From Psychromonas sp. CNPT3 (GTDB lineage Bacteria > Pseudomonadota > Gammaproteobacteria > Enterobacterales > Psychromonadaceae), in contig NC_020802.1 in the NCBI RefSeq assembly GCF_000153405.2, forward strand, positions 2,437,883 to 2,501,882: DNA of 64,000 nucleotides, written 5' to 3'. The notes below the pieces were generated by a model that had not been told where the DNA came from, ran no database searches, and saw only the letters and a program-made list of their open reading frames with translations. This document shows, piece after piece, positions 1-64,000 of this stretch. The translations under genes and the position numbers were made by a program. The first letter of the stretch is position 1, and every line of letters starts with the position of its first letter.

Positions 1-75
1 TACAGCAGTGTCTTCATAAGCATCAATATCTTTACTCATTGAGCCTTGGACTTGAGCATCCATTTCATTTTTCAT
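1..75 (-). CDS. PTS mannose/fructose/sorbose-family IID component, N-terminal fragment
   Basis: Only the first 25 codons lie in the window (MKNEMDAQV...). The frame opens with ATG at 75, directly after the stop of the IIC gene (77-79), and stays open to the window edge. In mannose-family PTS operons the gene that follows IIB and IIC is normally IID, the second membrane subunit of the permease, so the assignment rests mainly on position. The visible part is a hydrophilic leader and has no diagnostic motif of its own. Confidence 0.6.
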   Translation of the reverse strand, partial: MKNEMDAQVQGSMSKDIDAYEDTAV

Positions 76-76
76 A

Positions 77-850
77 TTAGATCCCATCTTCAAAGTCCTC
101 ATTGCTAGTATTTGAATTGTTATTGTTGCTACTTGCACTAAAGAAGTAATATATCGCAGCCGCTGATGCGCCTAATACCGCAACAGCCATAACAGGAAGG
201 TGTAAATAGGTTGTCATTACGAAGCCAATAAAGAAGACACCCGCCACCTCTTTTGACCACATCATTTTAAGTAGCATTGCAAAACCGATTGCAGGTACCA
301 TTTTCGCGCCAATACCTAAACCAACTAACAATACTTTTGGTGCATTTTCATCAATCCATGCAGCACCATGCTCACCAAAGTAGATGGTAAAGAAGGCTAT
401 CACGGCATATAACATGGCCCGTGTACATATCGTTGAAATAAGGAGTCTATCAATGCCTCCTGGATTTGCATTATCAGCGTGTTTATCCGCAATACCCATC
501 GTAAATGACGTTACCGCAAAGAAACCGATGATCAACATTTGCATTAATACTGCAATCGGCATACCGACACCCATCGCAACATCAGCAGATTGTCCAGTCA
601 TAACCGCAAAGGCTACAGCTGCAATCGTACCCATGGTTACATCTGGTGGCTGTGCGCCTGCATTTGGCACTAAGCCAAGCCAAGCTAGCTCAAGTGTTGC
701 ACCGGCTATCAGACCGATTTGCATGTCTCCCATTATAAAACCAACTACCGGTCCCGTAATAAGAGGGCGATGAATGTTCAGCGCGACATCGTACTTGTCG
801 ATACCACAAAAGAAGGCCCATATTGCAACCATCGAAGCTTCAAAGATCAT
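77..850 (-). CDS. PTS mannose/N-acetylgalactosamine-family IIC component
   Basis: Membrane permease subunit that, with IID, moves a sugar across the inner membrane while IIB phosphorylates it. The 257-residue product is hydrophobic throughout, with multiple membrane segments, and carries the GATLELAWLG stretch near residue 50 typical of the EII-Sor/Man IIC family. The length is normal. ATG at 850 is preceded by AAGGAATAAATC, a good ribosome site. It lies 45 bases after IIB in an apparent IIB-IIC-IID unit. Substrate is inferred from nearby agaS and kbaZ as galactosamine or N-acetylgalactosamine. AgaC and AgaW cannot be told apart here, so no symbol is given. Confidence 0.9.
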   Translation of the reverse strand: MIFEASMVAIWAFFCGIDKYDVALNIHRPLITGPVVGFIMGDMQIGLIAGATLELAWLGLVPNAGAQPPDVTMGTIAAVAFAVMTGQSADVAMGVGMPIAVLMQMLIIGFFAVTSFTMGIADKHADNANPGGIDRLLISTICTRAMLYAVIAFFTIYFGEHGAAWIDENAPKVLLVGLGIGAKMVPAIGFAMLLKMMWSKEVAGVFFIGFVMTTYLHLPVMAVAVLGASAAAIYYFFSASSNNNNSNTSNEDFEDGI

Positions 851-895
851 GATTTATTCCTTTTTATGTCTTTAATGTTAAGTAAAATATTTCGT

Positions 896-1390
896 TTATT
901 TAGCAACTAATTCAATAATGTCGACCGCTTTTTGATCCGGTGTATTTTGCACTGTACAAGGTACACCTTTGGCGATAATACGTTTAAAAGCATCCATATC
1001 TGCATCATTGACAGAAACTGTTTTGGTGATTTGACGCTTACCATCGTGATAATGCATATTGCCAATATTACATTGGGTAATAGGTACGCCACCTTCAACT
1101 AACCGAGCAACATCCATCGGGTTATTACACAAGATAAATATTTTTTGTTTTGCGGAAGCTTTACCGATCACATCAATTGTTTTTTGAATATTAAAGAAAC
1201 GCACTGCATATTCACCCCCCGCAGAGGCTTTCATTCCTGCTTGCATAAAAGCAGCATTGGGTCCTTCAGCAGCATCATCATTAGCCACTAAAATTAAATT
1301 AGCCTCGGTATGTTTTCCCCAAGTGATCCTAATTTGACCATGTAAAAGACGTTCATCAATACGCGTCCATACTATATTTGTGTCGCTCAT
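896..1390 (-). CDS. PTS mannose/N-acetylgalactosamine-family IIB component
   Basis: Cytoplasmic phosphotransfer subunit of the sugar permease. The N-terminus contains the family active-site motif RIDERLLHGQ, with His17 as the expected phosphorylated residue. GNMHY and TVSVNDAD further on match AgaB/AgaV-type proteins, and the 164-residue length is normal. Translation starts at ATG 1390 behind GGAGAGAGATA. It is the first gene of its unit; about 1 kb of gene-free AT-rich DNA lies upstream. No IIA gene is visible, so phosphate must come from a IIA encoded outside the window. AgaB versus AgaV is undecided. Confidence 0.92.
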   Translation of the reverse strand: MSDTNIVWTRIDERLLHGQIRITWGKHTEANLILVANDDAAEGPNAAFMQAGMKASAGGEYAVRFFNIQKTIDVIGKASAKQKIFILCNNPMDVARLVEGGVPITQCNIGNMHYHDGKRQITKTVSVNDADMDAFKRIIAKGVPCTVQNTPDQKAVDIIELVAK

Positions 1391-2382
1391 TATCTCTCTC
1401 CATTTTGATCGAAAAATTTACTAAATAGAGTATCTACTATCTTTCATTTTGTTTCTTTGATGGACTGCACAAAAAAACAAAAAGGCGTTTCAATTCTTTA
1501 AATAAATATTAAATATTAATTTAAATGAGAATAACATTAGTTTTAAATGGCGGAAATTATGGATTTAAAAGGGAATAGACAACGCATTAAAAGGTTATTT
1601 TTCAGTAAAAAAACAGGACAACAAAAACAATTAACACGTTAAAAAACAGTGGCTTATATTAAGCTGAACTATTTACCTCAAGCATTTACCCTTACAAATA
1701 ACAAGTGATAAACATTCAGAGAATAAAGTAACAACCTTGCTGTTATATAGTAATAAAAACAGAAAATAAAAAATAAAAACAAATAAGATCTATAAACCAC
1801 CTTTTTTTTTGATATTTTAATGTTTTCGTTTCATTATTTTTATAAAAAACAAAAAACAGTATGTTTTTAATTTTGTTTTGTATTGTTTTATTTGATAAAA
1901 AAATAACATAGACAAATCACCCGATTTTTCATTTATATAACAGATAAAATTTGCGCTAGATATACAAGGCTCATTTGCATATTGAAAATATTAAAAAACA
2001 AAAAAAATGGATTAAAATATGAGGTCATTCTTCTTTTAAATTATTTATCTTTTTTTTCTCAAAATTTGTCGAAGTATATAAAGGTGAAGGGACTATCAAG
2101 TAATGATTGTTTTTATTGTGAGGATTTATCTTGATTACTTTTTTTATCATGTTGATTTTTAAATAAATTGAACAATATATGAAAAAACAAGAAAAAATAA
2201 TATTATAAAATAAAACGAAATAGAAATAGAAATAGAAATAGAAATAGAAATAGAAATAGAAATAGAAAAAGAAAAAGAAAAAGCATTCATCTTAGTCATC
2301 GATTTATGCATTAAAACACGTAAATCCATTTAAACAGCAACATATCCGCTTAACAATAAGACGAAATAGACAATGCGCCACT
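1391..2382. other. Gene-free AT-rich intergenic region upstream of PTS genes
   Basis: About 1 kb with no credible reading frame on either strand and extremely high A+T, with many A and T tracts. It holds the hexanucleotide microsatellite at 2215-2282 and presumably the promoter of the IIB-IIC-IID unit, whose -10/-35 cannot be picked out reliably in such AT-rich sequence. No regulator of the AgaR type and no pseudogene remnant was recognised. Confidence 0.6.
2215..2282. repeat. Hexanucleotide microsatellite (TAGAAA)n
   Basis: Eight perfect TAGAAA units (2221-2268) are preceded by a variant ACGAAA and followed by two AAGAAA variants ending in AA. The tract is noncoding, about 825 bases upstream of the PTS IIB start and about 100 bases beyond the agaS terminator. 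Confidence 0.95.
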
Positions 2383-2417
2383 AAAAAAAAAGAGTAGCCA
2401 AAACGGCTACTCTTTTT
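2383..2417 (-). terminator. Rho-independent terminator of kbaZ-agaS
   Basis: A 9-bp stem AGAGTAGCC/GGCTACTCT (2391-2399 with 2405-2413) with a 5-base loop is extended by four A-T pairs and followed on the minus strand by a run of T. It lies 16 bases after the agaS stop. Confidence 0.92.
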
Positions 2418-2432
2418 GGGTAATATAATTAC

Positions 2433-3590
2433 TTACAAAGAATGGATCGTTACGCCTTGTACGACGCGATTAACTTCTCCACTCGGACAAGGTTTATCCG
2501 GAGAGTTCTTAATTGCTATTGCACGATGGAATGAATAAGCTTGCGCAAATAACATGTAAGGGAATAATAATTCGACATCGCCGGCCTGTTGCATATTAGG
2601 TACATAAATATACTCACCATCGGTAACGCTATCATCTTTTTGCGCCGTGATCGCCAGTACTTTACTTGCGCGTGCATCTTTACGCAATTCCGCTAATAAA
2701 TCTAAATCATATAAACGGGTGTAAGGATCATTAGAAATAAATACAACAATAAATGTTGTCTCATCAACAATGGATTTTGGACCATGACGGAAGCCAAGAG
2801 GTGAATCATAACAAGCAACAACCTGACCTGCCGTTAGCTCTAACAGTTTTAATGCCGATTCTCTGGCTAAGCCTTTAAAGCCCCCACTGCCTAAATATAT
2901 AACCCGTTTATGATCATACGTTGCTGTCTCGGTTATATTTTCATGCATCGTTTCAAGTAATACACTTGAGACTGCAGATATATTTTTCATATCAGTTAAA
3001 AAAGGAGTTTTATAAGATAAAACTAAAACAGCCGCTAATAACATACAAGAAAAACTAGAGGTCATCGCAAATGATTGATCATTTGTTTCTTCAGGCATTA
3101 ATAATGCCAATGCATTCTTATTACCTTGGCATTGCTGATATAATTTTCCTTCTGCATTACACGTAAGGATCAAATGAAAACAATTAGAAAGACATTGATC
3201 AGCCAGCTCCACAGCAGCTAAACTTTCTGGGCTATTACCAGAGCGAGCAAATGACACTAATAATGTTGGAATATTTTCAGAGAAATATTGTTTTGGGTTT
3301 CCAACAAGATCCGTTGTAGAAATAGCCTCAATACGGCGTTTTAATTTTTCAGTTAATGCGGGTGCAATCGACTCTCCTGCAAAAGCGGATGTACCGGCAC
3401 CCGTTAATATGATGCGTAAATCAGAATAGGCATCAATTTTAGTTAAAAGAGTCTGTATATCATCACTGGCGTCGCTAATAAGATCGACCGTTTTTAACCA
3501 AGAACTTGGTTGTTGAGATATCTCTTTTGCTGTCCAAAATGCGGATAATTCATGTAGTTCTTTTTCCGCATAACCCAAATACTTTTCCAT
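2433..3590 (-). CDS. agaS: AgaS-family SIS-domain sugar isomerase/deaminase
   Basis: Likely converts galactosamine-6-phosphate to tagatose-6-phosphate plus ammonia in the galactosamine/N-acetylgalactosamine pathway. The 385-residue protein has two SIS domains. Diagnostic stretches are ILTGAGTSAFAGE and FARSGNSPES in the first, YLGSGGFKGLARESALK and the DSPLGFRHGPKS segment in the second. These match E. coli AgaS closely from memory. Its ATG shares one base with the kbaZ stop (TAATG), so the two are translationally coupled. A strong terminator follows. The function is family knowledge; the locus context agrees with it. Confidence 0.93.
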   Translation of the reverse strand: MEKYLGYAEKELHELSAFWTAKEISQQPSSWLKTVDLISDASDDIQTLLTKIDAYSDLRIILTGAGTSAFAGESIAPALTEKLKRRIEAISTTDLVGNPKQYFSENIPTLLVSFARSGNSPESLAAVELADQCLSNCFHLILTCNAEGKLYQQCQGNKNALALLMPEETNDQSFAMTSSFSCMLLAAVLVLSYKTPFLTDMKNISAVSSVLLETMHENITETATYDHKRVIYLGSGGFKGLARESALKLLELTAGQVVACYDSPLGFRHGPKSIVDETTFIVVFISNDPYTRLYDLDLLAELRKDARASKVLAITAQKDDSVTDGEYIYVPNMQQAGDVELLFPYMLFAQAYSFHRAIAIKNSPDKPCPSGEVNRVVQGVTIHSL

Positions 3591-4891
3591 TACAAGTCTC
3601 CTTTAACAGCAACTCGTTGTTTACTGGCTTGCGCATAACTACGTAATACATGACGAATTCTATCTAAAACCAATTCCTTAGGTGAATCAGTGATCAACCC
3701 TTTTCTTAATGCATCAAATTGTTGAGGCATATATTGGCTTAATAGAGGAAAAGGGATCTTTGATTTTTCAATGTTAGAAAATAATATTTCTTGTGCATTT
3801 TGTATCTTTTTATCAGGCCAGTAATAACGAACACGATCACTGAAACTAAACGTGCGAGCAAAACGTTGCTCTACCTCATTGCCTTGGTAATATTTTTCCC
3901 AATATTCAGGTGAAGCGCACATCTTAGCTTCAACGGTCTCACGTAAATGACTGCAATCTGCTTCAGGCTCCATATTTTCCTCGATAGAGCAAAGATCATA
4001 TAATGCTTCACGCATTGCAAAAGTAAGCGCTGGACCCACTTTTAAAATAGCAAAGTGTCCTTCAACGAGGGCATGATAGGCTTTATCTGTTTGATAATCG
4101 GTAGAATGCGCTTCGAATATCATATGCGGATAAGCATCGACAACAGCACTAAGTTCACTGGCTTTTTCTGGGCAATAATCAATAACGCCCGTATGATCAA
4201 ATTCAACACCAGGTTGCACGACAAGACCAATAACGCGATCCCAACAACTTTCAACACCCACTTTAGCAAAAGCCTGTTTATGCGTGTTAATTGTCTTTTT
4301 AGCAGCCTCTGGTGAGGTGACTTCTAATTCAAGTAATTCTTCTAATGCGCCACCTGGTACCGGTACTTCTGTACCAATAACATAAACGATATCGCTACTT
4401 CCAAATTCTTTTACGGCAGTATCTTCTGCAATTTTAGCGAGTCGAGCTGCTCTATGAGCAACGATCTCATCAGAAAGAGGCACCGGATCATCTGCACAAG
4501 ACATACTACAATCAAGGTGAATTTTTTTAAATCCTGCTGATACATAAGCAACAATGAGAGCATCTGCATTTTGCATCGCTTCTTTTGCGTTAGTATTTTG
4601 CCAGCGATTAGGACCGAGATGATCTCCACCAAAAATAATGCGCTCACTAGGAAATTTAAGTGTGAATGCTTTTTCTAGAACAAAATCAATAAAATCTTTA
4701 GGGGTCATACCTGTATAGCCACCAAATTGATCGACTTGATTAGATGTCGCTTCGATAAGTACAACTGAGTCATCTTCTAAGGCTTGAGATAATGCGGCTT
4801 CAATAACAAGAGGGTGCGCAGAACATACAGAGTAAATTCCACAAGATTCTCCCGATTTATGTCGTTGTACAATCTGTTGAAGGGTATTCAT
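3590..4891 (-). CDS. kbaZ: D-tagatose-1,6-bisphosphate aldolase subunit KbaZ/GatZ
   Basis: Non-catalytic partner that stabilises or activates the class II tagatose-bisphosphate aldolase KbaY/GatY. The 433-residue sequence carries the family hallmarks SCGIYSVCSAHP near the N-terminus, EATSNQVDQFGGYTGMTP, GGDHLGPNRWQN, HLDCSMSC and GTEVPVPGGA. The partner aldolase KbaY is not in this window, nor is a GlcNAc-6-P-type deacetylase. It is the first gene of a two-gene unit with agaS. KbaZ and GatZ are close relatives; agaS next door favours KbaZ. Confidence 0.92.
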   Translation of the reverse strand: MNTLQQIVQRHKSGESCGIYSVCSAHPLVIEAALSQALEDDSVVLIEATSNQVDQFGGYTGMTPKDFIDFVLEKAFTLKFPSERIIFGGDHLGPNRWQNTNAKEAMQNADALIVAYVSAGFKKIHLDCSMSCADDPVPLSDEIVAHRAARLAKIAEDTAVKEFGSSDIVYVIGTEVPVPGGALEELLELEVTSPEAAKKTINTHKQAFAKVGVESCWDRVIGLVVQPGVEFDHTGVIDYCPEKASELSAVVDAYPHMIFEAHSTDYQTDKAYHALVEGHFAILKVGPALTFAMREALYDLCSIEENMEPEADCSHLRETVEAKMCASPEYWEKYYQGNEVEQRFARTFSFSDRVRYYWPDKKIQNAQEILFSNIEKSKIPFPLLSQYMPQQFDALRKGLITDSPKELVLDRIRHVLRSYAQASKQRVAVKGDL

Positions 4892-4984
4892 TAACTAACT
4901 CCAAAATATAGTAATGTGATCTAATAAAAATACATTTTCTTTTTATTTATGATATTTAAAATTTTCATCTATATAAGTACACCC

Positions 4985-5020
4985 AGTATTAAGCGCATTT
5001 ATATATAGCGCATTAATACT
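4985..5020. promoter_or_regulatory. Inverted repeat upstream of kbaZ, possible operator
   Basis: Arms AGTATTAAGCGC (4985-4996) and GCGCATTAATACT (5008-5020) are complementary apart from one bulged base and enclose 11 A/T-only-like bases. It lies about 95 bases upstream of the kbaZ ATG, a position compatible with a repressor or activator site. Function is inferred only from position. Confidence 0.4.
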
Positions 5021-5026
5021 CAGCAC

Positions 5027-5042
5027 TTAGCTATATAGCTAA
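5027..5042. promoter_or_regulatory. Perfect 16-bp palindrome upstream of kbaZ
   Basis: TTAGCTATATAGCTAA is fully self-complementary and lies six bases beyond the preceding inverted repeat. It resembles a dimeric regulator site in form, but no regulator is identified. Confidence 0.35.
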
Positions 5043-5615
5043 AATCAAAAACCAAAAATAAGTGAAACGTTTATTTTATTAGTACATTTAAAATTTTCTT
5101 TATTCGCTAAATGTAAACGTAATGCGCTCCATACTAGCGATCGGATCTTTTCGTCATATAAACCCTCTACAATGAAGTGTAAAAATAAAAGGAAATATAC
5201 AACGAAAGATTTATCTTTCGTTTTCTTTCGCTTTATCGTAACGCAAGCAACAAAGGAGAACAACCGAAAACACAAAAAAGACCAAAAAGCTTGATCTCTT
5301 TCACAGTCTTTCGACAAAAGCGCGTCAACAAGCAACATTTACGTTACCTTTTTTTTTATATGTAAGCATTCGCTTTCAAAAGACACAATAAAAACAAGAG
5401 GAAAAAAGCAAGAATATATAAAGGGAGAGAAAAAACTAAAAAGCAGTTTAGACGACGCTAACAATATAGAAATACATGTCAGAATTATTCAAAGATTTAA
5501 ATTGATGTAAAAATACTTTTATTATAAAAGAGGCGTTGCCTTATCGATGAAAGATATCGAGAATAAAATATTTAGAGAAAAAGAAAGATTGATCATTGAG
5601 GATCCATCCCCGGTA

Positions 5616-7004
5616 TTATTTCTTCTCCTCTAATATTAATTTAATTTCATCACAAAAATCTGCAACGACATTGTCCCAATTGGGCTCTCGTTTTTTATAA
5701 AAATAACGTGCATTTTTTTCAGCCAAAAGAGCCGTAAACTCCCCCCCTTCAAAAAACACCTCTTTTGTAGGTGTAAACATCCATGACTTAACACCTAAAC
5801 GCGTCGCAAACATTAAGGCTGCATTGCTCGCAGAGATAACCAGATCTAGATTAGAAATTAAAGCCCCATAATGATCAAAATCAGAATCAGCACCACAGTC
5901 ATTAAAATGTAATATATCAACGCCATATTTATGCTTTAATTCATCGCGTTCTCGTTGATGCTCTCCGAACTGCAAATTAACCCATTCAATACCTGGTATT
6001 TTTAATAAGGGCAATAACGCTTCTAATGGCATTGAATCTACATTGTTATTATTCACTTTCCCATGAAACCAAGATATCCCAACATGGAGTTTTACTTGGT
6101 TAGATTTTTTTCTTTTATCCTCGATTAAATGAGGCGCTATCTTAAGGAGGGGCTGTTGCACAAAAGAATAGGTTGAAAGTCGATATAAATAAGACAACGA
6201 ACCCGCTAGTATTTGTAGATCTACTTTTTGATCAATACAATGCGTTGTATTAATTTGCTCAAAAGATAAAATAATTGCCCCTGAGAAATTATATTCATAC
6301 AGTTTTTTTAAACGCGGGTCGCAAATAATATAAGTCTGCTTCGCATCTAAAATTGCCTCATCAAAACAACCGCTATAGGCTAAGTTATCACCCATACCTT
6401 GCTCTGGATAAATAATAATAACTTTATTTACAAGTGACTCTCCGTTCCATTTAGGTGCAAACCAGTGTACTTGATCCTTTATTTCTTGGCGTTCAAGACG
6501 ACTATGAAAGCATGTCCAAGCCGCCTTATATTCTTCAAAATATAATAATATAGGATATAAATTAAACTTAGCTTGATGATGATCCGGCTCGATTTCGATT
6601 AATTTTAAATACACCTCTCGTGCCTGTTTATATTCGCCTAAATGGAATAATGCGAGTCCTATATCTAATAATATATGGCTATGTCCCGTTTGATTAAAAA
6701 GCCCTTCTAATATTGTGAGCGCATCACTATATTTTTCTTGCTTTAAATAATTACACCCTAATAAATGCACTAAGACATTCGATTCTTCACCTGACAATAT
6801 TGTGAGTACTTTCTTTAAATTTTCTTCGACTTCATCAAAACGCTTTAATGCGATCAAATTTGTAACGAGTAATTTATACGCATGCGGCTCTTGCGGCGCC
6901 GCATTGATTATTTTTTTGCATAATGCAATGGACTTAATATTGTCACGCTTTTTAGCAAGCGTGCCAGCGCGTTTTAATTTTAATCGTAACTGTCGCTCAT
7001 CCAT
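5616..7004 (-). CDS. TPR protein with glycosyltransferase (GT9/GT41-like) C-terminal domain
   Basis: A 462-residue protein whose first ~175 residues look like tandem tetratricopeptide repeats. A glycosyltransferase-like region follows: EQGMGDNLAYS (201-211), which resembles the GQGLGD loop of TPR-GT proteins, GISWFHGK (309-316), and LDLVISASNAALMFATRLG near 387-405, resembling the sugar-nucleotide site of GT9/GT41-type enzymes. It lies 11 bases after the maf gene, so the two are likely co-transcribed. Proximity to maf, fliD and flagellin suggests a role in flagellin glycosylation, which is inference. The acceptor and donor sugar are unknown. Confidence 0.75.
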   Translation of the reverse strand: MDERQLRLKLKRAGTLAKKRDNIKSIALCKKIINAAPQEPHAYKLLVTNLIALKRFDEVEENLKKVLTILSGEESNVLVHLLGCNYLKQEKYSDALTILEGLFNQTGHSHILLDIGLALFHLGEYKQAREVYLKLIEIEPDHHQAKFNLYPILLYFEEYKAAWTCFHSRLERQEIKDQVHWFAPKWNGESLVNKVIIIYPEQGMGDNLAYSGCFDEAILDAKQTYIICDPRLKKLYEYNFSGAIILSFEQINTTHCIDQKVDLQILAGSLSYLYRLSTYSFVQQPLLKIAPHLIEDKRKKSNQVKLHVGISWFHGKVNNNNVDSMPLEALLPLLKIPGIEWVNLQFGEHQRERDELKHKYGVDILHFNDCGADSDFDHYGALISNLDLVISASNAALMFATRLGVKSWMFTPTKEVFFEGGEFTALLAEKNARYFYKKREPNWDNVVADFCDEIKLILEEKK

Positions 7005-7015
7005 AAAATATCCTA

Positions 7016-8992
7016 TTAAGCTTTGGCTGGCTGATTAAAATTTTCCGCAAGATCATTAACCAGCCAGGTTAAGTGCTCATTCATTTTATTTAAACTAAAT
7101 CTGATAAAAAGTGCTTGTTGAGACGTGTCCTGGTAACGATAAACGTTACTCGCAACGCTCGATTGTAAGTAATTAAGGGAGCCACTCATAAAGCGATGAA
7201 AAAGTTTTTTTGTTCGATCGTTTTCAATATTTTGTATGAATTCATATTGTAACGAGAAGGCATTCAGCATTGTTTCCCTATCACTCACAAGATCCGTATA
7301 GGCAATAATTTGTGTCATGTATTTATGAAAATCAACCAGTAAACGCCTAAAATCAACACTAAGATCTCGACTTAAATGATAACTGTTGTCAAAGTTTTTT
7401 GTTAATAAAGATTGTACGACCTTCGCTTTATACTTAATGGGACTTAATTTTTTAAAATTTTCAACGCGGATAGCTTTTGTAAACATAATGGCGGCACCAT
7501 CACTGCTATTAATACATTTCACATCACGATTTTTATCGAGTAACATCTCCAAAACGCCACGCGATCGATCAAAAATACGCGTAGAAAAGACAGAGTCACT
7601 AAAGCTACCCGGCACCTTAAACTCGCCTTGCATTTTAAAGTCGCTCATATCTTCAAAATAGATACTGCCTTGTGCATGATGCTCATCTTCTGACTTGAAA
7701 CCATAATCTAAGCCAAATAAATATAACTTTTTAAAGCCCATCGCCACCGCTACTGCCGTTGATGCATTGGTAACGGTTGGATTACAGAAAAAGAGTTCTT
7801 TGTATTTTGTAGAAATATAATCATGAATAAACGAGGTGCCTGCATCACCCGCCTTTAATGCTATATGCGTCTTTTTAAATAAATCCAAAATTTTAGGGTA
7901 AACGGTATTTAAACAAATAAGATCTATTTTCTTTAATGTTTGTGCATGGCCTATTTTTTTCACCCATTGGTAGATACTCGCGGGCCGCTCTTGCTCCACA
8001 TGTAAATCTGGAATGATGCCATAATTTAATAAGGGTTTTAATGATGTTCCAGATGAAATAATAATCGCATTATTTTGATTTTCTTTTATATACGCAAGGC
8101 AATGATCGAGTGATGGCCCATTTCCTATAATAAAAACAGGCATTTTCTGCTTATTTTTCTTACCTTTATTTAATAAAATAGGAGCCTGATCTTCCGAGAT
8201 ATTAGTTAATGTATGACTAATGCCGATCACTTCATCCTCACAAAATCCCCAACCACTGCGAAAACGATAAGCAAGATCATTAATCGTTTTAAACGCATCA
8301 TTGGTCTTATCACTACAATAGTGCCGATATAAATACATGTTAACGACATTAAAATAACCTCTTTTCTTAAAAAAGGCGTTAACCTCATTAACATATTCCA
8401 TTTCACCACCACCAACTTTAATGATCAGTTCCCCCCCATTTTCACGGCAATGGTGAATGATTTCAGCAAGATCAAGACAATGTAAGGTGGCAAAAAAACA
8501 ATCAGGCTCAGGTTCAAAAATAAAGGCAGAACGGATAGCACTTTGACTAAAAAGAGATTCAATATGATAACCTAAACCAGAGCCTATAATAGCGAGAAAA
8601 GTTATCTCTCCCTGTTTTTTTAATTGACTCGGTCTATCGGAGCATAGCTCTTCTCTTCTTTTTTCAAAGATCTCATGGATCACTTTTTCATGCTGGTAAT
8701 TTTGTTTTTCTTGTTTAAGAACATCAAAACTAAAATTAGGAGGGGCTATAAAAAAAGCATCGACTTGTGCCTGACTAAATAATTTAGGATCACCATTATA
8801 AACAAATTTTCCCGCACTCATTAAATTAACCTGATCTTGCTCATCGATCCCTAATTGCATCTTTGATGGCTGATAATTTTTATAAAAATTATAAAGATCC
8901 GGCATTTCCATTTTCAGCGTGAGCATGTTTTTTATGAATGTAGCTCGTAATAACTGACTTTGAATTTTAACAATGAGAGGATCTGCTGGCAT
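7016..8992 (-). CDS. Motility accessory factor (Maf) family, DUF115/MptE-like flagellin glycosyltransferase
   Basis: Maf proteins transfer nonulosonic acids (pseudaminic or legionaminic acid) to flagellin in the cytoplasm, as described in Aeromonas and Campylobacter. The 658-residue product has the DUF115 core FIIGNGPSLD (287-296) followed by SSGTSLKPLL and PDLHVEQERP. A Rossmann-like N-terminal part (LAIIGSGLGYHIESLF, 133-148) precedes it. No other enzymatic family fits. It is the first gene of a pair with the TPR glycosyltransferase. No nonulosonic-acid biosynthesis genes are in the window, so the donor sugar must be made elsewhere. The family is clear; the exact acceptor is inferred. Confidence 0.88.
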   Translation of the reverse strand: MPADPLIVKIQSQLLRATFIKNMLTLKMEMPDLYNFYKNYQPSKMQLGIDEQDQVNLMSAGKFVYNGDPKLFSQAQVDAFFIAPPNFSFDVLKQEKQNYQHEKVIHEIFEKRREELCSDRPSQLKKQGEITFLAIIGSGLGYHIESLFSQSAIRSAFIFEPEPDCFFATLHCLDLAEIIHHCRENGGELIIKVGGGEMEYVNEVNAFFKKRGYFNVVNMYLYRHYCSDKTNDAFKTINDLAYRFRSGWGFCEDEVIGISHTLTNISEDQAPILLNKGKKNKQKMPVFIIGNGPSLDHCLAYIKENQNNAIIISSGTSLKPLLNYGIIPDLHVEQERPASIYQWVKKIGHAQTLKKIDLICLNTVYPKILDLFKKTHIALKAGDAGTSFIHDYISTKYKELFFCNPTVTNASTAVAVAMGFKKLYLFGLDYGFKSEDEHHAQGSIYFEDMSDFKMQGEFKVPGSFSDSVFSTRIFDRSRGVLEMLLDKNRDVKCINSSDGAAIMFTKAIRVENFKKLSPIKYKAKVVQSLLTKNFDNSYHLSRDLSVDFRRLLVDFHKYMTQIIAYTDLVSDRETMLNAFSLQYEFIQNIENDRTKKLFHRFMSGSLNYLQSSVASNVYRYQDTSQQALFIRFSLNKMNEHLTWLVNDLAENFNQPAKA

Positions 8993-9545
8993 GCTTTAAA
9001 AACCTTATTAATTTAACGGATAAATAATATTCACATATAATCATTTAGATCACATAACAAATATCATTTTAATATAAAGAAAACAGATATACAATATCCT
9101 GTATTTTTAACAAGGAAAATGCGTCATAAATTATGACGTACTCACTATAAATACTATAAATTATTATTTAGTCTAAGTCCGCCGAGATAGACCCATTTAG
9201 GATCTTTACACACAAAAAAATATATGACCCTTTCAGCTATATATACCCGTTATCATTCAAGGTTAAAAATTAAGAAAGTGGCGAAGCAAATATATTATAG
9301 GAAGAAAGTTGAAGGTATAACGGCTTTAACTGAAACGTTCTTATGCAGAAGATGTTTGCCTTTAAGCTTCCGCTCGTCAGTCCGAAAACTAATTCAGCGT
9401 TGCTGTATTTGATAAACGCGGGGCATTGTCATCATACTGCGCCTTGCCTTAGTATCCGAACTGACACCTGAATAAAGCACTTTGATTGGTAATGGATATA
9501 AAATAAGGGATTGAGCACGATAAAAAGAAGGCGGTAATGAATATT
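8993..9545. other. Intergenic region between maf and fliD with repeat-like segment
   Basis: About 550 bases without a supported gene. The first ~230 bases are AT-rich and presumably hold the maf promoter. From about 9230 to 9470 the base composition becomes more balanced. This part includes a 90-base unit bounded by imperfect inverted repeats (9376-9465), suggesting a degraded or small mobile repeat. A 62-codon plus-strand open frame at 9224-9412 runs through it but has no ribosome site or recognisable product. Confidence 0.5.
9376..9465. repeat. 90-bp unit with imperfect terminal inverted repeats
   Basis: The ends GTCAGTCCGAAAACTA (9376-9391) and TAGTATCCGAACTGAC (9450-9465) are inverted copies matching at 13 of 16 positions. 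It could be a MITE remnant or a structured RNA. Copies elsewhere in the genome would settle this. Confidence 0.4.
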
Positions 9546-9550
9546 CGTGT

Positions 9551-9601
9551 TAAAAAACGATTTTCCACATTAAATATTTTAAATTATTTAATGTAGAAAA
9601 T
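9551..9601 (-). terminator. Terminator of fliD
   Basis: A 17-base stem ATTTTCCACATTAAATA (9560-9576) pairs with TATTTAATGTAGAAAAT (9585-9601) with one mismatch. On the minus strand it is followed by TCGTTTTTT. It begins 16 bases after the fliD stop. Confidence 0.85.
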
Positions 9602-9616
9602 AAGAGGATCGTGATG

Positions 9617-11680
9617 TTAATCTCGTGTATAACCCGGTAACGCTTTTAAAGAGTTTTTTAAATTGGTCATGGTATTACCCATCATAGAAACGGCCGAATC
9701 CATCGCATTAAAGTTTTTATATAAACGTGCTTCTAGTTTATCCATTCGGTATATTAAACTTTCTTTTCTAGTATCAAGTAACGCTATTTTCTTATATAAA
9801 GAATCTACTTTACCATCGATAATGCCACTACTTGTACTCGTGTCACCACTAGAGCCCGATATATTACTATCAATAATACCCGATAATAAATTATTCATCA
9901 ATTTAGTCATACCTTCGGCATAAGTCACATCGCCACGAGGACCTAAAGCACCCCCTTCTATTAATAACTTGATGCCTGTAGAATCGCCTTTTTCTGATAG
10001 TAAAAATTGACCATCTCCATAACCTAAGTGACCGTCTATTTTACCGTGTACATTACTACCCGTAATCCCCGCTGATACAACACCAACACCAAAATCAGCA
10101 TAAAAATCAGCACCCACTTCATTAAAAGCCAAGCTTGATCCCGATCCATATTTATTGGATGTAAAAGAAAGTTTACCCGCGTCATTGAGCACACTAATAC
10201 TGATCCCGTTTTTTATGAAATTAGGATCTGAATTTATTTTCAACTGCATTTCTGTTGCTAAATCATCAATGGATGCATAGGTTTTTTGACTCAGTACAAT
10301 ATCTTCAGAAAGATAGCCATCAATACGCATTTTAAACGTATCATTACCTGAATTAACGGATGGAGTCAGGCTAGATACAAGCCCATCCTTAAGTGTTGCT
10401 TGTGTCGCTAGCTTGAGAATTTCAACATCATAAGTCCCAGGCTTAGTTAAACTACTATTTTTATCAAATGAAACTAAAGTATCACTCGCAACACCTGTTG
10501 CCGTAAAAAAGTCAGCAATACCTTGCATGTCATTCTTTAATGCATCTTCAAACTTTGAAGAGTTTAATTCTAACGTACCATCACGTTTCGTTAAAATACC
10601 TAGGTCAGCAAAACTATGGATGCTACCTTGAATATGTTTAACCTGTGTATTTAACACGCCACGCATCATACTTTTTATATTACGGATCGTTGAATCACCG
10701 TTTAACACACCGTTATTATCGGCTTTAGCGCCTTTATAAGAGGTTAATTCATTCATTTTAGCAAACGTGGCATTATAGTTTTCAACAAAAGCTTCTATCT
10801 GCTCTTTCACTTTACTATTATCAGCATCAATTTTAAGTGTTACTTTTTTACCCGGCGCAGTTTCACCATTAATATTTAAAGTCACACCTTCAATGACACT
10901 GGTGATCTCATTACTATCACGAGTAATTTGAATGCCATTCATCACAATGATGGCGTCTTGTGCCAAAGATGTTTGCTCTAAATTTTTCTGAGTTGCAGTA
11001 TACGTAAAGTTATTTAAAGCATTCGAGCTAGGAAGAGCGTCTCCGTTGGCATCTGCCACCGTTATTTCTAATGCATTCTCTTTACCTGTTGTTTTACTGG
11101 TTAAGACTAACCGGTAATTATTACCATCATTAATAATCGAAGCATTAACACTATAATCACCATTATTAATGGTATTACGTAAGCCTTCTAATGAGTTATT
11201 TTTACCATCAATCGTGATTTTTTCGATAGGCCTATCCGCATTAACAGAAAAATCACTGCCATCCTCATTATAAGCCCCAAAACGCAACGAAATAACACCC
11301 TCACCAATAGGATCTTTAACACTCGAAAAACTACTATTAGCGCCAGAAACGAGTGTTTGTGCTTGTGCTTTTTGTTTGATTTCAAACTGCCATGTACCCG
11401 TTTGAGCACCCACACCGAGTTTTGTATCAAGAATGGAAGTATCACTACTTGAAGCACTGGCGGCTGAAAATGTAGAGCTATAGGCGAGGTCTTTATAAGA
11501 CGATTTAAAATCATCAAGATCACCGTTAAGTAATCCATAAGCAGAAATTATAGCGGTGGCTTTGGCATCTTCTTTGGTGATTTTAGATAAAGCAGGATCT
11601 TTTTCCGCCCCAACAATTGCACCAACAATTGCATTAATATCAAGTCCAGAGCCAAGCCCTGTTGAAGTTACTGATGACAT
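9617..11680 (-). CDS. fliD: Flagellar filament cap protein FliD
   Basis: Caps the growing filament and folds exported flagellin. The N-terminus SSVTSTGLGSGLDINAIV is the FliD signature, and the C-terminus (KIALLDTRKESLIYRMDKLE... then SMMGNTMTNLKNSLKALPG) is the usual coiled-coil tail. At 687 residues it is longer than enteric FliD (about 470) but in the range of marine gammaproteobacteria. ATG at 11680 has AAGGAG six bases upstream. A sigma-54 type promoter lies at 11731-11748. A terminator follows the gene, and the fliS gene usually found after fliD is absent. Confidence 0.95.
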   Translation of the reverse strand: MSSVTSTGLGSGLDINAIVGAIVGAEKDPALSKITKEDAKATAIISAYGLLNGDLDDFKSSYKDLAYSSTFSAASASSSDTSILDTKLGVGAQTGTWQFEIKQKAQAQTLVSGANSSFSSVKDPIGEGVISLRFGAYNEDGSDFSVNADRPIEKITIDGKNNSLEGLRNTINNGDYSVNASIINDGNNYRLVLTSKTTGKENALEITVADANGDALPSSNALNNFTYTATQKNLEQTSLAQDAIIVMNGIQITRDSNEITSVIEGVTLNINGETAPGKKVTLKIDADNSKVKEQIEAFVENYNATFAKMNELTSYKGAKADNNGVLNGDSTIRNIKSMMRGVLNTQVKHIQGSIHSFADLGILTKRDGTLELNSSKFEDALKNDMQGIADFFTATGVASDTLVSFDKNSSLTKPGTYDVEILKLATQATLKDGLVSSLTPSVNSGNDTFKMRIDGYLSEDIVLSQKTYASIDDLATEMQLKINSDPNFIKNGISISVLNDAGKLSFTSNKYGSGSSLAFNEVGADFYADFGVGVVSAGITGSNVHGKIDGHLGYGDGQFLLSEKGDSTGIKLLIEGGALGPRGDVTYAEGMTKLMNNLLSGIIDSNISGSSGDTSTSSGIIDGKVDSLYKKIALLDTRKESLIYRMDKLEARLYKNFNAMDSAVSMMGNTMTNLKNSLKALPGYTRD

Positions 11681-11730
11681 ATGAAACTCCTTAATTGATA
11701 TGACTCATTAATGCACGAATATCACTATCT

Positions 11731-11748
11731 AAGCAAGAAATGAACCAA
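11731..11748 (-). promoter_or_regulatory. Sigma-54 promoter of fliD
   Basis: The minus strand reads TTGGTTCATTTCTTGCTT, with GG and GC separated by exactly 10 bases. It ends about 51 bases upstream of the fliD start, and the same architecture precedes fliE, fliK and flhA. Confidence 0.75.
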
Positions 11749-11790
11749 CATCACCACATATAATTAATATTTAGCTAAGTTACTCTTTAG

Positions 11791-12174
11791 CTATACTTTG
11801 GTATCAAACAACATTCCTTTAACACCGTCCATCTTTTTTAATAAGATCACTAAATCTTCTGATGGAATTTGACGAATAACCTCATCCGTTTCACCATCAA
11901 TCACCGATATAATGACTTGTTCAAGCTCTTTATCAATATGAAAAGAAAGGTGACTTTGCATGCTACTCATAAAATCATTAATCTCAGCAACGGTCTCTTC
12001 AATGTTATCAATACCCAGTTTCAAATCTTTAGGATCACTTTTAGCACTCATACTATCGAGGGCTTTATCTTCCTTGATCTGATCCTTAGTATCGATCTTT
12101 TCGACGTCTCGTTCCTTCGAGGTTTCATTCGCCTGTCTATTTATAGGTGATGATGAAATAGTAAAATCTGACAT
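11791..12174 (-). CDS. flaG: FlaG family flagellar protein
   Basis: FlaG proteins influence filament length in polar-flagellated bacteria. The C-terminal half has the family pattern LSFHIDKELEQVIISVIDGETDEVIRQIP followed by a short helix. The start chosen is ATG at 12174 (MSDFTISS), because GGAGG lies five bases upstream. A longer frame to 12195 would place that ribosome site inside the coding sequence. This gives 127 residues. The N-terminal half is polar and low-complexity, as usual. The gene sits between flagellin and fliD, the common order. Confidence 0.9.
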   Translation of the reverse strand: MSDFTISSSPINRQANETSKERDVEKIDTKDQIKEDKALDSMSAKSDPKDLKLGIDNIEETVAEINDFMSSMQSHLSFHIDKELEQVIISVIDGETDEVIRQIPSEDLVILLKKMDGVKGMLFDTKV

Positions 12175-12208
12175 ATAACCTCCACAATAATCCATTGTTA
12201 TAAATAGC

Positions 12209-12235
12209 GAAAAAGCCCCCTATTGCTAGGGAGCT
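12209..12235 (-). terminator. Terminator of the flagellin gene
   Basis: The minus strand reads AGCTCCCTA, loop GCAA, TAGGGGGCT, then TTTTT. This is a strong GC-rich hairpin with one G-U pair between the flagellin stop and the flaG start. It would cause the flagellin message to greatly exceed flaG. Confidence 0.88.
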
Positions 12236-12269
12236 ATATTAACACTATATAAAGGTAGCACCCTCATCT

Positions 12270-13970
12270 TTAACCAAGTAAAGAAAGTACACTTTTTGCT
12301 GATGCATTTGCTTGTGCTAACATCGAAGTACCCGCTTGTTGTAGAATTTGCGCTTTACTCATTTTAGAAGTTTCAAGAGCAAAATCTGCATCTTGAATTC
12401 GAGAGTTAGATGCTGACAAGTTTTGTGATACATTTTCTAAATTCGAAATGGTAGAGCCCAAACGGTTTTGTAATGCACCTAAGCCCGCACGTGATCCACT
12501 GATTTGTCCCAGTGCTTTATCAATCGAAGTAATTGCACTTGATGCACCCGCCATTGTAGATACGTTGGTGCCTAAAGAGCGGATAACTTTACCACCCATT
12601 TCATTACCCATACCAATTTTTGCTAGTGCAGTTGCTTGTGCTGCTTGACCATCCGCTTTAGATGTCACTTCAATTGCGCTACCATCTTTAGAGCTTAGTA
12701 CAAATCCACCACCTGTAACTTCAGTTGCAGTAACTCCCGTAAGTTCTGTCAGTGCATTCACAGCGCCGAGTAACTCACCGGCAGTACCGCCAGTCGATAC
12801 CAAATCAATGCCATTAATTTGAATTTTATCTTCTTTTAACACGGTCGCAGTATCTAATGCAACAGTAGAGTCAGTTGTTAATGTACCCGCACCATTTGAT
12901 ACTAAGAAACCTGTTTTAAGTGTTTCAACACCCGCACTCGGATCCCCTTTATCATTAATACTAATCGCAGAGCCATCAATACTTTTAAGTGCAATAAAAC
13001 CAGTACTTGTAGCGGCAGTTAAACCAGAGTTATCCACTGTACCACCGATAGTAATATCTTTGCCTGTATCATTGGTTAATAGTAAGCCACCGTTATCATC
13101 TAAAGAAGCTGTTACGCCACCCACATCACGGTTAATTGTTTCTACTAAGTTAGACATAGACGATGTTGCGCCCAGTGTAACCGTTGCATCGTCACCAATT
13201 TTAATTTCTAATCCCGTAGTGATACCAGATACCGCTTTACCTGCTTCGGTCGATGCACCTTGAACAACATTATACGTTGTTGCCATAACACCTGTTTCTG
13301 ATGTTTTATCATTAATTACATTGGCATTAGCCTGGGCTGTATTACCGGTAATATCCGTTGCAGTACCGATAGTCACGCCATTGATATCAATCGTTGATTC
13401 AGCAATTGCGCTTACTACACGGCCACCATTAAGGTCGGCTTTGTTCAAATCGCCATTTAGGCCCAATGCATTAGTACTTACAGAATCGATAGAAAAAGTT
13501 AATGTTTGACCTTCATTAGCACCGATTTGTAGCGTAGTACTACCCGCTGTACCATTAAGTAGTTTTGCTCCATTAAACTCTGTTGTTTCAGCGATACGAT
13601 CTAATTCTGAATGCAACTGATCCACTTCTTTTTGAATGGATTGTCTGTTTGATGATGAGTTAGTATCATTGGCAGACTGTACAGATAGCTCACGCATACG
13701 TTGCAAAATATTGGTCATTTCATCCATAGACCCTTCTGCAGTTTGTGACATTGAAACACCATCATTTGCATTACGTACGGCTTGGTTGATACCTTTAATT
13801 TGTGATTGCATTCCCGTAGAGATTGCAAGACCCGCAGCATCATCTTTTGCACTATTGATACGTAAGCCAGAAGATAGGCGTTCCATTGCTTGGTTACCTA
13901 ACGCTTGTGATTTATTCAACTGACGTTGTGAATTCAATGACATCACATTGGTGTTTACTACTTGAGCCAT
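12270..13970 (-). CDS. Flagellin, filament subunit
   Basis: Main filament protein, exported by the flagellar type III system. The N-terminal D0/D1 region (MAQVVNTNVMSLNSQRQL, then AMERLSSGLRINSAKDDAAG) and the C-terminal D1/D0 region (RAGLGALQNRLGSTISNLEN ... ending SAKSVLSLLG) are canonical. The 566-residue length leaves a large variable centre with a flagellin_IN-like repeat (GLEIKIGDDATVTLG...). Ser/Thr are plentiful in this centre, giving possible O-glycan sites for the nearby Maf protein. ATG at 13970 has AGGAG upstream. Two sigma-28 promoters precede it. Only one flagellin gene is in the window. Confidence 0.96.
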   Translation of the reverse strand: MAQVVNTNVMSLNSQRQLNKSQALGNQAMERLSSGLRINSAKDDAAGLAISTGMQSQIKGINQAVRNANDGVSMSQTAEGSMDEMTNILQRMRELSVQSANDTNSSSNRQSIQKEVDQLHSELDRIAETTEFNGAKLLNGTAGSTTLQIGANEGQTLTFSIDSVSTNALGLNGDLNKADLNGGRVVSAIAESTIDINGVTIGTATDITGNTAQANANVINDKTSETGVMATTYNVVQGASTEAGKAVSGITTGLEIKIGDDATVTLGATSSMSNLVETINRDVGGVTASLDDNGGLLLTNDTGKDITIGGTVDNSGLTAATSTGFIALKSIDGSAISINDKGDPSAGVETLKTGFLVSNGAGTLTTDSTVALDTATVLKEDKIQINGIDLVSTGGTAGELLGAVNALTELTGVTATEVTGGGFVLSSKDGSAIEVTSKADGQAAQATALAKIGMGNEMGGKVIRSLGTNVSTMAGASSAITSIDKALGQISGSRAGLGALQNRLGSTISNLENVSQNLSASNSRIQDADFALETSKMSKAQILQQAGTSMLAQANASAKSVLSLLG

Positions 13971-14038
13971 AATCTACTCCTAGGTTATTTTCTGACTTTA
14001 CTTATAAATATAAAGCAGTGTAATTGTGTATATATCTT

Positions 14039-14065
14039 GTATCGACCGCTTAAAAAATAACTTTA
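14039..14065 (-). promoter_or_regulatory. Sigma-28 (FliA) promoter, proximal, flagellin
   Basis: The minus strand has TAAAGTTA, 11 bases, then GTCGATAC. This compares with the consensus TAAAGTTT-N11-GCCGATAA. Transcription would begin roughly 60 bases upstream of the flagellin ATG. Confidence 0.8.
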
Positions 14066-14139
14066 AACTTTTTTTAAAATTTATTTTACTTGCCGTGTCG
14101 CTTCATTTTCAAAACAGTCGATATTCAGACTTAAATACT

Positions 14140-14166
14140 ATATCGACTGCCTACAAAATAACTTTA
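14140..14166 (-). promoter_or_regulatory. Sigma-28 (FliA) promoter, distal, flagellin
   Basis: The minus strand has TAAAGTTA, 11 bases, then GTCGATAT. It is nearly identical to the proximal promoter 101 bases away. The -10 is part of an inverted repeat (CAGTCGATAT at 14115-14124, ATATCGACTG at 14140-14149). Confidence 0.72.
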
Positions 14167-14176
14167 GGAAATTAAT

Positions 14177-14214
14177 TAAAAAAAAAGCTTTAAGGTTTCA
14201 TCCTTAAAGCTTTT
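14177..14214 (-). terminator. Terminator downstream of the MaoC-like gene
   Basis: A 13-base stem AAAAGCTTTAAGG (14183-14195) pairs perfectly with CCTTAAAGCTTTT (14202-14214), followed on the minus strand by a T run. It separates the housekeeping unit from the flagellin promoters. Confidence 0.92.
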
Positions 14215-14233
14215 GGGGGATAGGTATATAAAC

Positions 14234-14920
14234 TTAGAAGTAGACCCGAACGACAGAAACCGCTACACAGGCGGGCCTACGCGTGTTTTTTATTTCAACA
14301 GAGATCTCTTTCTCTATTTCTAAACCGCGCTTTATAGGGGTTACTTTAATTAAACGACTGTGTGCTCGCACCACGCTCCCTGTTTTTATCGGATACGGAA
14401 AACGTACTTGGTTTAAACCATAATTGATTGTCATCTTCGCCCCCGGATAAGGCGATTTTTCAGGATCTACACTGTCCGTTAGGTAAGGCAATAACGAAAG
14501 TGTTAAAAAACCATGCGCAATCGTCGTCTTAAAAGGCGATTCTTTTTTTGCTCTTTGTACATCCGTATGTAGCCATTGCTTGTCTTCTGTCACGTGTGCA
14601 AATTGATCAATACGCGTTTGCTCAATCGCCAACCAGTCGCCCACATGCACCTCTTCACCAATTTGAGCTCGCAAGGTTAAAAACAATTCACGCGCTTCGG
14701 GTGAAAGGTTGACCGGCTTTTGCGCTACATTAATCGTTTTTCCATCTTTTAAGATACTATATTCTTTCACCCACAAACGAAATTGCTCACGATTCGAATG
14801 CGCTCTTTTAATACAAAGAGAATAGTAATCACGAATAGTCGGCGACATCCATGTACTAAAATCGAAAGGGAATTTTTCCATAAATTCTATTTTATATTTC
14901 TGTATATCAAACTTTTTCAT
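14234..14920 (-). CDS. MaoC-like hot-dog-fold dehydratase/hydratase
   Basis: MaoC/PhaJ-type proteins hydrate enoyl-CoA thioesters. The core motif is visible: ARIDQFAHVTED-like QTRIDQFAHVTEDKQWLHTD, followed by KTTIAHGFLTLSLLP, whose Asp and His are the usual catalytic pair (the VTED and HGF segments). The protein is 228 residues, with an N-terminal extension of about 80 residues before the hot-dog domain. It lies 36 bases after pyrF and ahead of a strong terminator, so it probably ends the pyrF transcript. The physiological substrate cannot be deduced. Confidence 0.82.
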   Translation of the reverse strand: MKKFDIQKYKIEFMEKFPFDFSTWMSPTIRDYYSLCIKRAHSNREQFRLWVKEYSILKDGKTINVAQKPVNLSPEARELFLTLRAQIGEEVHVGDWLAIEQTRIDQFAHVTEDKQWLHTDVQRAKKESPFKTTIAHGFLTLSLLPYLTDSVDPEKSPYPGAKMTINYGLNQVRFPYPIKTGSVVRAHSRLIKVTPIKRGLEIEKEISVEIKNTRRPACVAVSVVRVYF

Positions 14921-14956
14921 TAAAATTCCAGTTAAACCTATTTTTTCAAGCGCATT

Positions 14957-15673
14957 CTACAGTAAAGAAGCATTAATTTCAGTTAACACTTGCATCGGAT
15001 TAGTCGCCTGCGTTATTGGTCTGCCAATAACCAAATAATCAGAGCCTAAATCCATCGCCTCTCGAGGTGTTTTAATGCGTCTTTGATCTCCAGCGTCACA
15101 GCCCTGAGGCCTAATGCCAGGCGTAATTAGTTTAAACTTCGCGCCACATAAAACCTTCAATTGCGCGGCTTCATGGGCAGAGCAAACCACACCATCAAGG
15201 CCTGCTAATTGTGTTAATTTAGCCAAATGTTTAACTTGTTCGCTCAGTGATCGAGTGATCCCAAGCTCTAACAAATCACTTTCGTCCATACTGGTAAGCA
15301 CAGTGACGCCAATTAAAAGTGGCGCTTTATCTGCATAAGGTAAAAGCGCCGTTTTAGCAGCTTGCATCATGCGCCGGCCACCACTGGCATGCACATTCAC
15401 CATCCACACGCCAAGATCTGCAGCCGCTTTTACCGCTTTGGCCACTGTGTTAGGAATATCATGAAATTTTAAGTCTAAAAAAACATCGAAATTTTGCTGT
15501 ACTAAGTTTTTAACAAAATCCGGTCCAAAATGGGTAAACATTTCTTTACCTATTTTTAAACGACAAACAGAAGGATCTAAACGGCGAATAAAATTGAGCG
15601 CCTCTTGTTTATTACTATAATCTAATGCGACCAATACTTTGGGATCGTTTTTAACCATACTTTCGTTTTTCAT
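14957..15673 (-). CDS. pyrF: Orotidine 5'-phosphate decarboxylase
   Basis: Catalyses the last step of UMP synthesis. The catalytic motif [10 protein letters not shown] (residues 67-76) carries Asp67, Lys69 and Asp72. VALDYSNK near the start and the C-terminal TPGIRP and [11 protein letters not shown] segments complete the phosphate-binding barrel. The 238-residue length is normal. An internal Met at residue 6 is an alternative start; neither has a strong ribosome site. It follows lapA-lapB, as in many gammaproteobacteria. Confidence 0.96.
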
Positions 15674-15865
15674 GTTTTATTTTTCTTTTATAGTGATAGC
15701 AATGGAATTAATTAAGTTTTCATGTATTGCGCAGGAAAAATTAACACTAGCAAGGCGTGAGTTGCAGGAGATAGTTTCTCTCACTTCAAAAATCACAACG
15801 CAGGTAGGGATAATTTCAACAAGCAAGACGGCTAACCTTTTAGTTCCTTTGCTATTAGGTAATGT

Positions 15866-17038
15866 TCATTCGCCATCGAGACCTCTAATAGGTTTTATCC
15901 GCCCCCATTTTTTACATGATGGACATTGCCAATAAATTTTCTTGCTCGAATAACCGCATTTTCTGCAACTGTATTTCGGCCTTAATTTTATTTGCTCTGC
16001 GACTAATTTTTGTAAGAACGTCAGGCTTTCTTTTTCGCTATTCGATTCTGCAAGCTGCAAATGATAGTGCATTAAGTGACTAAAACCTTGCATAGTGGGG
16101 TTACGGCGTAACTCTTGTAACATAAATATTTGCGCTTTTTTATTACCCTTATATTTAGCCACTAATTGTGCAAGCATGATCACAGAACTTGCCCCTCCCC
16201 CTAAACTCACAATACGATAAAGCTCATTGATAAAATCTTTTTCGGTGCCAATACATTGATGAAGGTGTAACAAACGAGGCAAAATCACTTCAGTAAAATC
16301 AATGTCATGCTCAAGAACAAGCTCTAATGTTTGCAATGATTTATGGTGTTTTTGTTGATCTAAATAATAATCAGATAAGGCGAGGATCGCGTGTATACAC
16401 GCAGGATAAGTTGCTAATGCTTTTTTATATAAGCCTAATTTTTTCTTAATATCAGAGAGCTCAGTGAGTTCGTCCGCCAAACTACAATATAAATAGGATA
16501 ATGTGCGATTATTATTTTTCCCTGATACCAATTTATTAAGTCGCTCAGTCACTGATATGGCTTCTTGCCATTCTTTTAATTGCTGATAAATATTTAATAA
16601 TTTTTCTAAGGCAACTTCCTGATATTCAGGTGACTCTTTTAATTGTAAGAAGATCTCCTCACTACGATCAAAGAGTCCGGACTGATAAAAATCATTACCG
16701 AGCTGCAACAAGGCTAAATCACGTTGCTCTCGCGTTAGACTAGGACGGGCTATCAAATTTTGATGGATGCGAATAGCGCGATCAACTTCGCCACGTTGGC
16801 GAAAAAGGTTGCCTAATGCAAGATGAGTTTCAATGGTTTCACTATCGACTTCAAGTAACGCAATAAAATGATCTACCGCTTTATCCGGTTGGTCACTTAA
16901 TAAGAAGTTTAAGCCTTGTACGTAATCTCGGCTAAGTTTATTACCTTTCTTTTGTTTTTTTTGATGAACGCTACGCACACCCATATACCAGCCGTAAAAG
17001 GCTGCGACAGGTAACAGGAGGAAAAAGATTTCTTGCAC
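15866..17038 (-). CDS. lapB: Lipopolysaccharide assembly protein LapB (YciM)
   Basis: Inner-membrane-anchored TPR protein that promotes FtsH degradation of LpxC and so limits LPS synthesis. Seen here: one N-terminal membrane segment (LLPVAAFYGWYMG), a long TPR region, and a C-terminal rubredoxin-like metal site with Cys358, Cys361, Cys372 and Cys375 (CRKC...CPSC). The 390-residue length matches. It lies seven bases after lapA, the usual pairing. Confidence 0.95.
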   Translation of the reverse strand: MQEIFFLLLPVAAFYGWYMGVRSVHQKKQKKGNKLSRDYVQGLNFLLSDQPDKAVDHFIALLEVDSETIETHLALGNLFRQRGEVDRAIRIHQNLIARPSLTREQRDLALLQLGNDFYQSGLFDRSEEIFLQLKESPEYQEVALEKLLNIYQQLKEWQEAISVTERLNKLVSGKNNNRTLSYLYCSLADELTELSDIKKKLGLYKKALATYPACIHAILALSDYYLDQQKHHKSLQTLELVLEHDIDFTEVILPRLLHLHQCIGTEKDFINELYRIVSLGGGASSVIMLAQLVAKYKGNKKAQIFMLQELRRNPTMQGFSHLMHYHLQLAESNSEKESLTFLQKLVAEQIKLRPKYSCRKCGYSSKKIYWQCPSCKKWGRIKPIRGLDGE

Positions 17039-17045
17039 TAAACGC

Positions 17046-17333
17046 TCACTCTTCGACTTTTGATGAACGTAAATTATTTAATTCTTTACGTTGTTTTTTA
17101 TTGTTTTTGATAAGTTGGCTATTTTTAAATTTTAATTTTAAATAGAAATAAAAGGAGAATAGCATTGCAAGACAAAAACCAAAGAAAAACATGATGGCAA
17201 GTAACGTGGACAAGCGTAATTCACTTTGTGCCAGTACATAGTTAACATTCACTATTTGCTGATTTTTAAGGCTAAAAAGAAGAGCCACAATAAACAATAA
17301 AATGCTAAAAACAAGCGTAATAAGACGTTTCAT
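17046..17333 (-). CDS. lapA: LapA domain inner-membrane protein
   Basis: Small partner of LapB in LPS assembly control. Two hydrophobic segments are visible (LITLVFSILLFIVALLFSL and TLLAIMFFFGFCLAMLF), then a basic coiled-coil tail. The start is taken at ATG 17333 (MKRLITLV) because AGGA lies about eight bases upstream. A longer frame to 17357 would override that site. This gives 95 residues. It precedes lapB directly. Confidence 0.9.
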   Translation of the reverse strand: MKRLITLVFSILLFIVALLFSLKNQQIVNVNYVLAQSELRLSTLLAIMFFFGFCLAMLFSFYFYLKLKFKNSQLIKNNKKQRKELNNLRSSKVEE

Positions 17334-17416
17334 AACGGATCCTAAACGAAGTAACAATATTTAACATTATATTATAAAACAACACGGGAATAAATCTGCT
17401 ATTTTATTTTTGAGAT

Positions 17417-17443
17417 AAAAAAGGTGCTTTTAAAGCACCTTTT
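17417..17443 (-). terminator. Terminator of ihfB
   Basis: AAAAAAGGTGCTTT pairs with AAAGCACCTTTT around a minimal loop, with T residues following on the minus strand. It lies just after the ihfB stop. Confidence 0.85.
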
Positions 17444-17452
17444 CTTTAGACA

Positions 17453-17740
17453 TTACGCATTATGGATATTAACACGCTCTCGTAATTCTTTGCCGGGTTT
17501 AAAGTGAGGGACATACTTCCCCCCTAATTCGACTTTATCTCCTGTTTTAGGATTACGTCCAATACGTGGGGCACGATAATGTAACGAGAAACTACCAAAA
17601 CCTCGGACTTCAATACGCTCACCTTGAGCAAGCGAATTAGTCATTAGCTGTAGAGTTTCTTTTACACTGTCTTCCACTTCTCTGACCGACAATTGAAAGT
17701 GCTTGTTGGTCAATTTTTCAATTAAATCTGACTTAGTCAT
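17453..17740 (-). CDS. ihfB: Integration host factor subunit beta
   Basis: DNA-bending protein that with IhfA forms IHF, which also assists sigma-54 promoters such as those in the flagellar genes here. The sequence [10 protein letters not shown] and the DNA-contacting arm [21 protein letters not shown] are diagnostic. ATG 17740 has GAGGTG upstream; a longer frame to 17773 lacks support. This gives 95 residues, the family length. It follows rpsA, as in most gammaproteobacteria. Confidence 0.97.
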
Positions 17741-17791
17741 AATACACCTCGCATTCAATAACTTATATAACAAACCAACACATCCATGCGT

Positions 17792-17821
17792 TTAAAAAGT
17801 GGCCGAAACCGGCCACTTTTT
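17792..17821 (-). terminator. Terminator of rpsA
   Basis: AAAAAGTGGCCG and CGGCCACTTTTT form a GC-rich stem with a short loop, and the minus strand continues with T. It sits directly after the rpsA stop. Confidence 0.92.
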
Positions 17822-17823
17822 AA

Positions 17824-19494
17824 TTATTTGCCTTTTGCTGCGTTAAACGCGTCTAACATAGCATTACCCATGCTAGCTTCATCTTGATCTTTCAAGCTAT
17901 CAATTGCTTCTTTCTCTTCAGCTTCATCTTTCGCTTTAATAGAAAGGCTAATTACGCGGTTTTTACGATCAACACCAACGAATTTAGCTTCAACAGACTC
18001 ACCAACTTTAAGAACAGTAGAAGCATCTTCAACACGATCACGTGAGATATCAGCAACACGAATGTAACCTTCTACACTATCAGAAAGTGTAACAATTGCG
18101 CCTTTTGCATCAGATTCTAAAATAGTACCTGTAACAATAGACCCTTTCTTGTTTTCTGCTAGATAGTTGTTAAACGGATCCGCTTCAATTTGCTTAATAC
18201 CTAAAGAGATACGTTCGCGCTCAGGATCAACTTGAAGTACTACAGCTTCAATTTCATCACCTTTTTTGTACTCTTGAACGGCTTTATCGCCTTCAACATC
18301 CCAGCTGATATCAGAAAGATGTACTAGACCATCGATATTACCTTCAAGTCCGATAAAGATACCGAAATCAGTAATTGATTTGATCTTACCAGTAACTTTC
18401 TGACCTTTATCATGAGTAGAAGAGAATTCTTCCCATGGGTTAGCTTTACACTGTTTAAGACCTAAAGAAATACGACGACGCTCTTCATCAATATCAAGAA
18501 CCATAACTTCAGCCATATCACCTAAACTAACAACTTTAGATGGGTGGATGTTTTTATTAGTCCAATCCATTTCAGAAACGTGTACAAGACCTTCAACACC
18601 TTCTTCAATTTCAACGAAACAACCGTAATCAGTTAAGTTAGTAACTTTACCAGTTAAACGAGTTGATTCAGGGTAACGCTTAGCGATAGCAACCCATGGA
18701 TCTTCACCAAGTTGTTTAAGACCTAGAGAAACACGAGTACGCTCACGATCGTACTTAAGTACTTTAACCGTAATTTCATCGCCTACGTTTACGATTTCAC
18801 TTGGATGTTTAACACGTTTCCAAGCCATATCAGTAATATGTAATAGACCGTCAACACCACCTAGATCTACGAACGCGCCGTAGTCAGTTAGGTTTTTAAC
18901 GATACCTTTAACATCTTGACCTTCTTGAAGATTTTCAAGTAGCTCTTCACGCTCTGCACTGTTTTCAGTTTCGATAACAGCACGACGAGATACAACAACG
19001 TTATTACGTTTTTGATCTAGCTTGATCACTTTGAATTCAATATCTTTGTTTTCAAGGTGAGCAGTGTCACGTACCGGACGTACGTCAACTAATGAACCAG
19101 GTAAGAATGCACGAATACCGTTTAATTCAACAGTGAAACCACCTTTAACTTTACCGTTGATAACACCGATAACAGTTTCTTGATCTTCGTATGCTTTCTC
19201 AAGCTGGATCCAAGCTTCATGACGTTTAGCTTTTTCACGAGAAAGTTTAGTTTCACCGAAACCATCTTCTACCGCGTCTAGCGCAACATCAACAACATCA
19301 CCAACAGCAACTTCTAATTCACCAGCTGCGTTTTTAAATTCAGCAATATCAATTGCCGCTTCAGATTTAAGACCCGCATCAACGAATACTAAGTTGTTAC
19401 GAATTCCTACGATTGTACCTTTAACAATCGTACCTGGGCGAGTTTCTACCTGTTGAAGAGATTCTTCAAATAGTTCTGCAAAAGATTCCATCAT
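17824..19494 (-). CDS. rpsA: 30S ribosomal protein S1
   Basis: Binds mRNA on the small subunit and enables translation of weak-SD messages. The 556-residue protein shows six S1 repeats, with repeated patterns such as [18 protein letters not shown] and [10 protein letters not shown]. The length is typical. The start is [13 protein letters not shown]; either Met could be used. No Shine-Dalgarno sequence is visible before it, which fits the autoregulated rpsA initiation region known in E. coli. The gene lies between cmk and ihfB, the conserved order. Confidence 0.98.
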
Positions 19495-19600
19495 CTATTT
19501 ATTCACACTTATTTTATACAACCCATCACCATCCATTTGCGAGGGAGGCAAGAAAAATTATCACTTCATCCATAAAGTAATATTAAAAGTAGTATAATTA

Positions 19601-20275
19601 TTATACCACTATATTTAGTTTAAGCTTGACTTGATCAAGCACTTTCATCACAACTTCATCGATCGAGAGTGAAGTTGAATCAATTTCAAGCGCATCACTT
19701 GCAGCTTTTAACGGCGCAACAAGACGTGTTCTATCTCGTAGATCACGATCTTCAATATCGCTTAAAATTTCAGCGATATTAACATTAAATCCTTTATTTT
19801 GCAACTGCTCAAAACGACGTTTTGCGCGTTCGTTTGCACTGGCATCTAAAAATATTTTTACCGGAGCCTCTGGGAAAACAACCGTCCCCATATCACGCCC
19901 ATCAGCAATTAAACCCGGCATTTGATAAAATGCTTTTTGGCGAGCTAATAAAGCGTCACGCACAGGTACAAGCGAGGCCACTTTAGAGGCTGCATGGGCA
20001 ACGTTTTCGGTGCGCAATTTATCCCCTACATTTTCCCCATCTAAAAAACTATCAACACCCGTGCCATTAGATACAAATTCGATGTTTAAATTTAAAGCTA
20101 GCTCAACTAACGCGGCTTCATTATCCAATGCGGTTTCTGTTTGTAACGCAGAATATGCTAAAAGACGATATAACGCACCACTATCGAGTAAGTGCCAGCC
20201 TAATTTTTTAGCAAGTATATGGCAAACCGTGCCTTTTCCTGAGCCACTTGGCCCATCAATTGTAATTAAATTCAT
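19601..20275 (-). CDS. cmk: Cytidylate kinase
   Basis: Phosphorylates CMP and dCMP. The P-loop GPSGSGKGT (residues 8-16) is followed by the NMP-binding DSGALYRLLAY segment and DGRDMGTVVFP, all typical of Cmk. The length of 224 residues is normal. It starts nine bases after the mlaA stop and precedes rpsA with a roughly 105-base gap that probably holds an rpsA promoter. Confidence 0.97.
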   Translation of the reverse strand: MNLITIDGPSGSGKGTVCHILAKKLGWHLLDSGALYRLLAYSALQTETALDNEAALVELALNLNIEFVSNGTGVDSFLDGENVGDKLRTENVAHAASKVASLVPVRDALLARQKAFYQMPGLIADGRDMGTVVFPEAPVKIFLDASANERAKRRFEQLQNKGFNVNIAEILSDIEDRDLRDRTRLVAPLKAASDALEIDSTSLSIDEVVMKVLDQVKLKLNIVV

Positions 20276-20284
20276 ATTTATCTC

Positions 20285-21079
20285 TTAATCAATCTCGTCC
20301 ATAAAGCCTGACAAATCATCATCAAACTCATCTTCTGATATAACTTCTCTTGTTTGTTTAAACAATTCGATATCGTCACTACTTTGCACAAATTTAAACG
20401 CTTCATACTGAATATATGCTTCTTTTACAAATATATAGGTATCTAGCGATTGATCTAGTATTTTATCCTGGCCCAGTAAATTTTCACGAATATCCAAACC
20501 ATCTAAGGTCCATAAGCCAAGCACCTGCCACCACTCTAAATAACGACTCGGAAAATAAAAACTATCAACAAATCCTCCGACTAAAATTCGTGTACTACGC
20601 GGACCTAACACAGGGATCATTAAATAAGGCCCATTGGGAACCGACCAATGTCCTAATACATTACTAAACGTTTCTGTTTTACGCTTTACACCTAAATCAG
20701 AAGCGACATCCATAAAGCCCAATAAACCAAACGTACTATTAAGAGACAGCCGTAAAAGGGCATTAAACGAATCTTCAAACTTAAAAAGGATCAAACTATT
20801 AATAATCGTTGCTGGCTCTTCAAAATTTAATACGAAATTATTAATAGATTTTCGCCCAAAATTTGGCACTGTTTTTACATAGGTTTTTGTTACCGGCAAG
20901 TAGATGTAATGATCTAATACATCATAATTAAAATCCCAAATAACACGGTTTAAAGGCTCAAAGGGGTCGCTCATATCTTGCTTACTATCAATAACATTTT
21001 GCGCATGTAAAATAAAAGGTATAAAAGCGCACAATGACAGCACTAATTTTTTCAATGTACGACCCTTGTTTATATTCAT
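20285..21079 (-). CDS. mlaA: MlaA (VacJ) family outer-membrane lipid asymmetry protein
   Basis: Removes mislocalised phospholipid from the outer leaflet and passes it to MlaC. The family core is clear: DPFEPLNRVIWDFN, EPATIINSLI, STFGLLGFMDVASD, then GHWSVPNGPYLMIPVLGPRS. The ATG at 21079 is used here. However, a TTG at 21055 has a far better ribosome site (AAGGG, seven bases) and would give a clean signal peptide MKKLVLSLCAFIPFILHA. No good lipobox is visible; only LSLC is a poor candidate, so lipidation is doubtful. It lies directly after ccmI. Confidence 0.9.
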   Translation of the reverse strand: MNINKGRTLKKLVLSLCAFIPFILHAQNVIDSKQDMSDPFEPLNRVIWDFNYDVLDHYIYLPVTKTYVKTVPNFGRKSINNFVLNFEEPATIINSLILFKFEDSFNALLRLSLNSTFGLLGFMDVASDLGVKRKTETFSNVLGHWSVPNGPYLMIPVLGPRSTRILVGGFVDSFYFPSRYLEWWQVLGLWTLDGLDIRENLLGQDKILDQSLDTYIFVKEAYIQYEAFKFVQSSDDIELFKQTREVISEDEFDDDLSGFMDEID

Positions 21080-21080
21080 A

Positions 21081-22349
21081 TTACAATGCACTATCAATTT
21101 TAATCAAAATGGGTGTGCGTTGATCTTTTTCAATCACCACACTACGACCCTGCCATTGACCTTTTTTGTTATTCACATTCGCATCTATCGATAATCGCGC
21201 ACTGATGGTAAATTCATTATGAGAGCTTAACTTCAAACCTTCGACCATCGAGTTATCATCTGAGATGTCAATGCTAACAGGAAAGCGTGGCATTGCCATT
21301 TTAATTGCAGCAATCGGCATTAACGATCCGTTTGTCGCTTGAGCATAAACAAATAAAGTACCTTTTTTCGGTATCACCACTTCTTTTGCTAAACTTATTT
21401 CTACGCGGTAGTGTCCCTTTTTTAATGCTGTCTTATCAATATTAGTGCGCTTAACGGGCAACTGCACTTTTCCCTCTGCCAATCTATTTTGTGCGTAATC
21501 GATACTATCGTTTAAGATACGTGCCTGTTCCGTGTTAGGAAGTATCATCGTTAACATGCGCTTCCAGCTAAAAATAGCCGCTGTATAATCTTCTTTTTCA
21601 AGCGCCATAAAAGCTGACATTGACCAAGCGTCCATATTATTGGGTTGATCGCTTAATAATTTAGTCAACATGAACTGTGCTTGTTGCTGTAAATATTCAT
21701 CTCCGCTTTGCATTTTCAATTGAATATAAAGAAGACGTATATCCACTGATTCTGGCGCCAATTGATAGGCTTTTTTAATCGCACTTAATGCCAACTCTGA
21801 ATTTTTAAACACCATGCCTAAGCGTGAATACAATAACCAGCCCTGTGCATCATTACTATTACTGTATAAGTTTGTGCGTAAACCTAACATAATATCGCGT
21901 AGATCTTGCTCTGTAGGTTGTGCGTTTGGATTTTTAAAGAGTTGTTGTTGCAGCGCAGGATAACGCTGCACCGTATCTTGCCAATGCACTACTTTTTGAT
22001 ACGAACCAACACTACTATACAAAGCAAGCGAGCCTGCGACCAACAGCAAAAGACCCGGCAAAAAAATCCACTTAGGTGCACCTTGATGTTTTACTTCTTC
22101 GTTATCATCAATATCATCTAATAAATTATATTGCAGCTCCGTCAGCATCTTATCTTTATCGCTCAGTACGCCTTGCTCAGCATCACGCTCTAATTCTGAT
22201 AAACGAATATCATATAATGAACGATTTAATTGGTTGCGCGTATTATCTTGTCGCTTCTCATCTTGCTTTCTTTTTATAAATGGTACATATGAAAACACAC
22301 TCACAATCACCAATAATAGGATAGTGGCTAACCAAAATTGTAAAATCAT
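21081..22349 (-). CDS. ccmI: Cytochrome c maturation protein CcmI (CcmH C-terminal type)
   Basis: Holds apocytochrome c for haem ligation. A hydrophobic N-terminal segment, the DIRLSELERDAEQG stretch and a second membrane segment (WIFLPGLLLLVAGSLALY) are followed by TPR-like helices and a C-terminal periplasmic domain. The 422-residue size fits CcmI. Its start overlaps the ccmH stop (ATGA), so translation is coupled. It is the last ccm gene; mlaA follows. Confidence 0.92.
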   Translation of the reverse strand: MILQFWLATILLLVIVSVFSYVPFIKRKQDEKRQDNTRNQLNRSLYDIRLSELERDAEQGVLSDKDKMLTELQYNLLDDIDDNEEVKHQGAPKWIFLPGLLLLVAGSLALYSSVGSYQKVVHWQDTVQRYPALQQQLFKNPNAQPTEQDLRDIMLGLRTNLYSNSNDAQGWLLYSRLGMVFKNSELALSAIKKAYQLAPESVDIRLLYIQLKMQSGDEYLQQQAQFMLTKLLSDQPNNMDAWSMSAFMALEKEDYTAAIFSWKRMLTMILPNTEQARILNDSIDYAQNRLAEGKVQLPVKRTNIDKTALKKGHYRVEISLAKEVVIPKKGTLFVYAQATNGSLMPIAAIKMAMPRFPVSIDISDDNSMVEGLKLSSHNEFTISARLSIDANVNNKKGQWQGRSVVIEKDQRTPILIKIDSAL

Positions 22350-22834
22350 TTTCTATCCTCTGTGGATTTTGTTTCGACGTTGTTTGCATTTAAAATACGT
22401 TGCAACCTTAAAGCATCTTGCTCTTCTAAGGACGACTCTTTTTTACCTTGTCTTTTGACCTGAAAGAACAAATAACCAAATCCTAAAATAATAAAAAATA
22501 AAGGCCCAACCCAAAGAAAAATGGTGGCAATCGTCATCGGTGGATCATATAAAATAAAATTACCAAAACGATCTGTCATGTACTCTAATATTTCATCTTC
22601 CGTCTTACCTTGGAGTATTAAATCATATGTTTTAGTACGTAAATCTTTAGCAAGAGGCGCATTTGAGTCAGATATATTTTGATTCTGACATTTAGGACAG
22701 CGCAGTACATGGGTTAAATTACGAAATGTATTTTCTTGGGCTTCATTTTCAAATTTAAACGAATCAATCGCACTCACCGCAGGCAGACTAAAAAACGCAC
22801 TAAAAAACACGATAATGAGTATTAATTTTTTCAT
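22346..22834 (-). CDS. ccmH: Cytochrome c maturation protein CcmH
   Basis: Thiol-redox protein that reduces apocytochrome c for haem attachment. It has a signal peptide, the conserved LRCPKCQNQNISDSNAPLA motif with Cys46 and Cys49, and one C-terminal membrane segment. At 162 residues it is the short CcmH, with CcmI encoded separately. It lies three bases after ccmG. Confidence 0.95.
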   Translation of the reverse strand: MKKLILIIVFFSAFFSLPAVSAIDSFKFENEAQENTFRNLTHVLRCPKCQNQNISDSNAPLAKDLRTKTYDLILQGKTEDEILEYMTDRFGNFILYDPPMTIATIFLWVGPLFFIILGFGYLFFQVKRQGKKESSLEEQDALRLQRILNANNVETKSTEDRK

Positions 22835-22837
22835 TGA

Positions 22838-23374
22838 TCACTCCATCTCATTAAATATTTTTGACAGCTTTGATCGCCAAATAGCATCATTTAAGTTCCC
22901 AACATGACGATATTGGATAATTCCTTTACTATCAATAAAAAAGGTTTCCGGCGCGCCATATACCCCTAAATCAAGACCTAACATGCCATCTTTATCAAAT
23001 AAGCTAATTTTATACGGATCATTTAAGTCCTTTAACCAACGTATTGCTTTGACGCGTGAATCTTTATAATTCATGCCGACAATGTATATCCCTTGTTTTG
23101 ATAATTTATTTAAAAATTGATGCTCTGCATAACATGTCGGGCACCAAGTTGCCCATACATTAAGAAGCATCTTTTGCCCTTTTAATATATCGGCATCGAA
23201 CTGCTTATTCGGATCATAAAGACTCTGTAAGGTAAACTCGGGTACTTTTTTACCCACCAAAACCGACTCTAATTTTTGCGGATCTACATATAAGCCTTTA
23301 AAGAGAAAGAAACAACCAATCACAAAAAGAACAAAAGGAATAAACAACGTGAGTACTCGGCGATTATTCTTCAT
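22838..23374 (-). CDS. ccmG: Thiol:disulfide interchange protein CcmG/DsbE
   Basis: Membrane-anchored thioredoxin that keeps the CXXCH cysteines of apocytochromes reduced. The N-terminal anchor spans about residues 8-27. The active site is WATWCPTC with Cys78 and Cys81, and GAPETFFIDSKG is the usual cis-Pro-region element. The 178-residue length is standard. Its start overlaps the ccmF stop by ATGA. Confidence 0.95.
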   Translation of the reverse strand: MKNNRRVLTLFIPFVLFVIGCFFLFKGLYVDPQKLESVLVGKKVPEFTLQSLYDPNKQFDADILKGQKMLLNVWATWCPTCYAEHQFLNKLSKQGIYIVGMNYKDSRVKAIRWLKDLNDPYKISLFDKDGMLGLDLGVYGAPETFFIDSKGIIQYRHVGNLNDAIWRSKLSKIFNEME

Positions 23375-25329
23375 GACACACCTCCTTTTAGAGGCGTTTT
23401 TTTAACACGATAACGGCTATCGAGCATCATCAACAATCCGGCAAAGGCCATCAATAAAGGTCCAAACCAGATCCAACGAATAAACGGTTTATAATAAATA
23501 CGTACAGCCCACGATCCATCCTCTAGCATTTCACCCATTGCAATATACAAATCGCGCGTAATACCCGCATCAATGGCAGCTTCCGTCATTGGCATACGTT
23601 GCACACTGTAAATGCGTTTTTCCGCTTTCATTGTGGCAACATGTTGGCCTTGCTTTTTAATATTAAAAATACCGGCAGTGCCCGTGTAGTTTTTACCAAC
23701 CAGAGGCTCGACCGCATCAAAATTAAATTCATAATTTTCAAAAACAATACTGTCCCCAACGGCCAGTTTTACATCACGCTCAATAGAGAAGTTCTGGGTC
23801 ATCGTGATACCAATGATAAGCACAGCAAAACCCAAATGCCCTAAGCTCATCGCCCAATGACTATATCCTAATTTCATTAAACCAGGAAAGAGGCTGTTAC
23901 GATGTGTAGAGCGTAAGTAGAGTTCATAAGTAACGGTCATCACTATCCAAAACCCAAGGAAAACGCCCATCAATGCAAGCCATGTAAAATGCGAACTAAA
24001 TGTATATAAAAACAAGAACGTCGCTAAAATACTAAGCAGTAATGAATGTAAAAAAGGTTTAAAAAGCTCACTCATTTTTTGGCGTTTCCAGCGCAATAAA
24101 GGCGCAGCACCTAAAAACAAAGCAAAAGGCACTATCAACACACTAAACATACGATTAAAGAAAGGTTCACCAATTGATATGCTCCCCAATCCCAGCTGTT
24201 TATGCACTAATGGCAATAATGTTCCTAATAAAACCACAATTAAAGCGGCTATCAATAAAATATTATTAATCAGTAAAAACGTTTCACGCGAGATAAAAGC
24301 ATAACGGCCTCGACTTTTTACCTTTGAAGCTTGCAAGGCAAAAAGTAATAACGAGCCACCGATAACTAAAATTAAAAACGCTAAAATAAATAAACCACGA
24401 GAAGGATCGCTGGCAAAAGCATGTACAGATACTAATATGCCAGAGCGCACTAAAAACGTCCCCAATAAACTTAATGAGAATGCACTGATGGCAAGTAACA
24501 CAGTCCAAGATTTAAAGACGCCTCGCTTCTCACTCACAGCTAAAGAATGGATAAGAGCAGTGCCCACTAGCCAAGGCATAAACGAAGCATTTTCAACAGG
24601 ATCCCAAAACCACCAACCGCCCCAGCCTAATTCGTAATAAGCCCACCAACTGCCTAATGCGATACCTAATGTCAGGAATATCCAAGCTGCCATCGTCCAA
24701 GGTCGAGACCATTTAGCCCAAGCGCTGTCTAAACGACCTTCCATTAATGCAGCAATTGCAAAAGCAAACGCAACAGAAAATCCCACATAGCCCATATACA
24801 ACATAGGGGGATGGATAATAAGCCCAACATCTTGTAATAATGGGTTTAAATCACGTCCATCCACAGGGAAATAAGGCAACGTTCGTAAAAAAGGATTAGA
24901 TGTAAATAATACAAATAAATAAAACCCCAAAGATAACAGCCCTAAAATAGCTAAGACACGCGCAACCGATTCTATGGGTAATCGCTTACTGAGCACCGCT
25001 ACCGCCATACTCCATAATGACAATAAAAATACCCATAATAATAAGGATCCTTCATGCGATCCCCATACTGCCGATAATCGATAATACCAAGGTAATGCAC
25101 TGTTAGAGTTCGAGGCAATATAAGCCACTGTGAAATCATTAATTAAAAAGAGGTAGCTTAAAATAATAAAAGCCAAGGTGACAAAAATACATTGTAAAAT
25201 AGTAAATGTTTTCGCCGACTTTATTGCACCTTGATGACCACTATAAACACCATACAGCGGATATACCGCCTGTAGAAGCGCTAACATACAAGCGATTGCG
25301 AGTGCAATTTGTCCAATTTCAGCCAGCAT
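23371..25329 (-). CDS. ccmF: Cytochrome c haem lyase subunit CcmF
   Basis: Large polytopic membrane protein that joins haem from CcmE to apocytochrome c. The WWD domain is present (GWGGWWFWDPVENASFMPWL), and HPPMLYMGYVG and SVHAFASDPSRG are also conserved. About fifteen membrane segments are expected over 652 residues, the standard length. It starts directly after ccmE. Confidence 0.96.
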   Translation of the reverse strand: MLAEIGQIALAIACMLALLQAVYPLYGVYSGHQGAIKSAKTFTILQCIFVTLAFIILSYLFLINDFTVAYIASNSNSALPWYYRLSAVWGSHEGSLLLWVFLLSLWSMAVAVLSKRLPIESVARVLAILGLLSLGFYLFVLFTSNPFLRTLPYFPVDGRDLNPLLQDVGLIIHPPMLYMGYVGFSVAFAFAIAALMEGRLDSAWAKWSRPWTMAAWIFLTLGIALGSWWAYYELGWGGWWFWDPVENASFMPWLVGTALIHSLAVSEKRGVFKSWTVLLAISAFSLSLLGTFLVRSGILVSVHAFASDPSRGLFILAFLILVIGGSLLLFALQASKVKSRGRYAFISRETFLLINNILLIAALIVVLLGTLLPLVHKQLGLGSISIGEPFFNRMFSVLIVPFALFLGAAPLLRWKRQKMSELFKPFLHSLLLSILATFLFLYTFSSHFTWLALMGVFLGFWIVMTVTYELYLRSTHRNSLFPGLMKLGYSHWAMSLGHLGFAVLIIGITMTQNFSIERDVKLAVGDSIVFENYEFNFDAVEPLVGKNYTGTAGIFNIKKQGQHVATMKAEKRIYSVQRMPMTEAAIDAGITRDLYIAMGEMLEDGSWAVRIYYKPFIRWIWFGPLLMAFAGLLMMLDSRYRVKKTPLKGGVS

Positions 25330-25806
25330 CTAATATTCCTGTTTTTTATTTATTTTCAAATGTTTCATACCCTTGATAGCCTCTTGGACTTCGGGTGGCA
25401 TATACTCTTCATCATGTTTTGCTAAGACCTCAAAGGCATTAATTTGTGTTGCATTTAATAACACACCTTGGGCGACAATGCCTTGCCCCTCACGAAAAAG
25501 ATCAGGTAAAATACCATCAAAAAAGATAGTGACTCTCTCTCCGCCATCATCAATTAAATCAAAACTGACTTTTAAACTCGTTTGGTCACGCTTTACACTG
25601 CCATTGACCACCATCCCACCAATACGTAAACGTTGCCCTATTTGAGGTTTTTCTCCGGTCTCATTTTTTCCCTTAACAATCTCTGTGGGAGTATAAAAAA
25701 GATCAATATTTTGCTGTAAAGCAAAGAGCACTAAGCCCACGGACAGTGAGAGGCCAATCACTAACGCAGAGGTAATAATAAGTCTTTTTTTACGCCTTGG
25801 GTTCAT
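25330..25806 (-). CDS. ccmE: Cytochrome c maturation haem chaperone CcmE
   Basis: Periplasmic haem chaperone with an N-terminal membrane anchor ([19 protein letters not shown]). The haem-linking His is His131 in [12 protein letters not shown], with Tyr135 as the likely axial ligand. The OB-fold body [11 protein letters not shown] is recognisable. 158 residues, normal. Its start overlaps the ccmD stop (ATGA). Confidence 0.96.
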
Positions 25807-26009
25807 AAGGTACCTTCCAAATTTTGTGCTTGTTTAATACGTTTTTCTCGTGCTAGACGTGAACGAACTTTCTGAAATATTTTACGTTTTTCATAAATAG
25901 TATGTAACGTAATAATAACTAAACTTAATAAAAAAAGAGCATAAGATAACCACACATAAAAGCCGTAACCACCCATCGCAAAAAAATCATTGATTGAATC
26001 AAAAGCCAT
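25803..26009 (-). CDS. ccmD: Haem exporter protein CcmD
   Basis: Small single-pass membrane protein of the CcmABCD haem-handling complex. It has the typical [20 protein letters not shown] segment and a basic cytoplasmic tail ([15 protein letters not shown]) over 68 residues. It is adjacent to ccmC and overlaps ccmE. Confidence 0.92.
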
Positions 26010-26762
26010 CTACATTTTACCTTTTAATTGATACATAACCAGTTCACTAACCCAGCGACGGTGACTTTCACGCGCTAATATTTCATTACGAAAGCGCATT
26101 AAGCTCAATACCACAAAACACATAGCAAATGCAAAAATCATAATGATCAATGGCCATAACATTTCAGCGGGCATTGACGGTTTATCAAATTTACTGATAG
26201 TTGCGCCTTGATGTAACGTATTCCACCACACTACCGAATAATGAATAATGGGTAAATTAATCACCCCCACCAAGGTTAAAATAGAGGCAGCTCGCCCCGC
26301 GAGATCTTTATCAGAGAACGCGTTATACAGCGCAATGATCCCTAGGTATACAAATAATAAAATCAATTCAGAGGTGAGGCGCGCATCCCACACCCACCAA
26401 GCGCCCCACATAGGTTTACCCCAAGCGGCGCCTGTCACTAGAGCGATAAAAGTAAACACGGCGCCAATAGGCGCAGTTGTCGCGACCATCATTTCTGCCA
26501 TTCTGATTTGCCACACTAAACCAATAAAGGCTGCGATAGCCATACTTGAATATGCCCCCATCGCCAGCATAGCAGCCGGCACATGAATATAAATAATGCG
26601 AAAACTATCGCCTTGCTGATAATCGGCAGGGGCAAATAATAACCCCCACGTTAAGCCAACCATAAAGGCACACAAACAGGTAACAACAAACCAAGGTAGT
26701 AATTTTCCTGCAAATTGATAGCTTTTTTCAGGCTTTGCAAATGAATGTAGCCATTTCCACAT
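26010..26762 (-). CDS. ccmC: Haem transporter/handling protein CcmC
   Basis: Delivers haem to CcmE at the periplasmic face. It has six predicted membrane segments and the tryptophan-rich WGAWWVWDARLTSELILL motif, flanked by the expected His-containing loops (YIHVPAA and IHYSVVWWNTLHQG). The 250-residue length is standard. It lies in order between ccmB and ccmD. Confidence 0.96.
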   Translation of the reverse strand: MWKWLHSFAKPEKSYQFAGKLLPWFVVTCLCAFMVGLTWGLLFAPADYQQGDSFRIIYIHVPAAMLAMGAYSSMAIAAFIGLVWQIRMAEMMVATTAPIGAVFTFIALVTGAAWGKPMWGAWWVWDARLTSELILLFVYLGIIALYNAFSDKDLAGRAASILTLVGVINLPIIHYSVVWWNTLHQGATISKFDKPSMPAEMLWPLIIMIFAFAMCFVVLSLMRFRNEILARESHRRWVSELVMYQLKGKM

Positions 26763-26783
26763 AATTTTTCTCTATAAATAAAT

Positions 26784-27452
26784 TTAACTAAGGCTAACGC
26801 GCAATGAAGCGGCAATAGCAAACGGGGCAAGGGTAATTGATGTCACTAACATTGCCCCTAATAATGCCAACAATCCAATGTACGGTTGACCGACAACGGC
26901 GGCATCTATTGCCATCGTTGCAAAAATTAAAATAGGAATACTCAAAGGAAGCATAATTAAACTAAGCAATATTCCCCCTTTACGTAAACCGACCGTAAGC
27001 GCCACACCAATACTGCCGAGGAGACTTAATATCGGAGTACCAATAAGTAGCGTTAAAAACAAAGCCCAATATGTCTTAATATCTAATCCTAAAAAAAGCG
27101 CAAGTAAAGGAGATATTAATAAGAGAGGCGCACCCGTTAATAGCCAATGCGCTAATATTTTAGCGCTTATGAGCCAGGCAAGAGGGTAAGGCGTTAACAT
27201 TAATTGCTCAAGCGTCCCATCCACAAAATCATCTTTAAACAAACGTTCAAAAGATAATAAAGCAGCCAATAAGGCAGCAACCCAAATAATTCCGGGGGCA
27301 ATCCTTGCCAGCAAATTAGGATCAGTACCAATTGCTAATGGAAAAAGTGTCACCACTATCACGAAGAACCAAACGGGATTTAGGATCTCACTGGGATGGC
27401 GAAAAGCGCTGATGATTTCTTTTTGAAGTACTTGATAGAAAGCATTAAACAT
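26784..27452 (-). CDS. ccmB: Haem exporter membrane protein CcmB
   Basis: Membrane part of the CcmAB ABC transporter that releases CcmC-bound holo-CcmE. The N-terminus FRHPSEILNPVWFFVIVVTLFPLAIG and the hydrophobic six-segment body are typical. The start is taken at ATG 27452 (MFNAFYQVL), matching family N-termini. A GTG five codons upstream would extend further into ccmA. The start lies inside the end of ccmA, so translation is coupled. Confidence 0.94.
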   Translation of the reverse strand: MFNAFYQVLQKEIISAFRHPSEILNPVWFFVIVVTLFPLAIGTDPNLLARIAPGIIWVAALLAALLSFERLFKDDFVDGTLEQLMLTPYPLAWLISAKILAHWLLTGAPLLLISPLLALFLGLDIKTYWALFLTLLIGTPILSLLGSIGVALTVGLRKGGILLSLIMLPLSIPILIFATMAIDAAVVGQPYIGLLALLGAMLVTSITLAPFAIAASLRVSLS

Positions 27453-28080
27453 AGTGTTCACTCGCACTTTTTTGTAATTTTATTTTAGTAAAGTGGCTAC
27501 TATCTATGCTCATATCTTGATGCGTCGTCACTAATATAATGCCACCTTGTTTTGCATGCTCTAGAAATAAATTTTCTAATACCTTAATGCCCGATTTATC
27601 TAATGCAGTGAACGGTTCATCTAACACCCATAAAGGACAATCATTTAACCATAATCGCGCTAATGCAACGCGCCGTTGCTGACCTGCAGATAACTGAGAA
27701 ACCAGCATATCTTCATAGCCCGCTAGCCCAACTTTCGATAAGATCTCATACAGGTTCACGTGCTCATGACTTTGATGCATTTGTTGAAAAAACTGCAAAT
27801 TCTCTAACGCACTAAGGTCTGATTTTACGCCACTTTTATGGCCTAAATATAATAGTTTTTGATAAAAAGGCTCACGATGTTGATGGATATCTTTTTGCAT
27901 CCAAAGCACCTGTCCTGAATAAGGTCGAGATAATCCAATAAGGGTTCTAAATAGCGTGCTTTTCCCAACCCCATTGGGGCCTTCAATTTGAATTATCTGC
28001 CCATTATTCGCACTAAAACTCAAATTTTCAAATAAGATCCTTTCTTCTCGAACACATGTTAATTGGTTACATTGCAGCAT
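27445..28080 (-). CDS. ccmA: Haem exporter ATP-binding protein CcmA
   Basis: ATPase of the CcmAB transporter. The Walker A motif GPNGVGKST spans residues 34-42. The signature is LSAGQQRRVALARL and Walker B is WVLDEPFTALD. The 211-residue length is normal. It is the first gene of the ccm unit; roughly 370 bases of gene-free DNA lie upstream. Confidence 0.96.
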   Translation of the reverse strand: MLQCNQLTCVREERILFENLSFSANNGQIIQIEGPNGVGKSTLFRTLIGLSRPYSGQVLWMQKDIHQHREPFYQKLLYLGHKSGVKSDLSALENLQFFQQMHQSHEHVNLYEILSKVGLAGYEDMLVSQLSAGQQRRVALARLWLNDCPLWVLDEPFTALDKSGIKVLENLFLEHAKQGGIILVTTHQDMSIDSSHFTKIKLQKSASEHYV

Positions 28081-28453
28081 GTTATTCGCCTAACTGTTAA
28101 TATATCACGGTAAAAAAAGATCCTAACACAGATGCCAAAAAGAAGTCATGAGATAATACCAATAGCCAACGACAAGTGCCAAGATATTAACAATTAACAT
28201 CATTTATCAACAATAAAACATTATATTAACATTTATTGTTCTAATAGTGAGTACTTTTTAAAGGCAGGGATTGCTTCAGATAATTAACAAAATGGGAGTT
28301 TATAATGGGGGGAAATACAGACTAAAAAATAACAGGCGATTGAACATCGCCGACTTATATAGGCATGTTACCTCAAGATGCTTTATCTCGCGTTCTGATT
28401 TTTCATCTTAACGTATCAGGGGATATACAAAGTCTGCTGTTACTTCTTAAATA
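28081..28453. other. Intergenic region between DUF2802 gene and ccmA
   Basis: No supported gene. The half near 28322-28352 holds the terminator of the chemotaxis unit. The remaining ~240 bases upstream of ccmA are AT-rich and must hold its promoter. A perfect 9-base inverted repeat AACAATAAA/TTTATTGTT (28209-28217, 28232-28240) is a possible regulator site. No clear FNR or ArcA box was seen. Confidence 0.55.
28322..28352 (-). terminator. Terminator of the cheW-DUF2802 transcript
   Basis: The minus strand reads GGCGAT, loop GTTCA, ATCGCC, then TGTTATTTTTT. It lies about 100 bases after the DUF2802 stop. Confidence 0.8.
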
Positions 28454-28855
28454 TTAACTGTTTTTTCTATGTAAGCTTAATAACAATTCGGCTTCCGCAC
28501 GAGGCAGTTCACATTCTTGCATTAATTCATCAATAGATGCGCCTAACTCCACCATTTTTGTCGCACGTGTATACAGACGATTTTCGGGGGATTGATCAAC
28601 AAAACTTTGTTGGTTTTCTTGTGTCTTTTTAATCACTAACTCTAAACTTTGTATTTTTCGCCCCATTCCAATCGCACCAGAATGCAGCTCTAAAAATTCC
28701 TTTTTAAAACTAGTGTTTGTTGCTAATAAAGACTTCACTAATAGTGATAAAGCATCAATTTTTTTATTTTGTTTTTTTACTAAAAAATAACATCCAATAA
28801 AAAAAACAAAGGCTAACATTAGGGTTAGCCAAGGTATATATTGTAAATACATCAA
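28454..28855 (-). CDS. DUF2802 family membrane-anchored protein
   Basis: A 133-residue protein with one N-terminal membrane segment (LTLMLAFVFFIGCYFLV), a charged coiled-coil-like middle, and the conserved C-terminal segment YTRATKMVELGASIDELMQECELPRAEAELLLSLH, which resembles a small helix-turn-helix. This family follows cheW in many polar-flagellated gammaproteobacteria. Its role is unknown. Position at the end of the chemotaxis unit, ahead of the terminator, suggests an array or flagellar accessory function. Confidence 0.85.
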   Translation of the reverse strand: MMYLQYIPWLTLMLAFVFFIGCYFLVKKQNKKIDALSLLVKSLLATNTSFKKEFLELHSGAIGMGRKIQSLELVIKKTQENQQSFVDQSPENRLYTRATKMVELGASIDELMQECELPRAEAELLLSLHRKNS

Positions 28856-28866
28856 TAACTCTTCAA

Positions 28867-29361
28867 TTATAGAATACTTAACTCATCCCACTCATCTTCA
28901 CTTAATAATTTATTCAAATCAACTAAGATAAGCAAACCATCTTCACGGTTAGTAACACCTTGAATAAACTGAGAACTTTCTGCAGTACCCACATGTGGCG
29001 CCACTTCCATATCTGATTTTTTCAAATAAACCACTTCAGCAACACTATCCACTAAAATTCCAATGACTTGTTTTTCAGCTTCAATAATAACAATACGGGT
29101 ATTATCTGTCGTATCAACAGGCATCAAACCAAAACGTGCACGCGTATCAATAACCGTCACAACGTTACCACGTAAATTAATAATACCGAGCACATAATCA
29201 GGGGCTCCCGGTACAGCTGCAATTTCAGTGTAACGCAATATTTCTTGAACTTGCATTACATTGATACCGTAAGTTTCATTTTCTAATTGAAACGTAACGC
29301 GTTGAAAAATTTCATCATCAGATGAAGCATCTGAACTCGGGATGTTATTGTCTCTATTCAT
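28867..29361 (-). CDS. cheW: Chemotaxis coupling protein CheW
   Basis: Adaptor joining CheA to chemoreceptors. The CheW fold is evident: RVTFQLENETYGINVMQVQEIL, then VPGAPDYVLGIINLRGNVVTVIDTR and VDSVAEVVYL. The 164-residue length is standard. It is separated from parP by about 90 bases and followed closely by the DUF2802 gene. Confidence 0.97.
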   Translation of the reverse strand: MNRDNNIPSSDASSDDEIFQRVTFQLENETYGINVMQVQEILRYTEIAAVPGAPDYVLGIINLRGNVVTVIDTRARFGLMPVDTTDNTRIVIIEAEKQVIGILVDSVAEVVYLKKSDMEVAPHVGTAESSQFIQGVTNREDGLLILVDLNKLLSEDEWDELSIL

Positions 29362-29448
29362 AGTATTCTCTATTCATTAAGTGAATTAAGTTTAATGTAC
29401 ATATTAGCCATAAATTAAAATTTATCCAGTTTTTAGATCTCAAAAAAC

Positions 29449-30108
29449 TTATTGCCCATACATATTCATTCCATTATTCAACAGCTTAACTAATTCGTCA
29501 GTATGGATCAAGGCGCACATTTTATCTTTTACCATACCGGCGAGCCAAGGACGATCACCTTTTCTAGCGCGCCATTTTATTTCTGATTGATTTAATGTTT
29601 GTGTTCCTAATAAGTTCTCACAAGAAAGGCCCCATTCACTATTACCTAATAAGATATAATGACTGTAGTTCAGAGTGTTAGCACTCTCACCCGTATTCAT
29701 CCACTGCGCGGTATCCACGATATTACATAATTTTTCATGATGTGTCATTACCCCGGAAAACCAAGCAGGTTTACCAAACAATTTGTTCATTGAATCACTC
29801 AATGCATGGATACCCCCTAAATCAGTTAAGGGAACTGCAAAATTTAATCCAGAAAGCGAAAAAAACAAAACTTGAAATTCAGGCTCTAATTGTAAATTCT
29901 GCCATTCATCCTCTTGCGGAGGCTCTTCCTCTGTTTGCAGTTGCATTTTTTCTTGCTCTGCAAAAGATAACTCTCGGCTAAAAATAGGCGCGCTAAGCGT
30001 TTCATCTCTTTCTAAAACGGCCTCTTTTGTCAGTTGTGTTTCGCTGTTTGACTCGGATAACATCGCATTAAAATAAGCATGCATTGCTTCATCATTATGG
30101 TTTTTCAT
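29449..30108 (-). CDS. parP: CheW-like domain protein ParP
   Basis: In Vibrio, ParP links the polar ParC ATPase to CheA and keeps chemotaxis arrays at the pole. This 219-residue protein has an acidic N-terminal half of about 75 residues and a C-terminal CheW-like domain (FQVLFFSLSGLNFAVPLTDLGGIHAL, later HYILLGNSEWGLSCENLLG). It directly follows the parC ATPase gene and precedes cheW, the ParC-ParP-CheW order. It is short compared with Vibrio ParP, whose linker is longer. Name assigned from domain and order. Confidence 0.82.
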   Translation of the reverse strand: MKNHNDEAMHAYFNAMLSESNSETQLTKEAVLERDETLSAPIFSRELSFAEQEKMQLQTEEEPPQEDEWQNLQLEPEFQVLFFSLSGLNFAVPLTDLGGIHALSDSMNKLFGKPAWFSGVMTHHEKLCNIVDTAQWMNTGESANTLNYSHYILLGNSEWGLSCENLLGTQTLNQSEIKWRARKGDRPWLAGMVKDKMCALIHTDELVKLLNNGMNMYGQ

Positions 30109-30882
30109 TTAATAAGACTCTGCTTGTAACAAATAATTAAGTAAAGTTTCATACGCAAAAACACCTCTACAGCGTTTTGCATACATAGAAATAGGCAGAT
30201 GTTGTAAGCTCGCATCTCTAAACTTAGTATCAACCGGGATCACGCCATTCCAGACTTGTTCCTGATAACGTTCCTTTATAAGCGCTAATGTATTAAGTGA
30301 TGCACGCGTCCGTTTGTCATACATTGTAGGTATAATACAATATTTAAAACTCACTCCCGCCGATTTTTTCATCACACCTAAGGTGCTGATCATTCGATCT
30401 AACCCTTTTGATGCTAAAAATTCAGTTTGCACGGGGATCAATATTTTTTCACAAGCTGCCAATGCATTAACCATCATCACGCCGAGTACAGGCGGACAAT
30501 CAATCAGCACAAAATCATAATCTTCTTCCACAAAGGCTAATTGTTTTTTCAAAAACAATCCCATGCCCTCTTTTTCGCCTAACACGCGATCCAATGTAGC
30601 TAAAGCCATGGAGGCAGGGATCAACGAAATATTAGCAATTTCAGTGGGCAGAATAACCTGATCTATTTCTCCTTTAACCTCTGCAGGCTCTTCAAAAAGA
30701 TCGTATAAGCTGACCGGTAACTGGTCTGGATCATATTGTAAATAACTGGTTAAAGACGCATGAGGATCAGTATCAATGACTAACACACGAAAACCTCGCT
30801 CAGCTAACAATCCTGCAAGCGATATAACGGTGGTTGTTTTCCCCACGCCTCCTTTTTGATTTGCAATTGTCCAAATTCGCAA
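30109..30882 (-). CDS. parC: ParA-family ATPase ParC, chemotaxis array positioning
   Basis: MinD/ParA-type ATPase that directs chemotaxis arrays to the cell pole and their inheritance in vibrios. The deviant Walker A KGGVGKTTT (residues 10-18) and DTDPHASLT are intact, and LIDCPPVLGVMMVNAL is the Walker B region. The 257-residue length is normal. It lies one base after motD and next to parP. A Pseudomonas homologue at the same place is annotated as Soj-like. It is not the chromosome-segregation ParA, as no parB is adjacent. Confidence 0.88.
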   Translation of the reverse strand: MRIWTIANQKGGVGKTTTVISLAGLLAERGFRVLVIDTDPHASLTSYLQYDPDQLPVSLYDLFEEPAEVKGEIDQVILPTEIANISLIPASMALATLDRVLGEKEGMGLFLKKQLAFVEEDYDFVLIDCPPVLGVMMVNALAACEKILIPVQTEFLASKGLDRMISTLGVMKKSAGVSFKYCIIPTMYDKRTRASLNTLALIKERYQEQVWNGVIPVDTKFRDASLQHLPISMYAKRCRGVFAYETLLNYLLQAESY

Positions 30883-30883
30883 T

Positions 30884-31807
30884 CTAGTCCATCCTTGTGG
30901 TTATAATTAAACGCTCATTAGGCAAATATATTTCTTGTATATTTTCACTGTCTTTTACTTTCGCTTTGATCGGTTCTTTTTTTTCAACTTTAGCTTTAAT
31001 GATAGCAACCGGCTCAACTAACGCATATTTAGAAATAGCGATAACCACTCTTCGGCTTCCTAATTTATCTATTTTACCTTGTGCATCTTTGGCTAAGGTA
31101 TAACGACCATACGCTTCAACTACCATACGCCGTCCATCAATACCGTGACTATTTAAAGCATGTAGCACGCTAAAGGCCCGAGCACCTGATAGTTCCCAAT
31201 TAGATTGGTATATTTCATCTGCAATCAAATTATTATCGGTATAACCACGAATTCGTAATAAATTATTAATGGGTTTTAATGCTTCTGAAATTTTATTTAA
31301 ACGCTTTTTAGCAGCAATCAATAACGTATGACTACCACCTGCAAACAATAAATCCCCCCCCATTTCAATAGTCAACCAGTCGCCATCAAGATCCAACTTT
31401 AAAACTTCTTCGTCTATTTCTGAAGATAACAGCACCTCTAACTCAGTTTTTAATTGTTTGAGTTCCCAGCCAGCTTTTAAGGTATCCACATCCGACAGTT
31501 CATCATTCGCTTGATTTATCATACCTTCTGAGCGAATTGCAGGGCCACTGTCTTCTATAATACTGTTACTATTTTCTGTTAAAATCCCTTCTCGTTCAGA
31601 ACTAAAAACCGATTGATTTAATAATTTACTGGCCTTTTGGATCTTAACAATCACCTCTTTATATTGTTCTTCCTGATTAATCGAAACCGCATACAGTAAA
31701 ACAAAAACGGCAAACATTAAGGTCATAAAATCAGCAAAAGAAACCGTCCAACGGTGTAAATCATTACCCGAATGCATTTTAAGGCGCGTACGAGGCCGAA
31801 CTCGCAT
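30884..31807 (-). CDS. motD: Flagellar motor stator protein MotD (MotB family)
   Basis: Peptidoglycan-anchored stator subunit. The single membrane segment contains the ion-carrying Asp26 in TVSFADFMTLMFAVFVLLY. The C-terminal OmpA-like domain binds peptidoglycan (LRIRGYTDNNL, WELSGARAFSVLHAL). A basic tail follows the OmpA domain. 307 residues. Its start shares a base with the motC stop. Named by synteny with the Pseudomonas motCD pair next to cheB. Proton versus sodium use cannot be read from the sequence. Confidence 0.9.
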   Translation of the reverse strand: MRVRPRTRLKMHSGNDLHRWTVSFADFMTLMFAVFVLLYAVSINQEEQYKEVIVKIQKASKLLNQSVFSSEREGILTENSNSIIEDSGPAIRSEGMINQANDELSDVDTLKAGWELKQLKTELEVLLSSEIDEEVLKLDLDGDWLTIEMGGDLLFAGGSHTLLIAAKKRLNKISEALKPINNLLRIRGYTDNNLIADEIYQSNWELSGARAFSVLHALNSHGIDGRRMVVEAYGRYTLAKDAQGKIDKLGSRRVVIAISKYALVEPVAIIKAKVEKKEPIKAKVKDSENIQEIYLPNERLIITTRMD

Positions 31808-32559
31808 TAATAAGAGCCTCTATCAAGGTAACCACTCAAACGGCGCTCTAATAATAAACTATTTTCACCATGTGCTATTGCCAGTAAACCGATTAACGTC
31901 ATCTCTTTATAAAGTGCAATATACTGATAATACAATCTAATTTTATTAGCAATCGGCAGGAAAATAAAATTTGCAAAACCAACACCGTAAATAGTGGCAA
32001 CAAATGCAACGGCAATACCCGCCCCTAACTTATCCGGCTCACTTAAATAACCCATCGCCTGAATCAGGCCCATTACCGCACCAATAATACCAATCGTAGG
32101 GCTGTAACCTCCCATCGATTCATAGATTTGAGCACTGCGCTCATAATGTTCACTTTCAAGATCAATATCTTGCTGTAATATTTCTTGTAAAACCAAAGGC
32201 TCACAACCATCAACAAGCATTGATAATGCTTTGCTTGTAAATTCATCTAATGACTCATTAGCATTGGGCTCTAAACTTAATAATCCCAACTTCCGTGATT
32301 TATCAGACCATTTTTGAATCAACAAAGATTGCTTGTGTAGAGGTAAAGGAGGGGAGAAAAAAACCTGAGGTAATAAACGTAGTGCATGGGTCAGTTGTTT
32401 TGCAGAAGACTGCACTAATACCGCACCACATGTACCACCAAAAACAATTAAAAACGCGGGCAGATCAAATAACCCGCTAATTGACACACCATGGTAAATT
32501 TGAGAAAACAGCAAACTTGCAATAATGACAAAAAAACCAAAGAGCCCCAGTTTATTCAT
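31807..32559 (-). CDS. motC: Flagellar motor stator protein MotC (MotA family)
   Basis: Four-segment membrane stator subunit that pairs with MotD. Helices are visible near residues 3-20 and 28-50. A long cytoplasmic loop and the conserved [21 protein letters not shown] followed by [20 protein letters not shown] complete it. 250 residues, family length. It overlaps the end of cheB by eight bases. Synteny with Pseudomonas supports the name. Confidence 0.9.
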
Positions 32560-33691
32560 GCTTCAACTCTATTTTGATACATTTTGCCACCTGATCAAGT
32601 GGAATAGACTCTGTTGCGATACCCGCTTTATATACTGCTTGAGGCATACCATATACGACGCAACTTGCTTCATCTTGGGCCCAAATAACAGATCCCTTGT
32701 CTTTTAACATGCGCGCGCCATCACGTCCATCTGCGCCCATACCTGTTAAAACAACAGCCAATACTTTATTTGTATATATTTTTGATAATGATGCAAACGT
32801 GATATCGACACTTGGTTTGTAATTTAACTTTTCATTACCATCAAGGATACGAATTCGCGCATTACCATTGCGCCCTTCTATTAAAAGTTGTTTACCACCT
32901 GGCGCTAAATAAGCACAACCAGCTTGTAAGACATCTCCATCACTTGCTTCTTTTACGTTTATTTTACAAATGCCATTTAATCTATCCGCAAATGCTTTGG
33001 TGAACGTACCCGGCATATGTTGAATAAGAAGAATCGGCAATTTAAAGTTAGCCGGTAATTCCGCAAGCACTTTTTGCAACGCAACTGGTCCACCTGTTGA
33101 TGTACCTATCGCTAAAATACTGTACGTTTTACCTGATGCTTTAAACGCTCTAGAGATAGTCGATTTTACCACACTAGCAACAGGCGCAGAGGGGCGACTT
33201 GTCGCCAGAGGTGTTCGCACTAGCGGTGTAGATCGTAATGCACTACGAGCGGGTGTAGCCGTCACAATGGGTTTCGTAACCACTCGTGCAACGCGGCGTC
33301 TTGATATAGCTAAAATACGTTGTTGTAATAAAGAAATCGCTTCTTCTTTATCTCGTGCAATATCTTCAAACTTTTTTGGTAAAAAATCTGCAGCCCCAGC
33401 TTCTAACGCATCGAGCGTCGCGCTGGCACCTTGATGCGTTAAAGAAGAAAACATTAAAATAGGTACGGGGTGACTTGCCATTATTTTTTTAACGGCGGTA
33501 ATACCATCCATAACTGGCATTTCAATATCCATCGTCACAACATCAGGCTTATATTTTATCACCATATCGATGGCTTCTTGCCCATTATTTGCGGTAGCAA
33601 TAACTTCTAATGCAGGTGAATTATTAATTATTTCGCTAACACGACGACGAAAAAAACTAGAATCATCAACAACTAATACTTTTACTGCCAT
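32552..33691 (-). CDS. cheB: Chemotaxis response regulator methylesterase CheB
   Basis: Demethylates and deamidates chemoreceptors when phosphorylated by CheA. The receiver domain has the phospho-acceptor Asp55 (VVTMDIEMP). A linker rich in Arg, Thr, Pro and Ala leads to the catalytic domain with GTSTGG, LIQHMPG and VLTGMGADG carrying the Ser-His-Asp triad. 379 residues. It is separated from cheA by 110 bases that contain a strong RNA hairpin. No cheR is in the window. Confidence 0.97.
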
Positions 33692-33740
33692 TCTATATCC
33701 TATTTAATTATAAATAATAAAAAATACTTACAAACTAACA

Positions 33741-33792
33741 GCCACTTAAACAACAGATCATCTGTTTATGAAAAACAGATGATGCAAGTGGC
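33741..33792 (-). promoter_or_regulatory. Nested RNA hairpin between cheA and cheB
   Basis: In the cheA-cheB transcript, outer arms GCCACTT/AAGTGGC (33741-33747, 33786-33792) enclose a perfect 11-base inner stem ATCATCTGTTT/AAACAGATGAT (33757-33767, 33773-33783). No U tract follows, so a terminator is less likely than an mRNA-processing or stability element. Confidence 0.6.
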
Positions 33793-33801
33793 CGATTATC
33801 C

Positions 33802-35946
33802 CTATGCGTAATGTTTTAATAAACTTGGCAGATCTAATATAAGTGCAATACCACCATCACTGGTAATAGTTGCGCCGGCCATTCCTGGCGTGCCAGAAAG
33901 TAATTGATCTAATGCTTTGATCACCACTTCTTCTTGACCGAGCAATGCATCAACAACAAATGCGACTTGTTGTACGCCTAATTGCACAATAACGACATGC
34001 CCAACACCTTTACTTTTAGTCACAGGGGCCAAATGAGGTGCAAGCCAATCGCTTAGGTAAAAGAGTGGGATAGCTTGGTCTCGGATAACAATACTGAGTT
34101 GCCCATTAACCATGTTTGTTTTTTCTAAATCCAGATGGAATATTTCATTCACATTGGTCAGTGGTAACGCGAAAGTCTGCTCCGACACCACGATCATTAA
34201 TGTTGGTAATATGGCTAATGTTAAAGGTACTTTTATCTCTAAACGCGTTCCTTTTCCCATCTTAGAATCAATAGAAATCGTTCCGTTTAATTTAGTAATA
34301 CCTGTTTTAACAACATCCATACCTACGCCACGACCTGATATGTCTGATATTTCAACTTTAGTCGAAAATCCTGGCGCAAATATTAAGGAGAAGGCATCTC
34401 TATCTGACATTCTATCGGCGCCATCTTGATCCAATATACCCTTATTTATCGCAATACTTTTGAGGAGTTCAGCATCCATTCCTGCGCCATCATCTTCAAT
34501 GACAAGTAAAATATGATCGCCTTCTTGTGACGCTGAGAGTAAAACATGGCCTTCTTTATCTTTACCGGCTTTCACTCGAACGTCCGGCATTTCAATACCA
34601 TGATCTACCGCATTTCTGATTAAATGCACTAATGGATCAGCAAGAGCTTCCACTAGGTTTTTATCTAAATCTGTTTCTTCACCGACCAACTCTAAACGAA
34701 TATTCTTGCCCAATGTGCGCGCAATATCACGCACTACACGCGGGAACTTACCAAAGACTTTCTTGATAGGCTGCATACGTGTTTTCATTACCGAGCCTTG
34801 TAAATCCCCAGTAACAATATCTAAGTTAGCAACAGCACGAGAAATTTCTTCGTTGTCAGAGGTTGTCTCTAAACTCACTAAGCGATTACGTACCAATACT
34901 AACTCACCGACCATGTTCATGATTTCATCAAGGATCGCAGTATCAACACGTACTGTCGGTTCCGCTTTAGCAACGGCGGTCTTTTTAGCTTTCGCTGGAG
35001 GCGCTTTAGCTGGCGCGGGTTTAGGCGTTGCTTTAGGCGCTTCTTTAACAACAACTGGCTCTTTCTTTTGCTCTACAGGGGCAGCGACAGGGGCAGCGAC
35101 AGGCGCGGTTGTATTTTGAGCGCTTTTACCTGCACCGTGTAATTCATCTAATAAAGATTCAAACTCATCATCAGAAATATCATCAGTGCTGAAGGTCAAT
35201 GGTGCTGGCGCTGGTTTTGCTATGCTATGCGATCCACTACCATGGAGTTCATCAAGCATTGACTCAAATTCGTCATCAGATATATCATTACTATTTGATG
35301 GCGCAACAGGCGTTGTTACCGCATTTTGCAATGATTTCCCTACACCGTGCAATTCATCAAGTAATGATTCAAATTCATCTTCTCCAATTTCTGCATTTTC
35401 AGGCTTCGCTTCCGCAGCTTCAATGCTAGAGCCAGATTCGGCGTGTAATTCATTTAATAATGCATCAAAGTCATTTTCAGTAATATCATCAATACTACCC
35501 TGAGTGTCTACAGACTCCGTCGCGGTGGCTTCAGGTTCAGCACTCTCATCTTCAGTGGCAGGTCTACTTAAGCGGTGTAACTGTTGCACTAATTCTGGAG
35601 GCGCTGCATTAGCAACATCACCGGTTTGCACTGCGTCAAATTGCTCATTGATAACATCTAAGGCCGCTAAGATGGTGTCCATTAAAGACGAGTTCACCTC
35701 GCGATGTTTTTGACGTAAGCAGTCAAAAACATTTTCAGCCCCATGGCATGTTTCGACTAATTCGGTGAGCGATAAGAAACCAGCGCCCCCTTTTACTGTG
35801 TGGAATCCACGGAAAATAGCATTTAATAATTCAGTATCATTGGGGTTGTTTTCTAGTTCAACTAATTGCTCAGATAACAGTTCTAAAATTTCTCCAGCTT
35901 CAACTAAAAAGTCCTGGAGGATCTCTTCATCTACTTCAAATGTCAT
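33802..35946 (-). CDS. cheA: Chemotaxis histidine kinase CheA
   Basis: Central chemotaxis kinase. The P1 domain carries His49 in GFHTVKGGAGFL. A P3 dimerisation helix starts near residue 332 (RVDTAILDEIMNMVGELVLVR), followed by the P4 ATP domain (LVHLIRNAVDHGIE, GDGAGMD-type and GRGVGMDVV motifs) and the P5 CheW-like domain. The 200-residue linker has no recognisable CheY-binding P2. Instead it holds four copies, 34-35 residues apart, of a D-E-F-E-S-L-L-D-E-L-H-G peptide (about 152-168, 186-201, 221-236, 256-271), then a Pro/Ala/Lys-rich stretch. 714 residues. Confidence 0.96.
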   Translation of the reverse strand: MTFEVDEEILQDFLVEAGEILELLSEQLVELENNPNDTELLNAIFRGFHTVKGGAGFLSLTELVETCHGAENVFDCLRQKHREVNSSLMDTILAALDVINEQFDAVQTGDVANAAPPELVQQLHRLSRPATEDESAEPEATATESVDTQGSIDDITENDFDALLNELHAESGSSIEAAEAKPENAEIGEDEFESLLDELHGVGKSLQNAVTTPVAPSNSNDISDDEFESMLDELHGSGSHSIAKPAPAPLTFSTDDISDDEFESLLDELHGAGKSAQNTTAPVAAPVAAPVEQKKEPVVVKEAPKATPKPAPAKAPPAKAKKTAVAKAEPTVRVDTAILDEIMNMVGELVLVRNRLVSLETTSDNEEISRAVANLDIVTGDLQGSVMKTRMQPIKKVFGKFPRVVRDIARTLGKNIRLELVGEETDLDKNLVEALADPLVHLIRNAVDHGIEMPDVRVKAGKDKEGHVLLSASQEGDHILLVIEDDGAGMDAELLKSIAINKGILDQDGADRMSDRDAFSLIFAPGFSTKVEISDISGRGVGMDVVKTGITKLNGTISIDSKMGKGTRLEIKVPLTLAILPTLMIVVSEQTFALPLTNVNEIFHLDLEKTNMVNGQLSIVIRDQAIPLFYLSDWLAPHLAPVTKSKGVGHVVIVQLGVQQVAFVVDALLGQEEVVIKALDQLLSGTPGMAGATITSDGGIALILDLPSLLKHYA
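35134..35493 (-). repeat. Four-copy coding repeat in the CheA linker
   Basis: About 105-base period. Encoded motifs are ENDFDALLNELHA, EDEFESLLDELHG, DDEFESMLDELHG and DDEFESLLDELHG, with the first copy most diverged. Spacers differ in sequence. Confidence 0.9.
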
Positions 35947-35957
35947 TTTCTGTTTCC

Positions 35958-36704
35958 TTAAAATCCTAAACTAGAAAGTAAATCATCAACGTCATCTTGC
36001 CCATTAACCACATCATCTCGGGTACTTGCATCAATAATTGGACCTTCCGCACTAATATCAGCCTGATCTGTTTCTTCTTTAACAACGATATTTTCAGGTG
36101 CAGAGCATACCGTTAATATCTGTACTAATTTTATCTCTATCTCTTGTACTAACGAGATCACGCGACTAATAATTTGTCCCGTTAAATCCTGAAAACCTTG
36201 AGCCATTAAAATATCCATCAAAGAAGCACGTAAACTAAGTGCACCTTGTTCTGAATCTTTCAGTAAATCTTCGACTTGATGACATAATTTTTTAAAATCA
36301 CCAAGTGCCAACTGACGCGTCATTAATGCTTGCCAATTCGGAGATATACTCTCTAAATCAGAGACTAATTTGTCCGCAATAGGAAGACAAACATCGACAG
36401 CATCCATGGTTGTATTCGCAGCTTCGCCGGTCATCTTAATCACATAATTTAAACGGTTTTCTGCTTCCGGAAGCTCTTTTCCAGCCAGATCCATCAAACG
36501 GGTATCATTTCTAAAATCCTGTAAAGCGTCGTGTAACTCACGCGTTAACTCACCAACTTTATCAAAAACAACATCCGTTTCAGCATGTATCACATTAGCC
36601 GATTCTACAATTCCATTTGCACTTGCAACATCTTCATTTTCTAAATAACGCACTAACTGTCTAGCTTGCTCTAAAGTAAGATGTGGCATCAATTCCTTTG
36701 CCAT
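35958..36704 (-). CDS. cheZ: CheY-P phosphatase CheZ
   Basis: Accelerates dephosphorylation of CheY-P. The long four-helix region includes the catalytic area LMDILMAQGFQDLTGQIISRV, with the conserved Gln in QDLTGQ. The C-terminal CheY-binding peptide is DDVDDLLSSLGF. At 248 residues it is longer than enteric CheZ (214) but normal for polar flagellates. It lies between cheY and cheA. Confidence 0.96.
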   Translation of the reverse strand: MAKELMPHLTLEQARQLVRYLENEDVASANGIVESANVIHAETDVVFDKVGELTRELHDALQDFRNDTRLMDLAGKELPEAENRLNYVIKMTGEAANTTMDAVDVCLPIADKLVSDLESISPNWQALMTRQLALGDFKKLCHQVEDLLKDSEQGALSLRASLMDILMAQGFQDLTGQIISRVISLVQEIEIKLVQILTVCSAPENIVVKEETDQADISAEGPIIDASTRDDVVNGQDDVDDLLSSLGF

Positions 36705-36708
36705 GTAT

Positions 36709-37092
36709 TTAACCTAATCGTTGGAAAACTTTATCGAGTTTTTCTTTTAATGTTCCCGCTGTAAAAGGTTTTACAATATAACCATTTACGCCTGCTTGAG
36801 CAGCTTCTATGATCTGTTCACGCTTAGCTTCTGCTGTTACCATTAAAACAGGAAGGTGTTTTAATTTAGGATCTTTGCGGATCTCTTTCAAAAGGTCAAT
36901 GCCTTGCATAATAGGCATGTTCCAATCCGTCACTACAAATTCAAAATCCCCATCTTTAAGCATCGGTAGAGCCGTATGGCCATCATCTGCTTCAAAGGTA
37001 TTCGTGAACCCTAGATCTCTTAATAAGTTTTTAATTATTCTTCTCATTGTTGAAAAATCATCAACAATCAGTACTTTCATATTTCGGTTCAA
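36709..37092 (-). CDS. cheY: Chemotaxis response regulator CheY
   Basis: Diffusible regulator that binds the FliM/FliN switch. A single receiver domain of 127 residues contains the acidic pair Asp11-Asp12, the phospho-acceptor Asp56 in VVTDWNMP and the conserved Lys in IVKPFTAG. An internal Met at residue 5 is an alternative start. It lies four bases before cheZ. Confidence 0.97.
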
Positions 37093-37187
37093 AACATTCC
37101 CCTAAGTAAAAAAACTGCCACTATCTACTCTGCACTCGTAAAGTAAATATAAATACATATCATAAAAACACACCATTATAAACGCAG

Positions 37188-37241
37188 ATATTTCAGCTTC
37201 TTAACTCAACTGTGATCGAGCTCTTATCCTAGCTGAAATAT
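37188..37241 (-). promoter_or_regulatory. Long inverted repeat between fliA and cheY
   Basis: Perfect 11-base arms ATATTTCAGCT (37188-37198) and AGCTGAAATAT (37231-37241) with a 32-base loop, beginning 11 bases after the fliA stop. No T run follows, so it may be a stabilising or partial termination structure separating fliA from cheY. Confidence 0.5.
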
Positions 37242-37251
37242 TGCTTATAAT

Positions 37252-37959
37252 CTACACAGTCTGCGCTTTTGCTTTTAAGCGGTGTAACGCCTGACTGAGA
37301 ATTTGGCTAACCCTTGACTCACCGAGTTCAAGCACTAAGCCAATTTCTTTTAAATTTAGTTCTTCATCATAATACAATGATAATACTAATGCTTCACGCT
37401 CTGGCAATTGTTTGATCATTAACAATAATTGTTCAGAATATTCACTCTCACTGACACAATTAAAGGTTGGATCAACCTCCGAATTAACGCTACTACTAAA
37501 GGTCGCTTCTGCACCACCTAAATCTTCGTAGTTAACTAATTTCGCACAATTAACATCACGTAGCATTTGTTGATATTTTGCTAACGTTACGCCGAGCTGT
37601 GACGCTATTTCACTTTCTTTCGCATCTCCAGCATTACGCTTCTCCACTGCACTAATCGCATTACTAATCTCGCGACTGTTTTTATGCACAGAACGAGGCA
37701 CCCAATCGCCTCGACGCATTTCATCGAGCATTGCGCCTCGGATACGGATCCCTGAAAAAGTTTCAAAACTGGCCCCTTTTGAGCCATCAAAATTACGTGC
37801 AGCTTCAAGTAAACCAATCATGCCAGACTGCAACAAATCATCAACTAATACACTCGCTGGCAGTCTCGCCATCAAATGATAGGCTATTTTTTGCACTAAT
37901 CCAGTGTGCTTTTCTATAAGCTCCGCTGTATCCGTGTAATAACCTTGCACTCTGCTCAC
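37252..37959 (-). CDS. fliA: Flagellar sigma factor FliA (sigma-28)
   Basis: Directs transcription of late flagellar genes such as the flagellin here. Region 2 is recognisable (HLMARLPASVLVDDLLQSGMIGLLEAARNFD, then FETFSGIRIRGAMLDEMRRGDWVPR). Region 4 is LPEREALVLSLYYDEELNLKEIGLVLELGESRVSQI. 235 residues. The start is GTG at 37959, immediately after the flhG stop. A second GTG lies three codons in. Confidence 0.97.
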   Translation of the reverse strand: MSRVQGYYTDTAELIEKHTGLVQKIAYHLMARLPASVLVDDLLQSGMIGLLEAARNFDGSKGASFETFSGIRIRGAMLDEMRRGDWVPRSVHKNSREISNAISAVEKRNAGDAKESEIASQLGVTLAKYQQMLRDVNCAKLVNYEDLGGAEATFSSSVNSEVDPTFNCVSESEYSEQLLLMIKQLPEREALVLSLYYDEELNLKEIGLVLELGESRVSQILSQALHRLKAKAQTV

Positions 37960-38820
37960 TTATTGTTGCTCGTCTGTATTATTTAGTAATAATTTTTCGA
38001 TGAAAAATTCTAAATGACCACCGGGCTGATGCGGGATAGGCCAATCACAAGACCGATTTGCTAATGCTTTAAATGCAAGTGAAGCCGGTGTTTTAGGATA
38101 AGCTTCAACAACCACTTTTTGTTTGCGCACCGCTTGACGAACATTCCCATCAAACGGAATGCATGCGACCAACTCTAAGGATGCATCTAAGAAACGATCC
38201 GTTACACGCGTTAACTTAGTAAACAGATCTTGTCCTTCACGTAAACTGCGCACCATATTGGCTACGATTTTAAAGCGATAAACGCCATTTTGTTTACTCA
38301 ATATTTTGATCAGTGCATAAGCATCTGTGATGGACGTTGGTTCATCACACACAACCATCAACACATCTTGTGCAGCTTGTGCAAAACTCACCACCATATT
38401 AGAAATACCGGCGGCGGTATCAATTAATAGCATATCTATCGGCGTCTGCAGTGAGCTAAATGCTTGAATTAAGCCAGCATGCTCAACATCACTCAGCTCA
38501 ACCATAGATTGTGATCCTGAGGTTGCAGGAATTATCATCACCCCACTTGGGCCAGTCACGATCACTTCATCAAGCGTACATTCTCCGGATAAAACATGCG
38601 ATAAATTCTTAGTAACGCGGATCCCCAACAAAACATCCACATTTGCCAAACCTAAATCGGCATCAAGCACCAACACTCGTTTACCTCGTTGAGCAAGGGA
38701 AACCGCCATATTCAATGTCACATTTGTTTTTCCTACACCGCCTTTTCCTCCGGTGACAGCAATGACTTTAATTTGGCCTTGTTTCATTCGTCTTAAACCA
38801 CTTGCTTGGTCTGCAATCAT
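37960..38820 (-). CDS. flhG: Flagellar number regulator FlhG (FleN)
   Basis: MinD-like ATPase that limits the number of polar flagella, antagonising FlhF and the master regulator. The deviant Walker A is GGKGGVGKTN at residues 24-33. DADLGLANVDVLLG and LIDTAAGISNMVVSF complete the nucleotide site. N-terminal RRMKQGQIK contains the usual activating-helix position. 286 residues. It lies between flhF and fliA, the conserved order. Confidence 0.96.
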   Translation of the reverse strand: MIADQASGLRRMKQGQIKVIAVTGGKGGVGKTNVTLNMAVSLAQRGKRVLVLDADLGLANVDVLLGIRVTKNLSHVLSGECTLDEVIVTGPSGVMIIPATSGSQSMVELSDVEHAGLIQAFSSLQTPIDMLLIDTAAGISNMVVSFAQAAQDVLMVVCDEPTSITDAYALIKILSKQNGVYRFKIVANMVRSLREGQDLFTKLTRVTDRFLDASLELVACIPFDGNVRQAVRKQKVVVEAYPKTPASLAFKALANRSCDWPIPHQPGGHLEFFIEKLLLNNTDEQQ

Positions 38821-38847
38821 AATCTACTCATTATCATCATTAATTAT

Positions 38848-40293
38848 CTATTCATCAAAGCTACTAAACCACTGATGCTGATCTTCAAAGAGATGCTTCA
38901 TCATCTCTAAAGTACTTGCGATTAAACGCTCTACATTTGCTATTTCAATATCTTCTGGTACGCGTTGCCCCGTTGTCATATAAGCGATAGGTAATGCATG
39001 CTGCATCATCACACTTAACACCTCACCCAGGCCAATACTTTCATCTATTTTGGTTAAAATACAACCAGATAACGGAATTCTTTTAAAATGCTCTAGGGCC
39101 TCTTCGACAATGCGTCGTTGTGAGGTCGAAGATATCACAAGATAGCTTTTAATATTAACACTATTATTACGCATTAATGTATCAAGTTGCTCCGATAAAC
39201 GAATATCTCGTTGCCCCATTCCTGCTGTATCTATCAATACCAAACGTTTTTCTCTAAATTGGTATAATATTGTTGATAATTCATCCGCATCTTTAGCGAC
39301 GCGGACACTACAACCCATTATTTTACCGTAAGTTGCTAATTGTTCATGCGCACCGATCCGATAGGTATCGGTGGTTATTAACGCCACTTGATCTGCGCCA
39401 TATTTCATCGCAAATTGAGCTGCTAGCTTAGCGATGGTGGTGGTTTTTCCCACACCCGTTGGCCCAAGCAGTGCGATAGCCCCGCCTTGCGATAAAATTT
39501 CATTATTACCCACATATATTTTATCTTGCAACAAAGTGCGCATATATTGGTGCGCTTCTGTCGCAGATGCATCTTCAGGTACATAACTTGCTAATTGGTC
39601 GGCAATGTCATCTGAAAATCCCGCTTTACTAAGCCATTTTATAAGCATAGCGCGGATAGGCTCTTTACGTTCCATCTCCTGCCACATCAGTCCTGATACT
39701 TGATGCTCTAGAAGCTGTCTTAATGAAGCCATCTCAGCGCTCATTTTCGCCATCTCTTTGTTTTCTGACATTCGGCTTGCAGAGGCTTCTTTGCGCATTG
39801 ATTGTGTATTATTCACACTACTTTTCGGTGTTTGCCAGCGTTGCTGCTCAGCTAATGTTTTAGGCGCTGAAGATGCATTTTCAGAAGATGCTTGCTGAAA
39901 ATTAAAGGGCGCTTGCCCCTGGCTATTTTCTGCTTTTTTCAGACGGTTATTTTGTTTTTGCTGCGCATTAACCTTCCCAAAGAAAGAGTTTAAAGATTTC
40001 GCAAAATCTTCACCACTGTCTTTCGCGCCATTACGCCGTTTAGGCGGTTTACTAGGCATACTTTTTGATTGTGATGACAGTTGCACATGATCATCTTTAA
40101 GTGATGCAAAAGGATCTTCGCTCTTGCTCTCCTGCATCTTTTCTTGTTGCGCTTGATAATCAACGGCCGCCACAATCTCGATACCACCCACTACCTTCTT
40201 ATTTGACATAATAACCGCATCAGGCCCTAAGACGTCTTTGACTTCGCTCATAGCGGTGCGCATATCTTTTGCAAAAAATCGTTTAATTTTCAT
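38848..40293 (-). CDS. flhF: Flagellar placement GTPase FlhF
   Basis: SRP-type GTPase that recruits the first basal-body parts to the pole. The N-terminus MKIKRFFAKDMRTAMSEV is typical of FlhF. A long polar B-domain follows, then the NG domain with P-loop GPTGVGKTTTIAKL, DTYRIGAHEQLATYG and LIDTAGMGQRD. 481 residues, in the normal range. It starts 12 bases after the flhA stop. Confidence 0.96.
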   Translation of the reverse strand: MKIKRFFAKDMRTAMSEVKDVLGPDAVIMSNKKVVGGIEIVAAVDYQAQQEKMQESKSEDPFASLKDDHVQLSSQSKSMPSKPPKRRNGAKDSGEDFAKSLNSFFGKVNAQQKQNNRLKKAENSQGQAPFNFQQASSENASSAPKTLAEQQRWQTPKSSVNNTQSMRKEASASRMSENKEMAKMSAEMASLRQLLEHQVSGLMWQEMERKEPIRAMLIKWLSKAGFSDDIADQLASYVPEDASATEAHQYMRTLLQDKIYVGNNEILSQGGAIALLGPTGVGKTTTIAKLAAQFAMKYGADQVALITTDTYRIGAHEQLATYGKIMGCSVRVAKDADELSTILYQFREKRLVLIDTAGMGQRDIRLSEQLDTLMRNNSVNIKSYLVISSTSQRRIVEEALEHFKRIPLSGCILTKIDESIGLGEVLSVMMQHALPIAYMTTGQRVPEDIEIANVERLIASTLEMMKHLFEDQHQWFSSFDE

Positions 40294-40305
40294 CTATACA
40301 ATCAC

Positions 40306-42333
40306 TTACTGTCCAATTGAGCTAATTATTTTAATTTGCTTATCATCAGGAATTTCCTGATATGAAAGTACATGCAATGTCGGAATTGTATGTTTAACAA
40401 ATTTCGACAAGGTGCCACGTAGTACGCCAGAGGTCAATAATACGGCTGCTTGACCTATTAATTCTTGCTGCTGCGAGGCTTCAACTAAAGAGTTTTGAAT
40501 GCGCTCTGCCAATCCAGGTTCAATACCCGCACCATCACTGCCACCCGCCTGCATGGACTGATGCAATATTTGTTCCAACTCTGTAGATAGGGTAATAACA
40601 GGTAATTCTGATTCGTTACCTATAATTTCTTGTACTATCATACGTTTTAGTGCAATACGACAGGCGGCCGTCAAAACTTCGGCGTCTTGACTACGAGGTC
40701 CATAATCCACCAATGTTTGCACGATAGTGCGCATATCACGTAACGCTACATTTTCATTAAGTAAACTTTGTAATACTTTTACAATGGTACTTAACGATAA
40801 TATTTCAGGGACTAACCCCTCGACTAATTTTGGGTATTTCTTAGCGAGTAAATCCAATAAACTTTGCGCTTCTTCGTGACCTAATAATTGCGCTGCATTA
40901 TTACTTAATATTTGACTTAAATGTGTCGCTACCACTGTGGCGGTATCTACCACAGTATAACCTAATGCTTGAGCTTGTTCTCGTTGCTGTACGTCTATCC
41001 ATACAGCTTCTAACCCAAAGGCGGGATCAATACCAACCACGCCATCAATTGGGCCAAAAACTTGCCCTGGATTGATCGCCATTTCTTTATCATGATAGAT
41101 ATCAGCTTGCCCGCAGGCAACCCCCATTAAAGATATTGTATAATTATTAGGGGCAAGATCTAAGTTATCTCTAATATGTACAGGTGGGATCAAAAAACCC
41201 ATTTCTTGAGATAGTTTTTTACGTACCCCTTTTATCCTGTCTAATAATTCTCCACCTTGGCTTTTATCCACTAAAGGTATCAATCGATATCCAACTTCAA
41301 GACCAATGGTATCAACACTGCGCACATCATCCCAACCGAGCTCTTTCGACTCTTTGGGCGCGCTTCCTTTTTTCGATTTTTCAGCTTCGGTTACTTCTTT
41401 CGATTGTTTTGCTTTTACTTTCGTTACTTGCCAATAGGCACCCGCAGCCGACAGTGCACCTAAACTTAAGAACGCTAAATGAGGCATCCCCGGAACAATG
41501 CCCATTACCAGTAAGATACCCGATGTAATGATCAACGCTTTGGGATCATCAAACATCTGCCCCAGCATCCGCTCGCCCATATCCGCAGACGTATTTTCAC
41601 GGGTAACCGTAATAGCAGCTGCAATAGACAATAATAGAGAGGGGATTTGCGCGACGAGGCCGTCACCAATCGTTAACAGCGTATAAATTTCAGCCGCTTC
41701 TGCAAGCGGTAAATCATATTCCACCATACCGATAATGAAGCCACCTATGATATTGATAAACAAGATCATTATACCGGCGATGGCATCACCCTTTACAAAT
41801 TTACTGGCACCGTCCATTGAACCATAAAAATCAGCTTCCATGGTCACTTCTTCTCGGCGCAGTCGCGCCTGCTCTTGATCAATGAGTCCCGCATTTAAGT
41901 CCGCATCAATGGCCATTTGTTTACCTGGCATCGCATCAAGCGTAAAGCGTGCACTTACTTCAGAAATACGCCCAGCACCTTTGGTCACCACCACAAAGTT
42001 AATGATCATTAAAATAAGGAAAACAATTAAACCGACCGCAAGGTTACCACCAATAACCACAGAGCCAAAAGCCTCGATAACATGGCCCGCGGCATCCCCT
42101 CCTTGATGACCTTCTAATAACACAATTCGAGTCGATGCAACATTAAGGGCTAGGCGTAATAACGTTGCGATCAAAAGTACGGTAGGAAACGCAGCAAAAT
42201 CCAATGGGCGTTTAGTATAAATAGAGACTAATAAAACCACTAATGCCAAAGCAATATTAAAGGTAAATAAGATATCCAACAGAAACGTCGGCATTGGTAG
42301 AATAATCATACCTAATGCGGCCAAAACCATCAC
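40306..42333 (-). CDS. flhA: Flagellar export gate protein FlhA (start uncertain)
   Basis: Nonameric gate of the flagellar type III secretion system. Eight membrane segments are followed by a large cytoplasmic domain; LLRLALNVASTRIVLLEG, the FHIPEP-region equivalent INFVVVTKGAGRISEVSARF, DAMPGKQMAIDADLNAG and EADFYGSMDGASKFVKGD are diagnostic. The coordinates use the first in-frame GTG (42333, followed by ATG). Homology-like sequence (SLWAKKIKVISGLGTPVMVL) continues 25 codons upstream to a stop at 42409-42411, with no ATG, GTG or TTG. A rare ATT or ATC start is possible. 675 residues as drawn, up to about 700. Confidence 0.95.
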   Translation of the reverse strand: MMVLAALGMIILPMPTFLLDILFTFNIALALVVLLVSIYTKRPLDFAAFPTVLLIATLLRLALNVASTRIVLLEGHQGGDAAGHVIEAFGSVVIGGNLAVGLIVFLILMIINFVVVTKGAGRISEVSARFTLDAMPGKQMAIDADLNAGLIDQEQARLRREEVTMEADFYGSMDGASKFVKGDAIAGIMILFINIIGGFIIGMVEYDLPLAEAAEIYTLLTIGDGLVAQIPSLLLSIAAAITVTRENTSADMGERMLGQMFDDPKALIITSGILLVMGIVPGMPHLAFLSLGALSAAGAYWQVTKVKAKQSKEVTEAEKSKKGSAPKESKELGWDDVRSVDTIGLEVGYRLIPLVDKSQGGELLDRIKGVRKKLSQEMGFLIPPVHIRDNLDLAPNNYTISLMGVACGQADIYHDKEMAINPGQVFGPIDGVVGIDPAFGLEAVWIDVQQREQAQALGYTVVDTATVVATHLSQILSNNAAQLLGHEEAQSLLDLLAKKYPKLVEGLVPEILSLSTIVKVLQSLLNENVALRDMRTIVQTLVDYGPRSQDAEVLTAACRIALKRMIVQEIIGNESELPVITLSTELEQILHQSMQAGGSDGAGIEPGLAERIQNSLVEASQQQELIGQAAVLLTSGVLRGTLSKFVKHTIPTLHVLSYQEIPDDKQIKIISSIGQ

Positions 42334-42440
42334 AGGCGTACCCAGCCCTGAAATAACCTTTATTTTTTTAGCCCAAAGAGAGGTGAGTACTGTCTTGATA
42401 TGAATAACCTATAATATATTGTGATTACTGCGCATTATGC

Positions 42441-42456
42441 AGCAAGTAAAGTGCCA
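42441..42456 (-). promoter_or_regulatory. Sigma-54 promoter of the flhA unit
   Basis: The minus strand reads TGGCACTTTACTTGCT, with GG and GC exactly 10 bases apart and a near-perfect TGGCAC and TTGCT. A transcript would start near 42430, just ahead of flhA. Confidence 0.85.
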
Positions 42457-42558
42457 TGTAATGAAAAACTTACGATATATTAGTATATATTTTCTATATA
42501 TTTGAATAAACGCTTAGTTAACATCATAAAGTACAGCGTAGAATGTTTTATTTAAAAA

Positions 42559-43698
42559 TCAATCCTTATAATGAAAACCTTTCGGGATATTAAGATCATC
42601 CGGTAATGATTTAGGTCGTGATGAGCGCCCGGCTCTAAATTGCTCTAATTGATAAATATAAGCCAATATTTGAGCGATAGCGATGAATAGCTCTTCAGGC
42701 ACTTCTTCATTAATTTCAGTCGTATGATAAATCGCACGACAAAGTGGAGGGGACTCCATCACGGGTATCTCATTATCACGTGCCACTTCGCGTATTTTTA
42801 GTGCCATAAAATCTACCCCTTTAGCGACAACATAAGGGGCTCTTTCACCATTTTGCTCATATTTTAAAGCAACCGAATAATGGGTTGGATTGGTAACAAT
42901 GACATCTGCGTCAGGCACATCTTCCATCATTTTACGTTGTGAGGCCTCATATTGTAATTGACGAATACGTTGCTTAACTTCGGGCTTACCTTCTGAATTT
43001 CGATATTCATCTTTTATTTCTTGCTTGGTCATTTTCAGTTCTTCTTTGTGCTTATATATCTGATAAGGCACATCTATCGCGACAATTATCAGTAATGAGC
43101 AACATAACATCAAAAACATCCACAACAACATATCTAAAGCTTCGTAAACACTTCCTGGTAATGAGGAAACCGACAAATGTAATATATGTTCAAAAGTAGC
43201 GCCTAAGATCCACCAAGCTGCGCCAACCACAACCAGCACTTTTAAAATTGATTTTAAAAGTTCAACCCAAGCCTGCATGCCGAGCATTCGTTTAAGTCCC
43301 GCTTTCGGGCTTAAACGATTCCATTTTGGCATCAAAGCTTTAGTGCTAAACAACATGCCACCCAATAATGAACTACCTAATATTGAGATCACAAATAACA
43401 TAAATAAAATGATGAACATTGGCCAAGCAAGACCATAAAAACTGGTTGATAGATGTAGCCAGATATACTCAGGAGAGAAGAGCACACTACGCTCAAAAGT
43501 AAACGAACGTTTCATCATAATAGATAATTCATAGGCAAGGCGCCCACCAAAGGTCATCATGGCAATGGCTGCTGAAATTAAAACAGAGGCGGTTGCGAGT
43601 TCTTTAGAGCGCGCAACTTGTCCTTTTTCTTTGGACTTTCGTATTCGCTCGGGGGTGGCCTCTTCCGAACGTTCTGTTCCATTCTCATTCTCAGCCAT
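42559..43698 (-). CDS. flhB: Flagellar export switch protein FlhB
   Basis: Export-gate subunit that switches substrate class by self-cleavage. Four membrane segments lie in the first ~210 residues. The autocleavage motif NPTH is at residues 270-273 and is intact. The N-terminus (ENGTERSEEATPERIRKSKE) is typical. 379 residues. It ends the fliK-flhB unit; about 225 bases separate it from flhA. Confidence 0.97.
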   Translation of the reverse strand: MAENENGTERSEEATPERIRKSKEKGQVARSKELATASVLISAAIAMMTFGGRLAYELSIMMKRSFTFERSVLFSPEYIWLHLSTSFYGLAWPMFIILFMLFVISILGSSLLGGMLFSTKALMPKWNRLSPKAGLKRMLGMQAWVELLKSILKVLVVVGAAWWILGATFEHILHLSVSSLPGSVYEALDMLLWMFLMLCCSLLIIVAIDVPYQIYKHKEELKMTKQEIKDEYRNSEGKPEVKQRIRQLQYEASQRKMMEDVPDADVIVTNPTHYSVALKYEQNGERAPYVVAKGVDFMALKIREVARDNEIPVMESPPLCRAIYHTTEINEEVPEELFIAIAQILAYIYQLEQFRAGRSSRPKSLPDDLNIPKGFHYKD

Positions 43699-43707
43699 AC
43701 TTTTCTC

Positions 43708-44502
43708 CTAGGGCTTCGTCGTGCAAACGCCATTAAGCATTTCGCACATAGAATCAATGCCTCTGAGCCACTGATTTTCAAAATGAGCCGGCACATTAAC
43801 AAGTGTAACCCATAATACAAAAAGGCCAAAAACCATGCTAATAGAGAAACCTAAACTAAAGATATTTAACTGCGGAGCCGCTTTAGTCATAATACCAAAC
43901 GACAAATTTACCAGTAACATTGCGACCATCGAAGCCAACGAAAATGCAAGTGCAGCACTAAACATCACGGAAAACCAGCCTGCCAATTTTTTATAATCGG
44001 TGGCTAACAAGCCATGCATTGAAACAGGTAACGTATCAAAACTACGAATAATAAACTCTATCATTAATAAGTGCCCATCAACGCCAAAAAACAATAATGT
44101 CACTAATAACACATAAAATTGGCCAACTACGGGGGATGATTGACCATTCATAGGATCTGCCATCGAAGCAAAACCTAAACTCGTTTGCATCGCGATGATT
44201 TGCCCTGCTACCACAAAGGTTTGCACTACAAAAACAGAAATAGTCCCTATGGCAATGCCAATTAATAACTGCTGTAAGATAATAAAAGCACTGCCTAATG
44301 AAAACAGCTCAATGTTCGTTTGTACAATCGGTAAAACAGGTAAAACAGCAATCGTAATGGCAAGTGCGTAAAAAAGACGAATTCGTACAGGCGTTGTGCG
44401 AGAGCCGACAGCTACCATCACCATCAACATGGCTGCAATACGGCAGAAGGACCAAAGATAGGTCGCCAACAATTCTAATAAATACTCAGCTGGAAAGTTC
44501 AT
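43708..44502 (-). CDS. fliR: Flagellar export protein FliR
   Basis: Membrane core component of the export gate. The 264-residue protein is strongly hydrophobic with about six membrane segments. It includes QTSLGFASMADPMNGQSSPVVGQFY, typical of FliR. Its ATG overlaps the fliQ stop (TGATG). It lies between fliQ and flhB. Confidence 0.95.
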   Translation of the reverse strand: MNFPAEYLLELLATYLWSFCRIAAMLMVMVAVGSRTTPVRIRLFYALAITIAVLPVLPIVQTNIELFSLGSAFIILQQLLIGIAIGTISVFVVQTFVVAGQIIAMQTSLGFASMADPMNGQSSPVVGQFYVLLVTLLFFGVDGHLLMIEFIIRSFDTLPVSMHGLLATDYKKLAGWFSVMFSAALAFSLASMVAMLLVNLSFGIMTKAAPQLNIFSLGFSISMVFGLFVLWVTLVNVPAHFENQWLRGIDSMCEMLNGVCTTKP

Positions 44503-44771
44503 CAGCCCACGACTTGTGGGATCTGATCAATCATAGAGATAAAGAACTCCATCAACTTCCCAAACCCCCAGTGCGCCCCAAAAGCAAGCGCCGTCAACGT
44601 CATCATTAAACGCGGTAAAAAGCTAAGGGTTTGTTCATTAATTGACGTGGCTGCTTGAAAAACGGCCACGACTAAGCCGACCAATAAACTGGGGATGATA
44701 GCGGCAGACACTAACAATAAAACGGTCCACAATGCTTGTCTAAAAATATTTACAAAGACTTCGGGTTCCAT
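44502..44771 (-). CDS. fliQ: Flagellar export protein FliQ
   Basis: Small export-gate subunit of 89 residues with two membrane helices (ALWTVLLLVSAAIIPSLLVGLVVAVFQA and the second near residues 50-70). The linking sequence ATSINEQTLSFLPR is the family signature. It lies nine bases after fliP. Confidence 0.96.
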   Translation of the reverse strand: MEPEVFVNIFRQALWTVLLLVSAAIIPSLLVGLVVAVFQAATSINEQTLSFLPRLMMTLTALAFGAHWGFGKLMEFFISMIDQIPQVVG

Positions 44772-44779
44772 CTTTTCTC

Positions 44780-45529
44780 CTACAATAAGCCAAAGCTATT
44801 TGCTAAACTTCCCATGATCAAATTCCAACCATCCACGAGTACAAATAACATTAATTTAAAAGGCAGAGAGACGATCATCGGGGATAACATCATCATCCCC
44901 ATTGCCATCAAGATACTTGCCACCACTAAATCGATAATTAAAAAAGGAATAAATATCATAAAACCGATTTGAAATGCAGTTTTCAATTCACTGGTCACAA
45001 ACGCGGGAATAAGCACGGTAAAAGGCACCTCTTCGGGTGTATCCACCTGCACATTCGCTATTTCTAAAAAAGTTTCTAAATCTTTTAAACGCGTCTGCGC
45101 TAACATAAAAGCCATTAATGGTTTTTTACCTTGCTCAATCGCTTGTACGATATTCATATCTTCATTTAAATAAGGCTGTAACGCTTCTTCGTTAATTTTA
45201 TCAAAAACCGGGGTCATAATAAAAAAAGTCAAAAATAAGGCGATACCATTGATCACTTGATTCGAGGGTGTTTGCTGTAAACCTAACGCTTGACGCAGAA
45301 TGGACATCACCACCACAATACGCGTAAAAGAGGTCATTAATACTAGCATTGCAGGTAAAAAACTGAGTGCGGTCATAAAAGCCAGCACTTGCAATGTCAC
45401 ACTATATTCTTGATTACCTAAACTGTTGGTTGTCACGGTTAACGCCGTTAGCGCGCCCGTTTGTGCTGACAAGGAGGGGGACATCAACAATAAAAGAGAG
45501 GGGATAAAAAAGATCAGCTTATTTTTCAT
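44780..45529 (-). CDS. fliP: Flagellar export protein FliP
   Basis: Export-gate core protein made with a cleavable signal peptide ([22 protein letters not shown]). Diagnostic parts are [28 protein letters not shown] and [24 protein letters not shown]. 249 residues, normal. It overlaps the end of fliO by 11 bases. Confidence 0.97.
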
Positions 45530-45932
45530 TGTTTTTCTTGCTTATTTTAGATAATAAAATAGAAAAAGGAGAGCTCACATTATTTTCCAAGGGCTCCTTT
45601 ATCAGCAGAGGCGTATCTAGTTTATCCAGTAACGTAATCTGTTGCTCCGTCACCCCTAACAAATATTGTTGCCCATTCACGTCAATAATTTGCACCTGAC
45701 CTTTACGGTTTAACGCTTGTGTCGCGACTATTTTAAGTGCGTGTTTTCCTGTTTGGCTTTTTAACAGGTTGGTTTTTTTTATTAAATATGCAAATAAAAA
45801 AATACAAGCAACTACCAGTAGCAATGAGGCAAATAAAGTACTCAGCGCGAGTTCTGGACGGGCACTTTTCACATCAAGTGCCCAACCTGTCATGGGATAA
45901 AAACTACAAAGTAGGATCAATAAACGCATCAT
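45519..45932 (-). CDS. fliO: Flagellar export assembly protein FliO
   Basis: Assists FliP oligomer assembly. A short signal-like N-terminus and a membrane helix ([22 protein letters not shown]) precede a small cytoplasmic domain with [27 protein letters not shown], the FliO core. 137 residues. Its start overlaps the fliN stop. Confidence 0.92.
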
Positions 45933-46318
45933 TTTAACTTTCTAATACGTTCATTTTGACTGATAACGTCTGTTAAACGTATACCAAATTTATCATTTAC
46001 AACAACCACTTCCCCGTGTGCGATTAAAGTCCCATTCACTAACACATCTAAGGGTTCTCCAGCGACGCGCTCTAATTCCACCACAGACCCTTGATTTAAC
46101 TGCAATAGATTACGAATATTTATTCTACTACGGCCCACTTCCATAGAAATAGTAACTGGAATATCCATAATACTGTCAATACTAACCGTGCTTTCACCAT
46201 CAGAGCCCGACTCTTGAAAGTCATCTAGTTCCACATTATTGACAGTACTGCTATCAGTATCCCCAGACTCATCTAGAGCAGCAGCCCATTCATCCGCCAT
46301 ATCTTGTTCACTACTCAT
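45929..46318 (-). CDS. fliN: Flagellar motor switch protein FliN
   Basis: C-ring component. The C-terminal SpoA domain is clear: IPVTISMEVGRSRINIRNLLQLNQGSVVEL and DVLVNGTLIAHGEVVVVNDKFGIRLTDV. The acidic N-terminal ~50 residues are typical of FliN in marine gammaproteobacteria. 129 residues. It lies nine bases after fliM. Confidence 0.96.
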   Translation of the reverse strand: MSSEQDMADEWAAALDESGDTDSSTVNNVELDDFQESGSDGESTVSIDSIMDIPVTISMEVGRSRINIRNLLQLNQGSVVELERVAGEPLDVLVNGTLIAHGEVVVVNDKFGIRLTDVISQNERIRKLK

Positions 46319-46327
46319 CGTGTTTTC

Positions 46328-47386
46328 CTATTCATTTGCATTTGCATCTTCTTCTTCTGTCGCTTTCTTTAAATTACTTAATTTTAATTGGGTGTTTTGT
46401 ACTTCAGGGCGTTTAATACGATCTATTATCTTTAAAGCCAGATTGTCATTGGATTTTCCTAATTTAGCATGAAAAGAGGGCAATCCTTCAACACAAACAA
46501 GTAATTCTTCAGGGAGTTCAACGGGAATAATATCACCAACACTCCAATTTATCATATCACGTAAGGGTAACTGTTTTTCTAAGAGCTTTGCCGTTAGATA
46601 AACATCAACATCCATTATTTCATCTTCAAGCGCTTGGCTCCAACGTTGATCTGTATCTTCTTTATCACTTTGTACACCCGCATCGAGCAGTTCTCGAATT
46701 GGCTCTAACATTGAATACGGCATTGCAATATGGAAATCACCACCTCCACCATCTAATTCAATGTGAAAAGAATTAACAACAATAACTTCAGTTGGACTGA
46801 CGATATTTGCCATCGCCGGGTTTACTTCTGAGTCTAAATACTCAAAATCAGCTGTCATTACCGGTGCCCAAGCATCTTTATAATCTTCAAATATTATTTT
46901 CAATAGCATTTGAATAATACGACGCTCTGTCGGCGTAAACTCTCGCCCTTCAATTTTCGCATGGTAACGACCATCACCACCAAAAAAGTTTTCCACTAAA
47001 ATAAACACTAAGCGTGCTTCCATAGTGACTAACGCAGTTCCTTTAAGCGGGCGAAAACGTACCATATTTAAACTTGTTGGCACAAAAAGGGTGTGTACAT
47101 ATTCGCCAAACTTTAGCATTTGCACGCCATTTATCGACACTTCTGCCGTATGTCGTAGCATGTTAAATAAACTGATCCTTAAATGTCGTGCAAAACGCTC
47201 ATTAACCAACTCAAGTGTAGGCATGCGCCCACGAACAATACGATCTTGAGATGAAAAATCAAAATGAATATGTGAATCATCTTCAGCACCACCATCTTGA
47301 CCCTCGTCTCCAACTATCTCATCATCAACATCATCAACACCATGTAATAGCGCGTCAATTTCGTCTTGAGATAATAAATCTGCCAT
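46328..47386 (-). CDS. fliM: Flagellar motor switch protein FliM
   Basis: C-ring component that binds CheY-P. The N-terminal CheY-binding peptide DLLSQDEIDALLHG is intact, and an acidic linker follows. The middle CheC-like domain contains SLFNMLRHTAEVSINGVQ and the C-terminus has the SpoA fold (ELLVCVEGLPSFHAKLG). 352 residues. It lies between fliL and fliN. Confidence 0.97.
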   Translation of the reverse strand: MADLLSQDEIDALLHGVDDVDDEIVGDEGQDGGAEDDSHIHFDFSSQDRIVRGRMPTLELVNERFARHLRISLFNMLRHTAEVSINGVQMLKFGEYVHTLFVPTSLNMVRFRPLKGTALVTMEARLVFILVENFFGGDGRYHAKIEGREFTPTERRIIQMLLKIIFEDYKDAWAPVMTADFEYLDSEVNPAMANIVSPTEVIVVNSFHIELDGGGGDFHIAMPYSMLEPIRELLDAGVQSDKEDTDQRWSQALEDEIMDVDVYLTAKLLEKQLPLRDMINWSVGDIIPVELPEELLVCVEGLPSFHAKLGKSNDNLALKIIDRIKRPEVQNTQLKLSNLKKATEEEDANANE

Positions 47387-47397
47387 ACAAATCCCTT

Positions 47398-47919
47398 TTA
47401 CTGTAAAACAAAACCGGTAAATAAAACGGCATTGATCAGCCCTTTATCTTCCACTTTCATGGTTTCTTTATTCAGTGCTTCTAATGCAAATTTTCTTAAC
47501 TCTTCTTTGCCTTCAGGACTACGTAATTGCCCCACGGTTGCAGCACCAAAAATACGCACTAAGGTGCCTTCTAAAAGAGGGATATGTTTTTTTGCAAGTG
47601 TTTGGTTTTCATCACCACGCACCATCAATTGTACTTTGATCTGCACTAATCTGTCGCGTTTCCCTTCCATTACATTAAATACAAAGGGACGAGGCATTGC
47701 CACATAAATCGCTTGTAACGTCTCATCTATTTCAGTGCTAACCTCTTCCGTTATCGCTTCAGTTTCGACACTTTCATTATCACTAAAAAGGAAAAAATAC
47801 GCGCCCGCGCCTCCCCCACCTAGTAATAACAATAATGCAACAATCATGATGATTAATTTTTTTTTGCCGCCACCTTGTGACTCGCCATCAACTGAAATAT
47901 CGTTATTATCATCTGCCAT
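47398..47919 (-). CDS. fliL: Flagellar basal body-associated protein FliL
   Basis: Stator-associated single-pass membrane protein. A Gly/Lys-rich cytoplasmic start leads to a membrane helix (LIIMIVALLLLLGGGGAGAYFFLF), then the periplasmic domain YVAMPRPFVFNV, and it ends with VNAVLFTGFVLQ-like INAVLFTGFVLQ. 173 residues. It lies 12 bases before fliM and 86 bases after fliK. Confidence 0.95.
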   Translation of the reverse strand: MADDNNDISVDGESQGGGKKKLIIMIVALLLLLGGGGAGAYFFLFSDNESVETEAITEEVSTEIDETLQAIYVAMPRPFVFNVMEGKRDRLVQIKVQLMVRGDENQTLAKKHIPLLEGTLVRIFGAATVGQLRSPEGKEELRKFALEALNKETMKVEDKGLINAVLFTGFVLQ

Positions 47920-48005
47920 ACTATTTTATTCCTTCTGATGTTGTTTTTACTCTAGGTGCTAATTTTAAGTCATTTTACTGATTGATCCAGCAATAATAGA
48001 GAGCT

Positions 48006-49511
48006 TTACGCATAAAAATCAATTCCTTGAGCTGAACCCACTGTTTTCGCCCCCATTAACGACATTTGTTCGTCCGCGGATAAGGATATATTTGCCATTG
48101 ATGCACTTAATTGACTATCTTGTTGATGCATTGTGGCGTTTTGCTGCTGTTGATTTTGTTGTTGACTTTGTTGTTGGGCATGTTGCTCGACATTACTCGC
48201 ATTTAGATTAATACCTTGTTGCGCCAGTTGCTCACGTAATCGGGGTAAATGTTGTTCAATCAAATCTCGGCTTTGTCCATGCTGTGTTTGAATATGTAAT
48301 TGTAATTGATCTTGTTGTATCACAAGCTTTATATGCATTGATCCTAATTCAGCGGGATCTAAGCGAATAGATACTTCTTGTTTGCCTTGACTTATCATCA
48401 TCAAAATACGCTTGCCCAACATTTCTGATGCTTGTTTGGCATGTAATTCAAAGGGTTTTTCTAATGCATTTTGTTTTTCATTCGTCACGCCTAAATTTGC
48501 CAATTTATCGAGTGAAGATACCTGCCTATGTTTACTTGAATCATTATCGAGTTGACTCATACCATGTAGAGTCTCTGCTTTAAATGTACTCACAAGTTCA
48601 GGCTTATCTTTATTTTCTAAGGTTGCAACCGCAGCTTGCGCTTTAAGCATCCCCATTGATTTGTCTTGTTCCTCTTTATTGCTGGATTTTTCTACCAAAG
48701 CGGAGAGTAATTCTTTGTCTTTCGGTAAGGTATTTTTATCTGCATCTAAAAGAAGTGCTTTAAACGATTTTTCATCAACGTCTTCTGTCGACGCCTCATC
48801 GCCCTCGCCAACATTAGTCACCTTTGTATCCATTTTTTGAGCTGCTTCTATTTTAGCTAATAGGCGCGCTGTCTCCGTATTTAGCGTTGAGCCTTGCGCT
48901 TCTACATTTAACGGGTTGTTTGCCGACGAGTTTAAATCCGCTTGCGATGCTGATGTCTTATTTTGATTGTCTACAGGGGAATTTACATATAAAGGATCGA
49001 GCGTATCAAATGTATCTGATCCATCCATGCTCTCACGTGTATCGGAGGCATCCTGCGCATCATCAATATCTACGCTATCTGCACGAACATCATGTTCGTC
49101 GCTTTGCACAACTAGCTCATTAGCAACTAGCTCATTAGTAACTGGCTCATTGACGGCCGGTTCATCAGAGCCTTCATTACCCTCTAAAGAAATCTGACTC
49201 TCATCTTCTAATGCGACATCAGAGCTCACTTCAATCGATAACGCTAGATCGTCACTGCCTTCTGCGTCTTCAGACGTTTCAGTGTCGCTAGCCTCTTCGA
49301 GTTGCGAACCCTCTTTTAGACTCGCCTCTTTTAACAAAGAAGCATCTCCTTGGTTTTTGCCAAGCGCAGATTCAAGTAACTCAGAAAACAAGTTGGATGA
49401 TTTACCTGTTTCAGATGTTGACGCCTCTTTTTTTAAATCCGCGCCACTTTCTAATTTACCCGCTTTTAAATCGGTATTACTGCCGGGCGCCATTAATATG
49501 GATTGCATCAT
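48006..49511 (-). CDS. fliK: Flagellar hook-length control protein FliK
   Basis: Molecular ruler that stops hook growth and triggers FlhB switching. The 501-residue protein has a long acidic, low-complexity N-terminal part with short Glu/Leu repeats (PVTNELVANELVV). The conserved C-terminal domain follows: KQEVSIRLDPAELGSMHIKL and HLPRLREQLAQQGINL. A Gln-rich stretch comes next. It is the first gene of the fliK-flhB unit, with a sigma-54 promoter at 49588-49605. Confidence 0.94.
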   Translation of the reverse strand: MMQSILMAPGSNTDLKAGKLESGADLKKEASTSETGKSSNLFSELLESALGKNQGDASLLKEASLKEGSQLEEASDTETSEDAEGSDDLALSIEVSSDVALEDESQISLEGNEGSDEPAVNEPVTNELVANELVVQSDEHDVRADSVDIDDAQDASDTRESMDGSDTFDTLDPLYVNSPVDNQNKTSASQADLNSSANNPLNVEAQGSTLNTETARLLAKIEAAQKMDTKVTNVGEGDEASTEDVDEKSFKALLLDADKNTLPKDKELLSALVEKSSNKEEQDKSMGMLKAQAAVATLENKDKPELVSTFKAETLHGMSQLDNDSSKHRQVSSLDKLANLGVTNEKQNALEKPFELHAKQASEMLGKRILMMISQGKQEVSIRLDPAELGSMHIKLVIQQDQLQLHIQTQHGQSRDLIEQHLPRLREQLAQQGINLNASNVEQHAQQQSQQQNQQQQNATMHQQDSQLSASMANISLSADEQMSLMGAKTVGSAQGIDFYA

Positions 49512-49587
49512 AAATAAGTCTCTTTTCCATAACAGATAGACGGTAAGAATTGCCTTTAAGGCATCATTTTAAACTTTATATGATAAC

Positions 49588-49605
49588 AAGCAATTTTTAG
49601 ACCAA
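49588..49605 (-). promoter_or_regulatory. Sigma-54 promoter of fliK
   Basis: The minus strand reads TTGGTCTAAAAATTGCTT, with GG and GC 10 bases apart. It begins at the fliJ stop and lies about 77 bases upstream of the fliK ATG, so the fliK unit has its own promoter. Confidence 0.72.
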
Positions 49606-49609
49606 AAAA

Positions 49610-50056
49610 TTACGTTTTAGATCTTTTTTGAAAGTATTGAAATATCGAAAATTCATCCAATAATTTTTGCTCTATTTTATTGGCTATTTGCTCTTCTTTT
49701 AATGCTTTTTTTTTCAATAACATCGCAATGGCTTTACAGCTTATTTGGCTGTCTAACCATAATTTCTTCTGGGTATGTACATCATATTCGAACTTAACCA
49801 ACCCTTGTTGCTGTGTCGATAGACCTTGATCAATCTGCACAATAAATTGCTGGTATTTTCTTAATTCTGGCACGGTCAAGCCAGCAGCCCCTTTTACACT
49901 TAATTGGTCACTATACTGACGCCGATATTGTTGTAGGTTTTGTAATTGCTGACGCTGCGTAAACAACATAGTTTGTGCTTGTTGGTATGCTTGCAAGGCG
50001 CTTGAAACTTGCTTTTGTTTTTGCTCGTAAACAAGCTTTAATGCGTTTTTAGCCAT
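49610..50056 (-). CDS. fliJ: Flagellar export chaperone FliJ
   Basis: Coiled-coil protein that links the FliI ATPase to FlhA. The 148-residue sequence is predicted almost wholly helical and Gln-rich, with the FliJ-like ALKLVYEQKQKQVSSALQAY start and QYRRQYSDQL. It follows fliI by 18 bases and ends the fliE-fliJ unit. Confidence 0.93.
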   Translation of the reverse strand: MAKNALKLVYEQKQKQVSSALQAYQQAQTMLFTQRQQLQNLQQYRRQYSDQLSVKGAAGLTVPELRKYQQFIVQIDQGLSTQQQGLVKFEYDVHTQKKLWLDSQISCKAIAMLLKKKALKEEQIANKIEQKLLDEFSIFQYFQKRSKT

Positions 50057-50074
50057 GTTTTATCTCTTTTGTCT

Positions 50075-51406
50075 CTAACTGTTAACAAACTCTTGCGTCA
50101 AGGTAGCAAGTTGCGTCAAACAATCGTTATAACTGATGCTCTCTTTCATTCCTTGTTGCAAGAAATGATCCAATTTAGGACGAATGATAATGGCTTTATC
50201 AATTCTCGGGTCGCTCCCTTTTGCATAAGCACCAATGGTGATCAACTCTTTATTTTCTTGATATAAGTTATACGCTTGCTTTAAAACACGGGCGAGGGTT
50301 TGATGTTCCTCAGAGGTCACCATTGGCATAACACGGCTGATTGATTTACCAACATCAATGGCAGGAAAATGCCCCGAATCGGCAAGTTCACGCGATAACA
50401 CAATGTGCCCATCTAAAATAGCACGGGATGCATCAGCAATGGGATCTTGTAAATCATCACCTTCGGTTAAAACCGTAAAAAAGGCACTGATCGAGCCTTG
50501 ATTTTCATTGCCATTACCCGCGCGTTCCACTAATGCCGGTAATTTTGCAAAAACAGAAGGCGGATAGCCTTTCGTCGCAGGAGGCTCACCAATTGCTAAA
50601 GCAATTTCACGTTGTGCTTGTGCAAAACGCGTTAAGGAGTCCATTAATAATAAAACATTTAAACCCTGATCTCGAAAATACTCCGCGATAGTTAATGAGG
50701 TTTCACACCCTTTAAGGCGCATTAACGGCGATGCATCAGCGGGAGCGGCTATCACAACCGCACGTTTTCGCCCCTCTTCCCCTAATATATCTTCAATAAA
50801 TTCTTTAACTTCTCGGCCACGCTCGCCAATAAGCCCAACCACCACAACATCCGCATTAGTGCCTCGCGTCATCATGCCAAGTAACACACTTTTCCCCACA
50901 CCAGAGCCTGCAAATAACCCCATGCGTTGCCCTTGCCCTACCGTGAGTAACGCATTAATGGCTTTGATACCAACATCAAGAGGCTCTGTGATAGCTTTAC
51001 GGCTTAAGGGATTAATACTGGCGTGTGTATAATTACTGGTTTGAGCGGTAACGATATCCCCTTTGCCATCAATAGGTTTACCTATGCCATCGAGCACTCT
51101 GCCTAATAACTCCATGCCCACAGGGATCCCTTGTTGATGTGTTTGTGGGATGACTTTTGCGCCAGGTAACACGCCAGTTAAGCGCTCACTGGGCATTAAA
51201 AATAAGCGTTCGCCCGAAAAGCCCACCACTTCAGCGTCAATAAATCCATCTTGGCTCTCGACTTTGCATAAACTACCCACAGCAGCAATACAGCCAATCG
51301 CCTCAAGCGTCAGACCCACCACACGTATCAGTTTACCTGACACCGTCGGTTTGGTGACTGACTCACCTGTTTTATATTGCGCTAAGCGTTGTCCTAATTT
51401 ATTCAT
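50075..51406 (-). CDS. fliI: Flagellar export ATPase FliI
   Basis: Energises loading of export substrates. Walker A is AGSGVGKS at residues 166-173, and [34 protein letters not shown] is the F1-like catalytic region. 443 residues, normal. Its start overlaps the fliH stop by eight bases. Confidence 0.97.
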
Positions 51407-52334
51407 CCTTTAAATTACCAACGGAAGGATTGCTCGGCGCATCTGCAATATCGACGACCTCACCTTGCTCTCCTGCCTCGCTATCAATATTTTCTTGAGC
51501 GGGTAGAGGCGTATTATTTAAAAGGTTTGAATCATCATTTTTCTTGGGGATGTGTTCATGATTTTGTTGTAAAAAATGCTTTAACACCTGATCAACTCGT
51601 GTATTAAAGGCATAATCAATACTAGAGGTCTTAGTGTGTATTTGGCAATCACCACGGGATAAAGTGGGATCTTCATTTAAATTCCAACCGCGCTCCTTAC
51701 AAACATCAACAGAATATGCTTGTTGCACAAAGAGTAAATCATCGGGATGCAATAATATTTTTAGGGTTTGTTCACTCAGCGGTAAAGCCTCTACCGCTTG
51801 TTTTAACGCCTGCAATATGATTTTAGGATCGGTTTTCAACTCCACTCGACAGATTTGCTCTGCAAGATGCTGCGCTAACGTCACTAATTGGTACTCGACA
51901 TTTTCATCGAGTAATTCTAAAGGTGTATGTAAACGCGTTAATAGCGAATCCCATTGCTGGATTTGCACATCAACCTGCTCTTTTCCGAGCGCTAAACCTT
52001 GCTCGGTGCCAAGCGCTAAACCTTGCTCGGTGCCTTCTTCTAAACCTTTTACGAGACCTTGCTCGGTACCTTCTTGCAAACCTTGCGCAGTGCCGGTTTC
52101 TAAGCCTTCTTTGAAACCATCATCATAAGCAGATTGACGAATTTCTTCGATATCATCAATAGTAAGAGGCTTTGGCTCTTCTACTTTAACTTCTGGTGTG
52201 TTTTTTGAGCCTTGATACCAGGACGCAGGTTTTCCAAATAAAGACGTTTCTGTGTTGTCGATATCTTTATCAAGTTTATCATCACTAAGATCCGGTAAGG
52301 ACCATTGTAAATATTCGTCGTTATTATCCGACAT
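51399..52334 (-). CDS. fliH: Flagellar export regulator FliH
   Basis: Stator-like negative regulator of FliI. The N-terminal ~60 residues are acidic. Residues about 73-120 form a glycine-repeat helix ([18 protein letters not shown] and onward) in which Gly recurs every four to six residues, typical of FliH. The C-terminal domain has the FliH/YscL pattern around [17 protein letters not shown]. 311 residues. The glycine-repeat DNA includes an exact 24-base tandem repeat. Confidence 0.93.
51988..52034 (-). repeat. 24-bp tandem repeat within fliH
   Basis: The unit AGCGCTAAACCTTGCTCGGT plus four bases occurs twice in direct succession and encodes EQGLALGT-type units. More diverged copies extend toward 52110. 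Confidence 0.85.
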
Positions 52335-52362
52335 GTCCGCCTACCTTTTTTTATTATAAGAA

Positions 52363-53400
52363 CTAATCACCACCACCACCACCGAGCATAATATCACCCG
52401 AATCTGATAATCGACGCGCAATAGTTAGGATCTCTTTTTGAGCTGCTTCAACTTCACTAATACGCACTGGGCCCATTGCTTCTAAATCATCTTCTAACAT
52501 TTCAGCCGCGCGTTTAGACATATTTTTCAATATTTTCTCTTTCAGCTGATCATCGGCGCCTTTTAGTGCCATTTGTAATTGCTCTGCCGGTACTTCACGT
52601 AACAGCGTTTGTGTGCCTCGATCATCGAGATCCACAAGATTATCAAATACAAACATCAGATCTTGAATTTGTTGGCTCATGTCTTCATCCGTTTCACGTA
52701 ATGAGTCCATCAGAGGCCCTTCAATCGCAGTATCTAAATAGTTCATGATATCAGCTGCAGCTTTAGTGCCACCCATTTTAGCAGCCTGTGCACCTGCTTG
52801 TCCGGCAAACTGTTTCTCCATGATCTCATTTAATTCTTGTAATGCTGCAGGTTGAACTTCTTCAAGATCTGCAATACGCATCATCAAATCGAGTCTGTTT
52901 TTTTCAGGGAACTGGGTTATTATTTCTGCCGATTGGTCGGGATCTAAGTACGATAATACAATGGTTTGGATCTGTGGATGCTCATTTTGAATAATAGAAG
53001 CCACTTGACGTGCATCCATCCATTTCAATGAATCCAGACCTTTTGAACCACTACCGAGAATAATTTGATCAACTAAATTACCGGCTTTATCAGCGCCCAA
53101 TGCTTCGATCAAAGAAGCACGTACAAAATCTTCACTGTCTAAGCCAATATTACTGAATTTTTGAATATCATTAATAAAAGCGCGATGCACACTTGCCACT
53201 CGCACTTGTGATGAATCATCTAAAGCAGCCATTTCCATACCGAGCTTTTGTACCTGTTTAGGCTCTAAATTACGAAATATTTGCGCTGCATCTTCCGGTG
53301 TTAAGCTCAGCATTAATAGCGCACATTTAACCACACCCGGTAACGTCGACACATCAAACTCATTGCCCGCTTCTTTTTTTTTATCTTCGTTATCACTCAT
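52363..53400 (-). CDS. fliG: Flagellar motor switch protein FliG
   Basis: Torque-generating C-ring protein. Recognised by MLSLTPEDAAQIFRNLEPKQVQ, the middle-domain EHPQIQTIVLSYL (EHPQ motif) and the C-terminal charged helix LMFVFDNLVDLDDRGTQTLLREV. 345 residues ending in a Gly-rich tail. Its start overlaps the fliF stop by eight bases. Confidence 0.97.
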   Translation of the reverse strand: MSDNEDKKKEAGNEFDVSTLPGVVKCALLMLSLTPEDAAQIFRNLEPKQVQKLGMEMAALDDSSQVRVASVHRAFINDIQKFSNIGLDSEDFVRASLIEALGADKAGNLVDQIILGSGSKGLDSLKWMDARQVASIIQNEHPQIQTIVLSYLDPDQSAEIITQFPEKNRLDLMMRIADLEEVQPAALQELNEIMEKQFAGQAGAQAAKMGGTKAAADIMNYLDTAIEGPLMDSLRETDEDMSQQIQDLMFVFDNLVDLDDRGTQTLLREVPAEQLQMALKGADDQLKEKILKNMSKRAAEMLEDDLEAMGPVRISEVEAAQKEILTIARRLSDSGDIMLGGGGGD

Positions 53401-55108
53401 CAGACGTTAACCACTCTTTAATTACTTGTGCAGATAGCCCTGGCTCATTCGCCACCAGCGCACGCACTGCTTTTAATAAATCTTCATCTTTATGTAAGTT
53501 CGGTAATTTAATATGCCCACCACCGATATCAAACTCCATGCTCACATCTTCATCTGCGGTTAATAATTGTAAATTATCATTACCCAGATCACCAATCGCG
53601 CCCCCTAAATCATAATCATCTTCATCTTCTAATGTTTCAGGATAAAGCAGTTTTTTCATGATAGGTCTAACAATGAGTAGCAAGGTGAGTAATATCACCA
53701 ACATACTACCACCAAAGCGAATATAACCTTGGAAAGCTTCCGTTTTCCAAAATTCTTCTTCCGGCACGGCATCTAAATCGAGGCGATTAAAACGCACGGA
53801 TGCCATTTCCAAAATATCGCCACGCTCTATATCTAACCCTAGTCCACCCATTAATAAACGGCGCAATTTTTCAACTTCTGCATCGGTTCGAGGCGCATAA
53901 GTGACCTCTCCTGCTTCATTGGTTGTCGGAACATAATCAAGGGCAACTGAAACTGCGAGACGATCTATGGTGCCTACTTTATGTTTAATATGTACGACCG
54001 TCGTATCCATTTCATAATTGCGCGTTTCTTCATTATGACTATTACCAATCACGGATTTCTTTTTATCGCCATCTTTACGCAACTCTTCAGGAATAGATGA
54101 GGCAGCCGGAGGCTGGTTACTTAATGCACCCGGGATATTGCCTAAAATTGAATTCGTTGATTTTGTTTCGACCAGCATTTCACTGCGCACTGATTTTTTA
54201 CTGGGATTAAATATTTTTTGGGTTTCTTCTTTGATGGTAAAATCCATCGCCAAATCGACTTCAGAGGTATAATTTGATAGCCCTAAAATAGGAATTAATA
54301 TGGCATCAATTTTGGATTTATATTCATTCTCACGGCCACGCTCTAATGCAAATTCGGCGCTACTTCGTGACGATAAACCATCTTGACTACCTGAATGCAA
54401 TAAACGTCCACGTTGGTCGCTCACCGTTACACTATTTGGCGATAAACCTTGGACAGATGAGGCCACAATATCAACAATAGAGTCTATCTCTTGTGCCGAT
54501 AGAGTATAAGATTTTGAGGTGGTGATCACCACCGTCGCACTGGCTTTTCGCTCTTTGCGGGCAAACACACTTTGCTTGGGAATAGCGAGTAACACTTGTG
54601 CTTTTGTGATGTTTTTCATCGACATGATAGCAACCGATATTTGCCTCTCACGGCTGAGTTTTAAACGTTCTCTCTCGACGCGCTGACTCACACCGAAGCC
54701 CATATCTTGTAATAAGATATCGTCACCACTATCATTAGTGTCTTGGGTAAGACCTGCACGCGTCATCAATAATTTTATTTTTTGATACTGCTCAGCTTCG
54801 ACCAGTACGGAATTACCTTCTAACTGATACGTTATTTTTTCTTTATCAAGAAAGTCCAAGGTACTGATCAATTCATCTGTTTGATAATTTCCCAACGGAC
54901 GATAATCAGGCTGTTTTCCCCACGACCAAATAATAACAACGATAGCAAGTACAATCAAAAGCCCAATGATCATACTTATTTGACGTAAAACATCCACATT
55001 AGAAAAAAAGGTAGCTAGCGCCCCTTTTGTTGGTTCAGACATTGAGTCTTCACCATCAAAATTATTATTTTCAATCAACAGCTCAGGAGCATTTTCAGAT
55101 TCTGCCAC
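53393..55108 (-). CDS. fliF: Flagellar MS-ring protein FliF
   Basis: Forms the MS ring. Two membrane helices lie near residues 40-65 and 445-465. Between them are the ring-building modules: YQKIKLLMTRAGL, then SVAIMSMKNITKAQVLLAIPK and SVTVSDQRGRLL. The acidic C-terminal FliG-binding tail ends in KEWLTSDE. 571 residues, normal. It lies 37 bases after fliE. Confidence 0.97.
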   Translation of the reverse strand: MAESENAPELLIENNNFDGEDSMSEPTKGALATFFSNVDVLRQISMIIGLLIVLAIVVIIWSWGKQPDYRPLGNYQTDELISTLDFLDKEKITYQLEGNSVLVEAEQYQKIKLLMTRAGLTQDTNDSGDDILLQDMGFGVSQRVERERLKLSRERQISVAIMSMKNITKAQVLLAIPKQSVFARKERKASATVVITTSKSYTLSAQEIDSIVDIVASSVQGLSPNSVTVSDQRGRLLHSGSQDGLSSRSSAEFALERGRENEYKSKIDAILIPILGLSNYTSEVDLAMDFTIKEETQKIFNPSKKSVRSEMLVETKSTNSILGNIPGALSNQPPAASSIPEELRKDGDKKKSVIGNSHNEETRNYEMDTTVVHIKHKVGTIDRLAVSVALDYVPTTNEAGEVTYAPRTDAEVEKLRRLLMGGLGLDIERGDILEMASVRFNRLDLDAVPEEEFWKTEAFQGYIRFGGSMLVILLTLLLIVRPIMKKLLYPETLEDEDDYDLGGAIGDLGNDNLQLLTADEDVSMEFDIGGGHIKLPNLHKDEDLLKAVRALVANEPGLSAQVIKEWLTSDE

Positions 55109-55145
55109 TTACTTTCCTTTTAATTCATCATTCCTGCCATAAGAA

Positions 55146-55472
55146 TTAGACAGGCATACTCATCACTTCTTTATATGCTTCAACCATTTTATTACGAATT
55201 TGCACTGTCGCATCAAAGGCAAGTCCAGATTTATTTGACGCGATCATGACTTGCGCCAAACTAACATCTGGATCACCCATCTCAAAACTATTACGTAACG
55301 AAGATGTATTTTGTTGTAAACCATTCACATTATCAATAGCTTGTTTAAGCATTTGTGAAAAATCAGGTGCATTAGATTTCATGCTTGGCATTGAAAGTTC
55401 ACTATCAACACCACGGTTTTGTAAACCCGTTAGCTGTAAATTGTTTAATAAAGCCGAATTATTAATATTCAT
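55146..55472 (-). CDS. fliE: Flagellar hook-basal body protein FliE
   Basis: Junction between MS ring and rod. The C-terminal region DVSLAQVMIASNKSGLAFDATVQIRNKMVEAYKEVMSMPV is highly typical. 108 residues, normal. It heads the fliE-fliJ unit, with a sigma-54 promoter about 36 bases upstream. Confidence 0.96.
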   Translation of the reverse strand: MNINNSALLNNLQLTGLQNRGVDSELSMPSMKSNAPDFSQMLKQAIDNVNGLQQNTSSLRNSFEMGDPDVSLAQVMIASNKSGLAFDATVQIRNKMVEAYKEVMSMPV

Positions 55473-55507
55473 TGTATTTACCTATTTTTTGACACATAGA
55501 CAGATAC

Positions 55508-55525
55508 AAGCAACTTTTATACCAA
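55508..55525 (-). promoter_or_regulatory. Sigma-54 promoter of fliE
   Basis: The minus strand reads TTGGTATAAAAGTTGCTT, GG and GC separated by 10 bases. A start near 55497 leaves a leader of about 25 bases before the fliE ATG. Confidence 0.78.
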
Positions 55526-55549
55526 GTTAAACTCTGCGCTAAAATAGAC

Positions 55550-55592
55550 AAAAAAAGAGCATATAGTACTGACTTCACTTTATGCTCTTTTT
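55550..55592 (-). terminator. Terminator of the LPP20-type lipoprotein gene
   Basis: Arms AAAAAGAGCATA and TATGCTCTTTTT pair over a 17-base loop and are followed by T residues on the minus strand. It insulates the lipoprotein gene from the fliE promoter. Confidence 0.85.
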
Positions 55593-55597
55593 AACGC

Positions 55598-56170
55598 TTA
55601 CTTATGTAACTTTTCTAATTCAAGGTTCAGTTCATCATTGGCGCGTTGCGCTTTAAATTCCTGATATAATACATCTTCTTGATCTGCAGACATTGGTCTA
55701 TCCGCTTTGGTGACTAAGCTTTCAAAAAGTGCTTTAGTCGATTCTTGACCCATCGCCATTAAAACACATAAATTATCTTTACCGGCTATTTTAGTAATAT
55801 CCATTTTAAGGGGCGTTGTGCCCACTAAAACTTGCTCTGTTATCAATTTAGAGACGCTTGAGAAAGTAGATCCTGATTGAACACCTGTTTTAACTTCTAT
55901 TTTTTCACGATAGATTTTATCCATCGCACTCACACGCGTTTCGATACGCTGTGCTAAAGATGTGCGTGCAATTGCTAATACTTGTTGCTTATCAATTGAC
56001 ATGTTACCCGAAAACAAGACACATTCAGCAACTGCAATCCCCTCTTCAACTTGCGGGTTTAATATCCAACTCGGGATATCGCCGACAGAAGTCTCTTGTG
56101 CAGGGTCACTCGCACAAGCACTTAATAAAAATAAAGTAGACAATCCGATTAATTTATATTTCAATAACAT
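55598..56170 (-). CDS. LPP20-family outer-membrane lipoprotein
   Basis: A 190-residue lipoprotein with a lipobox (LLSAC, acylated Cys at residue 18) and an LPP20-like domain (WILNPQVEEGIAVAECV ... AIARTSLAQRIETRV). LPP20-type proteins include FlgP, needed for outer-membrane flagellar parts in vibrios. That link is only suggestive here. ATG at 56170 has GGTGA six bases upstream. It has its own terminator, so it is not part of the fliE transcript, and is divergent from the lpxR-like gene. Confidence 0.75.
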   Translation of the reverse strand: MLLKYKLIGLSTLFLLSACASDPAQETSVGDIPSWILNPQVEEGIAVAECVLFSGNMSIDKQQVLAIARTSLAQRIETRVSAMDKIYREKIEVKTGVQSGSTFSSVSKLITEQVLVGTTPLKMDITKIAGKDNLCVLMAMGQESTKALFESLVTKADRPMSADQEDVLYQEFKAQRANDELNLELEKLHK

Positions 56171-56303
56171 TATTCACCATTCCTTTATAGTTAAAACCCA
56201 AAGTATATACACAAAAACAAATTAAGCAGATCCTAGCATAAAAAACATCAACACTTGCTTTGATTTTACAAATTACATGACAGCACTCAGGATCTAAAAT
56301 AAA

Positions 56304-57335
56304 ATGAAAAAACGTATTCTTCTTCTATTTATTACCTATTTGTACAGTACAGTCTCTTATAGTGCCAATATTTTGGCAAATGAAAAAGAAGACACACTAA
56401 CTTGGTATCAAGTTACCTTTGACAACGACGTAATGAGCAGATTGCATGCCAGCGATGATGGCTATACTAACGGCCTGCTATTTGCTTGGGCTAAAGCTCC
56501 CGTAAACGACTTTAAAAGCATTGACATGCCAGACTGGATCCGCTTTATCAGCGCATGGACCTACCTTGATAAAGGCGCCGAAAAAGATTATTCACTTGCG
56601 TATGCTTTATCGCAATCCATGTATACACCTCAAGATATCTCTCAACCTGATTTGATCGAAAATGATCGTCCCTATGCAGGCACTTTATTATGGCAGGCTA
56701 AACTACGTAGTTATGCAAATAACCGTGTCGATTCACTTGCATTAAGCTTAGGCGTTGTCGGTCCGGCCTCTTTAGCTCAGCAAACGCAGGACTTAATGCA
56801 TCAATGGATCGGAGCTTCTAAGCCACGAGGTTGGGATCATCAAATTAAAAATGAACCCGTTTTTCGACTTACCGCAGAGCATGTTGAACGCTTTTATACG
56901 TATAAACTCACACCGAACATTAGCTTTGACAGCAGTCTTTATAGTGAAGTGGGTATCGGTAATTTACGCAGTGATATCGGCACTGGCATAACGCTTCGTT
57001 TAGGTACCTCTCTCGACGATAATTATGCATCCATAAACCCGACGAGTAGTGCCATGCAAAATAGTTTTAAAACTGATGGAGCACCTTGGCAGTGGCAAGC
57101 CTTTACTTCCCTTTATGCTAGCTATCTTTTTAATGATATTACCCTTAATGGCAACACTTTTGCAGACAGTCATTATGTTGATATTATTCCCCAACGCTTG
57201 CTTTTGAGTCTCGGGGTCGCGATAAGCTACAAAAAATGGGGAATGATTTTTTCTGTGCAGCATGCCAATAAAGACTTTGAAGGCCAAGAGTCAAATAATC
57301 AATATGGCTCACTCAGCGTAACTTACCATTATTAA
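56304..57335 (+). CDS. LpxR-like lipid A 3'-O-deacylase family outer-membrane protein
   Basis: LpxR removes the 3'-acyloxyacyl chain of lipid A at the outer membrane. This 343-residue protein has a signal peptide (MKKRILLLFITYLYSTVSYS). Family features are TFDNDVMSRL and DDGYTNGLLFAW, ENDRPYAGTLLW, and GVVGPASLAQQTQDLMHQWIGASKPRGWDHQIKNEP, followed by beta-barrel strands ending in an aromatic C-terminus (SVTYHY). It is monocistronic, with a terminator following. Whether it is catalytically active on this organism's lipid A is not shown by sequence alone. Confidence 0.85.
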   Translation: MKKRILLLFITYLYSTVSYSANILANEKEDTLTWYQVTFDNDVMSRLHASDDGYTNGLLFAWAKAPVNDFKSIDMPDWIRFISAWTYLDKGAEKDYSLAYALSQSMYTPQDISQPDLIENDRPYAGTLLWQAKLRSYANNRVDSLALSLGVVGPASLAQQTQDLMHQWIGASKPRGWDHQIKNEPVFRLTAEHVERFYTYKLTPNISFDSSLYSEVGIGNLRSDIGTGITLRLGTSLDDNYASINPTSSAMQNSFKTDGAPWQWQAFTSLYASYLFNDITLNGNTFADSHYVDIIPQRLLLSLGVAISYKKWGMIFSVQHANKDFEGQESNNQYGSLSVTYHY

Positions 57336-57390
57336 CAGAGATCCATATTACTTGCGCTACGTTATCAAACACTGGCACGGATAAAAACTT

Positions 57391-57426
57391 AAGGGATAAC
57401 CATTGTTAATGGCTATCCCTTTTTTA
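57391..57426 (+). terminator. Terminator of the LpxR-like gene
   Basis: AAGGGATAACCATT, loop GTT, AATGGCTATCCCTT forms a near-complete stem followed by a T run on the plus strand, about 55 bases after the stop. Confidence 0.9.
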
Positions 57427-57456
57427 TTGTGTTGCCGGCAGGATCGATCTTCGAGC

Positions 57457-57498
57457 GAGCGTCAAAATTTGATTTACTGATTTCACATTTTGATGCTC
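57457..57498. repeat. Inverted repeat beside the MITE-like element
   Basis: GAGCGTCAAAAT (57457-57468) and ATTTTGATGCTC (57487-57498) pair completely if one G-U pair is allowed, with an 18-base loop. No T run follows, so it is not an obvious terminator. Confidence 0.5.
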
Positions 57499-57524
57499 TG
57501 CATATAACGTTACCAAGCATGTAC

Positions 57525-57689
57525 TAATACCAAAGGATCTAAAAATGTGATCCATCTTGCTTGTTGAAATTATCCCATCCTACGTTGTGAGTTTTGAAGT
57601 GAGAACAACTATCTTCTACAACTCACGCCGTGCTAGTGTTAATTTTTCCTGCGTAATACATGAAAACTTAATTAATTCCTTTGGTATAA
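57525..57689. mobile_element. MITE-like element, 165 bp, non-coding
   Basis: Terminal inverted repeats TAATACCAAAGGA (57525-57537) and TCCTTTGGTATAA (57677-57689) match at 12 of 13 positions. The interior holds further inverted segments (GTGAGTT/AACTCAC) and no reading frame. It lies between the lpxR-like terminator and the end of amt. Size, ends and lack of coding capacity fit a miniature inverted-repeat element. Target duplication is not clear. Confidence 0.55.
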
Positions 57690-57709
57690 CCTAGCAACTT
57701 TATGGCTTA

Positions 57710-58927
57710 TTAATCGGTAAATTCTGGATAAGCTTCTAGCCCACAATCATGCAAATCCATTCCAGCATCTTCTTGGGCTGCACTCACGCGAATTCCCATG
57801 ATCCGTTTAAGTAACCACCAAATGAGTAACGAAGCTAAAAATACAAAGCCAAAAATACTCACAATGCCATAAATTTGTGTTAAAAAAGAGGCCTTATCAT
57901 TACTCAATGGCACTACCAATAACGCAAAAACACCACAAACACCATGTACGGATAATGCACCAACAGGATCATCTAGTTTTAATTTGTCAAAAAGTAAAAT
58001 ACTGTAGATCACCAATACACCCGCACATGCGCCTACCAGTGTTGCCATCAATGGCGAGGGTGACAAGGGGTCGGCCGTTATTGCAACAAGACCCGCTAAG
58101 GCGCCATTTAAAATCATCGTTAAATCCGCTTTCCCCCATTTCCATTTATTAATAAGTAGGGCGCTAATTGCGCCGGCGGCGGCCGCTGTATTCGTATTGA
58201 CAAAAATACGGCTGACCGCAGAGGCGTTTTCCATATCCGAGATATACAGCTGAGAGCCACCATTAAAACCAAACCAGCCCATCCACAAAATAAAGGTACC
58301 TAATGTTGCCAAAGGCATATTAGAGCCGGGAATAGGATGCACTTCGCCTCTTTTTCCATATTTACCTTGCCTTGCGCCCAACAATATTACCCCTGAAAGC
58401 GCAGCGGAGGCACCTGCAAGATGCACCACACCCGCACCCGCAAAATCAATAAATCCGGCTGCAGATAAAAAACCGCCACCCCATGTCCAATATCCTTGGA
58501 ACGGATAAATAAAGCCAGTCATCAAGACAGCGAAGGCTAAAAAAGCCCATAATTTCATACGCTCAGCAACAGCGCCAGAGACAATTGACATCGCCGTTGC
58601 AACAAACACCACTTGAAAGAAAAAATCAGCAGATAACGCATAGTTTGCATGCAATTTTTGCTCGCCAATGAGCGCCCCAAATGCGGGAAAATAACCACCG
58701 TTACTATTACCGATATACATAATGTTATAACCGACTAATAAAAACATAATGCAAGCCAATGCATATAAGACCAAGTTTTTAGTCAAGATCTCAGTTGTGT
58801 TTTTAGATCGCACTAATCCCGCTTCGAGCATTGCGAAGCCTGCAGCCATCCACATAACCAGCACGCCAGAGATCAAAATATAAAAGGTATCAAGTGCAAA
58901 TTTTAATTCTGTTAACGTATTTTCCAT
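57710..58927 (-). CDS. amt: Ammonium transporter Amt
   Basis: Trimeric inner-membrane ammonium channel. About 11 membrane segments in 405 residues. AGLVRSKNTTEILTKNLVLYALACI and the pore-lining histidines in GAGVVHLAGASAALSG and LSVHGVCGVFALL are present. The C-terminal GlnK-contact region is present. It lies 21 bases after glnK, so the two are co-expressed under nitrogen limitation, as the upstream NtrC site indicates. Confidence 0.96.
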   Translation of the reverse strand: MENTLTELKFALDTFYILISGVLVMWMAAGFAMLEAGLVRSKNTTEILTKNLVLYALACIMFLLVGYNIMYIGNSNGGYFPAFGALIGEQKLHANYALSADFFFQVVFVATAMSIVSGAVAERMKLWAFLAFAVLMTGFIYPFQGYWTWGGGFLSAAGFIDFAGAGVVHLAGASAALSGVILLGARQGKYGKRGEVHPIPGSNMPLATLGTFILWMGWFGFNGGSQLYISDMENASAVSRIFVNTNTAAAAGAISALLINKWKWGKADLTMILNGALAGLVAITADPLSPSPLMATLVGACAGVLVIYSILLFDKLKLDDPVGALSVHGVCGVFALLVVPLSNDKASFLTQIYGIVSIFGFVFLASLLIWWLLKRIMGIRVSAAQEDAGMDLHDCGLEAYPEFTD

Positions 58928-58948
58928 GTTTAAATTCCTTATTCGTAC

Positions 58949-59302
<354 letters not shown>

Positions 59303-59321
59303 TTATAAGTAAACATCATAT

Positions 59322-59338
59322 ATCAATGTCCGTGCCAA
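59322..59338 (-). promoter_or_regulatory. Sigma-54-like promoter of glnK-amt
   Basis: The minus strand reads TTGGCACGGACATTGAT. The -24 TTGGCACGG is perfect, but at -12 the expected GC is GA after the correct 10-base spacing. A start near 59311 would leave about 24 bases to the glnK ATG. Confidence 0.6.
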
Positions 59339-59397
59339 CTTTAAAGGCAAGCAAAAACAAAGACTTAACTGTTGTTCTATAAACAAATTAACAATAA

Positions 59398-59414
59398 CGC
59401 ACCACCTTAGTGCA
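59398..59414 (-). promoter_or_regulatory. NtrC enhancer site upstream of glnK
   Basis: The minus strand TGCACTAAGGTGGTGCG matches the NtrC dyad TGCACCA-N3-TGGTGCA at 12 of the 14 arm positions. It lies about 85 bases upstream of the predicted glnK transcription start, a typical enhancer distance. Confidence 0.75.
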
Positions 59415-59555
59415 AACATGTCCTATTTTGAACATAAGTACCTATGGTTTTTACACATAAATCATCAAGAAATACACAGGGGTCCTTAGTAAACTGCCAT
59501 GCATCCTGCTATAGTGAGCGCACTTTTTATATCTCTATAACTCAAAGGCTCCTCC

Positions 59556-60713
59556 ATGAAACGACTCGGTTTACTCTTTGTTGGTCTCGCATTTAGTGTT
59601 AATGCGCTAGCAACGCCACGTGTGATCCCCAATGCCCCCGTTATTGCGGCTAAAGCTTATCTTTTAGTGGACTTTGATTCAGGTAAAGTACTTGCCGAGA
59701 ACAACAGTCAAAAAATATTAGCCCCTGCGAGCCTAACTAAAATGATGACCAGTTACATCATTGGTAATGAGCTTAAAGTGGGTAATATACACCGTGACGA
59801 TAAAGTGCTTATTTCTGAAAAAGCATGGTCTAAAAACTTCCCTGAATCCTCTAAAATGTTCATTGAAGTGGGTAAAGAAGTCAGTGTTGATGATTTAAAC
59901 CACGGCATTATTATTCAATCGGGTAATGATGCATGTGTTGCAATGGCAGAGTACATTGCAGGCAGTGAAGGCGCTTTTGTCGATTTAATGAATTCATGGG
60001 CAATTCAACTTGGCATGAATAATACGCACTTTATGAATAGTCATGGATTAAATGCGAAGGATCATTACACAACAGCGCAAGATATGGCGACGCTTGCAAA
60101 AGCATTAATTCGCGACCTCCCTGAAGAATATAAGCTTTATAGCAAAAAATCATTCAAATACAATGGTATTGAGCAATACAATCGTAATGGCTTATTATGG
60201 GATAAAAGCCTAAATGTAGATGGACTCAAAACAGGACATACAGACGCTGCAGGTTACAGCTTAGTTTCCTCTGCGGTGAAAGGTGATATGCGTTTGATCA
60301 GTGTGGTTATGGGAACTCGCTCTTCAACGGCCCGTAATGTTGAAAGCAAAAAAATATTAAACTGGGGATTTAGGTTCTTTGAAACATTAACGCCTTATCA
60401 TGCAGGTGACAAACTAGCCAATGAGCGTATTTGGATGGGCACGCAAGAAACAATAAACTTAGGTGTGAATGTTGATACTACTTTGGTCTTACCTCGAGGT
60501 CAGAGCAAAAACTTAAATGCAGACTTTGTTATTGATAAAGAGCTGCGCGCTCCCATCACTAAAGGTCAAGTCGTGGGTCAAGTGAATTACTCCCTCGATG
60601 ATAAAAACATTGCATCTTATGATCTCATCGCGTTAGAAAGTATCGATGAAGGTGGTATCTTCAGTCGTTTTATTGATTATATCAAATTACTTTTTATCGG
60701 TTGGTTTAACTGA
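59556..60713 (+). CDS. dacA: D-alanyl-D-alanine carboxypeptidase (PBP5/6 family)
   Basis: Trims the terminal D-Ala of peptidoglycan pentapeptides. A signal peptide ends near ALA (residue 19). The three penicillin-binding motifs are S59-L-T-K62, S122-G-N124 and K225-T-G227. A C-terminal domain and a terminal amphipathic helix (FSRFIDYIKLLFIGWF) anchor it to the membrane. 385 residues. It heads the dacA-ybeD-lipB-lipA group common in gammaproteobacteria. Confidence 0.96.
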   Translation: MKRLGLLFVGLAFSVNALATPRVIPNAPVIAAKAYLLVDFDSGKVLAENNSQKILAPASLTKMMTSYIIGNELKVGNIHRDDKVLISEKAWSKNFPESSKMFIEVGKEVSVDDLNHGIIIQSGNDACVAMAEYIAGSEGAFVDLMNSWAIQLGMNNTHFMNSHGLNAKDHYTTAQDMATLAKALIRDLPEEYKLYSKKSFKYNGIEQYNRNGLLWDKSLNVDGLKTGHTDAAGYSLVSSAVKGDMRLISVVMGTRSSTARNVESKKILNWGFRFFETLTPYHAGDKLANERIWMGTQETINLGVNVDTTLVLPRGQSKNLNADFVIDKELRAPITKGQVVGQVNYSLDDKNIASYDLIALESIDEGGIFSRFIDYIKLLFIGWFN

Positions 60714-60927
60714 TCTCGTTTTAATTTTATCTCGACTAAATAATGTTTTCCATTTTAATCAAATGCTTACATATTTACGTCGAGATATAATCATTAACAA
60801 ATTGCCACTTCATCAACACATTCATTTAACAATCACCTCTAAATATATCTGTATCTATTAGTAAAAAACGCTAATATGACGCAAATAATATACATTCGTT
60901 TTCGCCTTTTTATAAATAGAGAAATGT

Positions 60928-61197
60928 ATGGCCCTAAATACTAAATTTGATGAACTCTTAGAGTTCCCTTGTGTCTTTGCCTTTAAAGTGATGGGCGTTG
61001 CCGATCCTAAACTTATGATCGACGTGATTGCAGTGATACAGCGCCATGCCCCCGGTGATTATGCACCTACTGTAAAAGAAAGTTCAAAAGGCACTTATCA
61101 AGCTTTAAATATCCCCGTCACCGTCACCTGTAATGAGCAAATTGAATCAATCTACAGCGATATTAGCGCCCTTGAATTGGTCCGTCATATTTTATGA
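60928..61197 (+). CDS. ybeD: YbeD family protein (DUF493/UPF0250)
   Basis: Small ACT-like-fold protein of unknown function, consistently linked to lipB. The 89-residue sequence shows [22 protein letters not shown] and [25 protein letters not shown], both typical. It starts 214 bases after dacA and its stop overlaps the lipB start (ATGA). Confidence 0.95.
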
Positions 61198-61856
61198 TCA
61201 CAGCTCTTGAAACAAGCCAAAGATTAAACATACGTTATCTTGGTTTACAAGACTACCTAACAACCTGGCAAGCGATGAGCGACTTAAGCAGCTCACGAGA
61301 TAAACAAACTATTGATGAAATATGGGTCGTAGAGCACCCAGCTGTTTTTACACAAGGCAGTGCGGGTAAAGCCGAGCACTTATTATCTCAAAGTGAAATC
61401 CCAGTGGTCAAAAGCGATCGTGGCGGGCAAATAACCTACCATGGACCCGGCCAATTAATTATTTATTTGATGATTGATATTCGCCGCAAAGCTTTCAATG
61501 TACGCGACTTAGTCAGCATCATCGAAACGAGTATTATCCAACTTTTAAGTGCTCATAATATTGACGCTAACGCGAAAAAAGAGGCGCCCGGTGTTTACGT
61601 TAACCAAAAAAAAATAGCCTCACTTGGCCTTAAAATTCGTAAAGGCTGTTCTTTTCATGGCTTGGCATTAAATGTAGACATGGATCTAACACCTTTTTTA
61701 CAAATTAATCCCTGTGGATATCCCGGCCTTAAAATGACCCAATGTATCAATGAAGGGTTAACACTTAGCCTAAAAGAATTAGCACCAATCTTAGTCGACA
61801 AACTAAGCCAACAATTACATTATGTACAGATAGAGAGTTTCTCCCATGAGCAATAA
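61194..61856 (+). CDS. lipB: Octanoyl-[acyl-carrier-protein]:protein N-octanoyltransferase LipB
   Basis: First step of lipoate attachment: moves octanoyl from ACP to lipoyl domains. The signature [20 protein letters not shown] (76-95) is present, with catalytic Lys140 ([10 protein letters not shown]) and Cys174 (NPCGYPG). 220 residues. It overlaps lipA by 11 bases, so the two are coupled. Confidence 0.97.
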
Positions 61857-62814
61857 ACCAAGCCAACTCACCGCAGGCAAAAAATTACGTGATGCTGATA
61901 AGCTATCGCATATCCCGATCAGAGTGATAACTTCAGATAAAAATACAATATTAAAAAAACCATCATGGATGAGAATAAAAATAAAAACCGACAATACGCG
62001 CGTTAATGAAATAAAAAAAGCGTTACGCAAAAACAAACTATTTTCTGTTTGTGAAGAAGCTTCTTGTCCTAACCTAAATGAATGCTTTAATCATGGCACC
62101 GCCACGTTTATGATTTTAGGAGAGATCTGTACACGTCGCTGTCCATTTTGTGATGTTGGCCATGGTAAACCCTTAGCTGTCGATAAAGATGAGCCAAAAA
62201 AACTAGCTGAAACAGTGCGCGATATGAAATTAAAGTACGTTGTGATCACCTCGGTAGATAGAGATGATTTACGAGATGGAGGCGCACAACACTTTGCAGA
62301 TTGTATTCGTGAAATTCGGTTGCTAAGTCCAGCCATTAAAATTGAAATATTGGTACCTGATTTCAAAGGTAGAATGGATAAAGCATTAGCCTGCTTTGAA
62401 CATGATATACCGGATGTATTTAACCATAACTTAGAAACAGCGCCACACTTGTACCAAAAAGTTCGCCCCGGTGCTGACTATAAATGGTCTTTACAATTAT
62501 TGAAAAAATTCAAACAACAACATCCACAGGTACCGACAAAATCAGGAATAATGGTGGGACTGGGTGAAAATAATGCGGAGATTGAACAAGTATTAGAAGA
62601 TTTGCACGCTCATGGCGTAACAATGCTGACGCTCGGTCAGTATTTACAACCAAGCTTACAACATTTAGCCGTTGAACGTTACGTGCACCCAGATGAGTTT
62701 GCTAACTTCTCAAAACGCGCCAAAGAAATTGGTTTTGAACATGCAGCCTGCGGCCCTTTAGTACGATCGTCTTACCATGCTGATTTACAAGCATCAGGAC
62801 ATGAAGTTAAGTAA
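61846..62814 (+). CDS. lipA: Lipoyl synthase LipA
   Basis: Radical SAM enzyme inserting two sulfurs into octanoyl groups. The auxiliary cluster cysteines are Cys69, Cys74 and Cys80 ([12 protein letters not shown]); the SAM cluster cysteines are Cys95, Cys99 and Cys102 (CTRRCPFC). The C-terminal RSSYHA motif provides the Ser ligand. 322 residues, normal. Confidence 0.98.
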
Positions 62815-63147
62815 TTTCATTCATTAAATATAGAGTAGAGGATCGCATTTTCTCTGCTCTGTTTTTATCTACAAACGCCTTATAACGATTCATTTTTTAT
62901 CATTATTCCCTCTGTTTCATATACAACTCTTCTCATTCTCATAAAGCATTCCATTTAACGCCTCTTTTTTATACACCTACATTTCTCACTCTCTACCTAG
63001 CATCTACTCACAGAGGCTAGTTAACGTGTATTTCTTTGCATAAAAAGTCTACTTGCTCACAAAACAACAGCATATCATTGTTTTTAAAATCAATTTCACG
63101 AAATAATCCAAATCAAATATTAAGCATATACATTAAAAAAAACTAAA
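62815..63147. other. Intergenic region after lipA
   Basis: About 330 AT-rich bases with the lipA terminator at its start and presumably the promoter of the following secreted-protein gene. No gene, repeat or RNA gene was recognised in it. Confidence 0.55.
62832..62867 (+). terminator. Terminator of lipA
   Basis: AGAGTAGAGGA and TTCTCTGCTCT pair fully in RNA with two G-U pairs around a 7-base loop, followed by GTTTTTAT. It lies 17 bases after the lipA stop. Confidence 0.82.
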
Positions 63148-63159
63148 ATGGGACAAAAA

Positions 63160-63792
63160 ATGAAACGAAAATTATTATTATGCACTTTGATGACATATTG
63201 CGCATTCAGCTCAGCGCAAGCAGCACAAACTAACGGCTTAGATCTCGGCCCATTAACCTCTTTAATTGGCACATGGAAGAGCATCGATAGCGGAGGCATT
63301 GATGTTGCACCCGGGCAGACACAAAGCGCTGTTGGTGAAGGGGGCGTCGCAATTGAGCCCTATTATGAAACAATCACCTACCAAGCTGTAGCAGATGCAA
63401 CCAATGCCAGCACACAATATTTAACCGCGTTGTATTATAAACAAGAAGTTTTTAGATCGCGTGATAATCAAAAATTTCATGATCAGCGCGGTTATTTAAT
63501 TTATGACAAGAAAAAAAATATGCTATACAACTCCTTTTGTATACCTCGTGCCGTGTGCATTGTCGCGCAAGCGAAAATAGATAATAGCAGTAAAATAATT
63601 AATTTTGAAAGTGCACCAAGAGGTATTGCAGAGAGTGGATTTATGACCCAAAAGGATACGACAACAAAGTTTACGATGTCACTGGATCTGTCTAAAAAAG
63701 ATATTTTAAAATACACTCAAATGACTAGCTTAAATGTTTATGGTAAAGCTTTTTCTCATTCTGATTCTGCCACCTTAAAAAGAATACAGTAA
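63160..63792 (+). CDS. Secreted nitrobindin/FABP-like beta-barrel protein
   Basis: Not firmly recognised. The 210-residue product has a clear signal peptide (MKRKLLLCTLMTYCAFSSAQA). The mature part begins with LGPLTSLIGTWKS, similar to the LxGxW-G start of nitrobindin/heme-binding beta-barrel proteins, followed by YYETITYQAV and other strand-like segments. ATG at 63160 is used because it gives the best signal peptide; an ATG four codons upstream (63148) is possible. Whether it binds haem cannot be judged; the His typical of nitrobindins is not obvious. It is monocistronic. Confidence 0.6.
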   Translation: MKRKLLLCTLMTYCAFSSAQAAQTNGLDLGPLTSLIGTWKSIDSGGIDVAPGQTQSAVGEGGVAIEPYYETITYQAVADATNASTQYLTALYYKQEVFRSRDNQKFHDQRGYLIYDKKKNMLYNSFCIPRAVCIVAQAKIDNSSKIINFESAPRGIAESGFMTQKDTTTKFTMSLDLSKKDILKYTQMTSLNVYGKAFSHSDSATLKRIQ

Positions 63793-63871
63793 ATAGCAAC
63801 ATGGCGAAGCTTGATACACTCATATATTAAGATCTAAATTTAAGCTTTATCGATACCTTTTAAATCCTCTC

Positions 63872-63897
63872 TTTGGGCGCCTGATCAGGAGCCCAAA
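63872..63897. repeat. 26-bp near-perfect palindrome
   Basis: TTTGGGCGCCTGATCAGGAGCCCAAA pairs at 12 of 13 positions of each arm, with no loop. T-rich sequence precedes rather than follows it on both strands, so it is not a standard terminator. A minus-strand open frame of 33 codons ends just beyond it (63901) and runs off the window edge; a gene there cannot be confirmed. Confidence 0.6.
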
Positions 63898-64000
63898 AAC
63901 TCAACATTTCACCCCAGAAACGCATAAAGAGGGACTGTTAGTTAATGATGATGCTGAGGACAAAAATTCACCTTGGCCTGCATAGATACCTAATTTTCGC

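Follow-up and report, generated by a model that had tools for sequence, protein, structure and literature searches.

Short FliM-like helices in place of the P2 domain in an F6-class CheA of Psychromonas: a predicted multi-copy dock for CheY

The window, a stretch of 64,000 nucleotides from the genome of Psychromonas sp. CNPT3, encodes on its minus strand a CheA of 714 aa (33802..35946). From the reading frame, Pfam and an AlphaFold2 model, this kinase is composed of Hpt (P1, residues 8-99), a repeat-bearing linker, H-kinase_dim (P3, 331-389), HATPase_c (P4, 437-576) and a CheW-like domain (P5, 583-712). On the same strand lie CheY (36709..37092), the proposed ligand of the repeats, assigned by its Response_reg domain and alignments; CheB (32552..33691; Pfam), a possible second ligand; a ParC-like ATPase (30109..30882; Pfam AAA_31 and cluster comparison); and ParP (29449..30108; Pfam and a ParP profile), a rival partner of 219 aa with a CheW-like C-terminal domain. 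The CheA domains Hpt, H-kinase_dim, HATPase_c and CheW and the order fliA-cheY-cheZ-cheA-cheB-parC-parP-cheW are those of the class named F6 (PMC7534058, PMC7184735), and the cluster has the gene order of Vibrio cholerae cluster II. A MotA/MotB-like stator pair is located between cheB and parC (30884-32559), as in the clusters of 25 of 80 relatives. The ParP of the window is short as compared to its relatives (219 aa vs about 220-490 aa), with most of the Pro/Glu-rich middle missing.

Between P1 and P3, at residues 155-271, the kinase carries an acidic helix of 15 residues in four copies (consensus [DE]I[ST]DDEFExLLDELHG), as a sequence-only reading of this DNA had proposed. Profile search and alignment place copy 1, ITENDFDALLNELHA, at residues 155-169 (35440..35484, minus strand, as for all four); copy 2, IGEDEFESLLDELHG, at 187-201 (35344..35388); copy 3, ISDDEFESMLDELHG, at 222-236 (35239..35283); and copy 4, ISDDEFESLLDELHG, at 257-271 (35134..35178). 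From start to start the copies are 32, 35 and 35 residues apart (96, 105 and 105 nt), which corrects the uniform 34-35 residues given in that reading. When the 3.05-Mb genome was searched in full with a profile of 20 motif sequences, nearly all taken from other species, the matches were exactly these four CheA sites (E = 5e-10 to 9e-8), with no other at E <= 10. This search rules out chance or artefact as the origin of the repeats.

The linker that holds them (residues 127-333; 34948..35568, minus strand) occupies the place of P2 and is disordered outside the repeats. A Pfam search of this CheA found no P2 or CheY-binding domain (PF07194, PF09078) between P1 and P3, while the identical library, run on the CheA of E. 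coli, recovered PF09078 at 8e-17. HMMER overlooks P2 even in other E. coli-type CheAs, and a survey reports the same for many CheAs (PMC10782961); for this reason the absence of P2 in motif-bearing CheAs rests also on alignment and fold prediction, and the fold test carries more weight. In the AlphaFold2 model (52 sequences), pLDDT is below 50 across most of residues 138-333, and four short helices (157-170, 189-199, 224-234 and 259-269; pLDDT about 70-77) coincide exactly with the repeats. The model contains no strands in residues 127-335, and thus no folded alpha/beta domain in the linker. Searched by fold, the model matches P3-P5 of CheA and the catalytic regions of other histidine kinases, and the matches listed include no P2 entry; PDB sequence searches with the linker and repeat profiles returned no relevant solved structure. 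The expectation that no recognisable P2 resides in this linker is therefore borne out by both profile and fold. The modelled picture, helices amid disorder, is typical of short linear binding motifs.

The repeats are retained among relatives. Across 51 of them, copies 2-4 have 80-83% identity to the window and P3-P5 has 75%, with 22% for the remaining linker, so that by sequence copies 2-4 are as conserved as the catalytic region. Copy 1 has an aligned counterpart in only 8 of the 51 and is an extra, degenerate copy. Within 339 aligned copies, conservation is near 100% at the F, the second core L, the D and the last L, 98% at E and at the first core L, 97% at H and 95% at G. The proposed check on the motif in other gammaproteobacterial CheAs gave 110 loci, from Psychromonas, Vibrio, Photobacterium, Shewanella, Aeromonas, Pseudoalteromonas, Alteromonas, Colwellia, Moritella, Pseudomonas and others; most carry three copies (82/110), with four in 19, two in 7 and five in 2. 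The nearest named relatives of the window CheA, also Psychromonas, are 73% identical to it.

The motif is confined both taxonomically and to one protein. It was found in 56 of 299 Pseudomonadota genomes, all 56 within the class or order of the window; there was none outside Gammaproteobacteria among the matches listed, and none in family f18 among the genomes listed. All 71 motif matches from 26 genomes fall inside CheA-length frames, and none was found outside CheA in 27 genomes. No protein in which the motif is naturally fused to a receiver domain turned up; one long CheA frame (G325), considered as a candidate fusion, proved to be an open upstream frame. A literature search for the motif as an exact string, with figure content outside its reach, gave no match. 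These distributions indicate that the repeats are a class-wide trait of gammaproteobacterial CheA and not a peculiarity of Psychromonas sp. CNPT3, which the sequence-only reading had not anticipated.

A class-wide sample contains a second group of CheAs, ~40% identical to the window CheA and alignable with E. coli CheA. Most members align end to end with the E. coli protein, including P2 residues 159-227, at 40-46% identity. As hhalign matches the E. coli-type linker profile to E. coli P2 no more than locally, over 28 columns (E = 0.014), the identity of P2 in this class rests mainly on the end-to-end alignment. None of the E. coli-type paralogues contains the motif and none of the motif-bearing CheAs contains a recognisable P2; the two never occur together in one CheA, and each takes the same position between P1 and P3. 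P2 (PF07194, PF09078) docks CheY and CheB near P1 of the same kinase, as is proposed for the repeats, which would use the same CheY face. The architectures differ: P2 is one folded domain, and the repeats are separate 15-residue helices, 2-5 per CheA, set in disordered sequence.

The repeats share their design, an acidic amphipathic helix with an E-[IVF]-[DE]-x-L-L core, with two known kinds of CheY-binding peptide in the same window: FliM residues 5-16, LSQDEIDALLHG (47339..47374, minus strand), and the last 14 residues of CheZ, GQDDVDDLLSSLGF (35961..36002, minus strand), both assigned by Pfam, the motif matrix and alignment. The matrix was scored across all window proteins (18,622 heptamers and 18,436 decamers). 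Of the heptamers outside CheA, the one that scores highest against the motif core is FliM DEIDALL; among the decamers, CheA copies included, FliM ranks 11th and CheZ DDVDDLLSSL 16th; over fifteen residues FliM is 8th, behind unrelated proteins. The CheA copies themselves take the top four places in the ten- and fifteen-residue rankings. From these ranks the FliM resemblance is real for the core but short. Accordingly, the close likeness to FliM that had been suggested holds over seven residues, and the LHG end is only loosely shared; the looser likeness to CheZ was confirmed at its decamer rank.

Comparison of the three peptides indicates where they diverge. The FliM N-terminal peptide (SQDEIDALLHG) shares with the repeat the acidic-E-[IF]-[DE]-x-L-L core, the short amphipathic helix and the HG end. 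It differs in being a single copy at the protein N-terminus, in having three fewer residues between LL and HG, and in belonging to an output element that favours CheY~P, not to a kinase. The CheZ C-terminal peptide (QDDVDDLLSSLGF) gives an ungapped ten-residue match, [VF][DE]xLLxxL, and is distinguished by its single C-terminal copy, its GF end and a V in place of the invariant F; its similarity to the repeat is weak in rank, 16th to 29th. Both peptides are nearly invariant, as L[ST]Q[DE]E[IV]DALL[HT]G in 25 relatives with a readable FliM start and as DDLL[SA]SLGF in 80 relatives for CheZ. In two clusters with a motif-bearing CheA (L203, L207), CheZ was not recognised between cheY and cheA.

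The CheY encoded beside these kinases presents a basic alpha4-beta5-alpha5 face of the Q94/V103/K117 type, a signature peculiar to the partners of this class of CheA. This face is nearly invariant, with K91, Y106, K109, K119 and K122 at 100% in 81 sequences. In 116 CheYs beside motif-bearing CheAs, Plesiomonas included, Q94 is found in 99%, V103 in 100% and K117 in 88%, and cheY lies beside cheA in every whole cluster examined. E. coli-type CheY descended from CheY-F6, and on its move to the P2-bearing CheA-F7 it acquired R92K, Q94N and V103A, which face P2, and K117E, a FliM-helix position (Ortega 2020, PMC7184735). Because CheA-F6 is without P2, the face of CheY-F6 must be shaped by something else, and presumably CheA-F6 touches that face by means other than P2. 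The repeats would fit as the element that shapes it, and the positive charge at K117 would suit an acidic peptide. The CheY signature could also be due in part to FliM and CheZ rather than to CheA.

Weighing these data, we consider it moderately probable that the CheA repeats form a multi-copy peptide dock for CheY, and perhaps for CheB, that replaces P2, with the binding itself predicted. In this model the identity of the ligand, the face by which it is held and the consequence for phosphotransfer are predicted. It would involve: replacement, in F6-class CheA, of a folded P2 by a flexible linker with several short helical docking peptides; binding of each copy to the alpha4-beta5-alpha5 face of CheY, as FliM-N and CheZ-C do; and retention of CheY, and perhaps of the CheB receiver, near phosphorylated P1. 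With several weak sites on each kinase and two kinases in the dimer, avidity would increase the local amount of CheY, and CheY~P would then depart to the competing FliM and CheZ peptides. A point against a dock for CheY is that the FliM and CheZ peptides prefer CheY~P, whereas a docking site for the kinase substrate would be expected to prefer CheY that is not phosphorylated. In its favour, CheY-eYFP and CheA-CFP overlap at the pole of P. aeruginosa (PMC12410967). This suggests, by analogy, array-bound CheY in Pseudomonas, a genus whose sampled P. akapageensis carries the motif. In that species the cluster (L102, 11268-14792) reads cheA-cheB-motAB-parC-parP-cheW; P. aeruginosa is stated to be without ParC/ParP-related genes (PMC12410967, 2025).

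The competing idea with the most in its favour, though unlikely in our estimate, is that the repeats are the LID or its core, with the main function of binding the CheW-like AIF domain of ParP and so holding CheA in polar arrays. The LID, reportedly defined by Ringgaard in 2014, falls somewhere within this linker, in CheAs of the same class. It is reported to be the region of Vibrio CheA before P3 that ParP binding requires, and to be restricted to CheAs accompanied by ParC/ParP (PMC5706961, PMC7534058). Consistent with a ParP role, ParP is encoded in the window and is present in most motif-bearing genomes, as judged with a profile of 24 sequences run on 68 genomes, with negatives rerun at E <= 0.1. 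Against it, neither ParP nor ParC is found in the complete Plesiomonas-like genome G033 or the draft G057, an uncultured Plesiomonas (loci L064 and L198 in the two genomes), the ParP recheck at E <= 0.1 included. The Plesiomonas CheA nonetheless has three good copies, ISDDEFERLLDALHGEG, ISDDEFERLLDDLHGVG and ISDDEFERLLDDLHGAG, and its gene has cheB and cheW as neighbours. Further clusters without ParC or ParP retain three copies (L255, genome G325), two (L201, G066) or one (L203, G077), the last two lineages with weaker, degenerate copies; a diverged ParP could be missed in some such lineages, hardly in Plesiomonas. The repeats thus occur also without ParC/ParP, unlike the LID as described, and they look like CheY ligands. 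As the motif likewise persists in two clusters from which cheB is missing (L188, L194), both ParP and CheB are dispensable for keeping it, and Plesiomonas shows that ParP cannot be the only partner. Binding to ParP, raised from the outset as the competing idea, is therefore weakened as a sole explanation, although ParP may bind the motif in genomes that have it.

One family, f35 (G068/G252), was considered as a clean ParP loss and was left out, since in most members a diverged CheW-like ORF comes after a ParC-like gene. In L252-L254 of this family that ORF is long and may be a ParP beyond the reach of the profile, and cheB is absent from the cluster.

A shared role, in which the copies are a general docking array for CheY, CheB and ParP that these partners divide or compete for, is likewise improbable. 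The range of copy number from 1 to 5, the occasional degeneration of end copies and the coincidence of motif and ParP in most genomes would be in keeping with such an array. All copies, however, share one consensus, the logo carries no sign of two specificities, and the copy number in Plesiomonas (three) is not clearly lower.

It is very doubtful that the repeats bind within CheA (e.g. to P1 or P4) or between dimers and thereby control kinase activity or the packing of arrays without a response regulator taking part. Helices of disordered linkers can be autoregulatory, and the acidic amphipathic repeats are partly matched by the Pfam SHOCT helix. In the AlphaFold2 model, however, the helices are not packed with confidence against any other domain of CheA (pTM 0.45), the SHOCT model is matched only in part, and several identical copies at variable spacing better fit a soluble ligand. 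The SHOCT likeness (PF09851) consists of an I-T-x-E-E-F helix start and above-threshold summed scores in the linkers of L102 and L185; about half of the model matches, the LHG end and the spacing are absent from SHOCT, and the likeness is probably convergent. Partial SHOCT matches lie on the repeats in the linkers of A3 and L185, and the scores exceed the curated cut-off in L102 and L185, so that automatic annotation may mislabel the repeats. That the repeats are unconstrained, functionless low-complexity linker, as the Ala/Pro-rich and unalignable remainder might suggest, is already contradicted by their conservation (80-83%, vs 75% for P3-P5 and 22% for the surrounding linker) and can be set aside with near certainty.

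P2 is not detectable in more than half of CheAs (PMC10782961), and a multi-peptide dock would be a concrete, testable answer to how CheY is recruited in one widespread P2-less class. With chances that we place near even, the gammaproteobacterial F6 CheAs (those of Vibrio, Shewanella, Aeromonas and Pseudomonas included) may recruit CheY by mimics of the motor peptide, and the CheY of E. coli, which is of that lineage, may later have been re-fitted to P2. If so, kinase, phosphatase and motor would compete for one CheY face using related sequences. The dock reading also bears on how E. coli CheY changed its P2-facing residues and on the function of the Vibrio LID region. In two Vibrionaceae CheAs (L061, L048), a similar segment, GKGP[ST].EEL, directly follows the last (third) repeat and is a candidate part of the LID.
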